Assembly (NCBI RefSeq): GCF_000468495.1
Contig: NC_022444.1
Coordinates: forward strand, 2,765,745 to 2,809,811
Source: Megalodesulfovibrio gigas DSM 1382 = ATCC 19364
GTDB taxonomy: Bacteria; Desulfobacterota; Desulfovibrionia; Desulfovibrionales; Desulfovibrionaceae
Length of the DNA stretch: 44,067 nt
Direction of reading: 5' to 3'
This document shows, one piece after another, positions 1 to 44,067 of the stretch. Each line of letters opens with the position of its first letter. Within the stretch, counting starts at the first letter, position 1. A model generated the notes under the pieces. It saw only the letters and a list, made by a program, of their open reading frames with translations, did no database searches and was not told where the DNA came from. The position numbers and the translations under genes are program-made.

Positions 1-66
1 GGGAGAACCTTTTGCAAAAAAATCCCCCCTCTCGCAAAGTCCTTTTTCAAAATTAAAATGCTCTAG
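1..66 (-). repeat. Dispersed palindromic 3'-end element, copy A
   Basis: Read on the minus strand, this stretch starts with AGAGCATTTTA, continues with a TTTTGAAAAA run, a GCGAGAGGGG block and a T-rich centre, and ends in GGTTCTCCC. The same order of blocks occurs at 29561-29630 and, in part, at 44013-44067, always just beyond a stop codon. Here it lies beyond the livF terminator. The outer arm is cut by the window edge. It may be a second terminator or mRNA-stabilising element; function is inferred. Confidence 0.5.
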
Positions 67-82
67 TCGGCACAAATGACAA

Positions 83-114
83 CGGGGAAGCCGTTCCAAA
101 AAACGACTTCCCCG
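83..114 (-). terminator. Terminator-like hairpin after livF
   Basis: An 8-bp arm CGGGGAAG (83-90) pairs with CTTCCCCG (107-114). After one mismatch, CGTT (92-95) pairs with AACG (102-105) around a six-base loop. It lies 45 bases past the livF stop. The downstream T-run on the minus strand is weak, so it may act together with the element at 1-66. Confidence 0.6.
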
Positions 115-159
115 CAACTGTTCCGCGTATGCTGCCGGCAGATTCTGCGCCAGACCGCA

Positions 160-870
160 TCAGCCCCCGAGATACGCCTTGATGATGGCCGGATCGTCCA
201 GCATGTCCACGCAGTTGCCCTCGCGAACAATCTCGCCGTGCTCCAGCACATAGGCCCGGTGGGCAAACTGCAGGGCCATACGGGCGTTCTGTTCCACCAG
301 CAGGATGGCTGTGCCTTCCTTGTTGATGGTCTCCAGAGCCTCGAACACGCGCTTCATCAGCAGCGGCGCCAGGCCCATGGACGGTTCGTCCAGAAGCATG
401 AGCTTGCGCGCGGACACAAAGGCCCGGCCCACGGCCAGCATCTGCTGCTCGCCGCCGCTCATGGTGCCGGATTTCTGATGCTTTCGTTCGTCCAGGCGGG
501 GAAAGATGTCGAAGATGCGTTCGATATCCCGGGCCACCTGGGCGTGGTCCTTGCGGGCGAAAGCCGCCAGCTTGAGATTCTCCAGCACGGTCAGGTTGCC
601 GAAGAGCCGCCGGCCTTCGGGCACATGGGAGATGCCCAGCTGGCTGACTACCTTTTCCGGCGGAAACTTGTTCAGATCGTGTCCGTTGAAGGTCATCACC
701 GAACCGGGCTCGGCCGGCACCAGACGGGAGATGGCCCGCAGGGTGGAGCTTTTGCCCGCGCCGTTGGCGCCGATGATGGTCACACGTTCGCCCTCGGCAA
801 TGGTGAAGTCGATGCCGTAGAGGGCCTTGATTCTGCCATAGGACAGCTTGAGTTTGGAGACGCTGAGCAT
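160..870 (-). CDS. livF: Branched-chain amino acid ABC transporter ATP-binding protein LivF
   Basis: Cytoplasmic ATPase subunit (236 aa) that, with LivG, powers uptake of branched-chain amino acids through LivHM. It has a Walker A motif (GANGAGKSS, about residues 35-43), an ABC signature SGGEQQML and a Walker B followed by LLDEPSMGL, the usual LivF form. The start MLSVSKLKL is chosen because its ATG shares one base with the livG stop (TGATG), which indicates translational coupling; an open frame extends upstream but lies within livG. Last gene of the liv operon. Confidence 0.95.
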   Translation of the reverse strand: MLSVSKLKLSYGRIKALYGIDFTIAEGERVTIIGANGAGKSSTLRAISRLVPAEPGSVMTFNGHDLNKFPPEKVVSQLGISHVPEGRRLFGNLTVLENLKLAAFARKDHAQVARDIERIFDIFPRLDERKHQKSGTMSGGEQQMLAVGRAFVSARKLMLLDEPSMGLAPLLMKRVFEALETINKEGTAILLVEQNARMALQFAHRAYVLEHGEIVREGNCVDMLDDPAIIKAYLGG

Positions 871-1640
871 CAGGCCACCTTCTCTTCGCCAAGGTAGGCT
901 TCGATGACCTTGGGATCGTTCTGCACTTCTGCCGGGTCGCCCTCGGCCACCACCTGTCCGAACACCAGACACTGCACGCGGTTGCACAGCTCGCGCACCA
1001 CCTTCAGACGGTGTTCGATGAGGAAGATGGCCAGATTCAGCTCGCGGTGGGCCGTGCGCACGACTTCGATCATCTCGTCCAGCTCTTCGGGGGTCATGCC
1101 CACGGTGGGCTCATCCAGGAACAGGACCTTGGGGCCGGTCACCAGCGCCCGGGCCATCTCCACGCGTCTGGCCACGCCGTACGGCAGGTTGGTGGGATGG
1201 TACTGGGCATACTTTGCCACGCCGAACATATTCAGGAAATGGAAGGCCCGGGCCTCGATTTCCGCCTCACGCCGCTGCAGGCGGCCGGTGCCGAAGCAGG
1301 CGTCCCACAGGGAGTAGCCCAGCTGGGAGAAGCAGGCCATCTTCACATGCTCCAGGGTGGTCATGTGCCGCCAGAGCCGCATTTCCTGGAAGGTGCGGGA
1401 GATGCCGCGCGCCGCAATCTGATTGGGCCGCATGCCCTTGATGGACACGCCCTCCAGCAGCACATCCCCGGTATTGGGAGTGTAAATGCCGGTGATGCAG
1501 TTGAAGGTGGTGGTCTTGCCGGCGCCGTTGGGCCCGATGAGCCCCACCACATCCCCGGCTTCCAGGCTCAGGGAGAAGTTGGTGAGGGCCTGCAACCCGC
1601 CGAAGCGGATGGAGATGTTTTTCACGTCAAGCAAAGGCAT
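870..1640 (-). CDS. livG: Branched-chain amino acid ABC transporter ATP-binding protein LivG
   Basis: Second cytoplasmic ATPase of the transporter (256 aa). The Walker A motif is GPNGAGKTT near residue 37. The signature region reads LPYGVARRVEMARAL, which replaces the canonical LSGGQ as is usual for LivG. Walker B is VLFLDEPTVGM, and the H-loop lies in FLIEHRLKVV. The ATG is 3 bases after the livM stop, with GGGAG within the livM 3' end as ribosome site. Function follows from the family and from its place between livM and livF. Confidence 0.95.
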   Translation of the reverse strand: MPLLDVKNISIRFGGLQALTNFSLSLEAGDVVGLIGPNGAGKTTTFNCITGIYTPNTGDVLLEGVSIKGMRPNQIAARGISRTFQEMRLWRHMTTLEHVKMACFSQLGYSLWDACFGTGRLQRREAEIEARAFHFLNMFGVAKYAQYHPTNLPYGVARRVEMARALVTGPKVLFLDEPTVGMTPEELDEMIEVVRTAHRELNLAIFLIEHRLKVVRELCNRVQCLVFGQVVAEGDPAEVQNDPKVIEAYLGEEKVA

Positions 1641-1643
1641 GGC

Positions 1644-2933
1644 CTACTCCCTCCCCTTGGCCTGGGGCGCGCCGCCGGTTCTGGGGCCCAGCAGCGAGCG
1701 CAGGTTCACGTCCTTGAAGGCAATAAGCCCGGTGGGGCGGAACAGCGTCACCAGGATGAGCAGCAACGGAATGAACACCCACTTGAGCACTTCCAGCGGC
1801 CGCAGCATTTCGCCCAGCATGCTGATGCTCACCGCGCCCACCACGGAGCCGTACACCGAGTTGAGCCCGCCAAAGTAGACCATGGCCAGGATTTCCGCCA
1901 GTTTCTGCACGCCGAAGGTGGAAGGATTCACGAAGCGCAGGGCATGGGCATACAGGCCGCCGGCCACCCCGGCCCAGAATGCGCCCATGAGGAAGGCGAT
2001 CATCTTGATGCGCCGGGTATCCACGGTGAGGGCCTCGGCCGCGATTTCGTCGTCGCGCACGGCGTTCAGGCCCTTGCCCAGGGTGGAGGTGACGAAGTTA
2101 TTGATCACCCATATGCCCAGCAACACCATGCCGAAGACCATGGGCAAGGTGGCGTAGTCCGGCTGGCCGGTCATGCCGCGAGGGCCGCCCACAATTTCCA
2201 GATTCTCCAGGCTGCTTTTGACGATGAACAGAAACGCCAGGGAGATGATGGCCAGATAGTCCCCTCGCGTTTTGAAGGACGGGATGGCCACGATGAGCGC
2301 CCCCAGCGCCGCCACGCCCCCGCCCACCACCAGGCCCACGGGGAACATCATGTGTCCCATGGAGGCCGGCAGCAGCGCTTCGCCGTAGAGGGCCGTGTTG
2401 GCGAACAACCCCATGGAGAACATGGAGGCCACATACGCCCCCAGGGCCATGAACCCGGGGTGCGAACAGGCGAATTCACCCAGGTAGCCGTTGGTGATGT
2501 TGCAGCTCAGGGTGGCCAGCACGGCGATGAGGGTGAACTTCACCGTGACCAGCCGATAATCCGACAAATCCGTCCACACATGCAGAATCATGTACGCCAG
2601 GAGCAGGTGCAGGATGGCCGGCACGGCCACGTGCATCTGCCCCATGCGCTCGGCCAGCCGGTTGCACAGGCCGCAGGAGCCCAGGGCCAGGGCGAACCCC
2701 GGCACAAGGTACATCACCAGCACATAGGCCAGGGACGCCGGGGCCTGTGCGGGATCCTTGAGGATATCCTGCAGGCCGAACATCACCGGGGCTCTGTCCA
2801 GCCCCAGCAGTTGGGCGAAATTGTTGCCGACGGCGGCTTCCAGAAGCACGGCCACCAGAGCGCCGAGCAGCCAGCCCAGCACCGGCACGCGGCCCAGCAA
2901 CGCACGAATGGGAGAATGCTGCTTTGGTTTCAT
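1644..2933 (-). CDS. livM: Branched-chain amino acid ABC transporter permease LivM
   Basis: Inner-membrane permease of 429 aa with many hydrophobic helices. The cytoplasmic coupling motif SFKTRGDYLAIISLAF near residue 230 is typical of LivM. The N-terminal part (about 130 residues before the conserved core) adds extra hydrophobic segments, as in E. coli-type long LivM proteins. ATG 2933 is preferred over an adjacent GTG at 2936 because GGGGAG sits about 8 bases upstream of the ATG. Separated from livH by 16 bases. Confidence 0.93.
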   Translation of the reverse strand: MKPKQHSPIRALLGRVPVLGWLLGALVAVLLEAAVGNNFAQLLGLDRAPVMFGLQDILKDPAQAPASLAYVLVMYLVPGFALALGSCGLCNRLAERMGQMHVAVPAILHLLLAYMILHVWTDLSDYRLVTVKFTLIAVLATLSCNITNGYLGEFACSHPGFMALGAYVASMFSMGLFANTALYGEALLPASMGHMMFPVGLVVGGGVAALGALIVAIPSFKTRGDYLAIISLAFLFIVKSSLENLEIVGGPRGMTGQPDYATLPMVFGMVLLGIWVINNFVTSTLGKGLNAVRDDEIAAEALTVDTRRIKMIAFLMGAFWAGVAGGLYAHALRFVNPSTFGVQKLAEILAMVYFGGLNSVYGSVVGAVSISMLGEMLRPLEVLKWVFIPLLLILVTLFRPTGLIAFKDVNLRSLLGPRTGGAPQAKGRE

Positions 2934-2949
2934 CACGCGATCTCCCCTG

Positions 2950-3888
2950 TTAGAGCCGCAGCCGGGCGCTGTACGCCTCGCCGAAGAGGCCGTGTGGACG
3001 GAAGACGAGAATCACCAGCACGATGGAATAGGCGATCAGGTCCCGCAGACTGGAAGGGAAGACCATGGCCACGAAAATTTCGATGAACCCCAGCAAAAAT
3101 CCCGCAAAGCAGGCGCCCATGATGGAGCCGCGTCCGCCCAGAATGGCTGCCACAAACGCTTTCCATCCGAAGGTGATGCCCATGAGCGGGTCCAGCACCG
3201 GGTACGCCAGGCCAAAGAGAATCCCCGCCGCCGCCGCCAGGGCCGAGCCAATGGCGAAGGTGAGGGCCGCAATCAGATTGATGGGTACCCCCATGAGCGG
3301 CGCCACCACAAAATCGTAGGCCATGGCCCGCATGGCCATGCCCCACCGGGTGCGGTGGATGAAGAAGTGCAAGGCCGCCATGAGCGCCAGGGAAATCACC
3401 ACGATCATGATCTTTTTGTTCGTCACCACCACGCCGGCAAACTTGTACGTCTCGCTCTGGATCAGGGAGGGGAACAGCACCCGCTGCCCACCCACGATGG
3501 CCAGGACCAGCGTTTCAAGGATGATGCCGATCATCAGACCAGTGATGGCTGCCGAGGCTCGCGGCGCCCCGCGCAATGGGCGGTAGCCTATTCGCTCCAC
3601 CAGCACACCCAGGGTGGCGGTGAGAGTCATGGAAATGAGGATGACCGCGGAGAGCATCAGCCAGCCTGGCACCGCAATGCCGGCCATGGGCCCGGCTGTC
3701 ACCAGCCAGAGCAGCGCCGTGCTCACGCCAAAGCCGATGTAGGCTCCGGTCATGAAGATGTCCCCATGCGCAAAGTTGAAGAGCATGAGGATGGAATAGA
3801 CCATGGAATACCCCAGGGCGATGAGGGCATAAAAGCTCCCCCATTGCAGGGCATTGATGCAGTTCTGCAGCAGGTACGTGGTGGTCAT
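2950..3888 (-). CDS. livH: Branched-chain amino acid ABC transporter permease LivH
   Basis: Inner-membrane permease (312 aa) partnering LivM. The N-terminus MTTTYLLQNCINALQWGSFY and the following GYSMVYSILMLFNFAHGDIFMTGAY are the hallmark LivH opening. The C-terminus contains GGRGSIMGACFAGFLLG and ends in FRPHGLFG. The frame is open upstream to 4077 but that part does not look like protein, so the conserved start at 3888 is taken. A 222-base spacer holding a strong hairpin separates it from livK, a common arrangement where the binding protein is needed in excess. Confidence 0.95.
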   Translation of the reverse strand: MTTTYLLQNCINALQWGSFYALIALGYSMVYSILMLFNFAHGDIFMTGAYIGFGVSTALLWLVTAGPMAGIAVPGWLMLSAVILISMTLTATLGVLVERIGYRPLRGAPRASAAITGLMIGIILETLVLAIVGGQRVLFPSLIQSETYKFAGVVVTNKKIMIVVISLALMAALHFFIHRTRWGMAMRAMAYDFVVAPLMGVPINLIAALTFAIGSALAAAAGILFGLAYPVLDPLMGITFGWKAFVAAILGGRGSIMGACFAGFLLGFIEIFVAMVFPSSLRDLIAYSIVLVILVFRPHGLFGEAYSARLRL

Positions 3889-4049
3889 GCCGATTTCGTT
3901 CCGGTAAAAAGAACCACAAGCAGCGCCCGGTAAGTGGCCGGGGCTCCGGCGCCAGCCGAAATATTCGCAATGGCCAGCCGCGTTCCCCGCAGTCCGGCGC
4001 GGGAAGCGTCGCGGCGATTCGTCGTCAGTATGGTGGACGCCAGCTTCGG

Positions 4050-4089
4050 AACGGCGGCGCGCTGCGCGTGGCAACACGCCGCCTCCGTT
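4050..4089 (-). other. Intercistronic stem-loop between livK and livH
   Basis: The arms AACGG (4050-4054) and CCGTT (4085-4089) enclose further pairing and an inner perfect GCGTG/CACGC hairpin (4066-4079) with a four-base loop. It begins 22 bases after the livK stop on the transcribed strand. By analogy with other binding-protein operons, it could protect the livK message from 3' decay or partly terminate transcription before livH. I saw no T-run. The rest of the 3889-4110 spacer shows no gene. Confidence 0.5.
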
Positions 4090-4110
4090 GTCAGCAATCC
4101 ACGGTGTCTG

Positions 4111-5265
4111 CTAGGGGCAGACAGACTGGAAGAAGCTGTACTGACCCTGGTCGTCGATTTTGACCACCACGGCGCACTTCTCGGGGTCGTTGCCCTTGGA
4201 GAAGTTCATCGTGCCGGTAATGCCAGGGAATTCCTTGATCTTGGACATGGCCACGCGGATGTTTTCGCGGTCCTTGTTCAGGTCGCCGGTGAGGCCGGCA
4301 TCCTGAATGGCCATGAGCAGCAGATTGGTGGAGTCCCAGGTCAGCGCAGCCACGTCATCAGGCGTCTTGCCAAACTGCTTGGCGTACTCGTCGATGAAGT
4401 CCTTGGTGGCGCCGCGAGCGCCGGCAGCAGCGTAATGCGTGGAGAAGTAGTAGCCTTTGCAGTCGTCGCCGCACAGGCCCATCAGGTCGCCGCCGCCCCA
4501 GGAGTCGGAACCCACGATGGGCTTTTCCCAGCCCAGTTCCTTGGCCTGCTTCACGATCAGGGGCACTTCGTTGTAATACTGCGGGGTGAACAGCAGGTCC
4601 GCCCCGGAACTGATGATGTTGGTCAGCTGGGCGCTGAAGTCCACATCGCCGGTGTTGAAGCTCTCAAACGCCACCACAGAGCCGGCGCCGTGAATTTCTT
4701 CAAACGCCTTCTTGAAGAATTCGGCCAGGCCCTTGGGATAGTCGCTGGCCTTGTCGTACAGCACGGCGGCCTTCTTGGCCTTGAGCTCTTCCGTGGCAAA
4801 CTTGGCCACCACCGGACCCTGGAAGGGATCCAGGAAGCAGCCCCGGTACACGTACGGCCGGTTCAGGGTGGTGTTGGGGTTGGTGGACCAGGGGCTGATC
4901 ATCACCGTCTTGGAGTCGTTGGCAGTCTGCCCGGCAGGCACGGCACGACCGGACCCCTGGGGACCCACCATGGCCAGAATGGCGTCTTCGGTAATCAGCT
5001 TGGTGGCGGCACGCACGGCGGATTCGGGCTTGGATTCGTTGTCTTCGTACACGAATTCAAGGGTGTACTTCTTGCCCTTGATGTCCACGCCGCCAGCGCC
5101 GTTGATCTTGGCCTTGAGCATTTCGGCGGCGTTTTTAGACGACTGGCCCACGTCGGGGATGTCCCCGGTGAGGGGGATGTTGAAGCCGAGCTTGATGCTG
5201 TCGGCCCAGGCGGAACTTGCAAAAGCAAGCGTCAGGACCAGCGCGAGTCCGAGGGTCTTCTTCAT
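4111..5265 (-). CDS. livK: Branched-chain amino acid ABC transporter substrate-binding protein LivK
   Basis: Periplasmic ligand-binding protein (384 aa) of the Peripla_BP_6/LivJ type. A signal peptide of about 21 residues (MKKTLGLALV..., cleavage after SSAWA) is followed by IKLGFNIPLTGDIPDVGQ, the typical first strand. MVGPQGSGRAVPAGQ and ISPWSTNPN form the ligand-site region. Four Cys in the C-terminal half (CGDDC and later) could form disulfides. AGGAGG lies 6 bases before the ATG. First gene of the liv operon; the exact amino acid specificity cannot be read from sequence. Confidence 0.93.
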   Translation of the reverse strand: MKKTLGLALVLTLAFASSAWADSIKLGFNIPLTGDIPDVGQSSKNAAEMLKAKINGAGGVDIKGKKYTLEFVYEDNESKPESAVRAATKLITEDAILAMVGPQGSGRAVPAGQTANDSKTVMISPWSTNPNTTLNRPYVYRGCFLDPFQGPVVAKFATEELKAKKAAVLYDKASDYPKGLAEFFKKAFEEIHGAGSVVAFESFNTGDVDFSAQLTNIISSGADLLFTPQYYNEVPLIVKQAKELGWEKPIVGSDSWGGGDLMGLCGDDCKGYYFSTHYAAAGARGATKDFIDEYAKQFGKTPDDVAALTWDSTNLLLMAIQDAGLTGDLNKDRENIRVAMSKIKEFPGITGTMNFSKGNDPEKCAVVVKIDDQGQYSFFQSVCP

Positions 5266-5300
5266 GCGTCGCCTCCTATTTCAGTCTGGAATATCCCAAA

Positions 5301-5318
5301 AGGGGGATGATTCCCCCT
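5301..5318 (-). terminator. Hairpin with T-tract between ppi gene and livK
   Basis: The perfect 7-bp stem AGGGGGA/TCCCCCT with a 4-base loop is followed on the minus strand by TTTT. It sits 65 bases past the peptidyl-prolyl isomerase stop and 36 bases before livK, so it can terminate the isomerase transcript. Because a candidate livK promoter lies upstream of it (5330-5359), it may instead be in the livK leader and act as an attenuator or 5' stabiliser. Confidence 0.6.
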
Positions 5319-5329
5319 GCTTACCCCAG

Positions 5330-5359
5330 ATTAGGCCGGAAAGGAACCCGTTTTGACAA
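5330..5359 (-). promoter_or_regulatory. Candidate sigma-70 promoter for livK operon
   Basis: On the minus strand, TTGTCA (5359-5354) and CCTAAT (5335-5330) are spaced by 18 bases. The -35 overlaps a small inverted repeat TGACA-AATC-TGTCA (5354-5367) that could be an operator. The match is moderate (5/6 and 4/6), so this is a proposal only. Confidence 0.35.
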
Positions 5360-5382
5360 ATCTGTCATCAGTTCGTCGCGGG

Positions 5383-5967
5383 CTACTCGCTGGCTGTGGC
5401 AGACTCGATGACCACCGGCTCCACAGGCACGTCTTCATGGAAGCCCATGCTGCCGGTCTTCACAGCCTTGATCTTGTCCACCACGTCCTGCCCCTGGACC
5501 ACCTTACCGAACACGGCATAGCCCCAGCCCTGCAGGGTCTTGCCTTTGTGGTTCAGGAATTCGTTGCTTTCCACATTGATGAAGAACTGGGCCGAGGCGG
5601 AATGCGGATCCTGCGTGCGGGCCATGGCCACGGTGTACTTGTCGTTCTTCAGGCCGTTGTCGGCTTCGTTCTGAACGCCCTTGCGGGTGGGCTTTTCCTT
5701 CATGGCGCTGGTCATGCCGCCGCCCTGCACCATGAACCCATTGATGACGCGATGGAAGATCGTCCCGTCATAGTGCCCGTCCTTGACGTACTGCAGGAAG
5801 TTGGCGCAGGTCTTGGGGGCTTTCTCGGTGTTGAGCTCGATGACGATGTCGCCCATGCTCGTCTTGAGGGTGACCATTGTGGCTCCTTGCTGGCTTTGCG
5901 CATCCGTGGCGCAGAGGATGACGGTCAATGAAAAGGCCGCGATGGCGGCAAACAAAGCTTTGATCAT
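5383..5967 (-). CDS. Cyclophilin-type peptidyl-prolyl cis-trans isomerase
   Basis: Catalyses proline isomerisation during protein folding. The cyclophilin core runs from [15 protein letters not shown] through [14 protein letters not shown] (catalytic Arg in FHR, with Phe and Gln) and [18 protein letters not shown] to [17 protein letters not shown]. Two starts are plausible. ATG 5967 (194 aa, AAGAG 7 bases upstream) gives a signal-peptide-like N-terminus [20 protein letters not shown] for a periplasmic form. ATG 5877 (164 aa, the length of E. coli PpiB) has AAGGAG 5 bases upstream and would give a cytosolic form. The long form is listed because its hydrophobic leader is in frame. Monocistronic appearance. 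Confidence 0.9.
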
Positions 5968-6091
5968 GTGCATGCTCTTGCTTGGTTAGACGCTCCTGGA
6001 ATCCGGATCGGCTTGAGGCGGTATGCCTCATGGCTGCGATTTTGTCGAGCATGACGGGGGTGAAAGCCGGCAATCATCCCGGGAGAACCCC

Positions 6092-7279
6092 CTATTCTCC
6101 ACCCCCCTGCACCAGCTTGAGGCGCAGTTCGGCCACGCTCAGGCCCAGGGAATCCGCCAGCGTCTGCATGGCCTCGTGCTCGGGCCGCAGCAGGCAGGTG
6201 TCGCCCCGCCGGGCCTGCTTGGCCGCCAGTTCGCCCAGGGGGGTGCGCAGGGTCATGGCCTGCCGCGGCAGCACCCGCCGTGTGGCCAGGGTGCGCCGCA
6301 GCCCCAGGGTACAGGTGTGGCGGAAGACGGCGTCCTCCACCTGTTCCAGGAGATCTTCGCCGCATAACACCTGCAACAGCCCGCCGGGACGATTCTTTTT
6401 CATGATTCCCGGCAGGTAGATCACGTCCAGCGCTCCGGCGGCCATGATGCCCTGCAGGGCTGCGCCCAGTTCTTCCCCGGTCAGGTGGTCCAGGGTGCAT
6501 TCCAGCACCCAGAGGCGCTGGAGCTCCGGCGACAAGGGGTCGGAGTCGCACAAAAACAGCCGCACGCCATCACCGGCGGGATTGTTGCCATACCCCGTGC
6601 CCTGGGTCAGGAGCACGCCGGCTGGCCCGGCGGCGTATTCGTCCACCAGAATATCCAACAACAACGCGCCCGTGGGCGTCACCAATTCCCAGGTGGCATC
6701 CGTGGGGAAGACGGGCTTGCCGTGCAGCAACCGCACCGTGGCCGGTGCAGGCAGGGGCATGGTTCCGTGGGCGCACTGCACCGTGCCGGCGAACCAGGGC
6801 ACCGGGGATGCGGTGATGCGCTCCACCCCCAGGGCCTCCACGGCCCAGCAGGCGGCCACCACATCCACGATGGTGTCCACTGCGCCCACTTCATGAAAAT
6901 GGATGGATTCCACGGCCACGCCGTGCACCGCAGCTTCGGCCTCGGCCAGCCGGTGGAAGGCCTGCTGGACCCGGGCCTGCACCGACCCGGACAACGGCAA
7001 CTGCGCCGCGATGGCCAGCAGTTCCGGCAGGTGACGCAGGGGCTGGTCCGTAGCCGGGAGAATCTCCAGACGTGTGCCGGCCACGCCGCGCCGTACTTCC
7101 CGGACGGGCTGCACCTGCGCAAAGGGGCGCAGCATGGCGTACAGGGGCTGCAGGTCCAGCCAGGGGCCGGCGAAGTCGGCCAGGGCCGCCAGGAACATAT
7201 CCCCGGCCAGACCGGCGCGGCAATCCAGATGCAACAGCCGCCCGGCAGGGATGGCAGGATCGGCGTGAGTGATGGTCAT
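6092..7279 (-). CDS. larC: Nickel-pincer cofactor nickel insertion protein LarC
   Basis: LarC inserts nickel into the thiocarboxylated pyridinium mononucleotide cofactor used by lactate racemase-family enzymes. Visible family marks are HLDCRAGLAGDMFLAAL near the N-terminus, HFHEVGAVDTIVDVV, the middle LVTPTGALLLDILV, GTGYGNNPAGDGVRLFLCD, and a C-terminal domain with IMKKNRPGGLLQVLC. At about 395 aa it is full length and in one frame, unlike the larC1/larC2 frameshifted version of lactobacilli. The start at 7279 is chosen over 7318 for its GAGGAT ribosome site, though spacing is long. larA, larB and larE are not in the window. It follows the AsmA gene after 65 bases and may be cotranscribed. 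Confidence 0.9.
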   Translation of the reverse strand: MTITHADPAIPAGRLLHLDCRAGLAGDMFLAALADFAGPWLDLQPLYAMLRPFAQVQPVREVRRGVAGTRLEILPATDQPLRHLPELLAIAAQLPLSGSVQARVQQAFHRLAEAEAAVHGVAVESIHFHEVGAVDTIVDVVAACWAVEALGVERITASPVPWFAGTVQCAHGTMPLPAPATVRLLHGKPVFPTDATWELVTPTGALLLDILVDEYAAGPAGVLLTQGTGYGNNPAGDGVRLFLCDSDPLSPELQRLWVLECTLDHLTGEELGAALQGIMAAGALDVIYLPGIMKKNRPGGLLQVLCGEDLLEQVEDAVFRHTCTLGLRRTLATRRVLPRQAMTLRTPLGELAAKQARRGDTCLLRPEHEAMQTLADSLGLSVAELRLKLVQGGGE

Positions 7280-7344
7280 GGATCGTGCATCCTCATCAGG
7301 TTGAATCATGCCCGGCATCGCCCTGCTGCCCCGAACGGTCCGCC

Positions 7345-10300
7345 TCAGGGCTTGATATTCTCCAGGGTGCGCAGGGGCAGCACCAGCACATCAAGCACGG
7401 TGCGGAATACCTTTCCTGTCAGCTCGCCCACGGCCGCAGCCAGGGAGCCGCCCTGGCTGTCGTCCACGTCCGGGTCTTCCACCGGTCCGCGGATGTAGAC
7501 CGGGAAGGACGGGAACAAGCCGGGATAGATCTGCAACACGTACTCCATGGTCTCGCGGGGGATGTCCAGCCAGCCGGCGCCGATGGCCGTGAACTGCTCG
7601 CTGGTCATGCGGAAGTCGTTGTTGCGGATCATGCCCTGATCGAACTGCATGGCGCCGGCTGCGGCAACGATGTTGATCACCGCCCGCTCCCTGACTGGCG
7701 GGGCCGGCTTGGCCCCCTGCGCCGGAGACGCCGGCGGCCGCTTGATGAGCTGTTCGTTCGTCGGCGTCGGGGTGGAGTCGGACTTGATGGTGCGATAATA
7801 GCCGTAAAATCCATTGGCCACCTGCAGGGAGGCCGTGCCGCCCAGCCGCTGAAAATGTTCGGCGCGGGAGGTCCCGCTGCTATGCAGCCGAAACCGCAGG
7901 GTCGTCCTGCCACCCAGCCGTTCGCCGACCCCCAGGGCGTCCGCCACGGTATGCAGATCGAAATCTGAAATATCTGCACCCACCTGCAACTCCAGGCCCG
8001 GGCGCTTTTTATCCGCCAGAAGCGCCAGGGTGGCCTGCATCCGTCCGCCGGCCAGGGTGGCGGTAAACGGCTCCATCCGCAACTGGCCGGGCAGGCCCTC
8101 CAGATTCATGGCGACATCAGAAAACACTATATCGTACAGTTCGAATGTCTTGCAATACAAGGACCCCTTGCCCTGCAACGACTGCAGGAACTTCCCGTCC
8201 CATGGCTTGGCCGTCGCCGAAGCGGAGGCGGAAAAATAGCGATTCAAATTGAGCTGATCCGCCTGCAGATGAAACCGCCAGGCCGTGGGGCCGTTGGCGC
8301 CCAGGACAAAGGACAGATCCCCGCCGACGGTTGTGTCGTCCAGCCGGGTTTTCAGATTGGACAGCGACAGGCGCGAGCCTTCCAACTTCCACTCCGTCGC
8401 CAGTTCGGCCCGGGTGAACGCAGTGGGGTCCTTGGGATTCGGAGGCGCGATACCCAGAACCGGCCACAAGGAGGCCAGGGTGACGGGCGCGATGCTTGTC
8501 TGTCCCTGTATCACCGGCGTCTCGCCAAGACGGGCGGACAGACTGCCCGTGGCCTGGGAGCCGTGAGCCTTGAGCTGGAAGGAAGCCAGTTGCAGACGAT
8601 TCTTGAGCAGGTCCCATTCCCCCCGGGCTTTGAGCGTCGCGGAGGTGGCCGTCTTGCCAGCCAGCCCCGCCGGCAATGCGGCTGCCGTATCGAGCTGCAC
8701 ACCGGAGAGGGTTTGCAGCGCCCAGGTACGGGGATCCAACGTCGCCGTGCCCGAGACGCGGATGGCGGCATCCACCGGCGCGGCGGCCTCCATGCGCAGT
8801 CCCTTGAGCGTCACACTGGCCTCGGCCTGCGCCGTGCGGGTAACGGCGGACCGGCTGCGCGTGCCTGCGGCCGCCTTGAGCTGCAGATGCAGCGCCGTGA
8901 AGGTGCCGGCCTGCTGCCCGACGGTCTGGGTGGTGCTCGGGGCGGCGTCGAACCATTGCCGGATGCGATCCCAGTCGCTGGCGCCATTGGTCACGGCCAC
9001 GGCAGCGGCGACATCCCAGGTATCGGCCCAGGCTTCTGGCGATGTGCCGGAAGCAGTGGCGTTGACTCCCAGGGTCACCCCCCCGGCGTGCACCAGGGCA
9101 TTGCCCAGCACCCCTTTGAGTTCCGGACAGCGGGCCAGTTGCAACGATCCTGCCTGCAGCGAGAGAGCCAGCCCCTTGGGAGTGAGGGTCCCCTCGCCGC
9201 TCACGGGACCGCCGCACCCCTCCTCCATCGCCAGACGCAAGGCCAGGCCGGCGCGATCCAGGGAGGCCTCGGCCGACGTCCGCTGCAGCCGACGTCCCCC
9301 CATGGTCAATTCTGCAATGCGCACCCCCGCCTGTACGCGCAGGCCATCGAAGGGCGCTGGCGCACCGGGCAGGGTGCCGTTGGCCAGGGACGCCAGGGCC
9401 TGATCCACCTGATCCATGGCAAACGCCCCTCCCCCGCCGACGGCAATCAGCTCGTCCACATTCAACCGCGAGACGTCCAGTTGCGTGGCAAGGGCCGGCG
9501 AGGCCCCCAGGGTCAGGGTGGCATTGCCGGCCAGGGCGGAATGCCGGGTGCTCAGGGCAATGTCGCGCAGCGTCAGTCGTTCCGGCTGCCACTCAAAGGC
9601 GGCCCGGGCGGCTACGGTTTCCCACAGCACGGACGACGCGCCGCCCGCCACAGCCTCGCGGGACACGACGCCGGCAATGCGCAGCGCCGGCGCGCTCAGC
9701 CCCTCGAATTGGACATCCGCCGCCACCTGTTCCCCGGCGATGCCGAGCCGGGCCTGCCGGAACTCCAGGCGCGAGGCGGCGGTGTCCAGCAACAGGCCGG
9801 TGCGCAGGGTCAGGGGCACGGCAGCAGGACCGGACACACCATCAGGAAGAATCGATCCCTGAAACGCCAGGGTGGCGTTGTCCAGCAGCACGTTGCCGTC
9901 AGTCACATCCACCCGGCAATGGCCCTGCACCTCCAGCGAGCCAGCCCCGAAGCGGGAGCTTTCCGCGTGGCATTGCAAGGCAATGTCAAAGGACGTGCCC
10001 TCGCCGGTGATGCAATGGACACCGGAGAGGCGCACCTGCTGGCCGCGCAAGGCATCGTCGAAAAGCAGCAGCCCGTTGACGATGCTCACCCCCCGCCAGC
10101 GCAGGGTGCCAGGGGAAAAGCCTTGCTCCTCCGGGACGGACGCGACATCGCCCAGGGTCAGCAGGTCTTCCCAGTTGCACGCGCCCCGGGCATCGCGCTT
10201 GAGATGCAGCACCGGCTCCATGAGCACGATGCGATCCAGCTCCACGTCGCCCTGGGTGAGCAGCGGCCACAGCCGCACCTGCACCACCGCGGCGCGGGCG

Positions 10301-10641
10301 TCGGCAAAGCGGGAGACGCCGTCCGCATCGGCCACGGCCAACTGCCCGAGATGCAGGCCGAGCCAGGGGAAGACCGCCAGATGCACCCCGCCATGCACGG
10401 TCACCTGCCGCCCCAGGCCCTTGGAGAGCCAGGCGGCGATCTCGTCGCGGTGCGTGGTGGGATTCAGCAGGGCCAGCCACAACGCCACGCCCGTGACCAG
10501 CGTGGCCACGGCCAGGGCCAGGGCGCAACTGCCCACCAGCAGCGCACGGCGCACAGGCCGGCCGCGGGGGGCATCGGGGCGAAATCCCGCATCGGACGAA
10601 TCAGGAACAGCGTACGGCTCAGACTGCAGAGTCGCCTCCAT
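7345..10641 (-). CDS. AsmA family protein
   Basis: A very large envelope protein (about 1098 aa) with a short cytoplasmic N-terminus, one membrane helix (about residues 33-59, LLVGSCALALAVATLVTGVALWLALL split over the anchor) and a long periplasmic repetitive beta-rich region. The WLSKGLGRQVTVHGGVHL segment just after the helix and the C-terminal AsmA-like region (LQVGADISDFDLHTVADALGV, then ENIKP at the end) fit the AsmA/TamB-like lipid-transfer proteins. Start ATG 10641 (or 10647) overlaps the 3' end of the preceding ATPase-like gene by 23-29 bases; the open frame runs further up but in a different frame of that gene. Family-level function in outer-membrane lipid homeostasis is known; the specific role here is not. 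Confidence 0.85.
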   Translation of the reverse strand: MEATLQSEPYAVPDSSDAGFRPDAPRGRPVRRALLVGSCALALAVATLVTGVALWLALLNPTTHRDEIAAWLSKGLGRQVTVHGGVHLAVFPWLGLHLGQLAVADADGVSRFADARAAVVQVRLWPLLTQGDVELDRIVLMEPVLHLKRDARGACNWEDLLTLGDVASVPEEQGFSPGTLRWRGVSIVNGLLLFDDALRGQQVRLSGVHCITGEGTSFDIALQCHAESSRFGAGSLEVQGHCRVDVTDGNVLLDNATLAFQGSILPDGVSGPAAVPLTLRTGLLLDTAASRLEFRQARLGIAGEQVAADVQFEGLSAPALRIAGVVSREAVAGGASSVLWETVAARAAFEWQPERLTLRDIALSTRHSALAGNATLTLGASPALATQLDVSRLNVDELIAVGGGGAFAMDQVDQALASLANGTLPGAPAPFDGLRVQAGVRIAELTMGGRRLQRTSAEASLDRAGLALRLAMEEGCGGPVSGEGTLTPKGLALSLQAGSLQLARCPELKGVLGNALVHAGGVTLGVNATASGTSPEAWADTWDVAAAVAVTNGASDWDRIRQWFDAAPSTTQTVGQQAGTFTALHLQLKAAAGTRSRSAVTRTAQAEASVTLKGLRMEAAAPVDAAIRVSGTATLDPRTWALQTLSGVQLDTAAALPAGLAGKTATSATLKARGEWDLLKNRLQLASFQLKAHGSQATGSLSARLGETPVIQGQTSIAPVTLASLWPVLGIAPPNPKDPTAFTRAELATEWKLEGSRLSLSNLKTRLDDTTVGGDLSFVLGANGPTAWRFHLQADQLNLNRYFSASASATAKPWDGKFLQSLQGKGSLYCKTFELYDIVFSDVAMNLEGLPGQLRMEPFTATLAGGRMQATLALLADKKRPGLELQVGADISDFDLHTVADALGVGERLGGRTTLRFRLHSSGTSRAEHFQRLGGTASLQVANGFYGYYRTIKSDSTPTPTNEQLIKRPPASPAQGAKPAPPVRERAVINIVAAAGAMQFDQGMIRNNDFRMTSEQFTAIGAGWLDIPRETMEYVLQIYPGLFPSFPVYIRGPVEDPDVDDSQGGSLAAAVGELTGKVFRTVLDVLVLPLRTLENIKP

Positions 10642-11794
10642 CGGCATCCGCGGCAGACGCAGCGACACGCTCCGCCGAATGCGCGCGGTACACTGCCGCC
10701 AGCCAGCGTCCGAACAGCGAGTGCGGCATGCGGTACCGGGCCGCATGACGTTCCAGGAAGCCTTCCTGCTCCATCCATTCCAGATACTGCCGCAAGAGAT
10801 GCACCGGCATGGAGCCGAAGGCGGATTCCACACCCGCCAGCCTGAACGCATCTTCCACGGTCACGCCACCGGCAGCCGCCCGGCGCAGGAGTTCCACAAT
10901 CAGCGGTGCGAACGCAGGCGCCACGCAGGCATACAGGGAATCTTCCTGGGCCCGCCACCGCGGCCATTCAAAGGCTCCCAGCAGCCGGCCCGTCACCATC
11001 TCGTCCAGCACGGATGCCGTGACGACGGCCGTGCCGGCGAGGTCTGCCACCTTGGCCAGATGGTCCAGCAGCACGGCCACATGCTCGGGGAAGGCCTCCC
11101 CGACCAGGGCCACGGCCTGCCCTGCCAGCTCAGGGGAAAGTTGCAGGCCCAGCTTCGCGGCGCGGGCGCAGGCAAACGCCGCCACGGCGGCAGCCTCGGA
11201 ATGCGCCACGGCATTGGGCAGGTTGAGGGTGAGTTCGTTGAATGGCGTCAGCACGTCTTCCACCCGATGATCCCTGAGCAGCATGACCAGCCCGGGAGTG
11301 GCTGTGAGCACCAAGGTCAGCTGCGGTGTGGCGGCGCGGGCAAGCAGGTCGAAGCACACGCGCAGATCCATGCGGCGGTCGGAATCCTTGCCGGCGCCCA
11401 CGCCACCCAGCCAGGCCAGCAGCCAGGCGGAGACGTCCTCCACCAGCAGGGCGGCAGGTCCATCGGCAGAGAGCTGTTGCAGGAGGGACGCCAGGGCCTC
11501 GCGCCATGTTCCCGGGATCGGAGGGGCGATGCGTGCCCCCATGGCTGCCGTCAATGCGGCCACCACATCCTGGCCGCTGCGGCACCCCTGCAGGGAACAG
11601 CGCACCACCCGGCGGCCTGCACCCAGGCGGGCATGCAGCTCGTCCAGCAGCGCCGCCGCCCCGCCGCCGGGCCGGGCCATGCAGCACAGGGGTTCGCCAT
11701 GGGCAAAGGAATCAAACACGTCGTCAAGCAGGGACGCGGGCAGGCCATGCGGGAACGGGCCGGAGGCGGCAACGGGATGCGTGGAATGGGACAT
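10619..11794 (-). CDS. ATPase-like protein with degenerate P-loop
   Basis: A 391-aa soluble protein with the layout of an AAA/STAND-like ATPase. A glycine-rich loop ARPGGGAAALLD (about residues 40-51) stands where GxxxxGKT is expected but lacks the Lys-Thr. A Walker-B-like strand AALLVEDV follows, then LTLVLTATPGLVMLL, an all-helical lid, and a winged-helix-like C-terminus (YLEWMEQEGFLERHAARYRM). It resembles GspA/ExeA-type or archaeal-type ATPases only in outline. Its 3' end overlaps the AsmA start, so the two are probably co-made. An AAAGGA motif lies about 10 bases before the ATG. No function is assigned. Confidence 0.75.
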   Translation of the reverse strand: MSHSTHPVAASGPFPHGLPASLLDDVFDSFAHGEPLCCMARPGGGAAALLDELHARLGAGRRVVRCSLQGCRSGQDVVAALTAAMGARIAPPIPGTWREALASLLQQLSADGPAALLVEDVSAWLLAWLGGVGAGKDSDRRMDLRVCFDLLARAATPQLTLVLTATPGLVMLLRDHRVEDVLTPFNELTLNLPNAVAHSEAAAVAAFACARAAKLGLQLSPELAGQAVALVGEAFPEHVAVLLDHLAKVADLAGTAVVTASVLDEMVTGRLLGAFEWPRWRAQEDSLYACVAPAFAPLIVELLRRAAAGGVTVEDAFRLAGVESAFGSMPVHLLRQYLEWMEQEGFLERHAARYRMPHSLFGRWLAAVYRAHSAERVAASAADADGGDSAV

Positions 11795-11838
11795 GCGGTG
11801 AAGAATCCTTTATATGATGGATGAATGCCGGCATGAAA

Positions 11839-14800
11839 TTAGCGCTGGCGCGTCAACTCGTCAAACGCGGCGTGGGGAGACGTCATGTGCTGCATAATGA
11901 AGGCCTTCATCTCCTCCGGAGGCAGGGGCCGGGAGAAGAGGTAGCCCTGGCCATACTGGCAGCCCTTGTCCACCAGCAGGCCCAGCTGGCCCACGGTTTC
12001 CACGCCCTCGGCCACCACTTCCATGCCCAGGGCGGCGCCCAGGGAGAGCACCGTCTTGATGATGGCGAAGCTTTCCGCGTCCTCGTCGCAGGAGCTGACG
12101 AAGCCGCGATCTATTTTAATATGATCGATGGGGAACTGACGCAAGTAGGACAGGGAGGAGTATCCCGTGCCAAAGTCGTCCATGGACACGCACACCCCCA
12201 GCCGTTTGAGCTTGGCCAGCATGCTGCCTGCGCCCTCGGCGTTGATCATCAGCACGTTTTCCGTGATCTCAAGGGTCAGATATTGTGGATCGAGTCCGGT
12301 TTCCGCCAGGATGGCCTGGATCTCGCCCACCAGGGAAGGCTGCAGGAACTGCTTGCCGGAAATGTTCACGCTCATGCGCGGCAGGTCTGCCTCTTCCGTC
12401 AGGCCATTGGCCATAAACAACTGATGCCAGGCCAGCAGCGTGGTGCAGGCCGTGCGCAGCACTTCCGCGCCCAGGGGGGCGATGAGTCCGGTATCCTCGG
12501 CAAGGGGGATGAATTCCGAGGGCGGAATGAAGCCGTGGCGGGGATGAATCCAGCGCGAGAGCGCCTCGAAGCCGTGGATGCGCTGGCGGGCCAGATCCAC
12601 GATGGGTTGATAGTACACCTGGATTTCGCGACGCTCCACGGCCCGACGCAGCTCGGATTCCAGCTCCATGATGCGCAGGGCCTGCTCGTGCATCTTTTGA
12701 TTGAAGACCTTGAACCGGGCCTTGCCCTGCTCCTTGGCCTTGTACATGGCGGTGTCTGCGTCGCGCAGGATGGAATCCGGCCGCTCGTAGCCGTCAGTCA
12801 CCAGCACGATGCCCATGGAGGCGGTGGTGAAGACCTCATGCCCGGACAGCATGAGCGGCTGGGCCACCTCCTCCAGGATGCGCCGGGCGATCTTGACGGC
12901 CTCGCGCGGGGCGTCGATTTCTTCCAGCAGGATGGCGAACTCGTCGCCGCCGAAGCGGGCCACGGTGTCCGTGGCGCGGACGCACACTTCCAGATTGCGG
13001 GCCACAGCCTTGAGCAGCTCGTCGCCGGTTTCATGACCCAGGGAATCGTTGATGACCTTGAAGCGGTCCAGATCCATGTACAGCACGGCAAAGAGGTAGT
13101 CGCGCCGGCGTTTGGAGCGCTCCAGGGCCAGCTGCAGATGATCCTGGAAGAGCATGCGGTTGGGCAGGCCGGTCAGGGGATCGTGGAACGCCTGCTGGCG
13201 CAGGGCGTTTTCCATTTCCCGGCGCACGGTCATGTCTTCCACGGAGCCCTCGAAGTACAGGGTCTCGCCGGTGCGGTCCGTGACCTTGTGCCCGTTGGAG
13301 GAGATCCAGACCAGGACGCCATCCACCCGTTTGATGCGGGTCTGGAACTCCTTGATCTGGCCGAAGACTTCGATGCGGCGCAGGAATTCGCGGTGGGATT
13401 CGGGATCCACAAAGTGGCGCTCTGGCGCCATGGCCACGGCGGTCATGAATTCGTCGGGCGAGTCGTACCCGAAAATGCGGGCCAGGGCCGGGTTGGCAGC
13501 CAGGTAGCGGCCTTCCGTGGAAATCTGAAAAATGCCTTCCACCGCCTTTTCAAAGATGGAGCGGTAACGGGCCTCAGCCTTGCGCAGGGCCTCGCCCACC
13601 ATGCTGCGTTCGGCAGCCTCCAGCTTGAGCAGGGCGTTGGCGTGGGAAAGCTCGCGGGTGCGCTCCTCCACCTTGCGCTCCAGGTCTTCCTGGGCCCGGC
13701 GGGAGATCTCGTAATTCTGCTTGCGCTCGGTGATGTCCCGGAACACACACAGGATGGCCCGATCCTCGTGCAGGCGCAGGCAGACGGTGGAGACCTCCAC
13801 CGGCAGGGTCCGACCGGGCTGCGCCAGCTCGATCTCCTTGACGGCAAAATTGGGGCCGGCTCCCACGCTGCAGGCGTCGGGCGGGGCGCCCCGCCCCAGC
13901 AGCCCCAGCTCCTGGGTGGGTCTGGCCCCCAGCACCTCCATGCACGGCCGGCCCAGCACGAGGCGTTCATCCAGCTGCAGCATGCCCAGAAACGCCTTGT
14001 TGAACCGGGTGATGATGCCGCGGGAATCCACCACCAGCAGACCGTTGGGCATGGAATTGATGATGGCGGACAGGTAAGCCAGGGCGTCTTCCAGCTCGTC
14101 CGTGGCGGACTGGGCCTTGTGGGACAGGATTTCGATGTGCTGGGCCAGTTCCCCGGCCATGCTGCGCATGGAACGGGCCAGCTCGCCCACCTCGTCCTGG
14201 GCCTTCAGGTCCACCACCTGTTCCAGCAGCACGGAAAAATCGTGCGCCGCCACCCGGTTGGAGTACTCCGACAACCGGATCAGCGGCCGGGAAATGGACC
14301 GCACAAACAGCCACGCCGCCGCCGCGCTGGCCAGGAACAAGCCCAGAATGACCACCTGCTGGGCCAGGAACGCGCTCCAGAAATGCCCGTGGATGCTGGC
14401 TTTATCCATGCCCACGTGCACCGCGCCGCCCAGCCCGTGCAGGATGGGCCACACGGCGTGGATGGAGGTCCGGGCCGGGCTGCCATCCAGGGGAAGGATG
14501 CCTCGCTTGAGCTCCACCACCCTGGACGTCCCCTGCCCTGGCGCAATGGCAGCGAAGGAGGCCACCTCTGCCAGCACAGCCGGCGACGGCCCGGGCGCCA
14601 CGGTGTGGGCCAGCACCCGGCCGTGTTCGTCCGCCACCAGCACATACGCCACGCCTTCGATTTCCAGACACGTGTCAATGCGGCTCTGCACCACAATGAC
14701 GTCTTGCTGCAGCAAGGTGTACATGTCCGATTCCGCCAGGCTCACGGCCAGGGCCAGGGCCTTGCTGGCGTACTCTTTCTGCAGCTCGTTGCTGATGTGG

Positions 14801-14892
14801 ATGCCGGAGATGAGGGAACTTGCCAGGGCCATGACCCCGAATACGGTGACCATGAACGCCAGGGTTCTGCGGAACAGTCGTGAATGTCTCAT
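11839..14892 (-). CDS. Membrane-bound PAS-GGDEF-EAL cyclic-di-GMP enzyme
   Basis: A 1017-aa inner-membrane signalling enzyme. Domain order: TM1 (about 12-31), a periplasmic sensor of about 140 residues, TM2 (about 176-197), HAMP (198-252), PAS (273-390), coiled coil (395-440), PAS (441-560), GGDEF (565-725) and EAL (745-1000). The GGDEF motif is intact (648-652), preceded by an RATD product-inhibition site at the right spacing. The EAL motif (FEALSRW, 776-778) and the metal/catalytic motifs LEITENVL, DDFGTGYSS, DHIKIDR and VAEGVET are intact. Both synthesis and hydrolysis of c-di-GMP are therefore possible. The start ATG overlaps the stop of the upstream binding-protein gene (ATGA), which suggests a sensor pair. 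Confidence 0.93.
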   Translation of the reverse strand: MRHSRLFRRTLAFMVTVFGVMALASSLISGIHISNELQKEYASKALALAVSLAESDMYTLLQQDVIVVQSRIDTCLEIEGVAYVLVADEHGRVLAHTVAPGPSPAVLAEVASFAAIAPGQGTSRVVELKRGILPLDGSPARTSIHAVWPILHGLGGAVHVGMDKASIHGHFWSAFLAQQVVILGLFLASAAAAWLFVRSISRPLIRLSEYSNRVAAHDFSVLLEQVVDLKAQDEVGELARSMRSMAGELAQHIEILSHKAQSATDELEDALAYLSAIINSMPNGLLVVDSRGIITRFNKAFLGMLQLDERLVLGRPCMEVLGARPTQELGLLGRGAPPDACSVGAGPNFAVKEIELAQPGRTLPVEVSTVCLRLHEDRAILCVFRDITERKQNYEISRRAQEDLERKVEERTRELSHANALLKLEAAERSMVGEALRKAEARYRSIFEKAVEGIFQISTEGRYLAANPALARIFGYDSPDEFMTAVAMAPERHFVDPESHREFLRRIEVFGQIKEFQTRIKRVDGVLVWISSNGHKVTDRTGETLYFEGSVEDMTVRREMENALRQQAFHDPLTGLPNRMLFQDHLQLALERSKRRRDYLFAVLYMDLDRFKVINDSLGHETGDELLKAVARNLEVCVRATDTVARFGGDEFAILLEEIDAPREAVKIARRILEEVAQPLMLSGHEVFTTASMGIVLVTDGYERPDSILRDADTAMYKAKEQGKARFKVFNQKMHEQALRIMELESELRRAVERREIQVYYQPIVDLARQRIHGFEALSRWIHPRHGFIPPSEFIPLAEDTGLIAPLGAEVLRTACTTLLAWHQLFMANGLTEEADLPRMSVNISGKQFLQPSLVGEIQAILAETGLDPQYLTLEITENVLMINAEGAGSMLAKLKRLGVCVSMDDFGTGYSSLSYLRQFPIDHIKIDRGFVSSCDEDAESFAIIKTVLSLGAALGMEVVAEGVETVGQLGLLVDKGCQYGQGYLFSRPLPPEEMKAFIMQHMTSPHAAFDELTRQR

Positions 14893-16292
14893 GGAGCGAA
14901 CCCGGGCCACTGTTGCAGAGGCACCACGCGGTCCTTCTGGAATTCCGTGAAATACACCTGCTGCACACCCACAAGGGCGCTGGCGGAGACGTGCAGCGGG
15001 GCATTGATGCCCAGATCGAAGTCATCCATGGTGCGGAGCACTTCCCGCAGTCGTTCGGGGCGGATGTCCTTGTCCATGCGTCGCAGGGCCTCCAGCAGCA
15101 GCTGCGCCGCCAGGTAGCCTTCAAGCCCCACCATGCTGTACCGGAGGGGCGTATAATCCTCGGCCCGATCCGGCACGGGCGAAGGCGCCGCCACGCGCTC
15201 CATGGCCTGCCGATAGGCGCGCACTGCCGGCAGCCGTTGGTCCTCATAGCTCGGCACCACCTGCACACCAACGAGATTGCGCGTGAGATCCATCCCCGTC
15301 CGCTCCCCTTCCCGGCGCAGATGCAACAGCAGATTGTCCGAATCCACGATGGACATGGTAACCATGAGCGACTGCAGCCCGGCCTTGCGGGCATCGCGGA
15401 TGAAGCCCGCCGTGGGACAATACAGCCCCACGCACACGATGGCGTCCGGCGGTTCCTTGCCGGCCGGGGCAATGCGCGCCACGGCGGCGGTGTATTCGGA
15501 ATCCATGCTGTCGTCGCGCAGGTAGGCGGCCTCGGCGTAGATGTCCAGCCCCCGCCGGGCCAGGGCCTGACGCACGCTCTCCCACCCGCTGCGGCCAAAA
15601 CTGTCTGCCTGATAAAACACAGCAATGCGGCGACGTCCCGTGGCCACCGCCTGTTCCACCAGGGCCTCGGCCTCATCGAGATACGAGGCCCGCATGTGCG
15701 CAAGCTGTCCGGCATACGGCCCCGTGCGCAGTGCGGACGAGCCGGTGAACGGAAACAGCAGCGTCATGGCGGAAGATTCGTTGCGGGCCAGCAGGGGCAG
15801 CACGCGCAACGTGGTGGGCGTGCCCACGTACCCGAACAGGCAGAACACGTTGTCTTCCAGAAATCTAATGGTGTTGCGCAGGGTCTCCAGCGGATTGTAC
15901 CGGTCGTCCCGACACTGCAGGTGCACCGGAGGCAGGGCGTAGGGGTGCTGGCGGCGTTCTTCCTGAAAGGCGGCCAGGGCGCCACGGTAAAACTCGAATC
16001 CCAGGCCCCGCGCCGGGCCGGTGAACGGGGCGGACATGCCGAGCACCACCTCCCTGACCTGACCCTGTGCCTGGCCCTGCGTTTGCCCTGCCAGGGCTGC
16101 AGCCATCCACAAGCAGCCCGCCAAACACAGCACAAGACACAGAACAAGGCACGGCTGCCAGCGCCGGCAAGCTGCCCGGGATCCCTCGGGCAATCGCCAC
16201 GTGCTCGGCTGCCCTGAACGGACATGGTGGATCGCTGACGGCAGGATGACGAACCCCCTCGATTGAACATGCGCTGCCGACGTGCACCGCAA
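14889..16292 (-). CDS. LivK-like periplasmic ligand-binding protein, sensor partner
   Basis: Up to 467 aa. After a hydrophobic stretch (CLVLCLVLCLAGCLWMAAALAG) comes a Peripla_BP_6-type fold: VVLGMSAPFTGPARGLGFEFYRG, FCLFGYVGTPTTLRVLPLLAR, RIAVFYQADSFGRSGW, DAIVCVGLYCPTAGFIRDARKAG. The start is uncertain: the outermost codon is TTG 16292 and there is no ATG before the hydrophobic segment, so an internal TTG near 16180 is also possible. There is no permease or ATPase next to it. Instead its stop overlaps the start of the GGDEF-EAL gene, so it more likely presents a ligand to that sensor than feeds a transporter (inference). Confidence 0.8.
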   Translation of the reverse strand: MRCTSAAHVQSRGFVILPSAIHHVRSGQPSTWRLPEGSRAACRRWQPCLVLCLVLCLAGCLWMAAALAGQTQGQAQGQVREVVLGMSAPFTGPARGLGFEFYRGALAAFQEERRQHPYALPPVHLQCRDDRYNPLETLRNTIRFLEDNVFCLFGYVGTPTTLRVLPLLARNESSAMTLLFPFTGSSALRTGPYAGQLAHMRASYLDEAEALVEQAVATGRRRIAVFYQADSFGRSGWESVRQALARRGLDIYAEAAYLRDDSMDSEYTAAVARIAPAGKEPPDAIVCVGLYCPTAGFIRDARKAGLQSLMVTMSIVDSDNLLLHLRREGERTGMDLTRNLVGVQVVPSYEDQRLPAVRAYRQAMERVAAPSPVPDRAEDYTPLRYSMVGLEGYLAAQLLLEALRRMDKDIRPERLREVLRTMDDFDLGINAPLHVSASALVGVQQVYFTEFQKDRVVPLQQWPGFAP

Positions 16293-16355
16293 CGGCCGGC
16301 ATCCCGCACGGCCTGCGCCTATCTAGCCAAAAACACGGAAACCTGGCAACCTGAA

Positions 16356-17984
16356 CTACGGCTGCGGAAGCATCTTTCCCGCTCCCGGGACGTACTGGGC
16401 GGCAATGGCCCGGGCCACCTCCTCCCCAGCCACCCGGTTGCCCAGGGCGTTCCAATGCGTATCTTGCCGGTGGTACACCCGGCCGTGGGTGCGCTGCGCC
16501 TCCCGCAGCACGGGCAACAGATCCACCACGGGCAACCCAGTGTTGCGGCAATACTCCAGAATGCGTTGCTGGGGCAGGTCGCGCACGTAGCGCGCCGGAT
16601 TGCGGCCCTGCATCAGGGAGTCCCACACGGCGTCGTCCACCTGCAGCTCGTCCGGCTCGATCACCAGGAGCATGGGCGTGCCGACCACCTCCCGAAAATG
16701 GTCCAGCGCCTGGAAAAACAACCGGTACTGTGTGCGCATGGAGGGCTTTTCCGGCTCCAGATACCGCAGCCGATGCACCAGCCGGGCGTGGTGCACCTCC
16801 TCGCTGAAGGTCGGTTTTTCCTTGGCCGGATCAAACAGGTGCTCAGGCGCGGGCAATGGGGCATCCAGCATGTCGTCAATGCGTTGCGGCAGCGCAGGAT
16901 CCCGCGTGAATGGCAGGGAGAAGAACGGCGCCGGCCGGACATACGGCCGAAACTGCCGCAGGAAAAACTGCGTGAGCCGCCAGTTCTGCACGTAGCCATG
17001 GTTTCGGATGGTGGAATCGGACACCGTGATGTCGTTGCAGGTGTACACGCACAAGACGGTGAAGTCCGGCTTGTACGGTGCGGCCTCGTGCTCGGCCACC
17101 TGCACGTAGCCCTTCATGCCCATCTGCGGCACGGAAAAATTCAGGACTTCCGTATTGTTGCACGTCCCCTGCCAGGCTTCGCGCAGGCGGTCCTCCGCCA
17201 CGGTGGCCACATTCCAGGGGTATGGCACCACACCCACGCCAAAGGAATCCGCAATCCAGGCCACCACGCAGTCACCCGGCTGCGCAGGCCGGAATTCCTT
17301 GTCGTAATAGCCTTGGGAATTGAAGGGATAGCCGAACATCTCGCCGCGCAGGGCCTCGCGATACATGGCGAATTCGCGCTGGTCCTCGGTGGTGTAGACA
17401 AAGGCCATGGTGAAGTGATTGGCATCCACCACGGTGCAGGCAGCTTCCACGATCAGCAGCAGGCCAAGCGTCCAGCCCAGGGCCTGTTCCGGGCGCGAAA
17501 GCCGGGGATGGCGGGTCAGCCAGGCCGTCCCCATCGCCAGCGCCATTCCCCACACGCCCCAGGCAATGAGCAGGAGGCTGTCGAAGACGAGGTTGGTCAT
17601 GCCCAGATCGCCATACACCACGGCGGCATAGGTCCAACTGGCGAGTCCCACGGCGGCGCATGCCCCGAACATCCCCCACAGGACCGGCCGCCAACTGCGC
17701 AGGGCCAGCAGCCAGCCGATCCCGCGCCGGCAGCGTACCAGCAGCAGCACCACGGCGACCACGCCAAACCCCAGGCCGGCATGGTGCAGCATCCCCAGCC
17801 AGGGCCGGGCGGCAAGCATGGTGGTGGTCAATCTGTCCAGATGGCTCGAAAGATCCAGGCACTGCAGCACCAGCGCCACGGGCAGCCCACAGGCCAGCGC
17901 AAGCGTTGCCACACCCTGCACGGGCACCATGCGAAGCCGATGAAAAAACACGTTCACAGCACTGCCAACATCCTGTCCCGACAC
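16356..17984 (-). CDS. Membrane-anchored SGNH/GDSL-like hydrolase
   Basis: A 542-aa protein with about five hydrophobic helices in the first 185 residues, followed by an extracytoplasmic SGNH domain. The nucleophile block is IADSFGVG with Ser247; an Asn in CNNTEVLNFSVPQMG fits the oxyanion-hole block; the C-terminal catalytic pair is RQDTHWNALGN with Asp508 and His510. This layout resembles AlgJ/AlgX-type O-acetyl-transferring or esterase proteins that modify polysaccharides; the substrate is unknown. The first start is GTG 17984, 7 bases after the gdx stop; ATG at residue 19 is an alternative. Position directly after gdx suggests cotranscription. Confidence 0.8.
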   Translation of the reverse strand: MSGQDVGSAVNVFFHRLRMVPVQGVATLALACGLPVALVLQCLDLSSHLDRLTTTMLAARPWLGMLHHAGLGFGVVAVVLLLVRCRRGIGWLLALRSWRPVLWGMFGACAAVGLASWTYAAVVYGDLGMTNLVFDSLLLIAWGVWGMALAMGTAWLTRHPRLSRPEQALGWTLGLLLIVEAACTVVDANHFTMAFVYTTEDQREFAMYREALRGEMFGYPFNSQGYYDKEFRPAQPGDCVVAWIADSFGVGVVPYPWNVATVAEDRLREAWQGTCNNTEVLNFSVPQMGMKGYVQVAEHEAAPYKPDFTVLCVYTCNDITVSDSTIRNHGYVQNWRLTQFFLRQFRPYVRPAPFFSLPFTRDPALPQRIDDMLDAPLPAPEHLFDPAKEKPTFSEEVHHARLVHRLRYLEPEKPSMRTQYRLFFQALDHFREVVGTPMLLVIEPDELQVDDAVWDSLMQGRNPARYVRDLPQQRILEYCRNTGLPVVDLLPVLREAQRTHGRVYHRQDTHWNALGNRVAGEEVARAIAAQYVPGAGKMLPQP

Positions 17985-17991
17985 GGGAGAT

Positions 17992-18309
17992 TTACGTTTC
18001 CAACAGCTTGAGCCCTGCCGCGCCGGCGCAGATGAGCAGGATGCACAGCACCTTGCCGACGCTGGCCGGCTCCTGGAGCAGGAGCATGCCGAACAGGCTC
18101 ACGCCCAGCACGCCCACCCCCGTCCAGATGGGATAGGCCACGCTCAGGGGCAGGGTTTTTGCCGCCAGGCCCAGAAAGAGCATGCTGGCGACCATGGCCG
18201 CCACCACACACACCGTGGGGCCGGCCTTGGAAAATCCGTCCGTCCATTTCAATCCGACAGCCCATGCCACTTCACACACGGCGGCAAGCAGCAACCAGCC
18301 CCAGGCCAT
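17992..18309 (-). CDS. gdx: SMR-family guanidinium exporter Gdx (SugE)
   Basis: A 105-aa, four-helix small multidrug resistance protein. MAWGWLLLAAVCEVAWAVGLK places the essential membrane glutamate at residue 13 with the WA and LK pattern of the SugE/Gdx subclass. TLPLSVAYPIWTGVGVLG is the conserved third-helix region. Gdx proteins export guanidinium in exchange for protons as dual-topology dimers. The start is set by GGGAG 8 bases before the ATG at 18309; an upstream ATG in frame lies within the riboswitch. The guanidine-II riboswitch immediately upstream independently supports the guanidinium assignment over a general drug-efflux role. Confidence 0.95.
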   Translation of the reverse strand: MAWGWLLLAAVCEVAWAVGLKWTDGFSKAGPTVCVVAAMVASMLFLGLAAKTLPLSVAYPIWTGVGVLGVSLFGMLLLQEPASVGKVLCILLICAGAAGLKLLET

Positions 18310-18333
18310 GGCGTATTCTCCCGGCGAGGCTTG

Positions 18334-18385
18334 CGGGGGTCGTCCCCCGAACAAAATGCAAGAACGGCGGGTCGTCCCGCCGTTC
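18334..18385 (-). promoter_or_regulatory. Guanidine-II (mini-ykkC) riboswitch
   Basis: On the minus strand there are two perfect hairpins, each with an ACGA tetraloop. P1 is at 18385-18362 with a 10-bp stem (GAACGGCGGG/CCCGCCGTTC) and loop 18375-18372. P2 is at 18349-18334 with a 6-bp stem (CGGGGG/CCCCCG) and loop 18343-18340. A 12-base A/T-rich linker joins them. Two stem-loops capped by ACGR with GG/CC closing pairs are the defining consensus of this class. The gdx ribosome site (18322-18318) follows P2 by 11 bases, so guanidine binding probably exposes it. I saw no obvious promoter in the 57 bases between glgP and P1. Confidence 0.94.
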
Positions 18386-18442
18386 CGGCCTCAGGCCTGC
18401 GTCTTGTAGCCTGGAAACTGCATCGTGTCGAGCCTGGACAAA

Positions 18443-21001
18443 TCAGGCGCCCTTGCCGTTCTGCAGCCCCGCCATGGGTGCCACGTCCCAGATTTCCCTG
18501 GCATACTGAGAGATTGCGCGGTCGCTGGAAAAGAAGCCCATGCGCGCCGCGTTCAGGATGGAGCGCCGGGTCCATTCTTCCTGGTCCAGGTACAGCCGGC
18601 CCACGTCTTGCTGGGCGCCCAGATACTGGCGGTAGTCCGCCAGGACAAAGAAGCGGTCGCCGCCGTGGAGCAGGTTGTCCACCAGCGGGGCAAACAGGCC
18701 ATGCTGCCCGGGGGAGAAGGCATCGCTGCGCAGCATGTCCAGGGCTTCGCGCAGCTCCTCGTCGCCGTGGTAATAGAGCATGGGGTTGTAGCCGTGCTGC
18801 CGCAGGGAGACGAGCTCATCCTCGCGCATGCCAAAGATAAACAGCAGCTCCGGCCCGATGGCCTGGGCCATCTCGATGGTGGCGCCGTCCCAGGTGCCGA
18901 TGGTCAGCGCGCCGTTCAGGGCGAACTTCATGTTCCCGGTGCCCGAGGCCTCCATGCCGGCGGTGGAAATCTGCTCCGACAGCTCCGTGGCCGGAATGAC
19001 GCGTTCGGCCTGGGAAACGCAGTAGTTGGGCAGGTAGACCACCTGCAGCTTGTCGTTCACGCGCGAATCCGCATTCACCGTGGCGGCCACGGCATTGATG
19101 GCATGGATGATGCGCTTGGCCATGAAGTACGAGGGCGCCGCCTTGCCGCCAAAAAAGACCGTGCGCGGCGTGAAGTCCGCCGCCTGGCCGTGACGCAGGC
19201 GGTTGTATGCGGTGACGACGTGCAGCAGGTTCAGCACCTGGCGCTTGTACTCATGGATGCGCTTGATATGCACGTCGAAGAGATGCTCGGTATGCAGCTC
19301 GCGCATGAGCTTGCGCTTGATGTACGCCTGCAGGCGCTGCTTGTTCTCCAGCTTGGCGGCGCGCCAGGCCTCCCGGAAGGCCGGGTCTGCGGCCAGGGGC
19401 TCCAGCTGCGTCAGCTCATCCAGATTGCGCACAAACCCTGTGCCGATGTGCGAGGCAATGAGCCGGGACAGGGGCTGATTGGCCGACCACAACCACCGCC
19501 GCGGAGTGACACCGTTGGTTTTGTTGTTGATTTTTTGCGGGTAGAGACGCTGGAAGTCGTCGAAGACCCGGGCCTTGAGCAGCTCCGTGTGCAGGGCAGC
19601 CACGCCGTTGACCGAGTGCGAGCCGATGATGGCCAGATGCGCCATGCGCACGCTCTTGATGGGCCGCTCCTGGATGAGGGACACGCGCTGCTTGAGATGA
19701 TCCAGATCCCGATGGCACAGCTGGCCGCAATCCTCGCTGCGGGCCACGCGCTCCACCTCGCGCAGAAAGCGGGCATTGATCTCGTAGATAATCTGCATGT
19801 GCCGCGGCAGCATGCGCTCCAGCAGGCTCACGGGCCAGGTTTCCAGGGCCTCGGGCAGGATGGTGTGGTTGGTGTAGGCAAAGGTGCTCACGCAGATGTC
19901 CCAGGCAACTTCCCAGTCCAGCAGATCCTCATCCAGCAGGATGCGCATCAGCTCGGCAATGGCGATGGCCGGGTGCGTGTCATTGAGCTGGATGGCCACG
20001 CTCTGGGGCAGCTCGGTCATGTCCTGATGCTTTTTGCGGAAGCGGCGCAGGATATCCTGGATGGTGGCGGTGACGAAGAAATACTGCTGCTTGAGCCGCA
20101 GTTCGCGGCCTTCCTCGATCTGGTCGGACGGGTACAGCACCTTGGAGATCTTCTCGTCGAAAATCTTTTCTTCCACCGCACCCAGGTAGTTGCCGGTATT
20201 GAAGAAGTCCAGATCGAACTCCACGTCGGACCGGGCGGACCACAGCCGCATGTTGATCACGTGGTGATTGTCCCAGCCGGGCACCAGCATATCGCACGGC
20301 ATGGCCAGCACGGTGTCGCCGGCGGTCCAGGTGTGGCGCAGGCGGCCGTATTCATCGGTCCAGTTCTTCACCTCGCCGAAGAAGCGCACGGGGAAGAGAT
20401 GCTGGCCGCGCTCGTAGGCCCATGGGTTGCCCACGCGCATCCAGTTGTCCGCCTGCTCCACCTGCTTGCCGTCCTCGATCACCTGATGGAAGATGCCGTA
20501 ATCATAGCGGATGCCGTAGCCGTACCCCGGAATGCCCAAGGTGGCCATGGAATCCAGAAAGCAGGAAGCCAGACGACCGAGGCCGCCGTTGCCCAGGCCG
20601 GCATCCCACTCCTGCTCGGCCAGATCTTCCAGGGAGAAGCCCAGGTCGCTCATGGCCTTGCGGGCGGTTTCGTAGATGCCCAGACAATGGAGGTTGTTCA
20701 TGAGGGACTTGCCGGGCAGGTACTCCAGGGAAAGGTAGTAGACCCGCTTGGCTTTTTCGTCGTAATAGCTGCGCTGCGTCTTGATCCAGTTGTCGATGAG
20801 CCGGTCCCGCACGGCCAGGGCCAGGGCGTTGTAGTAATTGTAGGCGCTTTTGCTGGCGTAGTCGCTGCCCAGGCTGGAAACGACATGCCGGATGACGTCC
20901 TTTTTCAGGCCCTCCACGCTGTCGTCGTCATAGAGGCCGCTGGACCAGGCGAAGGCCCGCTGGGGGTCAAAGGTCTGCCGTTGCTGCTTGGGTGTTGCCA
21001 T
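18443..21001 (-). CDS. glgP: Glycogen/starch/alpha-glucan phosphorylase
   Basis: Releases glucose-1-phosphate from alpha-1,4-glucan with pyridoxal phosphate. At 852 aa it has the family's usual length. Marks include YYLSLEYLPGKSLMNNL, GNGGLGRLASCFLDSMATL, LNDTHPAIAIAELMRILLDE, KRIHEYKRQVLNLLHVV, and the PLP-lysine region EASGTGNMKFALNGALTIGT. The start MATPKQQ at 21001 has GGAGGAG 8 bases upstream; the 30 residues before it are not conserved-looking. The gdx riboswitch begins 57 bases after its stop. No other glycogen gene is in the window. Confidence 0.96.
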   Translation of the reverse strand: MATPKQQRQTFDPQRAFAWSSGLYDDDSVEGLKKDVIRHVVSSLGSDYASKSAYNYYNALALAVRDRLIDNWIKTQRSYYDEKAKRVYYLSLEYLPGKSLMNNLHCLGIYETARKAMSDLGFSLEDLAEQEWDAGLGNGGLGRLASCFLDSMATLGIPGYGYGIRYDYGIFHQVIEDGKQVEQADNWMRVGNPWAYERGQHLFPVRFFGEVKNWTDEYGRLRHTWTAGDTVLAMPCDMLVPGWDNHHVINMRLWSARSDVEFDLDFFNTGNYLGAVEEKIFDEKISKVLYPSDQIEEGRELRLKQQYFFVTATIQDILRRFRKKHQDMTELPQSVAIQLNDTHPAIAIAELMRILLDEDLLDWEVAWDICVSTFAYTNHTILPEALETWPVSLLERMLPRHMQIIYEINARFLREVERVARSEDCGQLCHRDLDHLKQRVSLIQERPIKSVRMAHLAIIGSHSVNGVAALHTELLKARVFDDFQRLYPQKINNKTNGVTPRRWLWSANQPLSRLIASHIGTGFVRNLDELTQLEPLAADPAFREAWRAAKLENKQRLQAYIKRKLMRELHTEHLFDVHIKRIHEYKRQVLNLLHVVTAYNRLRHGQAADFTPRTVFFGGKAAPSYFMAKRIIHAINAVAATVNADSRVNDKLQVVYLPNYCVSQAERVIPATELSEQISTAGMEASGTGNMKFALNGALTIGTWDGATIEMAQAIGPELLFIFGMREDELVSLRQHGYNPMLYYHGDEELREALDMLRSDAFSPGQHGLFAPLVDNLLHGGDRFFVLADYRQYLGAQQDVGRLYLDQEEWTRRSILNAARMGFFSSDRAISQYAREIWDVAPMAGLQNGKGA

Positions 21002-21101
21002 CGGGGTCTCCTCCGGAGCAGTGCCGGCGGGGACGCCGGATTTGTTCGGATTATCTGAAAGGTACGTCAGCCGTGGAAGTCGCGTGGCCATGCGCCGCGT
21101 C

Positions 21102-21269
21102 TCACCCTTGATCCAGGATCACTTTCGCCAGGAAATATGCCAGGGAGCCGACACCGGCCCCGCCGTATAACACCAGTCAGGGCGAGCACCACGCCGTGCC
21201 CCTGGACAGTCGCCAGAACCCCAGCGCCGCAGCCAGGCCGGCGGCTATACCGATTGCCATGGAAATCAT
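21102..21269 (-). CDS. Candidate tiny two-helix membrane selenoprotein (in-frame TGA), or broken gene
   Basis: The frame starts with [19 protein letters not shown] (ATG 21269, with AGAGGGG about 8 bases upstream), reads on to RGTAWCSP, meets TGA at 21179-21177, and continues in the same frame as LVLYGGAGVGSLAYFLAKVI to a TGA at 21102. If the internal TGA is selenocysteine, the product is 55 aa: two membrane helices flanking WCSPU, a CxxU redox motif. A hairpin of bSECIS type follows (21144-21161). Alternatively a pair of small indels broke a normal gene, since another frame over the gap reads GVVLALTGV. It lies upstream of glgP on the same strand. It also overlaps the first bases of trmFO on the other strand. 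Confidence 0.35.
21144..21161 (-). promoter_or_regulatory. Candidate bacterial SECIS hairpin
   Basis: Starting 15 bases after the internal TGA, GGGGCCG pairs with CGGCTCC (7 bp, one G-U) around the loop GTGT. The loop begins 22 bases past the TGA with a G in first position. This meets the known bSECIS geometry (loop 16-37 bases from UGA, G among the first two loop bases). GC-rich DNA makes chance hairpins common, so this is weak alone. Confidence 0.35.
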
Positions 21270-22650
21270 GAAGACATCCCCTCTGCTTGCTTCCGTCGTT
21301 CCTGCCAATCCCACCGTTCCCGTCATCATCGTCGGCGGCGGATTGGCCGGCTGTGAATGTGCGCTGGTGCTGGCCTCGTTAGGTATCGCCTCCACCCTGG
21401 TGGAGATGAAGCCGCATCGCCTTTCCCCGGCGCATCACGACACGCGCCTGGCCGAACTGGTCTGCTCCAACTCCCTGCGCGCCGACACGCCAGACATGGC
21501 CGTGGGCCTGCTCAAGGAAGAGCTGCGCGCCCTGGGCAGTCCCCTCATGGCTGCCGCAGACGCCACCCGCGTGCCCGCAGGCAAGGCCCTGGCTGTGGAC
21601 AGGGCACTCTTTTCCGACCATATCACGTCCCGCATCGAGGCGGAACCCTTGATCACGCTGGTGCGGCAGGAAATTTCATCGCTGGAGGATCCACTGCTGG
21701 CCGACGCGCTTCTGGCCGGCGGCCGGGTGATCCTGGCCACCGGTCCCCTGACGGCGGAAACGCTTTCCGCGGATCTGGCCCGGACGACCGGCGCCGAGCA
21801 CCTGTTCTTCTACGACGCCATCGCCCCCATCGTAGCCATGGACAGCGTGAACATGGACGTGGCCTGGTGGGCCTCCCGCTATAATCCCGAAGAAAAAGAC
21901 TACTGCAACTGCCCCCTGGACGAAGCCCAGTACCACGCCTTTCTGGAGGCCCTCCAGGGCGCGCGGGTGGTGCCGTGCCGGGAGTTTGAGGAAGAAAAGC
22001 ACTTCGAAGGCTGCCTGCCCATCGAGACCATGGCTGCCCGGGGGCCCCTGACCCTGGCCCATGGCCCCATGAAGCCCGTGGGCCTGCCAGACCCGCGCAC
22101 CGGCAAGGAGCCCTTTGCCGTGGTGCAGCTGCGGCCCGAGACGCTGGACAAGTCCTCCTGCAATCTGGTGGGATTCCAGACCAAGCTCGCCTATCCCGAA
22201 CAGGAGCGCGTCTTTCGCATGATTCCCGGCCTGGAGCAGGCGGAATTTCTGCGCCTGGGCAGCATGCACCGCAATACCTTCGTCAACGCGCCGGCAGTGC
22301 TGGGGCCGGACTTCTCCCTGCTGGCCCGGCCGGGGGTGCATCTGGCGGGGCAGATTTCCGGGGTGGAGGGCTATGTGGAATCCATGGGCCACGGCCATCT
22401 GACGGCCCTGGCCGTGGCGGCGGCCCTTGCCGGAAAATCGCTGCCTGCCGCGCCGCCCGAATGCATGCTGGGTGCGCTGGCCGTCCATCTGGCCACGCCG
22501 GCCAAATCGTTCCAACCCTCCAACGTGCATTTCGGCCTCACGCCGGCCCTGGGCCGCAAGGCGCCCAAGGCAAGACGCAAGCTGCTGTATGCCGAACGCA
22601 GCCGCACGGCCTTTGCCCGGTGGAAGGAAACCCTGATGCAGACGGAGTGA
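21268..22650 (+). CDS. trmFO: Methylenetetrahydrofolate-tRNA-(uracil-5-)-methyltransferase TrmFO
   Basis: Folate- and FAD-dependent enzyme making 5-methyluridine at position 54 of tRNA. It has the FAD-binding [18 protein letters not shown] near residue 20, [10 protein letters not shown] and [13 protein letters not shown] carrying the two cysteines of the family, and [19 protein letters not shown] near the C-terminus. About 460 aa, usual size. ATG 21268 is used; ATG 21259 is 3 codons upstream and neither has a strong ribosome site. Divergent from glgP and convergent with the TPR gene. Confidence 0.93.
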
Positions 22651-22701
22651 GGGGAACGGGGCGCGGCGTGCACACACGGGCGCGTGCGCCTGCTGGCAGA
22701 A

Positions 22702-23484
22702 TCACTCATCCAGATGGGAGACATCCTCGGGAGAGACGCCCGGTGCGGTGGCCTGCTTGCGGATGACAGCCACCAGCTGCGCAGCGACCTTAAGCTGGGG
22801 ATTGAGCCGCAGGGCCCGGCCGGCGAACTCCAGGGCCCTGGCGTAGTCGCGCTTTTCGTAGAGCACGCGGGCGATGTTGTAGAACAGGTGCTCATCCGTG
22901 GCGGCCAAGGTCAGGGCGCGGCCGTAATAGGCCAAGGCCTGATCCAGCATGCCGCTCTTGCGCAGCTTGATGCCGAATTCATTAAACAGGTACTTGTTTT
23001 CTTTGGTATAGGCTTCTTCCAACCGCATCAGGCGCTTGAGGACTTTTTCGGCCTGATCGGTATCGCCGCGATCCAGATAGGTCAGCCCCAGGCCGAAGTT
23101 GGCGCGGGCGTTGGTATCGTCCATGTTCAGGGCATTGTTGAACTCGTATTCCGCCGAGTACGTCTCGCCCTGTCCGCGCAGCCGCTCGGCCCGGGCCAGG
23201 GTCTTGCGCAAGGCCTTGATGGCTGGCAGCGTCTTTTTCTCAAAAATTTCCGGCTCCGGGGTGAACTTGGCCAGAAACTCATCCAGTGGCAGCATCTCCG
23301 CAGGAGCCAGGGGCAGAAAGGAGCTGTTGAGCGGCTGGATGGCAACTTCCTGCTCGCTGGTCTGCTCGGCATAAAAGAGCATCGCCACAGCGGACTTGCG
23401 CTTGGTGGTGCCCGTGCCGATGACGATGGCGCGGGTGCCCTTATAGACACCGGCGATGCCGCCGGGGGCTTGTTGGCGTGTCAT
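22702..23484 (-). CDS. TPR-repeat protein, paralogue 1
   Basis: A 260-aa protein with no signal peptide. An N-terminal region (about 1-95, containing TTKRKSAVAMLFYAEQ and IQPLNSSFLPL) is followed by tetratricopeptide repeats: ANFGLGLTYLDRGDTDQAEKVLKRL, LFNEFGIKLRKSGMLDQALAYYGRAL, LFYNIARVLYEKRDYARALEFAGRAL. It is clearly related to the protein at 24520-25341, sharing KKR/KRK, IQPLNS and LFNEFGI blocks. The ATG at 23484 is preceded by a weak GTGAG. It is probably a scaffold for protein contacts; its partner may be the gene between the two paralogues. Confidence 0.8.
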   Translation of the reverse strand: MTRQQAPGGIAGVYKGTRAIVIGTGTTKRKSAVAMLFYAEQTSEQEVAIQPLNSSFLPLAPAEMLPLDEFLAKFTPEPEIFEKKTLPAIKALRKTLARAERLRGQGETYSAEYEFNNALNMDDTNARANFGLGLTYLDRGDTDQAEKVLKRLMRLEEAYTKENKYLFNEFGIKLRKSGMLDQALAYYGRALTLAATDEHLFYNIARVLYEKRDYARALEFAGRALRLNPQLKVAAQLVAVIRKQATAPGVSPEDVSHLDE

Positions 23485-23580
23485 GTGCTCACGTCCGTCA
23501 TGCAGTCACGTCCGTGCGGTGGCGCCCGATGCCCACGGGCGGCTGGGAAAACTGACGGCGGGAGATCCGCCCCATCTGCC

Positions 23581-24495
23581 TCACAGACAGGGGCACTGGC
23601 TGCACGAAAGCGTTACCAACACCTTGAGCCGGGCCTGCCGCAACACGTCTTCGCACGTGCCGGACACGTCTGCAGTGAGGGAAAGACCGGCAGCGCGCCG
23701 CGGGGGAATCTTGTCCTCTGAGCGGGCATGCACCTTCCAGGATTCCACGGGGATGCCCCGCGCTTCCAGCTCCTGGCACAGGTAGCGCGCCACGATGTCC
23801 ATGAAGACGCTGCAGCAGTCGCTGCCTTCCTGGGAGCACAACAGATGGGCATTGGCCTGCACGCGCTCTACGAGCTGGGGAGAAATGAACAGGGCGCACT
23901 CCATCCAGTCTGCGCCGCGCAGTTTGAAGCACAAGGTCCAGCAGACCCCGAAGTCGTCATCTTCATTCAGCGAGTACAGACTTTCCACCTTGACCAGCTG
24001 CCCGGTGAAGCGCAAAAAGGCCAGCTCCAGGGCGCGAGCCACCACAGGCAGAATCTCGCTTTCCGGCAACGAGGCCAGCGAATCCCACAACACGCGCAGT
24101 TTCTCCGTCTCCAGCCACAAGTGCTCCTGCATGGCACTGGCGAACTGCTCTGACGTGATGACGCCGGCTGCCAGCAAGGCCTCGCCGATGGTGGCGGAAT
24201 GCACAGTCTGGCTGAAGAGCAGGTCGTCCAGCGCGGATCTCGTAAGCAGGCCCTGCTCCACGGCCAGCTCGCCGATAAATTTCCGGGAATGGCGCTGCAA
24301 GGCCACCAGCGAACTCACCTGCTCCGCGGTGAGCAGCTCCTTCTGGATGGCAAATTGCCCAACTCGCTGATTTCGCTGAAAAACATACGCATAGGCCTGC
24401 TTGAGATCCTCCTGGGTGATGAGGCCCTTCTCCAGCAAATACCGGCCAAAGGCGTCGTGAAACATCTGCGAATTGTCCGTGGTCATGTGGTGCAT
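23581..24495 (-). CDS. GspE-N/MshEN-repeat protein with CheX-like C-terminus
   Basis: About 304 aa. The first 135 residues hold at least three consecutive helical units of the type found at the N-terminus of GspE/PilB/MshE ATPases: RVGQFAIQKELLTAEQVSSL, FIGELAVEQGLLTRSALDD, TIGEALLAAGVITSEQFASA. No ATPase domain follows. The C-terminal part (about 150-290, with VECALFISPQL-like strand/helix alternation) resembles CheX-type phosphatase folds, at low certainty. It ends in a Cys-rich tail (CSQCPCL). Some MshEN units bind c-di-GMP, so a receptor role is possible. ATG 24495 (a TTG at 24504 is also open) has no clear ribosome site; 24 bases separate it from the upstream TPR gene. Confidence 0.65.
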   Translation of the reverse strand: MHHMTTDNSQMFHDAFGRYLLEKGLITQEDLKQAYAYVFQRNQRVGQFAIQKELLTAEQVSSLVALQRHSRKFIGELAVEQGLLTRSALDDLLFSQTVHSATIGEALLAAGVITSEQFASAMQEHLWLETEKLRVLWDSLASLPESEILPVVARALELAFLRFTGQLVKVESLYSLNEDDDFGVCWTLCFKLRGADWMECALFISPQLVERVQANAHLLCSQEGSDCCSVFMDIVARYLCQELEARGIPVESWKVHARSEDKIPPRRAAGLSLTADVSGTCEDVLRQARLKVLVTLSCSQCPCL

Positions 24496-24519
24496 GGGTG
24501 TCAACGCAATGTAAGTATG

Positions 24520-25341
24520 TTAAAAATCAATCTGTATTTCGCGTTCACGGTATCGCCTTCTCTTGGCGATTTCAAGCAGGTCCCTGGCCTCAACAAAATT
24601 ACGCTTCAGTGCAATGGCTTTGCGGCAAAAATGCACGCACCCGCGCAGGCTTCCTTTTTCGTATAACGTTCTTGCAATATTATACAATAAATGCTCGTCG
24701 GTCTTGCACAGCTTGTACGCCCGGGCATAATGTTTAAGGGCCTGGAGGTAGAGCTTGTTTTTCCTGAGCTGGATGCCGAACTCGTTGAACAGGTGTTTGT
24801 GCTGTTCCTGGAACGGATGATTGAGTTTGGCCAGTCGCTTGAACACCAGGGCGCCCTTGTCGCGGTCGCCGCGTTCCAGGTAGGTCAGCCCCAGTCCGAA
24901 GGTGGCGCGGATGTTTTCCTCATCCACCCGCAGGGCATTCTTGAACTCGAACTCGGCGCTGAAGGTTTCGCCTTTCTGATAGTGCTGCTCCCCCCGGGCA
25001 ATGGTGCCGGCCAGGCTGTTCAGGGCCGGGGCCACCTGTTCCGTGTACAGCGCGGGTTCGGGGATGTAGCTGTTCAGCAGTTCTTCGCGGCTCAGGCACT
25101 GAATGGCGCCGGAGGGGATGAAGTTGCTGTTGAGGGGCTGCACGGAGAAGCGCCCGTCCTCCAGCTCCTCCACATACACGTGAACAGCTTGCGACGTTCG
25201 CTTTTTGGTGTGACCAAAGCCCACTACGCCCTTGAGCGTGGTGGAGAAGACTCCTTTAAGACGGCCCTTCCCGCCGTTCTTTGGAAGTTCGCTGGCGCCG
25301 CCGCCATCCCGCCTGGGAATGTCCACCATCAAATCCGCCAT
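24520..25341 (-). CDS. TPR-repeat protein, paralogue 2
   Basis: A 273-aa protein. The N-terminal segment (VGFGHTKKRTSQAVHVYVEEL, VQPLNSNFIPSG) is followed by TPR units ATFGLGLTYLERGDRDKGALVFKRL, LFNEFGIQLRKNKLYLQAL and LLYNIARTLYEKGSLRGCVHFCRKAI, and by a basic tail (AKRRRYREREIQIDF). GGGAG lies 8 bases before the ATG. It is a paralogue of the gene at 22702-23484. First gene of the TPR-GspE-N-TPR set. The 196-base region to its right is a divergent promoter region shared with the histidine kinase. Confidence 0.8.
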   Translation of the reverse strand: MADLMVDIPRRDGGGASELPKNGGKGRLKGVFSTTLKGVVGFGHTKKRTSQAVHVYVEELEDGRFSVQPLNSNFIPSGAIQCLSREELLNSYIPEPALYTEQVAPALNSLAGTIARGEQHYQKGETFSAEFEFKNALRVDEENIRATFGLGLTYLERGDRDKGALVFKRLAKLNHPFQEQHKHLFNEFGIQLRKNKLYLQALKHYARAYKLCKTDEHLLYNIARTLYEKGSLRGCVHFCRKAIALKRNFVEARDLLEIAKRRRYREREIQIDF

Positions 25342-25452
25342 GAGCCGGGCTCCCTCTCACACGCAAGCATATCTCTTTGATTGCCTACTCAAGTTCCTTG
25401 CCAAGGTAAAGCGGCGCCATTGGCCCAAGGCCGCGCCACCCTCCTTTCGGGA

Positions 25453-25481
25453 TTGACTTCTTGAGCTGCATTGGGGATATA
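25453..25481 (+). promoter_or_regulatory. Candidate sigma-70 promoter of histidine kinase gene
   Basis: TTGACT (25453-25458) and GATATA (25476-25481) are separated by 17 bases, followed by TAT. This would start transcription near 25488, about 50 bases before the kinase start codon. Confidence 0.5.
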
Positions 25482-25506
25482 TATGCCTGCTGCCTGAATC
25501 CCCAAT
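25470..25506. promoter_or_regulatory. Inverted repeat overlapping the kinase promoter
   Basis: ATTGGGGAT (25470-25478) is repeated in perfect inverted form as ATCCCCAAT (25498-25506) with a 19-base gap. The left arm overlaps the proposed -10 and the right arm lies just past the likely start of transcription. It could be an operator or a 5' mRNA stem. Confidence 0.45.
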
Positions 25507-25537
25507 ACGGGCAACGCCCTTCCAGGAGTCTCCCTCC

Positions 25538-28435
25538 GTGATGCCAGAGCCACATGCCGACCCCCTGCCCGGAGCAGATGAAGAACTGGCGCAGCTACGA
25601 CGCCGCGTGGCCGAACTGGAGCAGACGGGCGAGGTGGTGGTGCGCCTGCGCGAAGAATTGGCCGAACAGCGGGCCATGAATCGGGCCATGCTCAATGCGG
25701 CTGCCGAGTCCGTCATGGTGCTCGACCCCTTGGGCACGGTGCTGGCCATCAACGAAGTGGGCGCCCACCGCCTTGGCAAGACGCCGGATACCCTCCTGGG
25801 CCGCTCCATCTTTGAATTCATGGCCGAAGAGCTTGTCCCCAACCGCCGGCGCTGGCTCAACGAGGCGGTGGAGACCAAAAAGCCCCTCCAATTCAAGGAC
25901 AGTCATCGCGGCGTCACCTACGGCCACCGCATGCACCCGTACATTGACCCCCTGACCCAGGTGGTCCGGGTGGCCATTTACACCCGGGACATCACGGACA
26001 GCGAAAAGGCCATCCTGGCCCTGCGGGACTCCGAGGCTCGTTACCGCGCCATCCTGGAAGACCAGACCGAACTCATCTGCCGCTACCTGCCGGACGGCAA
26101 GCTCTCCTACGTCAACGAGGCCTACGCCCGATTCTTCAACAAGAACCGGCAGGATCTCATCAATAAAAACTACATCCCGCACATTCCCCGGGAGGATCTG
26201 GTCGTCATCCAGCAGCACATCATGGGCCTTTCGCCGGAAAATCCCGTCACGTCCTTTGAACATCGCGTCATCATGGACAACCGCGAGATCCACTGGCAGC
26301 ACTGGACCCACCGCGCCATTTACGATGCCGCCCAACGCCTGACGGAATACCAGGCCGTGGGCCGCAACATCACCCGGCGCAAAAAAGCCCAGGAAGCGCT
26401 GATGGAAAGCGAACGGCGCTACCGCAGCCTGTTCGAAGATTCGCCCATCTCCTTGTGGGAAGAGGATTTCTCCCTCATCAAGGAACATTTCGATCACCTG
26501 ACCCGCCAGGGCGTGACAGACATGGCCGCCTGGTTCCGTGACCACCCGGAAGACGTGGTCCATTGCGCCGGGTTGGTGGGCCTGCTGGACGTGAACAAGG
26601 CCACCCTGGAGCTGTTCGGCGCGTCGCGCAAGGAAGAGCTCCTGGACGGGCTCGGCACCATCTTCACCCCCGAAGCCTTCGAACGCTTCCGCGACGAACT
26701 GGTGGCCCTGGCCCAGGGCCAGCGGTCTTTTTCCGCCGAAACCACCCACCTGACCCTGCAGGGAGAGCGCAAACACGTCGTCATCCACCTCAATGTGGCC
26801 CCAGGCTATGAAGACACCCTGGGCAAGGTGCTGGTGAGCGTGCTGGACGTGACCCAGCGCACCCTGGCCGAAGAGCAACTCAACGAACAGCGGGTGTTCC
26901 TGCGGCAAATTATCGACACCGTGCCCTCCCTCATTTTCGTCAAGAACCGAGAGGGACGTTTCCTTTTGGTGAACAAGGCCCTGGCAGACCTGTACGCCAC
27001 CACCCCGGCCGCCCTTGTCGGCAGAACTGGCGGCGGCTTCAGCCCCGACGACGACGAGATTTCCATCATGCAGCTGGAAGATGAAGAGGTGCTGGACTCC
27101 CAGCAGCCCCTGTTCATTCCCCAGCGAACCCTTACCTCTGCCTCGGGCGTGCGGCGGTGGTTCTCCACCACCAAGCTGCCCCTGCGGGGCAAGGATCAGC
27201 TCCTGGGCGTGGCGGTGGACATCACCGAACGCAAGGAGGCGGAAAACGAGCGCGCCAAGCTGGAACGCCACTTCCGCCAGGCGCAAAAAATGCAGGCCCT
27301 GGGCACCCTGGCCGGCGGCATTGCGCATGATTTCAACAACATGATCTTCGCCATCCTCGGCTTTGTGCGCCTTGCACTGCGGCAGGTGGATGAGAACTCG
27401 AAGACGTTCGAATACCTGCAGCAAATCCAATCCGCCGGCATGCGCGCCTCGGACCTGGTGCGGCAAATCCTCACCTTCTCCCGCCAGACCGAGCAGGAGA
27501 AAAAGCCCGTGCATCTGCTCTCCCTGTTCAAGGAGATCACCAAGATGCTCCGGGCCACCCTGCCCGCCACCATCGACATTGTGCAGGATATCAGTCCCGG
27601 CGTGGACGAATCCACGGATACCATCCTCGGCGATCCCACGCAGATTCATCAGGTGATCATGAACCTGTGCACCAATGCCGGCCACGCCATGCGCGAGCGC
27701 GGCGGCACCCTCACCATCTCCCTGGTGCATGTGTCCCTCTCCCCCCAGCAGGCCCGGGGCGTGGTGGAACTGCCCCCCGGCGACTACCTGGAACTGGGCG
27801 TGCGAGACACCGGGCACGGCATTCCCCCGGACATCCTCGAACAGATTTACGACCCCTTCTTCACCACCAAGGCCCCTGGCGAAGGCACGGGCATGGGCCT
27901 GTCTGTGGTCCACGGCATCGTCAAAAATCATGGCGGCAGCGTGGCCGTGGATACTGCCATGGGCAAAGGCACGCTCTTCACGGTGCGGCTGCCGCGTCTG
28001 TATCAGGATTCCGACCAGGAAGAACGGCTGTGCCGCATTTCCCCCACCGGCAAGGAACATATACTGTTTGTGGACGACGAAGCACTTCTGGTGCAGATGG
28101 CCGGGGAAATGCTCTCCCAGCTGGGCTACACCGTCACCGGCGCCACAGACCCCCTCAAGGCCCTGGAACAATACCGACAAACCCCGACCAAATTCGAACT
28201 GGTGATCACCGATCAAACCATGCCGCACATGACCGGCCTGGAGCTGGCCACCCAGGTGCTGGCCATGCATCCGGACAAACCCGTCATTCTGCTGACGGGA
28301 TATTCCGAATCCGTCACCAGGGAATCAGCCGAGGCAGCAGGCGTGGCGGAGTTCATCATGAAGCCGGTGGTGGAAGAGCAACTGGCCCAGACCATACGAC
28401 ATGTGCTGGACCAACGTGGCCGAATGCGTGTATGA
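25538..28435 (+). CDS. Cytoplasmic multi-PAS hybrid histidine kinase
   Basis: 965 aa, without membrane helices or signal peptide. Order: coiled coil (15-50), PAS (52-160, ending YTRDITDSE), PAS (165-285), a divergent PAS (290-440), PAS (447-565, ending VDITERKEAE), HisKA with His597 in GGIAHDFNN, HATPase with N713 (NLCTNAGHAM), VRDTGHGIPPDIL and GTGMGLSVVHGI, then a receiver (840-960) with DD846-847, phospho-acceptor Asp892 in ITDQTMP, and Lys942. All catalytic residues are present. Start GTG 25538 or ATG 25541; AGGAG lies 9-12 bases upstream. Two free receivers follow, suggesting a phosphorelay. Confidence 0.93.
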   Translation: MMPEPHADPLPGADEELAQLRRRVAELEQTGEVVVRLREELAEQRAMNRAMLNAAAESVMVLDPLGTVLAINEVGAHRLGKTPDTLLGRSIFEFMAEELVPNRRRWLNEAVETKKPLQFKDSHRGVTYGHRMHPYIDPLTQVVRVAIYTRDITDSEKAILALRDSEARYRAILEDQTELICRYLPDGKLSYVNEAYARFFNKNRQDLINKNYIPHIPREDLVVIQQHIMGLSPENPVTSFEHRVIMDNREIHWQHWTHRAIYDAAQRLTEYQAVGRNITRRKKAQEALMESERRYRSLFEDSPISLWEEDFSLIKEHFDHLTRQGVTDMAAWFRDHPEDVVHCAGLVGLLDVNKATLELFGASRKEELLDGLGTIFTPEAFERFRDELVALAQGQRSFSAETTHLTLQGERKHVVIHLNVAPGYEDTLGKVLVSVLDVTQRTLAEEQLNEQRVFLRQIIDTVPSLIFVKNREGRFLLVNKALADLYATTPAALVGRTGGGFSPDDDEISIMQLEDEEVLDSQQPLFIPQRTLTSASGVRRWFSTTKLPLRGKDQLLGVAVDITERKEAENERAKLERHFRQAQKMQALGTLAGGIAHDFNNMIFAILGFVRLALRQVDENSKTFEYLQQIQSAGMRASDLVRQILTFSRQTEQEKKPVHLLSLFKEITKMLRATLPATIDIVQDISPGVDESTDTILGDPTQIHQVIMNLCTNAGHAMRERGGTLTISLVHVSLSPQQARGVVELPPGDYLELGVRDTGHGIPPDILEQIYDPFFTTKAPGEGTGMGLSVVHGIVKNHGGSVAVDTAMGKGTLFTVRLPRLYQDSDQEERLCRISPTGKEHILFVDDEALLVQMAGEMLSQLGYTVTGATDPLKALEQYRQTPTKFELVITDQTMPHMTGLELATQVLAMHPDKPVILLTGYSESVTRESAEAAGVAEFIMKPVVEEQLAQTIRHVLDQRGRMRV

Positions 28436-28504
28436 CATGATGATGGTTGCGATGCTGCCCCCCCGGACCAGGCGACAGGACCTTGCCTGCGCGGGCACCG
28501 CCTG

Positions 28505-28538
28505 AATCCCCCAGGAGTCCCCCACAAATCCCCAGGAG
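28505..28538 (+). repeat. Short direct repeat in kinase-regulator spacer
   Basis: AATCCC(C)CAGGAG occurs at 28505-28517 and again at 28527-28538, 22 bases apart, in the 146-base spacer before the response regulator. Each copy contains a ribosome-site-like AGGAG, but neither is followed by a start codon. Otherwise the spacer is C-rich with no gene. Confidence 0.3.
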
Positions 28539-28581
28539 GACCCCCCGAGGACCAGGCGCCGGGCCACCTTCAGGAGGCGAC

Positions 28582-28959
28582 ATGATCAAGCTGCTGCTCG
28601 TCGAAGACGATCCGCAAGTCCGTAGCATGCTTTCAGAAACCCTGCGTCAGGAAGGGTACGAGGTGGTGGAGGCCGCCAACGGCCGCGAGGCCATTGCCGC
28701 GTACAAGGCTTCCCCGGCGGATCTGGTCATCACGGATATCATCATGCCCGAGCAGGACGGAGTGGAGACCATCCACAGCCTGCGCCGGGACTTTCCCCAG
28801 GCGAAGATCATCGCCATTTCCGGAGGCAGCGCCAATGTGCGCGGGGAATATCTGCTGGGCACGGCCGATGCCCTGGGCGCCATGAAAACCTTCAAAAAAC
28901 CTGTGGATATCAACCTGCTGCTGAAGACCATCGCCGATCTGCTCGGTGCAAAAACCTAA
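28582..28959 (+). CDS. Single-domain response regulator 1
   Basis: A 125-aa receiver with no output domain, CheY-like. Acidic pair in VEDDP (8-10), phospho-acceptor Asp52 in ITDIIMPEQDG, conserved Lys106 in FKKPVDI. An AISGGSANVRGEYLLG stretch at residues 78-92 replaces the more usual loop and is shared in part with regulator 2. AGGAGG lies 4 bases before the ATG; the frame is open upstream but that part is proline-rich non-protein-like. It is likely a shuttle in a phosphorelay with the upstream hybrid kinase. Confidence 0.9.
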   Translation: MIKLLLVEDDPQVRSMLSETLRQEGYEVVEAANGREAIAAYKASPADLVITDIIMPEQDGVETIHSLRRDFPQAKIIAISGGSANVRGEYLLGTADALGAMKTFKKPVDINLLLKTIADLLGAKT

Positions 28960-28985
28960 GGCAGCTTACTGTTGAAAAGAGCCAT

Positions 28986-29022
28986 CGGGGGAACGCCTTT
29001 CTGCAAAAAGGCGCTTCCCCCG
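28986..29022 (+). terminator. Palindromic 3'-end element, copy B
   Basis: CGGGGGAA plus CGCCTTT (28986-29000) pairs with AAAGGCG and TTCCCCCG (29007-29022), giving a 15-bp stem with one unpaired C and a 6-base loop. It lies 26 bases past regulator 1. A TTGAAAAG block precedes it and a TTTCC-AAAGACGTTTTT block follows, as in the other copies. The rest of the 188-base spacer has no gene. Confidence 0.75.
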
Positions 29023-29147
29023 AATCCCCTTTCCAAAGACGTTTTTCATTCCGGCTTCATCCCAATACCCCATTGTTTTTGATGTGGAAATGGAATACAT
29101 GCCACAACATACAGCCTTTGATTTCATCAAGCAACGAGGTACACGCC

Positions 29148-29537
29148 ATGACCACGCAACACCATCAACCCATCGTCCTGCTGGTGGAGGATGATCCGCA
29201 TGTACGCGCCATGCTTGTGGAATCTCTCACTGGCGAAGGCTTTGTCACCCTGGAGGCCGCAAACGGCAAGGAAGGTCTGGCGCGCTTTGCCGCCGGCAAG
29301 GTGGATGTGGTGGTGACAGACATCCTGATGCCCGAAATGGAAGGCCTGCAGTTCATCAAGGCCCTGCGCGGCCAGGCCCCGGAACTGCCCATCATCGCCA
29401 TCTCCGGCGGGGCGGTGCATCTTTCCCCGGGCTGCAATCTGGAACTGGCCAGCATGTTCGGCGCCACGCACGTCATACAGAAGCCGCTGAACATTGACGA
29501 CCTGGCCGCCACCATCAAACGCTGCCTGCCCGCCTGA
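29148..29537 (+). CDS. Single-domain response regulator 2
   Basis: A 129-aa receiver without output domain. VEDDP at 13-17, phospho-acceptor Asp58 in VTDILMPEMEG, Lys112 in IQKPLNI. It shares the IIAISGG segment with regulator 1, so the pair are paralogues. GAGG lies about 9 bases before ATG 29148. A terminator-like element separates it from regulator 1, so it may have its own promoter, although none is obvious. Confidence 0.9.
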   Translation: MTTQHHQPIVLLVEDDPHVRAMLVESLTGEGFVTLEAANGKEGLARFAAGKVDVVVTDILMPEMEGLQFIKALRGQAPELPIIAISGGAVHLSPGCNLELASMFGATHVIQKPLNIDDLAATIKRCLPA

Positions 29538-29588
29538 CGGCCCGTGCAGGGCCGCCGCCAGAGCATTTTACTCTTGAAAAATGATATT

Positions 29589-29630
29589 GCGAGAGGGGAA
29601 ACCTTTTTGCAATGGCCTCTCCCCTCTCGC
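29589..29630 (+). terminator. Palindromic 3'-end element, copy C
   Basis: GCGAGAGGGG (29589-29598) pairs perfectly with CCCCTCTCGC (29621-29630). The flanking AGAGCATTTTACTCTTGAAAA block (29561-29580) is shared with copies A and E. It follows regulator 2 by 51 bases. Confidence 0.7.
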
Positions 29631-29678
29631 ACTCTCCCCTTCCCAAAACGTTACGAGCACCTTGGAATCACGATAACA

Positions 29679-29750
29679 GTCTTTGGAAAGGGGTTCGGGG
29701 GAAGAACCTTTCTTCGGAAAGGGTCTCCCCCGAGCACTCCTTTCAAAGAC
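29679..29750. terminator. Bidirectional terminator, palindromic element copy D
   Basis: A long nested palindrome lies between two convergent genes. GTCTTTG (29679-29685) pairs with CAAAGAC (29744-29750), and inside it AAAGG/CCTTT and CGGGGGA/TCCCCCG pair in turn. It ends 8 bases before the stop of the SPOR gene and can serve both strands. Confidence 0.75.
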
Positions 29751-29758
29751 AACGTGCC

Positions 29759-31693
29759 TTATGGCCCGCCCGGCGCCTCCTCCACCACCATTGGCAACAC
29801 GCCGTGCGCCTCATGGATCGCCTGGGCTGCGGCCTTGGCCGCCGGCAACGTGGCATAGTCCCCTACCCGCACGGCATGCACCCGGCCCAGCGCGCCGGGC
29901 AGCTCCACCCTGCGCGCATCCAGCCCCTTGGCCGCCCAGACTGCGCACTGACGCTCCGCCTCATCCTTTGATGCCGTGGAAGCCAGTTGCAACACAAAGC
30001 GGGTACCGGCCGGGGATGCGGCCGGCTTTCCTGGGGATGCGGCACCGGCGCTGCGCGAGCGCCCTTCTTCCTTGACCACCATGGCGGACAGCCCGGCCTC
30101 CGGAGCGTGCCGGGCAATCCAGTCCGCTCCTGCCGCCGAGGCCGCCTGGGCATTGGCGAAGTCGCCCACCTGCACGGCAACGCCGTGGGCCGGCACGTCG
30201 GTCACCACGGCCGGGCGTTCCTTGCTCGTCACCAGACGCCGAAACGCCTCGGCCTCGGCCCGCTTCTTGAACGGCCCTATCTGCACCTGCACCTGTCCGA
30301 CCACACCGCGCGAGGCAGTCTTGGCAAATTCCTCCACCGCCGGCGTAATGCGAGGCCGGCGCTCCACGCCGGGAGCCACCTCGTCCGGCTGCTCGGCTTC
30401 CGGCGCTTCGTCGGTGGCGTTGTCCTGCGCGTGCCGACGCGAACCGATCTGCTCCAGCACTTCGTCGGTCCTGGCCATCTCCATCAAGGCATTCAACCGG
30501 CTCTTGGTCTCTTCCATGGAGAGCAGCGGTTCCGCAGGAGCCGGCGGCGGCGGGGCCTGGGGTTCTTTCCAAACCACGTGCTCCACCGGCTCGGGCGTGC
30601 GGGTGAGCAACGGCAGCCGCACCCCGCGAGCACGCAGTTTGTCCATGGTCCGCACAGCCTGATCCCGGCCCGAACGCGTGGCGTCGAACGGCCCCACGCG
30701 CACCGTGTGCAGCACGCCTGCATCGCCCTGCAAGGATTCGATGAACACCTGGATGCCGTACTGCGCAAGGGAATCGGCATAGGCCACCGCCTCGGCATGC
30801 TCCCGATAGCTGCCCAACTGGACGGCCAGGGCCTCGCCCGCCGGCCCTGCACGCTCACTGCCCTGATCCGCCGACGGCTGGGCAAAATCCCACACCACCA
30901 CGGCATGCCACATCCCGGTGGAACGCAACACCGGCTTCACCACGGCGGGCAGACCGGCAGCCGTGCTGCGGCCGGCAAGGGCCTTGGCCTCGGCCTCGTC
31001 CAGAACCATGGCAGCCACGCCGGGCTCAATGCCGCGCAACAGGGCCAAGGCGGCCATCCCGGCTTCCGGAGTGATTGCACCGCCACTCGCGTTGCCAGTC
31101 GCGTTGCCAGTCGCATTGCCGGCAGCAGCCGCAGGAACCTTGGGCGTCAGAGAGATGGAAAGCTGCGCCTCCGGTTCGGGCATCGTCTCTTCAACCACCT
31201 TGAACGTCTTGGAAAGCAACGCCTTTCCCTGGTGCGAGACATCAAAGGTCCAGTCCCCGGGCGCAAGTTCCCAATCGGCCAGAAAGGTCCAGGCCACCAA
31301 CACCGGCACCCCGACACAGGCCGGCACTTCCCACTTCCGGCTGCGGACAGGCTCGGCATGGCCAGGCTGCTGCACCGGTGGATGCGAGAGTTCCACATCC
31401 AGCCGCGCCGGAGCGCCCTGCTTGCCGCCTTCGATCAGCAGTTCCATGCCAAACCGGGCCAGCAATTGCGCCGACACCGTCTCGCCCTGGCGCGCCAGTT
31501 TGGCATGCACGCCGGCGCAATCCATGCCCCTGGGGGCCGAGGAGACGTTTTCGCCATACATGCCGGCCGCCTTTGCCGTAGCGGTGAAGGCGGCTGCAGC
31601 GGGGACCCAGCCTAGCAGGAGAGACGCCACCGCCGCCACGGGCAGCAGGCAGCGGCAGCGCCCCTGCAACAAGACATGCGTGCAAGAGAACAT
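29759..31693 (-). CDS. Secreted DUF3859-like protein with several SPOR domains
   Basis: 644 aa. A signal-peptide-like N-terminus (residues about 12-36, LLPVAAVASLLLGWVPAAAAF) precedes a region of about 150 residues resembling DUF3859 (GMYGENVSS..., WTFLADWELAPGDWTFDVSHQGKALL). After a linker with an AGNATGNATGNASG repeat come at least three SPOR-like units: VQLGSYREHAEAVAYADSL, VQIGPFKKRAEAEAFRRLV followed by VAVQVGDFANAQ, and FVLQLASTASKDEAERQ with VRVGDYATLPAAKAAAQAI. SPOR domains bind denuded septal peptidoglycan, so a periplasmic, cell-wall-associated place is likely. It follows the gene at 31706 by 12 bases. ATG 31693 lacks a clear ribosome site. Confidence 0.75.
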   Translation of the reverse strand: MFSCTHVLLQGRCRCLLPVAAVASLLLGWVPAAAAFTATAKAAGMYGENVSSAPRGMDCAGVHAKLARQGETVSAQLLARFGMELLIEGGKQGAPARLDVELSHPPVQQPGHAEPVRSRKWEVPACVGVPVLVAWTFLADWELAPGDWTFDVSHQGKALLSKTFKVVEETMPEPEAQLSISLTPKVPAAAAGNATGNATGNASGGAITPEAGMAALALLRGIEPGVAAMVLDEAEAKALAGRSTAAGLPAVVKPVLRSTGMWHAVVVWDFAQPSADQGSERAGPAGEALAVQLGSYREHAEAVAYADSLAQYGIQVFIESLQGDAGVLHTVRVGPFDATRSGRDQAVRTMDKLRARGVRLPLLTRTPEPVEHVVWKEPQAPPPPAPAEPLLSMEETKSRLNALMEMARTDEVLEQIGSRRHAQDNATDEAPEAEQPDEVAPGVERRPRITPAVEEFAKTASRGVVGQVQVQIGPFKKRAEAEAFRRLVTSKERPAVVTDVPAHGVAVQVGDFANAQAASAAGADWIARHAPEAGLSAMVVKEEGRSRSAGAASPGKPAASPAGTRFVLQLASTASKDEAERQCAVWAAKGLDARRVELPGALGRVHAVRVGDYATLPAAKAAAQAIHEAHGVLPMVVEEAPGGP

Positions 31694-31705
31694 GGGGGGG
31701 AGACG

Positions 31706-32533
31706 TTATTCCACGATAAGCTGTTGTTGCCGGGCCCGAGGGGCCGCGGTCGGAAGGGGGGCCGCTGGCGCAGAGGGGGAGGACTCCTGCGCTTGCGGCG
31801 CGCCCGGCGCCTGGGCCGGGGGTTCGTCCTTCCACTGAATGGACCATGCACCCTCGCCGTCCACATAAAAGGCATACTGCCCGCCAGTTTCGAGGACGAG
31901 TTGCGTTGTGGCGTTGTCCGGCCCCTGCAGCTCGAACAACGGCAGCTCCGCCGAACCGTCCTGCGGCAGCAGCAGCACCACGGCCACGTCTTCCCCTTGA
32001 TACTCCAGGGCAATCGTCTTGCTTCCCGGGGTCAGTTCCAAAAAGGCGCTTCGAAAATCCCCGAGTCCGGCAAGGTTGAAGCCGATTTTTTTGCGCTGCG
32101 TGGTGGTGGTCGGCGCCACAGGATTCTTCCCCACGGTATCGTCCATCCGATAGGTGACGTCGTATGACGCCGGCTGGCCATCCTGCAGGCCCACAAATAC
32201 CTCCAGAAGGGCACGCTGGGTGGGCTTGAGGGGCGGCAGACTGATGGTGCGGCGCCACATCTCGCCGCCTTCCCGCTTCTGGGCCACGATTTCCACCTGC
32301 ACCCCGGCGAGTACATGGGTGGAAACATTCAGGATCACGCCCCGGAAATAGCCGCGCTCATCCACGCCGAATTCGCGGGTTCCGAAATAGTCAGGATCCA
32401 GATCGATGAGCTTGGCGCATGCCCAGGGCGCATGCCCCGCCACCCCGGCCAGGGCCAGGGCCAGCACCAGCAGCCACCACCGCCCCGCCGGGACGGCACG
32501 CTGCATGAAACCAGTGAACGATGTACGGACCAT
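31706..32533 (-). CDS. Hypothetical exported protein, partner of SPOR protein
   Basis: 275 aa, unrecognised. The N-terminal helix (WWLLVLALALAGVAGHAPWACA) is a signal peptide or anchor, followed by LIDLDPDYFGTREFGVDERGYFRGVILNVSTHVLAGVQVEIVA, a beta-rich domain with an NVS-type strand typical of FxLYD-like secreted modules, then a second beta region and a proline/alanine-rich tail (about 235-270). GAGGAG lies 7 bases before the ATG. The 267-base region upstream (32534-32800) holds only candidate promoters. Probably an operon with the SPOR protein. Confidence 0.7.
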   Translation of the reverse strand: MVRTSFTGFMQRAVPAGRWWLLVLALALAGVAGHAPWACAKLIDLDPDYFGTREFGVDERGYFRGVILNVSTHVLAGVQVEIVAQKREGGEMWRRTISLPPLKPTQRALLEVFVGLQDGQPASYDVTYRMDDTVGKNPVAPTTTTQRKKIGFNLAGLGDFRSAFLELTPGSKTIALEYQGEDVAVVLLLPQDGSAELPLFELQGPDNATTQLVLETGGQYAFYVDGEGAWSIQWKDEPPAQAPGAPQAQESSPSAPAAPLPTAAPRARQQQLIVE

Positions 32534-32607
32534 GAAACACTCCTCGCCTGGGCAGCGCCGCCAGGGACACTCCGGCTGCCCGAATCGTGCGGAACAGCAC
32601 TTGACGA

Positions 32608-32636
32608 ATCTACTTCTCCTGCTGCATCATTGTCAA
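32608..32636 (-). promoter_or_regulatory. Weak candidate promoter for envelope gene pair
   Basis: On the minus strand, TTGACA (32636-32631) is followed after 17 bases by GTAGAT (32613-32608). The -35 is perfect and the -10 is poor. It lies 75 bases before the gene at 31706-32533. Confidence 0.3.
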
Positions 32637-32800
32637 CAAGGATGAAATTTCTTTAATCAACATTACAAAAACGCACGCACTCTGCAGCGGTGCGCCTGCC
32701 GCACCGGCATACGTTGTTGCAATATCCATCCATCCACCTGCTTTCCGTGTTGTGCCTGCATCAACACAGAAGCGCATCGTTTCAGGAGTGGTGTTCAAAC

Positions 32801-33508
32801 ATGATAATGAAACTGCTTGCATTCCTGTTTGCCGCATGCATCATGTCCCAGACACCTCCGGCAGTTGCCGCCGGCGCACAGCCCGTCACCTGGACGGACC
32901 CCCTGAGCGGCATTGCGTTTGTCTGGATCCCGGGCGGCTGTTTCGAGATGGGCATGACGCCTGCGGAAGAAGCGGCCCTGCGCGCCTCGGTGCCTGAGCG
33001 GTTCTTTGCCAAGCACTACGGCGACGAGCCCCGCCGCCAGGCCTGCCCCGAGGGCTTCTGGATGGCCACGCGCGAGATCACCCAGGCCCAATGGACCGCC
33101 GTGACCGGCATGCCGCCCCAGCACTGCATCGATGCCCAGGGAGAAACGCTGCCCGTCACCTGGGTGCCCTGGCTTGAAGCCGCCGCCTTTGCCCGCGCCC
33201 TGAACGGGCTGCATAACGGCACCCAGTCCTTTGCCCTGCCCAGCGAGGCCCAGTGGGAGACGGCCTGCCGCCAGCAGGCTGCCGGTGGATCGGGCCGTGC
33301 CGAGGCGCTCCGAGGCCTGCTCGACGCGCCCGACGAATGGGTGGACGAGTACTACACCGCCGACGGCCAGCCCCCGGCCGTGGAAGATCCTGCCGCCATG
33401 CGTGTGCTTAAGGGCGAACGCTGCTCCAACCGCCGCGGCGCGGTGCCCGGCTATGTACACTGCGGCGTGGGGTTCCGCCTGGTGCGGCTGGCGCCAGGGC
33501 CGCAATAA
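32801..33508 (+). CDS. Secreted FGE-sulfatase (SUMF1-like) domain protein
   Basis: 235 aa with a signal peptide (MIMKLLAFLFAACIMSQTPPAVAA). The formylglycine-generating-enzyme-like fold shows FVWIPGGCFEMGM at the start, EGFWMATREITQAQWTAVTG, PVTWVPWLEAAAFARAL, FALPSEAQWETACR, and CSNRRGAVPGYVHCGVGFRLVR at the end. Most bacterial members are not true FGEs. The paired catalytic cysteines of FGE are not evident here, so enzymatic sulfatase activation is doubtful. The domain is somewhat short. AGGAG lies 12 bases before ATG 32801. Convergent with the pseudopilin operon. Confidence 0.82.
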   Translation: MIMKLLAFLFAACIMSQTPPAVAAGAQPVTWTDPLSGIAFVWIPGGCFEMGMTPAEEAALRASVPERFFAKHYGDEPRRQACPEGFWMATREITQAQWTAVTGMPPQHCIDAQGETLPVTWVPWLEAAAFARALNGLHNGTQSFALPSEAQWETACRQQAAGGSGRAEALRGLLDAPDEWVDEYYTADGQPPAVEDPAAMRVLKGERCSNRRGAVPGYVHCGVGFRLVRLAPGPQ

Positions 33509-33536
33509 TTCCGCATCTCCCTGCCCTGGCGGGAGT

Positions 33537-33565
33537 GGCGGGAGCCTGTGCGTCAGGCTCCCGCC
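33537..33565. terminator. Strong hairpin between convergent genes
   Basis: A perfect 12-bp stem GGCGGGAGCCTG/CAGGCTCCCGCC with the loop TGCGT lies 28 bases after the FGE-like gene and 21 bases after the end of the pseudopilin operon on the other strand. There is no T-run. It probably serves as a shared 3' end. Confidence 0.65.
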
Positions 33566-33586
33566 GGGGGGAAGGCTCGTCTGTCC

Positions 33587-36067
33587 TCAGTCGTCAAAGT
33601 CGTTGCATTCCGCACAGGCGCGTTCATCGATGGGAATATCCTTCGGTGCGCGGAACTGCATGATGATATTGCTGAAGTTGGCCTCCTGCGTGGCGCCGCC
33701 CGTGGCCTGGGTGATCCCGAGCAGGAAGGTGTCGAACTTGTTGTGGTCCGCTGTACTCAGATAAAAGGTGCGTTCCAGGGCTGGCGGGTTCTTATCGGTA
33801 TCCAAGTCCCCGGACGTATCCGCGAAGTACGAGTTGATGTACTTTGGGCAGTAGTTGGCCTTGTCGGCGGTTGACGGGTTGTCGCATCGCCGCACCCAGA
33901 CGATCATCCGATACGGATGGTAGGGATTGGAGGCGTCGCCATGGGTGCCGTCGGTCACCGTTGCGTCAGGGTCATAGACGTCCGCCTCAAAGTCTGCCTT
34001 GCCGCGGTGCACTTCCATACGGATGGCGAGGTTCTGCTTAAACAGCTTCCAGTTTGTGGAGTTGCCCATGACCTCCGCCCCGTTGTCATAGCTGGTGGGA
34101 TTGGCACTGTCAGTGATGACGGGGAAGACGGCGGACTCATAGGTCCTCGACGTATTGTTGGCCAGCTTGCCCGCCCGCTGAAAATTGGGCGGATCGAAGA
34201 GGACGTAGAAAATCATGTCCCTGGAGGAGTCCGTACTCCAGTTGGACCCGTTGTACGTGGCGAAGTTGCCGGGATGCGTCGGCGCGGTGCTATCCACCTG
34301 CACGCGCAGGTTGCTGTCTGAGTTGCTGGTGCCATATTCCAGCACCAGGGCGTACCACCCCGGCGTCAGCAAGTCGGATTTGCTGGTGCTCCAGGTGCCG
34401 GTAAAGTTGAAGCCGACGAACACCGCAGTGCCATCGGTGTAGATGCATTCCTTGGTGCTGGAGGAGGTGGTGCCGTCCGTGGGCAGGATGCGGTCGGTGA
34501 CGGTGTCAGTATTGGCAGTGCTTTCGGCCAGATACCCGCCCGTGGGCACACGGCCGGACCCGGATGTCGTGGTGGCGTAGATATATGCCTTCAGGTTCTT
34601 GCCAATTTTCGTGCCGGCCGGGGTGCGCAGGTAGATGTGTGCCTGGGCAGGACGCAGCGGCTCCTCCAGATAAAACGTCTGCGCCACCCGCCGGACAGAC
34701 GACGTGCGCATGGTCACTTCATTGTCGCGGTTGGCGACAGGATTATGGTACTGCAGAGGGTTCCACATCCAGCTTTCGCGGGTGTGCTGGTTGTCGTCAT
34801 AGGTGGAGGAGCCGGCAGCGTTGGAGTATTTCCCGCCTGTGGACGCGGAATACGCGCTGGTGCTTTCTGCCTTGTACCAGGCGCAGCCCCAGGGCAGATC
34901 CAATCCCCAGCCGACGAACGCGATATGGTCAAAGGCGCCCGGGCCAGAGCCGCCGCCATAGTCGTAGCGGCTGGCCCCTGTTGGCTCTGTTTTACGATAC
35001 CAATATTGCGACTTGGACTGGTTGTTGGAGTACCCGCAGATCCTTTTCCCTTCGTTGCCGTAGTTGTCGATTTCCACCCCCAGCTTGGGCGCCTGGATGC
35101 CGTCGGCTCCAGGATCGACAAATCTGGTCAGGGTCGATCCGGAATACACCCGCGAGTCTCCGGCATAGGCGATCATTTCGCCCCATTTCGAGTTCCCACC
35201 CACGGCGTACTTGTCGTTGTTGTCGCCGTTGAACAGGGTGATGACCAGCCCGTCGGCATCGTTTTGTTCATACCAGACGGTCATGAAGAAGCGCATGCCG
35301 AGCTTGAAGTCGCACTCGCCCTCCACGCAGGTATTGTACTTGAAGTTACGACTGCCGGTGAAGGTGGCGATGCCGAAGTTGTTGAACTCGCCCGCGCCCA
35401 CGCTGAAGGCGTTGGGGCCGTCCACCTCGCCAGGCGTCACTTCCTTGCCGTCGGAGCCGCCGTATTCCGACTCCGACGCCGAGCCACGACGCGCCCGGCT
35501 GCTGTAGGAGATGTCGTCCTTGCCATCGACCTTTTTCGTGCCCTGCTTGGTGGGATCCGAATTGATGACTGTGAAATCCTCGAAGTCTTCCTGCACGGAG
35601 CTGGCAATAGCGGAAGAATCCTCCTGGGCCTCGCCCTCCATGTAATAGGTCGCCTCGCGGGCTGTGCCCGGGGCGGCAACGCCGAGAATGCCGGCCTGCA
35701 CCTTGAGGCTGGTGAGCCGCTGCACGGAGGTGAAGGTGTACTGCCCGATGAGGTTGCCCTGGTCGTCATGCACCTCGAAGATCTGGTCCTTCAGGCTTCG
35801 GTGATTCGTGGGCACGGTGTTCAGATAAGCCAGGCCTGCCATGGCGACGTAGCGGGCCTGCATGATGTAATGCTCGCGCAGCTGACTAAACTGCGTGGTG
35901 GAGGTGATGGACACCATGGCCGCCGCAACGGCGGCCACCACGGTGATGATGATGGTGACATACACCAGCGAGAAGCCCTGCATGGTGCCGTGCGCAGTCC
36001 GGCAGGCAGTCTTGGACGCAGGAGATGGCTGGCCCCCTGGACATGAAATGGAAGTGGCGACGTACAT
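33587..36067 (-). CDS. Large PilX/GspK-like prepilin with lectin-like region
   Basis: 826 aa. AGGAG 8 bases before ATG 36067 fixes the start. A long leader of 31 residues ends in QG, followed by FSLVYVTIIITVVAAVAAAMVS, a class III prepilin signal and helix in which the usual Glu5 is Tyr36. Lack of Glu5 is a mark of GspK, the tip pseudopilin. A pilin-like part (about 60-165) leads to a region (about 215-460) resembling L-type/ConA-like lectins (ADGLVITLFNGDN, KLGVEIDNYGNEGK), then about 360 further beta-rich, Ser/Thr-rich residues with Cys pairs. By position and size it may be the filament tip adhesin. Last gene of the sigma-led operon, 26 bases after the previous gene. Confidence 0.78.
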   Translation of the reverse strand: MYVATSISCPGGQPSPASKTACRTAHGTMQGFSLVYVTIIITVVAAVAAAMVSITSTTQFSQLREHYIMQARYVAMAGLAYLNTVPTNHRSLKDQIFEVHDDQGNLIGQYTFTSVQRLTSLKVQAGILGVAAPGTAREATYYMEGEAQEDSSAIASSVQEDFEDFTVINSDPTKQGTKKVDGKDDISYSSRARRGSASESEYGGSDGKEVTPGEVDGPNAFSVGAGEFNNFGIATFTGSRNFKYNTCVEGECDFKLGMRFFMTVWYEQNDADGLVITLFNGDNNDKYAVGGNSKWGEMIAYAGDSRVYSGSTLTRFVDPGADGIQAPKLGVEIDNYGNEGKRICGYSNNQSKSQYWYRKTEPTGASRYDYGGGSGPGAFDHIAFVGWGLDLPWGCAWYKAESTSAYSASTGGKYSNAAGSSTYDDNQHTRESWMWNPLQYHNPVANRDNEVTMRTSSVRRVAQTFYLEEPLRPAQAHIYLRTPAGTKIGKNLKAYIYATTTSGSGRVPTGGYLAESTANTDTVTDRILPTDGTTSSSTKECIYTDGTAVFVGFNFTGTWSTSKSDLLTPGWYALVLEYGTSNSDSNLRVQVDSTAPTHPGNFATYNGSNWSTDSSRDMIFYVLFDPPNFQRAGKLANNTSRTYESAVFPVITDSANPTSYDNGAEVMGNSTNWKLFKQNLAIRMEVHRGKADFEADVYDPDATVTDGTHGDASNPYHPYRMIVWVRRCDNPSTADKANYCPKYINSYFADTSGDLDTDKNPPALERTFYLSTADHNKFDTFLLGITQATGGATQEANFSNIIMQFRAPKDIPIDERACAECNDFDD

Positions 36068-36093
36068 AAGAAGTGCTCCTGATTGCGAAGCGG

Positions 36094-36627
36094 CTAGGAG
36101 AAATGGAAAATGACGGGCTGAATGCGGGTGGTGAAGGTTCTTTGGCTTCTTCCGCTCCCCCCACCGGTATCCGCCCCGCCCACAGTCACTTCCACTTCTA
36201 TGACTTCCGTTGTGGCGTTGTTGAAGCTCGATGTCGGATTGCACGTCGTATCGCTGGTGGTGCAATAGCGGAGGGTGAAGCCAAGCACATTATCCAGCAG
36301 AACATCACCATCGAGCAGCAGGTTGTCGTTGGTGTACGTCAGGGTCACGGGATTCAGCACGCCATCGGCGAACTTGAACCGGGGCCGATAGGTGATGCTG
36401 GTTTGCGTGCCGGCAGTGACTTCCGCCAGATGCTGCAATTCCACATACATTCTGCTCAGGGCCACCTGGGTTTTCTGGGCCATTCGCAAATGGTCCGTGG
36501 ACATGACATATGAGCGCATGACCTCGGCCATGCCCATGGTTCCCGCAGCTGCCACCATCCCCAGGATGACCAGCGCAGCGACCATTTCCACCAGGGAAAA
36601 TCCGCGTTGTGTTGCCCGAATCCGCAT
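36094..36627 (-). CDS. PilW/GspJ-like prepilin
   Basis: 177 aa. Leader MRIRATQRG with cleavage before FSLVEMVAALVILGMVAAAGTM: intact Gly-1, Glu5 and hydrophobic helix. The rest is a small beta-rich pilin domain (SYVMSTDHLRMAQKTQVAL, then ITYRPRFKFADGVLN, and two Cys in RYCTTSDTTCNP that may form a disulfide). Starts 9 bases after the preceding pseudopilin stop. Third pseudopilin of the operon; matches the J/W position of HIJK-type sets. Confidence 0.85.
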   Translation of the reverse strand: MRIRATQRGFSLVEMVAALVILGMVAAAGTMGMAEVMRSYVMSTDHLRMAQKTQVALSRMYVELQHLAEVTAGTQTSITYRPRFKFADGVLNPVTLTYTNDNLLLDGDVLLDNVLGFTLRYCTTSDTTCNPTSSFNNATTEVIEVEVTVGGADTGGGSGRSQRTFTTRIQPVIFHFS

Positions 36628-36636
36628 GCTCGTCTC

Positions 36637-37176
36637 CTATCTGCCAATAAACAGGGTCATCTGCTGGGGATTGACCGTGCTGTTGCTCTGCAACACCACC
36701 CGCAGCTGCTGCATGTCCAGGGTGTCCGTATCCTGCACTTGCACGCATTCGATGTCCGTAATGGTGATGTTGCCATACTTGCTGGCATTGGCCTCCAGTT
36801 CCGTCTGAAACAGCATCAGCGCAGAAAAGTGGCCAGCCCCTTCCTCCACGGCTGTGGCATTGTTTCTGGGGTTGTACCGCGGCATGCTGGCGTTGCACAC
36901 GTCAAAGTCTTCCGGCGGGGAATCCAGCCAGCTGCGCGCATAGTTGTTGTAGTAGTCCGCCAGGATGTTTTCCATGGCATATTCCAGGCTCTTGTCCGCC
37001 CGCAGGGATTGCACGGGCGCGTCAATGGTGGTCCCTGTCTGCATGAAGGAAAAGACCGCCGCCCCGACAACGGCCAGCAGGCTCAGGGTGGCGATGGTGT
37101 CGACCAACGTGAAGCCGGTCGCCGGAGAGATGTGCCGCGGGGGGCCGGCGGCTGCCGCGCGAAGAGAGCTGCTCAT
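36637..37176 (-). CDS. PilV/GspI-like prepilin
   Basis: 179 aa. The start at 37176 overlaps the previous stop (ATGA). Leader MSSSLRAAAAGPPRHISPATG with cleavage before FTLVDTIATLSLLAVVGAAVFSF. Asp stands at position 5 in place of Glu, a conservative change. The soluble part has ADYYNNYARSWLDSP and two Cys. Second pseudopilin of the operon. Confidence 0.82.
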   Translation of the reverse strand: MSSSLRAAAAGPPRHISPATGFTLVDTIATLSLLAVVGAAVFSFMQTGTTIDAPVQSLRADKSLEYAMENILADYYNNYARSWLDSPPEDFDVCNASMPRYNPRNNATAVEEGAGHFSALMLFQTELEANASKYGNITITDIECVQVQDTDTLDMQQLRVVLQSNSTVNPQQMTLFIGR

Positions 37177-37685
37177 TGGATGAACCCCGTATTTTGCGTC
37201 AGAACGAAACTGCCCACACTTGACCCAGAGGGCAACGCACTGGCCTGCACCGTAACGGTGGTGTCGGCGGTCAATGCCACGCCCTGGCAGTCGCACGGTT
37301 GTCCGCGGTTGTTGAAGGCGATGTTCTGTGAGCCGAACAGGGACACCCCGTGGGGAACGCCATACGTGACGGAATCGTGCCCAGGGATGCGCACCAGGCG
37401 CACGTCATCCGGCTGCGCGGTGCAGTTGCGCTGCAGTTCATAGGTGTCGCCGTTGATATTGATATTCCAGAGTTCGTCATCACCCATGGCCATGACCTGG
37501 GCAAAGCGCAAGGTGGCCTGCAGGGCCTGCACCTCGGCATGGTAATTGACCTCCATCGTATTGAACCGCGTGGCGACGAAGCCGGCAAGCAGACCAAGGA
37601 TGATCAACGTGACGACCAGTTCTATCAAGGTGAACCCGGCCTGCATCCAGGAACGGGCGACTGCGCAATGGACCTGCTCAGGCAT
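37173..37685 (-). CDS. FimT/GspH-like prepilin
   Basis: 170 aa. Leader MPEQVHCAVARSWMQAG with cleavage before FTLIELVVTLIILGLLAGFVATRF, a textbook type IV prepilin N-terminus with Glu5. The rest (EVQALQATLRFAQVMAMGDDELWNI) is typical of FimT/GspH minor pilins. Its start overlaps the anti-sigma gene end by 8 bases, and its stop overlaps the next start by 4, so the set is translationally coupled. First of four pseudopilins. Confidence 0.88.
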   Translation of the reverse strand: MPEQVHCAVARSWMQAGFTLIELVVTLIILGLLAGFVATRFNTMEVNYHAEVQALQATLRFAQVMAMGDDELWNININGDTYELQRNCTAQPDDVRLVRIPGHDSVTYGVPHGVSLFGSQNIAFNNRGQPCDCQGVALTADTTVTVQASALPSGSSVGSFVLTQNTGFIQ

Positions 37686-38370
37686 GGCGTCGTTCTCCTG
37701 CACATGTGAACAAAATGGTTCCAAGAAACGATCCCAACACCAGACCGCAGCCAGACAAGGCCACGGCGGCAAGCACTGCGCCGTGTGCCGCAAAGCTGGC
37801 GGCAATGCCCAGCCCGTTGCCCAGCACCACTGCCATGTACACCACCAGGCCCAGCCGGGCCAGGGCGCGGGTTGCAGGCGTGCGCCGGGCGGCCAGCATC
37901 CCCAGGCAGAACAGCAGCGCGGCCAGCGCATAGGCCAGCTCCGGCTGACGTCCCACCAGACTGGGAAACATGTGCGCATAGCCCTGCAGCTCTGCCGCCA
38001 GCACCAGCCCCATGCCCACATGCAGCAGCCCGACAAAATGGAAAAAATAATGACACCGCCCGGCGGTGGCGGCAATGATGCGTCCCGGCAGCCAGGCCGC
38101 GACGCCAAGCTGGCGCTGGTACCAGTCCTGCAGTCGCCCGCCCAGGCCCGGACGCCTGAGGGGCACCCCGGCCATGACCCGGCTGCACAGCCCCGGGGGC
38201 GGCAGGGCGCGCTCGCCGTGGCGCAGCACAAGGGCCAGGCCCTCCAGCTCCGCCAGACAGCCCGCCACGTCCCCGCCAGCAGGCAGGACAGCGCGCAACT
38301 CGTGGCGCTCCTCGCTGGTCAGGCCACGAACCGCCGGCTGCAGGGTTTCGTTCTCCAGTTCATGTCGCAT
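37678..38370 (-). CDS. Putative membrane anti-sigma factor
   Basis: 230 aa. A soluble N-terminus of about 100 residues (MRHELENETLQPAVRGLTSEERHEL, acidic/helical) is followed by about four or five membrane helices (FFHFVGLLHVGMGLVLAAEL, LAYALAALLFCLGMLA, LVVYMAVVLGNGLGIAASF, LAAVALSGCGLVLGSFLGTIL). CGGAG lies 5 bases before ATG 38370. No HxxxCxxC zinc motif is seen. The anti-sigma role is inferred from its place 37 bases after an ECF sigma gene and its soluble-plus-membrane layout. Confidence 0.65.
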   Translation of the reverse strand: MRHELENETLQPAVRGLTSEERHELRAVLPAGGDVAGCLAELEGLALVLRHGERALPPPGLCSRVMAGVPLRRPGLGGRLQDWYQRQLGVAAWLPGRIIAATAGRCHYFFHFVGLLHVGMGLVLAAELQGYAHMFPSLVGRQPELAYALAALLFCLGMLAARRTPATRALARLGLVVYMAVVLGNGLGIAASFAAHGAVLAAVALSGCGLVLGSFLGTILFTCAGERRHA

Positions 38371-38407
38371 CAAAACTCCGTCCGGTGTTTCCCGTGTCTT
38401 CCCGATC

Positions 38408-39016
38408 TCAACCCCGTACATGGCCGGGCAGGGTTTCCCGCAATCTGGCCAGCCCGCGATAGACCCGCATCTTGGCCGCCTGTTCGGAAATTCCCAGCAC
38501 TTCCGCCAGCTCCCTGAATGAAAGATCCTCGGTGAACCGCAACACCAGCGCTTCGCGCAGCTCCAGGGGCAACTGCATGAGATGCTGCGCAAGGGTGCGG
38601 CCCTGCTCGGTGCGAAACAACATCTCCTCGCCATCCGATGCAGCCATCCGGGCCTCGAAGGCGGTTCCGGCGGTCATGCTGGCGTCGTCCTCGGGCGGGC
38701 TGCCCTCCTCCACCAGATGCGCGCAGCCCGTCACCATCCGGCGTCCCCGCTTGTTTTGCCGAAACGCCGCATGGCGGCAGATGGCGAACATCCAGGGCGT
38801 CAGCCGGACGCCCGGCTCCAGCCGGAAGGTGCCGAGCTTGTCGTACATGCGGACAAAGGTTTCCTGGACCAGATCTTCCGCCTGATCCGCAGACCCGGTA
38901 AGCACGTACGCCATGTGAAAGAGCGGGTGCTGATACGCCTCCACCAGCAGCGCGAACGCCTCGCGGTCCCCGGCGAGCACCTGGCGGATGATGGAGTGTT
39001 CGCGTTCCTGGTCCAT
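38408..39016 (-). CDS. ECF-family RNA polymerase sigma factor
   Basis: 202 aa from ATG 39016. Sigma region 2 includes LVEAYQHPLFHMAYVLTGSADQAEDLVQETFVRMYDKL. A linker with PWMFAICRHAAFRQNKRGRR follows. Sigma region 4 is LPLELREALVLRFTEDLSFRELAEVLGISEQAAKMRVYRGLARLRE, with the helix-turn-helix. A TTG 33 bases upstream is also open. It heads the anti-sigma/pseudopilin operon and most likely directs its transcription. Direct repeats lie just upstream of the start. Confidence 0.93.
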   Translation of the reverse strand: MDQEREHSIIRQVLAGDREAFALLVEAYQHPLFHMAYVLTGSADQAEDLVQETFVRMYDKLGTFRLEPGVRLTPWMFAICRHAAFRQNKRGRRMVTGCAHLVEEGSPPEDDASMTAGTAFEARMAASDGEEMLFRTEQGRTLAQHLMQLPLELREALVLRFTEDLSFRELAEVLGISEQAAKMRVYRGLARLRETLPGHVRG

Positions 39017-39025
39017 GCTGTTGAA

Positions 39026-39052
39026 GACAATAGTCCCGAGGGGGCGCAATAG
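39026..39052 (-). promoter_or_regulatory. Direct repeat upstream of ECF sigma gene
   Basis: Read on the minus strand, GACTATTG occurs twice (39052-39045 and 39033-39026), 19 bases apart, ending 9 bases before the sigma start codon. The spacing of roughly two helical turns fits either tandem factor binding or the two elements of an autoregulated promoter with a very short leader. Confidence 0.35.
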
Positions 39053-39130
39053 TCACAGATTTTTTTACCATGCGTTAATCTTTTCGAAGCGCCCTTGCCT
39101 TGTCTGCAGTCCTGCCGCTAGAGTCCCGCC

Positions 39131-40351
39131 ATGTGGTTGAGCCTCAAGATCGCCCTGGCCTCCCTGGCCGTGCACAAGCTGCGGACCATCCTGGCCATGC
39201 TGGGCGTGTTTCTTGGCGCATTGGCCCTCACCGGGGTGCAGCACGTCTCCAAGTCCATGGTCCGGCAGGCCGAGATGGAAACGGAGAAACTCGGTCCCAA
39301 TCTGTTCGCCGCCGTCTCCGGCCAGGTGCGCTTCCGCCGCAGCGGCGCCACCACCGGCACCCTGGCCCATACCTTCACCATCGCCGACGCCCTCACCCTG
39401 CAGGGGTCGTTGCCGGGCGTGCTGGCTGGCTCGCCCTTTGCCCAGAAAAGCATTCCCCTGAAGTTCAACGCCATCCAGATTGCGGCCACCCTGGTGGGTG
39501 TATGGCCGGACTACGCCCGGGTGCGCAGCCTGGAGATGGCCCACGGCCGCTTCATCACGCCGCAGGACGAAGCCGGCCGGGCCATGGTCTGCGTGCTGGG
39601 CTGGGCCATCGCCGAGCGGCTGTTCGACGACCCCGCCCGCGCCGTGGGCCAAAGCATCCGCGCCTATCGCGCCACCCTGCACGTGGTGGGCGTCTCCTCG
39701 CCCAAAGGTGCAGACCTTGCCGGCAGCAACCAGGACGAGCAGGCTTATGTGCCCCTGGACACCTTCATGCGCAGGCTGTCCAATCAGGACTGGATCAACG
39801 GCGTCTACCTGGAGCTGGCCCCCACGGCAGACAAGGCCGCCCTCAAGACGGCCGCCGCGGAGATGCTGCGCCAACGCCACCGCATCGGCCCCGGCCAGCG
39901 CGAGGATTTCAGCGTGCTCACCGCGGAAGACACCATCCGCCTGCAGCGCCAGGCCCTGGATCTGGTGGGCACCCTGGGGCTCATCAGCTCCAGCATCTCC
40001 TTTTCCGTGGGCGGATTGGGGATTCTGTCCATCATGATCCTGCTGGTGCGGGCCCGGCGGCTGGAAATTGGCGTACGCCGCGCCGCCGGTGCCCGGCGTG
40101 CGGACATCATCCGTCAGTTCCTGCTGGAAGCCGGCCTCATGGCTGGTGTGGGCGGGTTGCTGGGTGTGGCCGGAGCCATGCTCCTCATGTTCGCCGCGGC
40201 GCAGTTCGGGAAACTGCCCTTTGTGGCCGACCCGCTGCTGCTGGCTGGCGCCCTGGCCGGCTCCACACTCCTGGGGCTGGCTGCCGGCGCCTATCCTGCC
40301 TGGCATGCCTCCCGCCTGCAGATCCTCGACGTGCTCAAACCGGGCGCGTAA
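39131..40351 (+). CDS. MacB/FtsX-type ABC transporter permease
   Basis: 406 aa. An N-terminal helix (HKLRTILAMLGVFLGALALTGV), a periplasmic MacB_PCD-like domain of about 230 residues (LEMAHGRFITPQDEAG, FDDPARAVGQSIRA), and a C-terminal FtsX domain with three helices (SFSVGGLGILSIMILLV, RRLEIGVRRAAGARRADIIRQFLLEA, LLGLAAGAYPAWHASRLQILDVLKPG). This fold belongs to mechanotransmission exporters for peptides, lipoproteins or drugs. No ATPase or membrane-fusion gene is beside it. Divergent from the ECF sigma gene, with 114 bases between start codons. Confidence 0.88.
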   Translation: MWLSLKIALASLAVHKLRTILAMLGVFLGALALTGVQHVSKSMVRQAEMETEKLGPNLFAAVSGQVRFRRSGATTGTLAHTFTIADALTLQGSLPGVLAGSPFAQKSIPLKFNAIQIAATLVGVWPDYARVRSLEMAHGRFITPQDEAGRAMVCVLGWAIAERLFDDPARAVGQSIRAYRATLHVVGVSSPKGADLAGSNQDEQAYVPLDTFMRRLSNQDWINGVYLELAPTADKAALKTAAAEMLRQRHRIGPGQREDFSVLTAEDTIRLQRQALDLVGTLGLISSSISFSVGGLGILSIMILLVRARRLEIGVRRAAGARRADIIRQFLLEAGLMAGVGGLLGVAGAMLLMFAAAQFGKLPFVADPLLLAGALAGSTLLGLAAGAYPAWHASRLQILDVLKPGA

Positions 40352-40460
40352 TCCCGCCACTGCGTATTTCCCCCTAAAACTGACGGATTGACTGCCGCCC
40401 CAAAGTTGATAGGTTCCCCCTGCAATTGCGCGACAGAATTATACGCCGGGAGATATCAAC

Positions 40461-42500
40461 ATGCGGCTTCGCCTACGGCACAAATTGGTGGGAGGCTTTC
40501 TCGGGGCAGCGGTCATCACTGCAGTCGTGGGCTTGGCCACCTTGCGATCCATCAATGCGCTTGACCAGAACATCATCTCGTTGACGGACGTGCAGCTGCC
40601 TGCCGTCGAACACCTCATCACCCTGAAGGCCGAGGCCGAACGCCTGCGGGTGGCCACCCGCACCCTGCTGGCGCCCGGGATATCCGGGGAGGACAAGGCC
40701 CGCCAGTACCAGAATGCGCAGAGCGCCCAAACCGCCCTGACACATGCGTTCGAAACCCTGGCCCCCCTGCTGGGTCAGGATCCTGCCTGGACCGAGCTGC
40801 ATGCCGCCTGGAAGGAATGGGACGCCAGCAATGCCCTCTTCCTGCAACGCTCCCATGAACTGGACGCCGTGGACGTACGCAACCCCACGGATCTGCGCCG
40901 CAAGATGGAGCTTTTTCGCGGGGACCATTACGCTCTGGCCACCAATGTGAACAATCTCCTGCACCTGGACATGCCCCTGCAAGGCGGCACGGATCCCACG
41001 GCCTGCAACTTCGGCAAGTGGCTGCAGGGTGAAGGCAAGGCCATCCGCAATCAGGCCATCCAGAATGCCCTGCAGGATATCACGCCGCACCACAACGCCT
41101 TCCATAAAGGCGTGGCCGACATCAAAAGCCACGTGGCCGCCAAGGATCATGCAGCAGCTGGTGCTGCATACAAAACCATGCTCCCGGCCATGGCCTCCAC
41201 CTTTTCCATGTTCGGCGCGCTGGCTGCGGAGGCGGACAAAGCCGAGGCCATGTATCAGGAAATGTACCGCCAATCCATGGTGGTGACCCGGGACAGGCAG
41301 GTGGTGACATTCCAGGTGCTCGACCGGCTGCTGGAGCACGTATCCGCCGCCACACAGCAGGCCTCCCAGCAGGCCCAGTCCAGTGCCAGCCTGGCATCCA
41401 CCGTGGCCGTGACCGGCATGGTCGCGGGCACATTGCTGGCCGTGGCGCTGGGACTCTTCCTGGCCCGCATCATCACCCGTCCCCTGCGCGAGGGAGTGGA
41501 TGCCGCCCAGGGCATGGCCCGGGGAGAATTGTTCCATCAGGTGACCTACGCCGGCAGCGACGAAACCGGCGACCTGGCCCTGGCCTTGCGGAGCATGATG
41601 GGCCGGCTCAGGACCGTGATTCTGGACGTCAAGGGCTCTGCCGAGCGTGTGGCTGCCGGCTGCGAGGAATTTTCCTCCTCCAGCCAGAGCCTTGCCCAGG
41701 GAGCCACAGAACAAGCCGCAGCCATTGAGGAAATTTCCTCTTCCATGGAGGAGATGTCCTCCAGCATCGCCCACAATACGGAACACGCCCAGAAGACGGA
41801 CACCATCGCCATGGCTGCAGCGAATGAAGCCCGGCAAAGCGGCGAGGCCGTGGCCCACACCCTGGCCGCCATGCGACAGATTGCCGAGAAAATCAGTATC
41901 ATCGAAGAAATCGCCCGCCAGACCAATCTGCTGGCCCTCAATGCCGCCATCGAGGCGGCCCGCGCCGGCGATCAGGGCAAGGGTTTTGCCGTGGTGGCCG
42001 CGGAAGTGCGCAAACTGGCCGAACGCAGCGGCACGGCGGCGGCGGAAATTGGCACGCTGTCCGGCTCCAGTGTGGCTGTGGCTGAAGAGGCGGAACGCAA
42101 GCTTGGGCAACTGGTGCCGGAAATCCAGCGCACTGCCGCCTTGATCCAGGAAATCGCCGCCACCTCCGAACAGCAGAAAGCCGGCGCCATGCAGATCAAC
42201 AAGGCCATCGGCCAGCTGGATCAGGTCATCCAGCAGAATGCAGCCACAGCCGAAGAGGTGAGCAGCACGGCCCAGACCCTGGCCGCCCAGGCGGTGCAGA
42301 TGCTGGAGGCCGTGGACTTCTTCGCCCTGGGGCAGTACGATCAGCGCAATCAGCGCGCTCTGCCCGGCGATCTCTTTGCCAATCCGGCCAATCCGGCCAA
42401 TCCGGCCAATCCGGCCAATCCGGCCAATCCGGACAGGCAGTCCCGCCAGGGCAAGTCGCCGCAACCGCCCCGCGCTGCGCATCAATTGGCGCGATTTTGA
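40461..42500 (+). CDS. Methyl-accepting chemotaxis protein with periplasmic CZB domain
   Basis: 679 aa. TM1 (about 8-28), sensor region, TM2 (about 312-335), HAMP (336-390), and an MCP signalling domain with the hairpin tip [22 protein letters not shown]. Between the two helices a chemoreceptor zinc-binding (CZB) motif is visible: His156 ([15 protein letters not shown]), Cys182 (ACNFGKW), His211 and His215 (HNAFH). The C-terminus ends in six ANP repeats and a basic tail, without a CheR-binding pentapeptide. GGGAG lies 8 bases before the ATG. The 109-base upstream spacer shows only a partial FliA-like match. Confidence 0.93.
42378..42431 (+). repeat. Six-copy 9-bp tandem repeat within chemoreceptor gene
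   Basis: GCCAATCCG is repeated six times without error, encoding (Ala-Asn-Pro)x6 near the receptor C-terminus. Copy-number changes would alter length without breaking the frame. Confidence 0.95.
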
Positions 42501-42552
42501 TTCCCCTGTCCTGCTGACAGCGCAGGCATTCTTGCGATAGCATGCATATGGT

Positions 42553-42588
42553 CATGGCCGCGGGCCGGACTCCCCCGCCCGGGCCATG
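42553..42588 (+). terminator. GC-rich hairpin after chemoreceptor gene
   Basis: CATGGCC (42553-42559) pairs with GGCCATG (42582-42588), and CGGGC pairs with GCCCG inside with one bulged G. It lies 53 bases past the receptor stop and 31 bases before the next start. There is no T-run, so termination is possible but unproven. Confidence 0.45.
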
Positions 42589-42618
42589 GCCGCTGTGCTT
42601 GCATTGCAGGATTGTCCC

Positions 42619-43386
42619 ATGCCGAACGCCGTTGCCCCCGCACGCATTGAATTCATTCTGGTATATGCCTGTCCGGCATGCGGACGGGAAGCATTGATCA
42701 GACCCCGGGAAACCGCGGCTCCAGCCACCTGCCGGCACTGTCGGCACGTCTATCGGCCTTTCCCCCTGGCCGATGCAGCCCGGGACGCCATGCTGGCGGC
42801 CTATGCCAGCCATCAACCCCCTGCACCAATGACCGTCCGGGTCGCGGGGTTGCGCGGCCTGTGCTTTGTCCTGGCCGCAAACAGCCAGCCCCTGCAATTC
42901 GATACCCTGGCCGAAGTGGACACCCTGCACGCCAGCCTGACCAACGGCCTGGCCAATGCCGACGTGCCCTTCGCCATGGGGCGCACCCTGCTCCTCCACG
43001 GCTCGCTGCGGGAAGTGGGCGAGCCGGGCGACTTCGCCTTTGCCGTCATCGAAGGACCAACCCGACGAGCCGAAGCCTTTCTGGAGTTTGCGGTTCCAGG
43101 GCCGGATCTCGCCGCCCTGCCCCGCGGCAGCAGCGTGTGTGTGCGGGGCGTGTGCCGCGGGCTTATGGGATCGCACCATCCCCTGTCCATGGTGTTCAGC
43201 GATTGCCGTCTGGTGGGCCTGCAGGGTCAGCTGTTGCCGCCCGGCGGACAGGTGGCGGATGCGGCCATGGACTTCCCTCCGAACTCCCCGGGCAATCCGC
43301 TGGATGCGCATGTGATTTTTCAGTACCCCCCAGCGCTGGCCCAGGGTGAACAAGACCGCGGGCCATTCACAGAACAGGCTGGATAA
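42619..43386 (+). CDS. Zinc-ribbon plus OB-fold-like protein of unknown function
   Basis: 255 aa, no signal peptide. An N-terminal zinc ribbon, Cys18-x2-Cys21 (CPACG) and Cys38-x2-Cys41 (CRHC), is followed by a segment rich in alternating strands: LLLHGSLREVGEPGDFAFAVIEG, AFLEFAVPGPDLAALPRGSSVCVRGVCRG, SMVFSDCRLVG. This pattern recalls the tRNA_anti-like OB fold, at low certainty. The start MPNAV has AGGA 7 bases upstream; an earlier ATG (42586) lies in the hairpin region. No operon partner is clear. Confidence 0.7.
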   Translation: MPNAVAPARIEFILVYACPACGREALIRPRETAAPATCRHCRHVYRPFPLADAARDAMLAAYASHQPPAPMTVRVAGLRGLCFVLAANSQPLQFDTLAEVDTLHASLTNGLANADVPFAMGRTLLLHGSLREVGEPGDFAFAVIEGPTRRAEAFLEFAVPGPDLAALPRGSSVCVRGVCRGLMGSHHPLSMVFSDCRLVGLQGQLLPPGGQVADAAMDFPPNSPGNPLDAHVIFQYPPALAQGEQDRGPFTEQAG

Positions 43387-43448
43387 ATTGACGAACGCCC
43401 CAAGCTGAGCCCGGCATTGTTTCCCGTGCGGCAAGGCCCGTCAGCATC

Positions 43449-43476
43449 TTGACACGGCATGCTCCCTGGTTATGTT
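43449..43476 (+). promoter_or_regulatory. Candidate sigma-70 promoter of hsp20 gene
   Basis: TTGACA (43449-43454) and TATGTT (43471-43476) are separated by 16 bases. The predicted transcript begins near 43483, leaving a leader of about 40 bases. No CIRCE element is present. Confidence 0.5.
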
Positions 43477-43521
43477 GCTTGTGCAACCACCACAACATAC
43501 ATCATGACAAGGAGGTCCATC

Positions 43522-44010
43522 ATGTTCCGCACCTTTGTTCCCGATGTGCAGCGCCGCCGGGTCTCTTTGGGGGATCCCCGCCGTCCCGGGGGCATGACAA
43601 GCATGGCCGACCTGGCCAATCTGCTGGAAGACTTCTGGAAGACGCCGCTGGACGGGCTCCCCTTCGCTCGGATGACCGAAGGCGGCGTGACGCCGGCCAT
43701 GAACCTGCGCGAAATGCCAGACGCCCTGGAAGTGACGGCCGAACTGCCCGGCGTGGCCGCTTCGGACATCGAAGTGACCATCGACAAGGGCATCCTGACC
43801 ATCAAGGGCGAAAAGAAATTTGAGGAAGAAACGCAGGAAGGCGCATTCCATCGCGTGGAGCGCAGCTACGGCAGCTTTTCCCGCAGCGTGTCCCTGCCCT
43901 CCCCGGTGGCGGAAGACAAGATTGCCGCCAACTTCGCCAACGGCGTGCTCACGCTGACCCTGCCCAAGGCCGAAGAAGCCAAGGCCCGAAAGATCGAAAT
44001 CACCAGCTAA
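43522..44010 (+). CDS. Small heat-shock protein, Hsp20/alpha-crystallin family
   Basis: 162 aa cytoplasmic holdase chaperone. The alpha-crystallin domain (about 55-160) shows MNLREMPDALEVTAELPGV, IEVTIDKGILTIKGEKK, FHRVERSYGSFSRSVSLP and the conserved GVLTLTLPK, ending in KIEITS. The short N-terminal arm contains a V-x-R-R-R-V basic stretch. A perfect AAGGAGGT stands 7 bases before ATG 43522; in-frame codons further up are not used. Confidence 0.95.
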   Translation: MFRTFVPDVQRRRVSLGDPRRPGGMTSMADLANLLEDFWKTPLDGLPFARMTEGGVTPAMNLREMPDALEVTAELPGVAASDIEVTIDKGILTIKGEKKFEEETQEGAFHRVERSYGSFSRSVSLPSPVAEDKIAANFANGVLTLTLPKAEEAKARKIEITS

Positions 44011-44012
44011 CG

Positions 44013-44067
44013 CATTTTACTTTTGAAAGGAGTTCTCGGGGGAAAACCGTTCTAAAGAAAGGTTCTT
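44013..44067 (+). repeat. Dispersed palindromic 3'-end element, copy E (cut by window end)
   Basis: GCATTTTACTTTTGAAAGG is followed by CGGGGGAAAACC and the start of a returning arm, AAAGAAAGGTTCTT. It begins 2 bases after the hsp20 stop. The block order matches copies A and C. Confidence 0.6.

Follow-up and report, generated by a model that had tools for sequence, protein, structure and literature searches.

Six minus-strand open reading frames (ORFs) of the sulfate reducer Megalodesulfovibrio (Desulfovibrio) gigas, tightly packed between positions 39016 and 33587 of the window (the whole 44,067-nucleotide stretch of DNA that was analyzed), encode in this order an ECF sigma factor, a membrane protein with four predicted transmembrane (TM) helices and prepilins resembling FimT/GspH, PilV/GspI, PilW/GspJ and GspK (table 1). 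The overlaps or gaps between genes are all of 37 nt or less across the operon, with fimT overlapping the preceding membrane-protein gene by 8 nt and the pilV-like gene overlapping fimT by 4 nt. ORF positions and overlaps confirm the initial annotation of the region, which had recognized a sigma factor, a membrane anti-sigma candidate and four prepilins in one unit, and none of the six genes encodes a secretin, an ATPase or PilY1, as it had also stated. A scan of the operon region for sigma70-type promoters and terminators was not decisive, and some of its matches speak against a single transcript: promoter-like matches numbered 3 against 1.4 expected, including a weak sigma70-like match inside fimT (37628-37600), and terminator-like matches on both strands numbered 8 against 4.0 expected, with matches on the unit's own strand inside it at 38074-38054, 37075-37054 and 36091-36075.

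Table 1. Features of the M. gigas operon, with positions in the window (length of the sigma factor counted from the conserved ATG)
Feature	Position	Strand	Evidence
Candidate ECF promoter, TGTGACTATT-N12-GACTA	39031..39057	-	Ends 14 nt before sigma ATG
ECF sigma factor, 202 aa	38408..39016	-	Pfam Sigma70_r2 1.3e-14, r4_2 6.7e-12; NCBIfam sigma70-ECF
Membrane anti-sigma candidate, 230 aa	37678..38370	-	Hydropathy; profile similarity; position after sigma
FimT/GspH-like prepilin, Glu5, 170 aa	37173..37685	-	Pfam N_methyl 3.4e-6; NCBIfam GspH 4.5e-10, under cut-off
PilV/GspI-like prepilin, Asp5, 179 aa	36637..37176	-	G|FTLVDTIATL signal; module position; orthologue in L075
PilW/GspJ-like prepilin, Glu5, 177 aa	36094..36627	-	Pfam N_methyl 1.6e-7; homologues in many modules
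Giant GspK-like prepilin, Tyr5, 826 aa, lectin head	33587..36067	-	G|FSLVYV; weak GspK N-terminal match, E 0.2
L-type lectin domain of giant	33638..35413	-	45-member family alignment; PF18483; AlphaFold model; legume-lectin structural match

Prepilins and the lectin head

The four successive prepilins, each with a class III signal peptide, follow the order H, I, J, K and look like the set of subunits that caps type IV filaments. The I identity of the PilV-like subunit is taken from its position, as this protein, with Asp5, matches no family by itself. The length of the last prepilin, hereafter called the giant, and its lack of Glu5, both noted at the outset, were verified, Tyr occupying position 5; the giant thus combines the two traits of K subunits, absence of Glu5 and larger size. 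Among the 36 family members with a readable prepilin site (9 of the 45 had none, and one of the 36, L129, was misanchored by the search pattern), Glu is never found at this position and Tyr is present in 24. PilW and the giant are fused into a single ORF in six genomes, the second-prepilin sites of which were read by eye (the pattern struck the wrong helix in four of the six). The PilY1 family, PF05567, has no match in the giant.

By family profile, predicted fold and conserved putative site residues, the lectin-like region of the giant is an L-type lectin domain, which an insertion at about 34048-34696 divides. Single-protein searches of Pfam, NCBIfam and the PDB gave no lectin identification for the giant, including no match of its own to PF18483 or PF00139, nor did the first alignment when searched against the PDB. 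Of the 47 lectin ORFs detected, 45 make up the family alignment, L180 and L067 being omitted as duplicates; matches to the Pfam L-type lectin family PF18483 occur in 28 of the 45 members and to PF00139 in 3, at E values up to 0.1; in three members scanned singly, the PF18483 matches fell under the cut-off. An AlphaFold model of the whole giant obtained with nine sequences was poor (mean pLDDT 47), and the lectin region was therefore refolded with 45 sequences, giving a pTM of 0.63 with pLDDT below 50 for 169 of the 592 residues. The predicted structure is the beta-sandwich of legume lectins, in line with the lectin-like region named by the initial annotation, with Z scores of 14-15 to these proteins; for pea lectin, Z is 15.2 and the rmsd 2.8 across 176 residues. 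The 50 matches listed are all plant lectins or agglutinins and the bacterial protein YwfG. These Z scores come from a re-comparison of the candidates supplied by Foldseek, which by itself returned only two phage baseplate chains at E <0.001 and legume lectins from rank 12. The putative calcium- and sugar-binding residues D54, G55, G78, E114, D116 and N120, with an aromatic residue at 118, are present in all 45 rows of the alignment; they follow what we take to be the lectin site pattern (Asp of ADG, Gly, E-x-D-x-aromatic-x-N), in which the roles of the residues are presumably those of legume lectins.

The sigma factor, its putative membrane partner and the candidate promoter

The product of the first gene contains sigma2 and sigma4 only, in about 200 residues, as is characteristic of ECF sigma factors. 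That of the second gene begins with a segment of about 107 residues, after which lie all its hydrophobic segments, forming the predicted TM helices. In class I anti-sigma factors, sigma is bound by an N-terminal, four-helix ASDI. Through its N-terminal segment, the M. gigas protein matches proteins encoded beside other, sister ECF sigmas (hhalign probability 96.7, E 4e-10), and the membrane-protein gene directly follows sigma in 16 of 18 loci in which sigma is linked to pilins. Position and this short shared segment make the protein a probable anti-sigma candidate. They also stand against its being a pilus assembly or signalling protein, with sigma controlled by transcription or degradation, a reading that we consider unlikely even if several features agree with it: none of the curated anti-sigma families of Pfam and NCBIfam is matched over its cut-off (the NCBIfam antisigma match, with E 0.008, lies far below), the Hx3Cx2C zinc motif is absent in all 17 homologues, and the four TM helices come with no clear sensor domain.

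The sequence upstream of sigma is promoter-like and provides a candidate ECF promoter. In its strict form, the motif occurs without mismatch once in each of the genomes G000, G268, G332 and G670, always upstream of sigma, against 0, 0, 0 and 1 matches, respectively, for the reversed pattern. The motif had been picked out by eye in the same upstream regions where it then matched; an exact-word search for two boxes was noisy. A variant, TGTTACCTTT-N11-GAGTA, precedes sigma in G234 and G244. Of the 250-bp regions before 18 sigma genes (with G444 replacing L140, the sigma of which is cut by its contig), 6 contain an exact copy, two (L188 and L048) a copy that differs at 2 or 3 positions, and the other 10 none.

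Recurrence in relatives and the machinery of the pilus

The identical six-gene order was retrieved in three other genomes (G268, G234 and G244), the outcome hoped for from the synteny search that the initial annotation proposed, and sigma accompanies minor pilins in 14 further genomes. This recurrence indicates that the operon arrangement is more than chance. The coupling with an ECF sigma factor, initially deemed unusual, is real and recurrent, and we rejected the notion that it is a quirk of the genus, since it extends to 18 genomes in several families of the phylum. Where the available stretch is long enough to show it, the order in two loci (L139 and L191) is PilB-PilC-PilA-sigma-antisigma-FimT-PilV-PilW-giant, and L142 shows the same order plus one extra gene. 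Scanning of sigma neighbourhoods for prepilins covered two sets of 30 loci, of which 6 and 10 were positive, gene lists being made for 19 genomes of the second set. In a tree of 62 rows, the M. gigas sigma groups with the pilin-linked ECFs, which form one group together with one unlinked sequence (support 93/86, just under the mark of the tree tool). The 19 rows labelled as linked in this tree correspond to the 18 genomes plus G444, L151 being omitted as a copy of L142; it also includes L140 and L142, which were filtered from the first sigma tree. G444 has its sigma after PilC and a sigma54 activator and before an AAA-type ORF reaching the contig end, with the minor pilins on another contig.

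Could sigma and the membrane protein be neighbours of the pilins by descent only, the latter using their own promoter? In the four closest genomes synteny extends past the operon to a MacB-like permease and a gene resembling FGE-sulfatases, and adjacency there may be plain inheritance; this flanking synteny was not accepted as evidence for the unit, because the entire neighbourhood is conserved between two close genera. A promoter proper to the pilins would agree with the weak sigma70-like match in fimT and the terminator-like matches within the unit, and with the finding that 20 of the 23 stretches from other genomes carrying the module have no such sigma near it, from which it follows that in those relatives the pilus works without the sigma switch. 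Yet the adjacency is found again in other families, where the flanking genes differ, the sigmas linked to pilins cluster in the tree, and the narrow spacing of the M. gigas genes leaves little room between them; descent alone thus appears an improbable explanation. The sigma type and the lectin type are nevertheless separable, given that only three genomes (G000, G444 and G538) in two samples of 395 genomes of the phylum had both.

The pilus to which these prepilins would belong has its parts dispersed in the M. gigas genome. Genes for PilC, an MshM-like protein, a secretin and a PilN-like protein lie at C2:66-75 kb, with no pilins there; the gene adjoining PilC, for which a HAMP-like reading was ruled out, encodes a sigma54 activator (Pfam 1.6e-71). 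PilA is located at about C2:1434.4-1434.8 kb and is preceded by a sigma54-type promoter sequence. In view of this sequence and of the activator gene beside PilC, the major pilin looks to be run separately from the operon, under sigma54 control. We also found two PilT-family genes over the NCBIfam cut-off, one prepilin peptidase match and six chromosomal PilB-like ATPases, which are candidate drivers of the operon's pilus. No second chromosomal set of minor pilins was detected with Pfam N_methyl, a search that also misses the PilV-like prepilin and the giant of the operon.

In relatives, the lectin modules adjoin PilB, PilC, PilA and MshM of the type IV pilus (T4P) kind; of 42 distinct stretches with a homologous module (L075-L091 and L118-L148, with six copies removed), several of which are short or end at contig ends, 14 also carry PilC. 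Given that these genes are found next to PilB, PilC and PilA in relatives, the four prepilins appear to be minor pilins of a type IV pilus of the MSHA kind. The tip complex of a type IV filament proposed by the initial annotation agrees with this, but its term pseudopilins, which would suit a secretion system, is better replaced by minor pilins. Similarly, the operon does not replace a minor-pilin/PilY1 module, as had been supposed, but is itself the minor-pilin module; the part of that proposal concerning PilY1 stands, PF05567 being found in none of the four genomes with the exact operon (one of them 87% complete), and in three other genomes checked PilY1-family genes are present.

M. gigas also has a type II secretion system (T2SS) on its 102-kb replicon. 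Besides GspG (7.5e-53) and a GspK-like protein (5.1e-29, under the cut-off), this system encodes three more prepilins in between, one with a weak GspH match, one with a weak GspI match and one with none as framed; a search of a plasmid collection with part of the replicon gave no match. That the operon encodes a second pseudopilus tip set for this T2SS (placed on that replicon in PMC4287179), with the lectin as a substrate-handling head, would accord with the interchangeability of H, I, J and K subunits between type IV filaments reported in PMC9934059, but is very unlikely and was rejected, because the plasmid T2SS already has its own prepilins, the operon contains neither GspC-F nor GspG, and relatives have the lectin module next to pilus genes.

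A proposed switch for the pilus tip

We consider it likely that the operon encodes the initiating and capping complex of a chromosomal MSHA-like pilus, with a lectin-tipped K subunit and its own autoregulated ECF sigma/anti-sigma switch. The position of the four-helix membrane protein and its profile similarity suggest that its N-terminal segment would keep sigma inactive as long as no signal arrives; an envelope cue, which might be the state of minor pilins not yet assembled, would free it. The promoter motif suggests that free sigma would then transcribe its own operon, yielding more sigma, anti-sigma and prepilins. After trimming by the prepilin peptidase, I, J and K, and then H, would start a filament, its major pilin being encoded separately and its growth presumably driven by the T4P machine, as is established for the family; K would cap the filament because it is bulky and has no Glu5. 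Its lectin head would be displayed as the adhesive tip and, according to the computed fold and site residues, may bind glycan with calcium.

Elements of this arrangement are familiar from other systems. In the MSHA system of Vibrio cholerae, MshM- and GspE-type ATPases and PilC are encoded near the pilin genes, as in relatives of the M. gigas module; its candidate tip adhesin, MshQ, is not known to be a GspK-like L-type lectin, and its operon is not known to contain a sigma factor. The type 4 pili of Streptococcus sanguinis (PMC9934059) offer close parallels in the small minor-pilin operon PilA-PilB-PilC, which has a proposed tip complex, a modular pilin with a glycan-binding lectin of the ConA superfamily, one pilin without Glu5 and no PilY1. 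The galectin-like lectin of S. sanguinis is carried by PilC, and the subunit without Glu5 is its I-like PilA, whereas in M. gigas, a diderm, it is the K-like subunit that carries a lectin, of the L type, genes resembling H, I, J and K are all present, and a sigma/anti-sigma pair candidate heads the operon. The minor-pilin operon FimU-PilVWX-PilY1-PilE of Pseudomonas aeruginosa has a regulator responding to minor-pilin levels, since the minor pilins exert feedback on that operon via FimS-AlgR; this is a two-component system instead of an ECF sigma, and PilY1 is the proposed adhesin (PMC5979040). As for ECF systems described in the literature, some share the order of sigma followed by a co-encoded membrane protein, the N-terminal segment of which precedes the TM part, but M. 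gigas differs by having four TM helices, little protein outside the membrane and minor pilins as the operon target. No ECF-controlled minor-pilin operon is described in the titles and opening lines of abstracts that searches of one open-access library listed; the large ECF reclassification may note a conserved pilin context. Pilus words are absent from the ECF papers searched by word.

The dynamics of the V. cholerae pilus are set by the ratio of minor to major pilins (PMC13249403), and the switch proposed here would set this ratio and with it the number and stickiness of pili. We further entertain, as a speculative possibility, that the four-helix membrane protein senses the state of the pilus tip, reading unassembled minor-pilin helices or their depletion and thereby freeing sigma. 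New lectin tips would then be made at a rate that follows how much tips are used or surfaces touched. A sigma/anti-sigma pair that senses pilus assembly would be the first one known, common to several families of the phylum and working with tip adhesins that can be exchanged.

It is the minor pilins that determine the number of type IV pili a cell starts and the targets to which the tips adhere. With a dedicated ECF switch for the tip complex, cells could change tip adhesion without rebuilding the whole machine, and the pairing of sigma with the pilus tip in distant relatives suggests that a sticky tip can be switched on and off by itself. This switch would be common to deep branches of sulfate reducers and syntrophs. 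It would constitute a compact, testable system of one sigma, one membrane brake, one promoter and four pilins, and would extend to a diderm, and to the K subunit, the idea of a pilin bearing a lectin that is known from S. sanguinis.

Operon layout and recurrence of the sigma coupling

The genome studied here has contigs of 3,693,899 and 102,023 bases; for Desulfovibrio gigas, the genome paper gives a chromosome (CP006585) of 3,693,899 bases and a plasmid of 101,949 bp, notes a T2SS on that plasmid and has neither 'pilus' nor 'pili' in its main text (PMC4287179). As the initial annotation had proposed, a sigma factor, a membrane anti-sigma candidate and four prepilins are encoded as one unit. 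Its six minus-strand genes run from 39016 to 33587; going from one junction to the next there is a 37-nt gap, then two overlaps (8 and 4 nt) and two further gaps (9 and 26 nt). The sigma protein contains Pfam regions 2 and 4; Sigma70_r2 has four matches genome-wide, and no other than this one lies in an ECF-sized frame (214 aa). The FimT-like and PilW-like proteins have the usual prepilin motif including Glu5, and position 5 is Asp in the PilV-like protein. The last prepilin, an 826-aa GspK-like protein hereafter called the giant, has Tyr at this position and was rightly described as lacking Glu5.

The same gene order was found in G268, G234 and G244, genomes that carry the operon with the same flanking genes; an FGE-sulfatase-like gene lies near the giant there too. 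In G244, a second prepilin set lies on the other side of this gene. Sigma genes accompany minor pilins also in Desulfobulbaceae (L139) and Syntrophaceae (L140, L142 and L145), stretches found by a genome-collection scan yielding 25 loci, and in G020 and G004 among the sigma matches in the window's order. Eight more (G572, G326, G596, G670, G423, G630, G558 and G332) came from a profile search covering 395 genomes of the phylum, in which 19 neighbourhoods were read. The coupling thus recurs in 18 genomes, the window's included (G538 and L142 being one genome, counted once). It is genuine and not confined to one lineage: several families, Desulfobulbaceae and Syntrophaceae among them, have members with it.

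In a 62-row tree of ECF sigma factors, the 18 genomes plus G444 (19 rows) fall into one group with the unlinked L152 of G521, with support of 93/86, just below the tool's mark of 95/80. In G444 the sigma gene comes after PilC and a sigma54 activator, with the minor pilins on a separate contig; no prepilin motif was found within the 1.5-kb flanks of the other top-scoring sigma matches scanned, G444 among them. Lectin-family matches occur in 12 of the 395 phylum genomes, and only three of these 12 (the window's genome, G444 and G538) also belong to the set with pilus-linked sigmas; 20 of the 23 other stretches retrieved with the giant from the window's order have no such sigma near the minor-pilin module. 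Hence, sigma control and lectin head are separable.

Anti-sigma candidate and promoters

A membrane-protein gene directly follows the sigma gene in 16 of the 18 linked loci. The exceptions are L145, whose sigma gene lies on the opposite strand, downstream of the module, and L142, in which an HD-domain gene, possibly a second-messenger link, intervenes. The window's protein, a putative anti-sigma factor from which some cue would release the sigma, starts with about 107 residues that precede four hydrophobic segments. This N-terminal segment matches, over 64 columns, that of proteins beside sister ECF sigmas (hhalign probability 96.7, E 4e-10), which diverge behind the shared segment (conserved FNxW region in six of seven aligned). 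A common sigma-binding part therefore seems to be fused to varied sensing parts. Both sister partner proteins scanned match the glycogen-binding domain AMPK1_CBM (2.6e-9 and 5.7e-9), which suggests that the sister pair acts as if sensing glucan. Sister sigmas followed by a partner with the shared segment and a C-terminal domain of glycogen-binding type were seen on stretches L039, L040, L042, L046, L193 and L196.

Upstream of sigma we found TGTGACYWTT-N12-GASTA in the window, G268, G332 and G670, and TGTTACCTTT-N11-GAGTA in G234 and G244. The first form (spacer 10-13, no mismatch), although taken from the same upstream sites to which it was then matched, has a single match in each of its four genomes, always before sigma, versus 0, 0, 0 and 1 for the reversed pattern; with up to two mismatches, the window has one match against 0.14 expected. 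Though derived from these very sites, the motif looks like a promoter under autoregulation, serving a narrow regulon, through which sigma would drive its own operon. The sigma ATG lies 12-15 nt past the -10-like box in four genomes (window 39016-39031), which suggests an almost leaderless mRNA. Upstream of pilA is TGGCAC-N5-TTGC, which we take to be sigma54-like and which agrees with the presence of a sigma54 activator next to PilC. The major pilin and the tip module thus seem to answer to different sigma factors.

Lectin head and pilus machinery

The predicted lectin-like region is borne out as an L-type lectin. Pfam PF18483 is matched by 6 of 14 giants (best 6.1e-7) and, in the wider family (E up to 0.1), by 28 of 45 members (best 1.8e-8), with 3 of 45 matching Lectin_legB; the window giant itself matches neither. 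Searched against the PDB, the family profile finds legume lectins (best E 0.004), and the alignment takes in the ADG and VEFDTYxN stretches. In the model of the window region (pTM 0.63, mean pLDDT 65), the blocks covering the first 120 residues have pLDDT of 81-94, the last 130 residues have mostly 62-93, and values are low in the insert. The model aligns best to pea lectin (Z 15.2, rmsd 2.8, 176 residues); the 50 structural matches listed are all plant lectins or agglutinins, apart from the bacterial cell-surface protein YwfG. Foldseek alone gave a weak result. None of the putative site residues varies among the 45 family members. The head is a candidate for glycan binding. In the window giant the lectin domain is interrupted by an additional stretch of about 215 residues, and a beta-propeller match takes the insert position in L127, L134 and L146.

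With the giant as query, matches were obtained in 24 of 297 genomes of the order, the window's included, many with similar prepilin series beside PilB, PilC, PilA and MshM-type genes; PilC shares the stretch with the module in 14 of the 42 distinct stretches read. The window's genome has its machinery genes dispersed (see table), and Pfam N_methyl finds as chromosomal prepilins only PilA and two of the window's, a search that could miss a very divergent set. PilY1-family matches are absent from the four genomes with the exact operon and present in G538, G444 and G332 (control genomes, 0/14).

Positions of features in the window, on the chromosome contig of its genome (C2) and on stretches fetched from genomes (L)
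Feature	Position	Strand	Remark
FimT-like gene start	window, ATG at 37685	minus	start read in sequence
FGE-sulfatase-like protein	window 32690-33508		Pfam 7.6e-14; convergent to giant
Protein adjoining operon	window 31706-32533		no family match over cut-off
SPOR/DUF3859 protein	window 29759-31693		adjoins operon
PilC, MshM-like ATPase, secretin match, PilN-like gene	C2:66-75 kb		no pilins there
sigma54-activator gene	L110:7292-8614		adjoins PilC group at C2:66-75 kb
PilA	near C2:1434.5 kb		130 aa
pilA with sigma54-like promoter sequence	L074:9369-9761 and upstream
Two PilT-family genes	near C2:2698 kb
Prepilin peptidase	near C2:206 kb		one match
PilB-like ATPases, six	scattered over chromosome
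HD-domain membrane protein (Syntrophaceae)	L142:5594-6559		sigma on one side, anti-sigma candidate on other
Second four-prepilin set, G244	L077:2075-5610		685-aa GspK-like protein; no sigma
Lectin giants with PQQ_2-type propeller match within lectin region	L127:9908-12022, L134:854-2743, L146:11102-13003
Fused ORFs	L184:11802-15089, L188:5393-9055, L191:11655-15158		CFI-box-CTERM domain between prepilin parts

Proposed mechanism and the PilW-giant fusion

The proposed lectin-tip mechanism, of which the operon, families, fold, conserved site, common sigma group and promoter-like motif were computed here, would place the giant at the tip. Two of its links are supported by work reported for S. 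sanguinis, whose minor pilins, modelled at the pilus tip, include one with a glycan-binding lectin module (PMC9934059), and for V. cholerae, whose pilus dynamics are reported to be set by the minor-to-major pilin ratio (PMC13249403).

In six sigma-linked loci (L183, L184, L186, L187, L188 and L191), a single ORF of 1095-1235 aa encodes both PilW and a GspK-like giant. The PilW part is followed by a CFVATAA(Y/F/W)G box and then by a second prepilin site without Glu5; the two fused ORFs scanned match CFI-box-CTERM (1.3e-23 and 5.4e-20). The fusion ties the J (PilW-type) subunit directly to K (giant-type), and the prepilin cleavage site within a polyprotein poses a processing puzzle.
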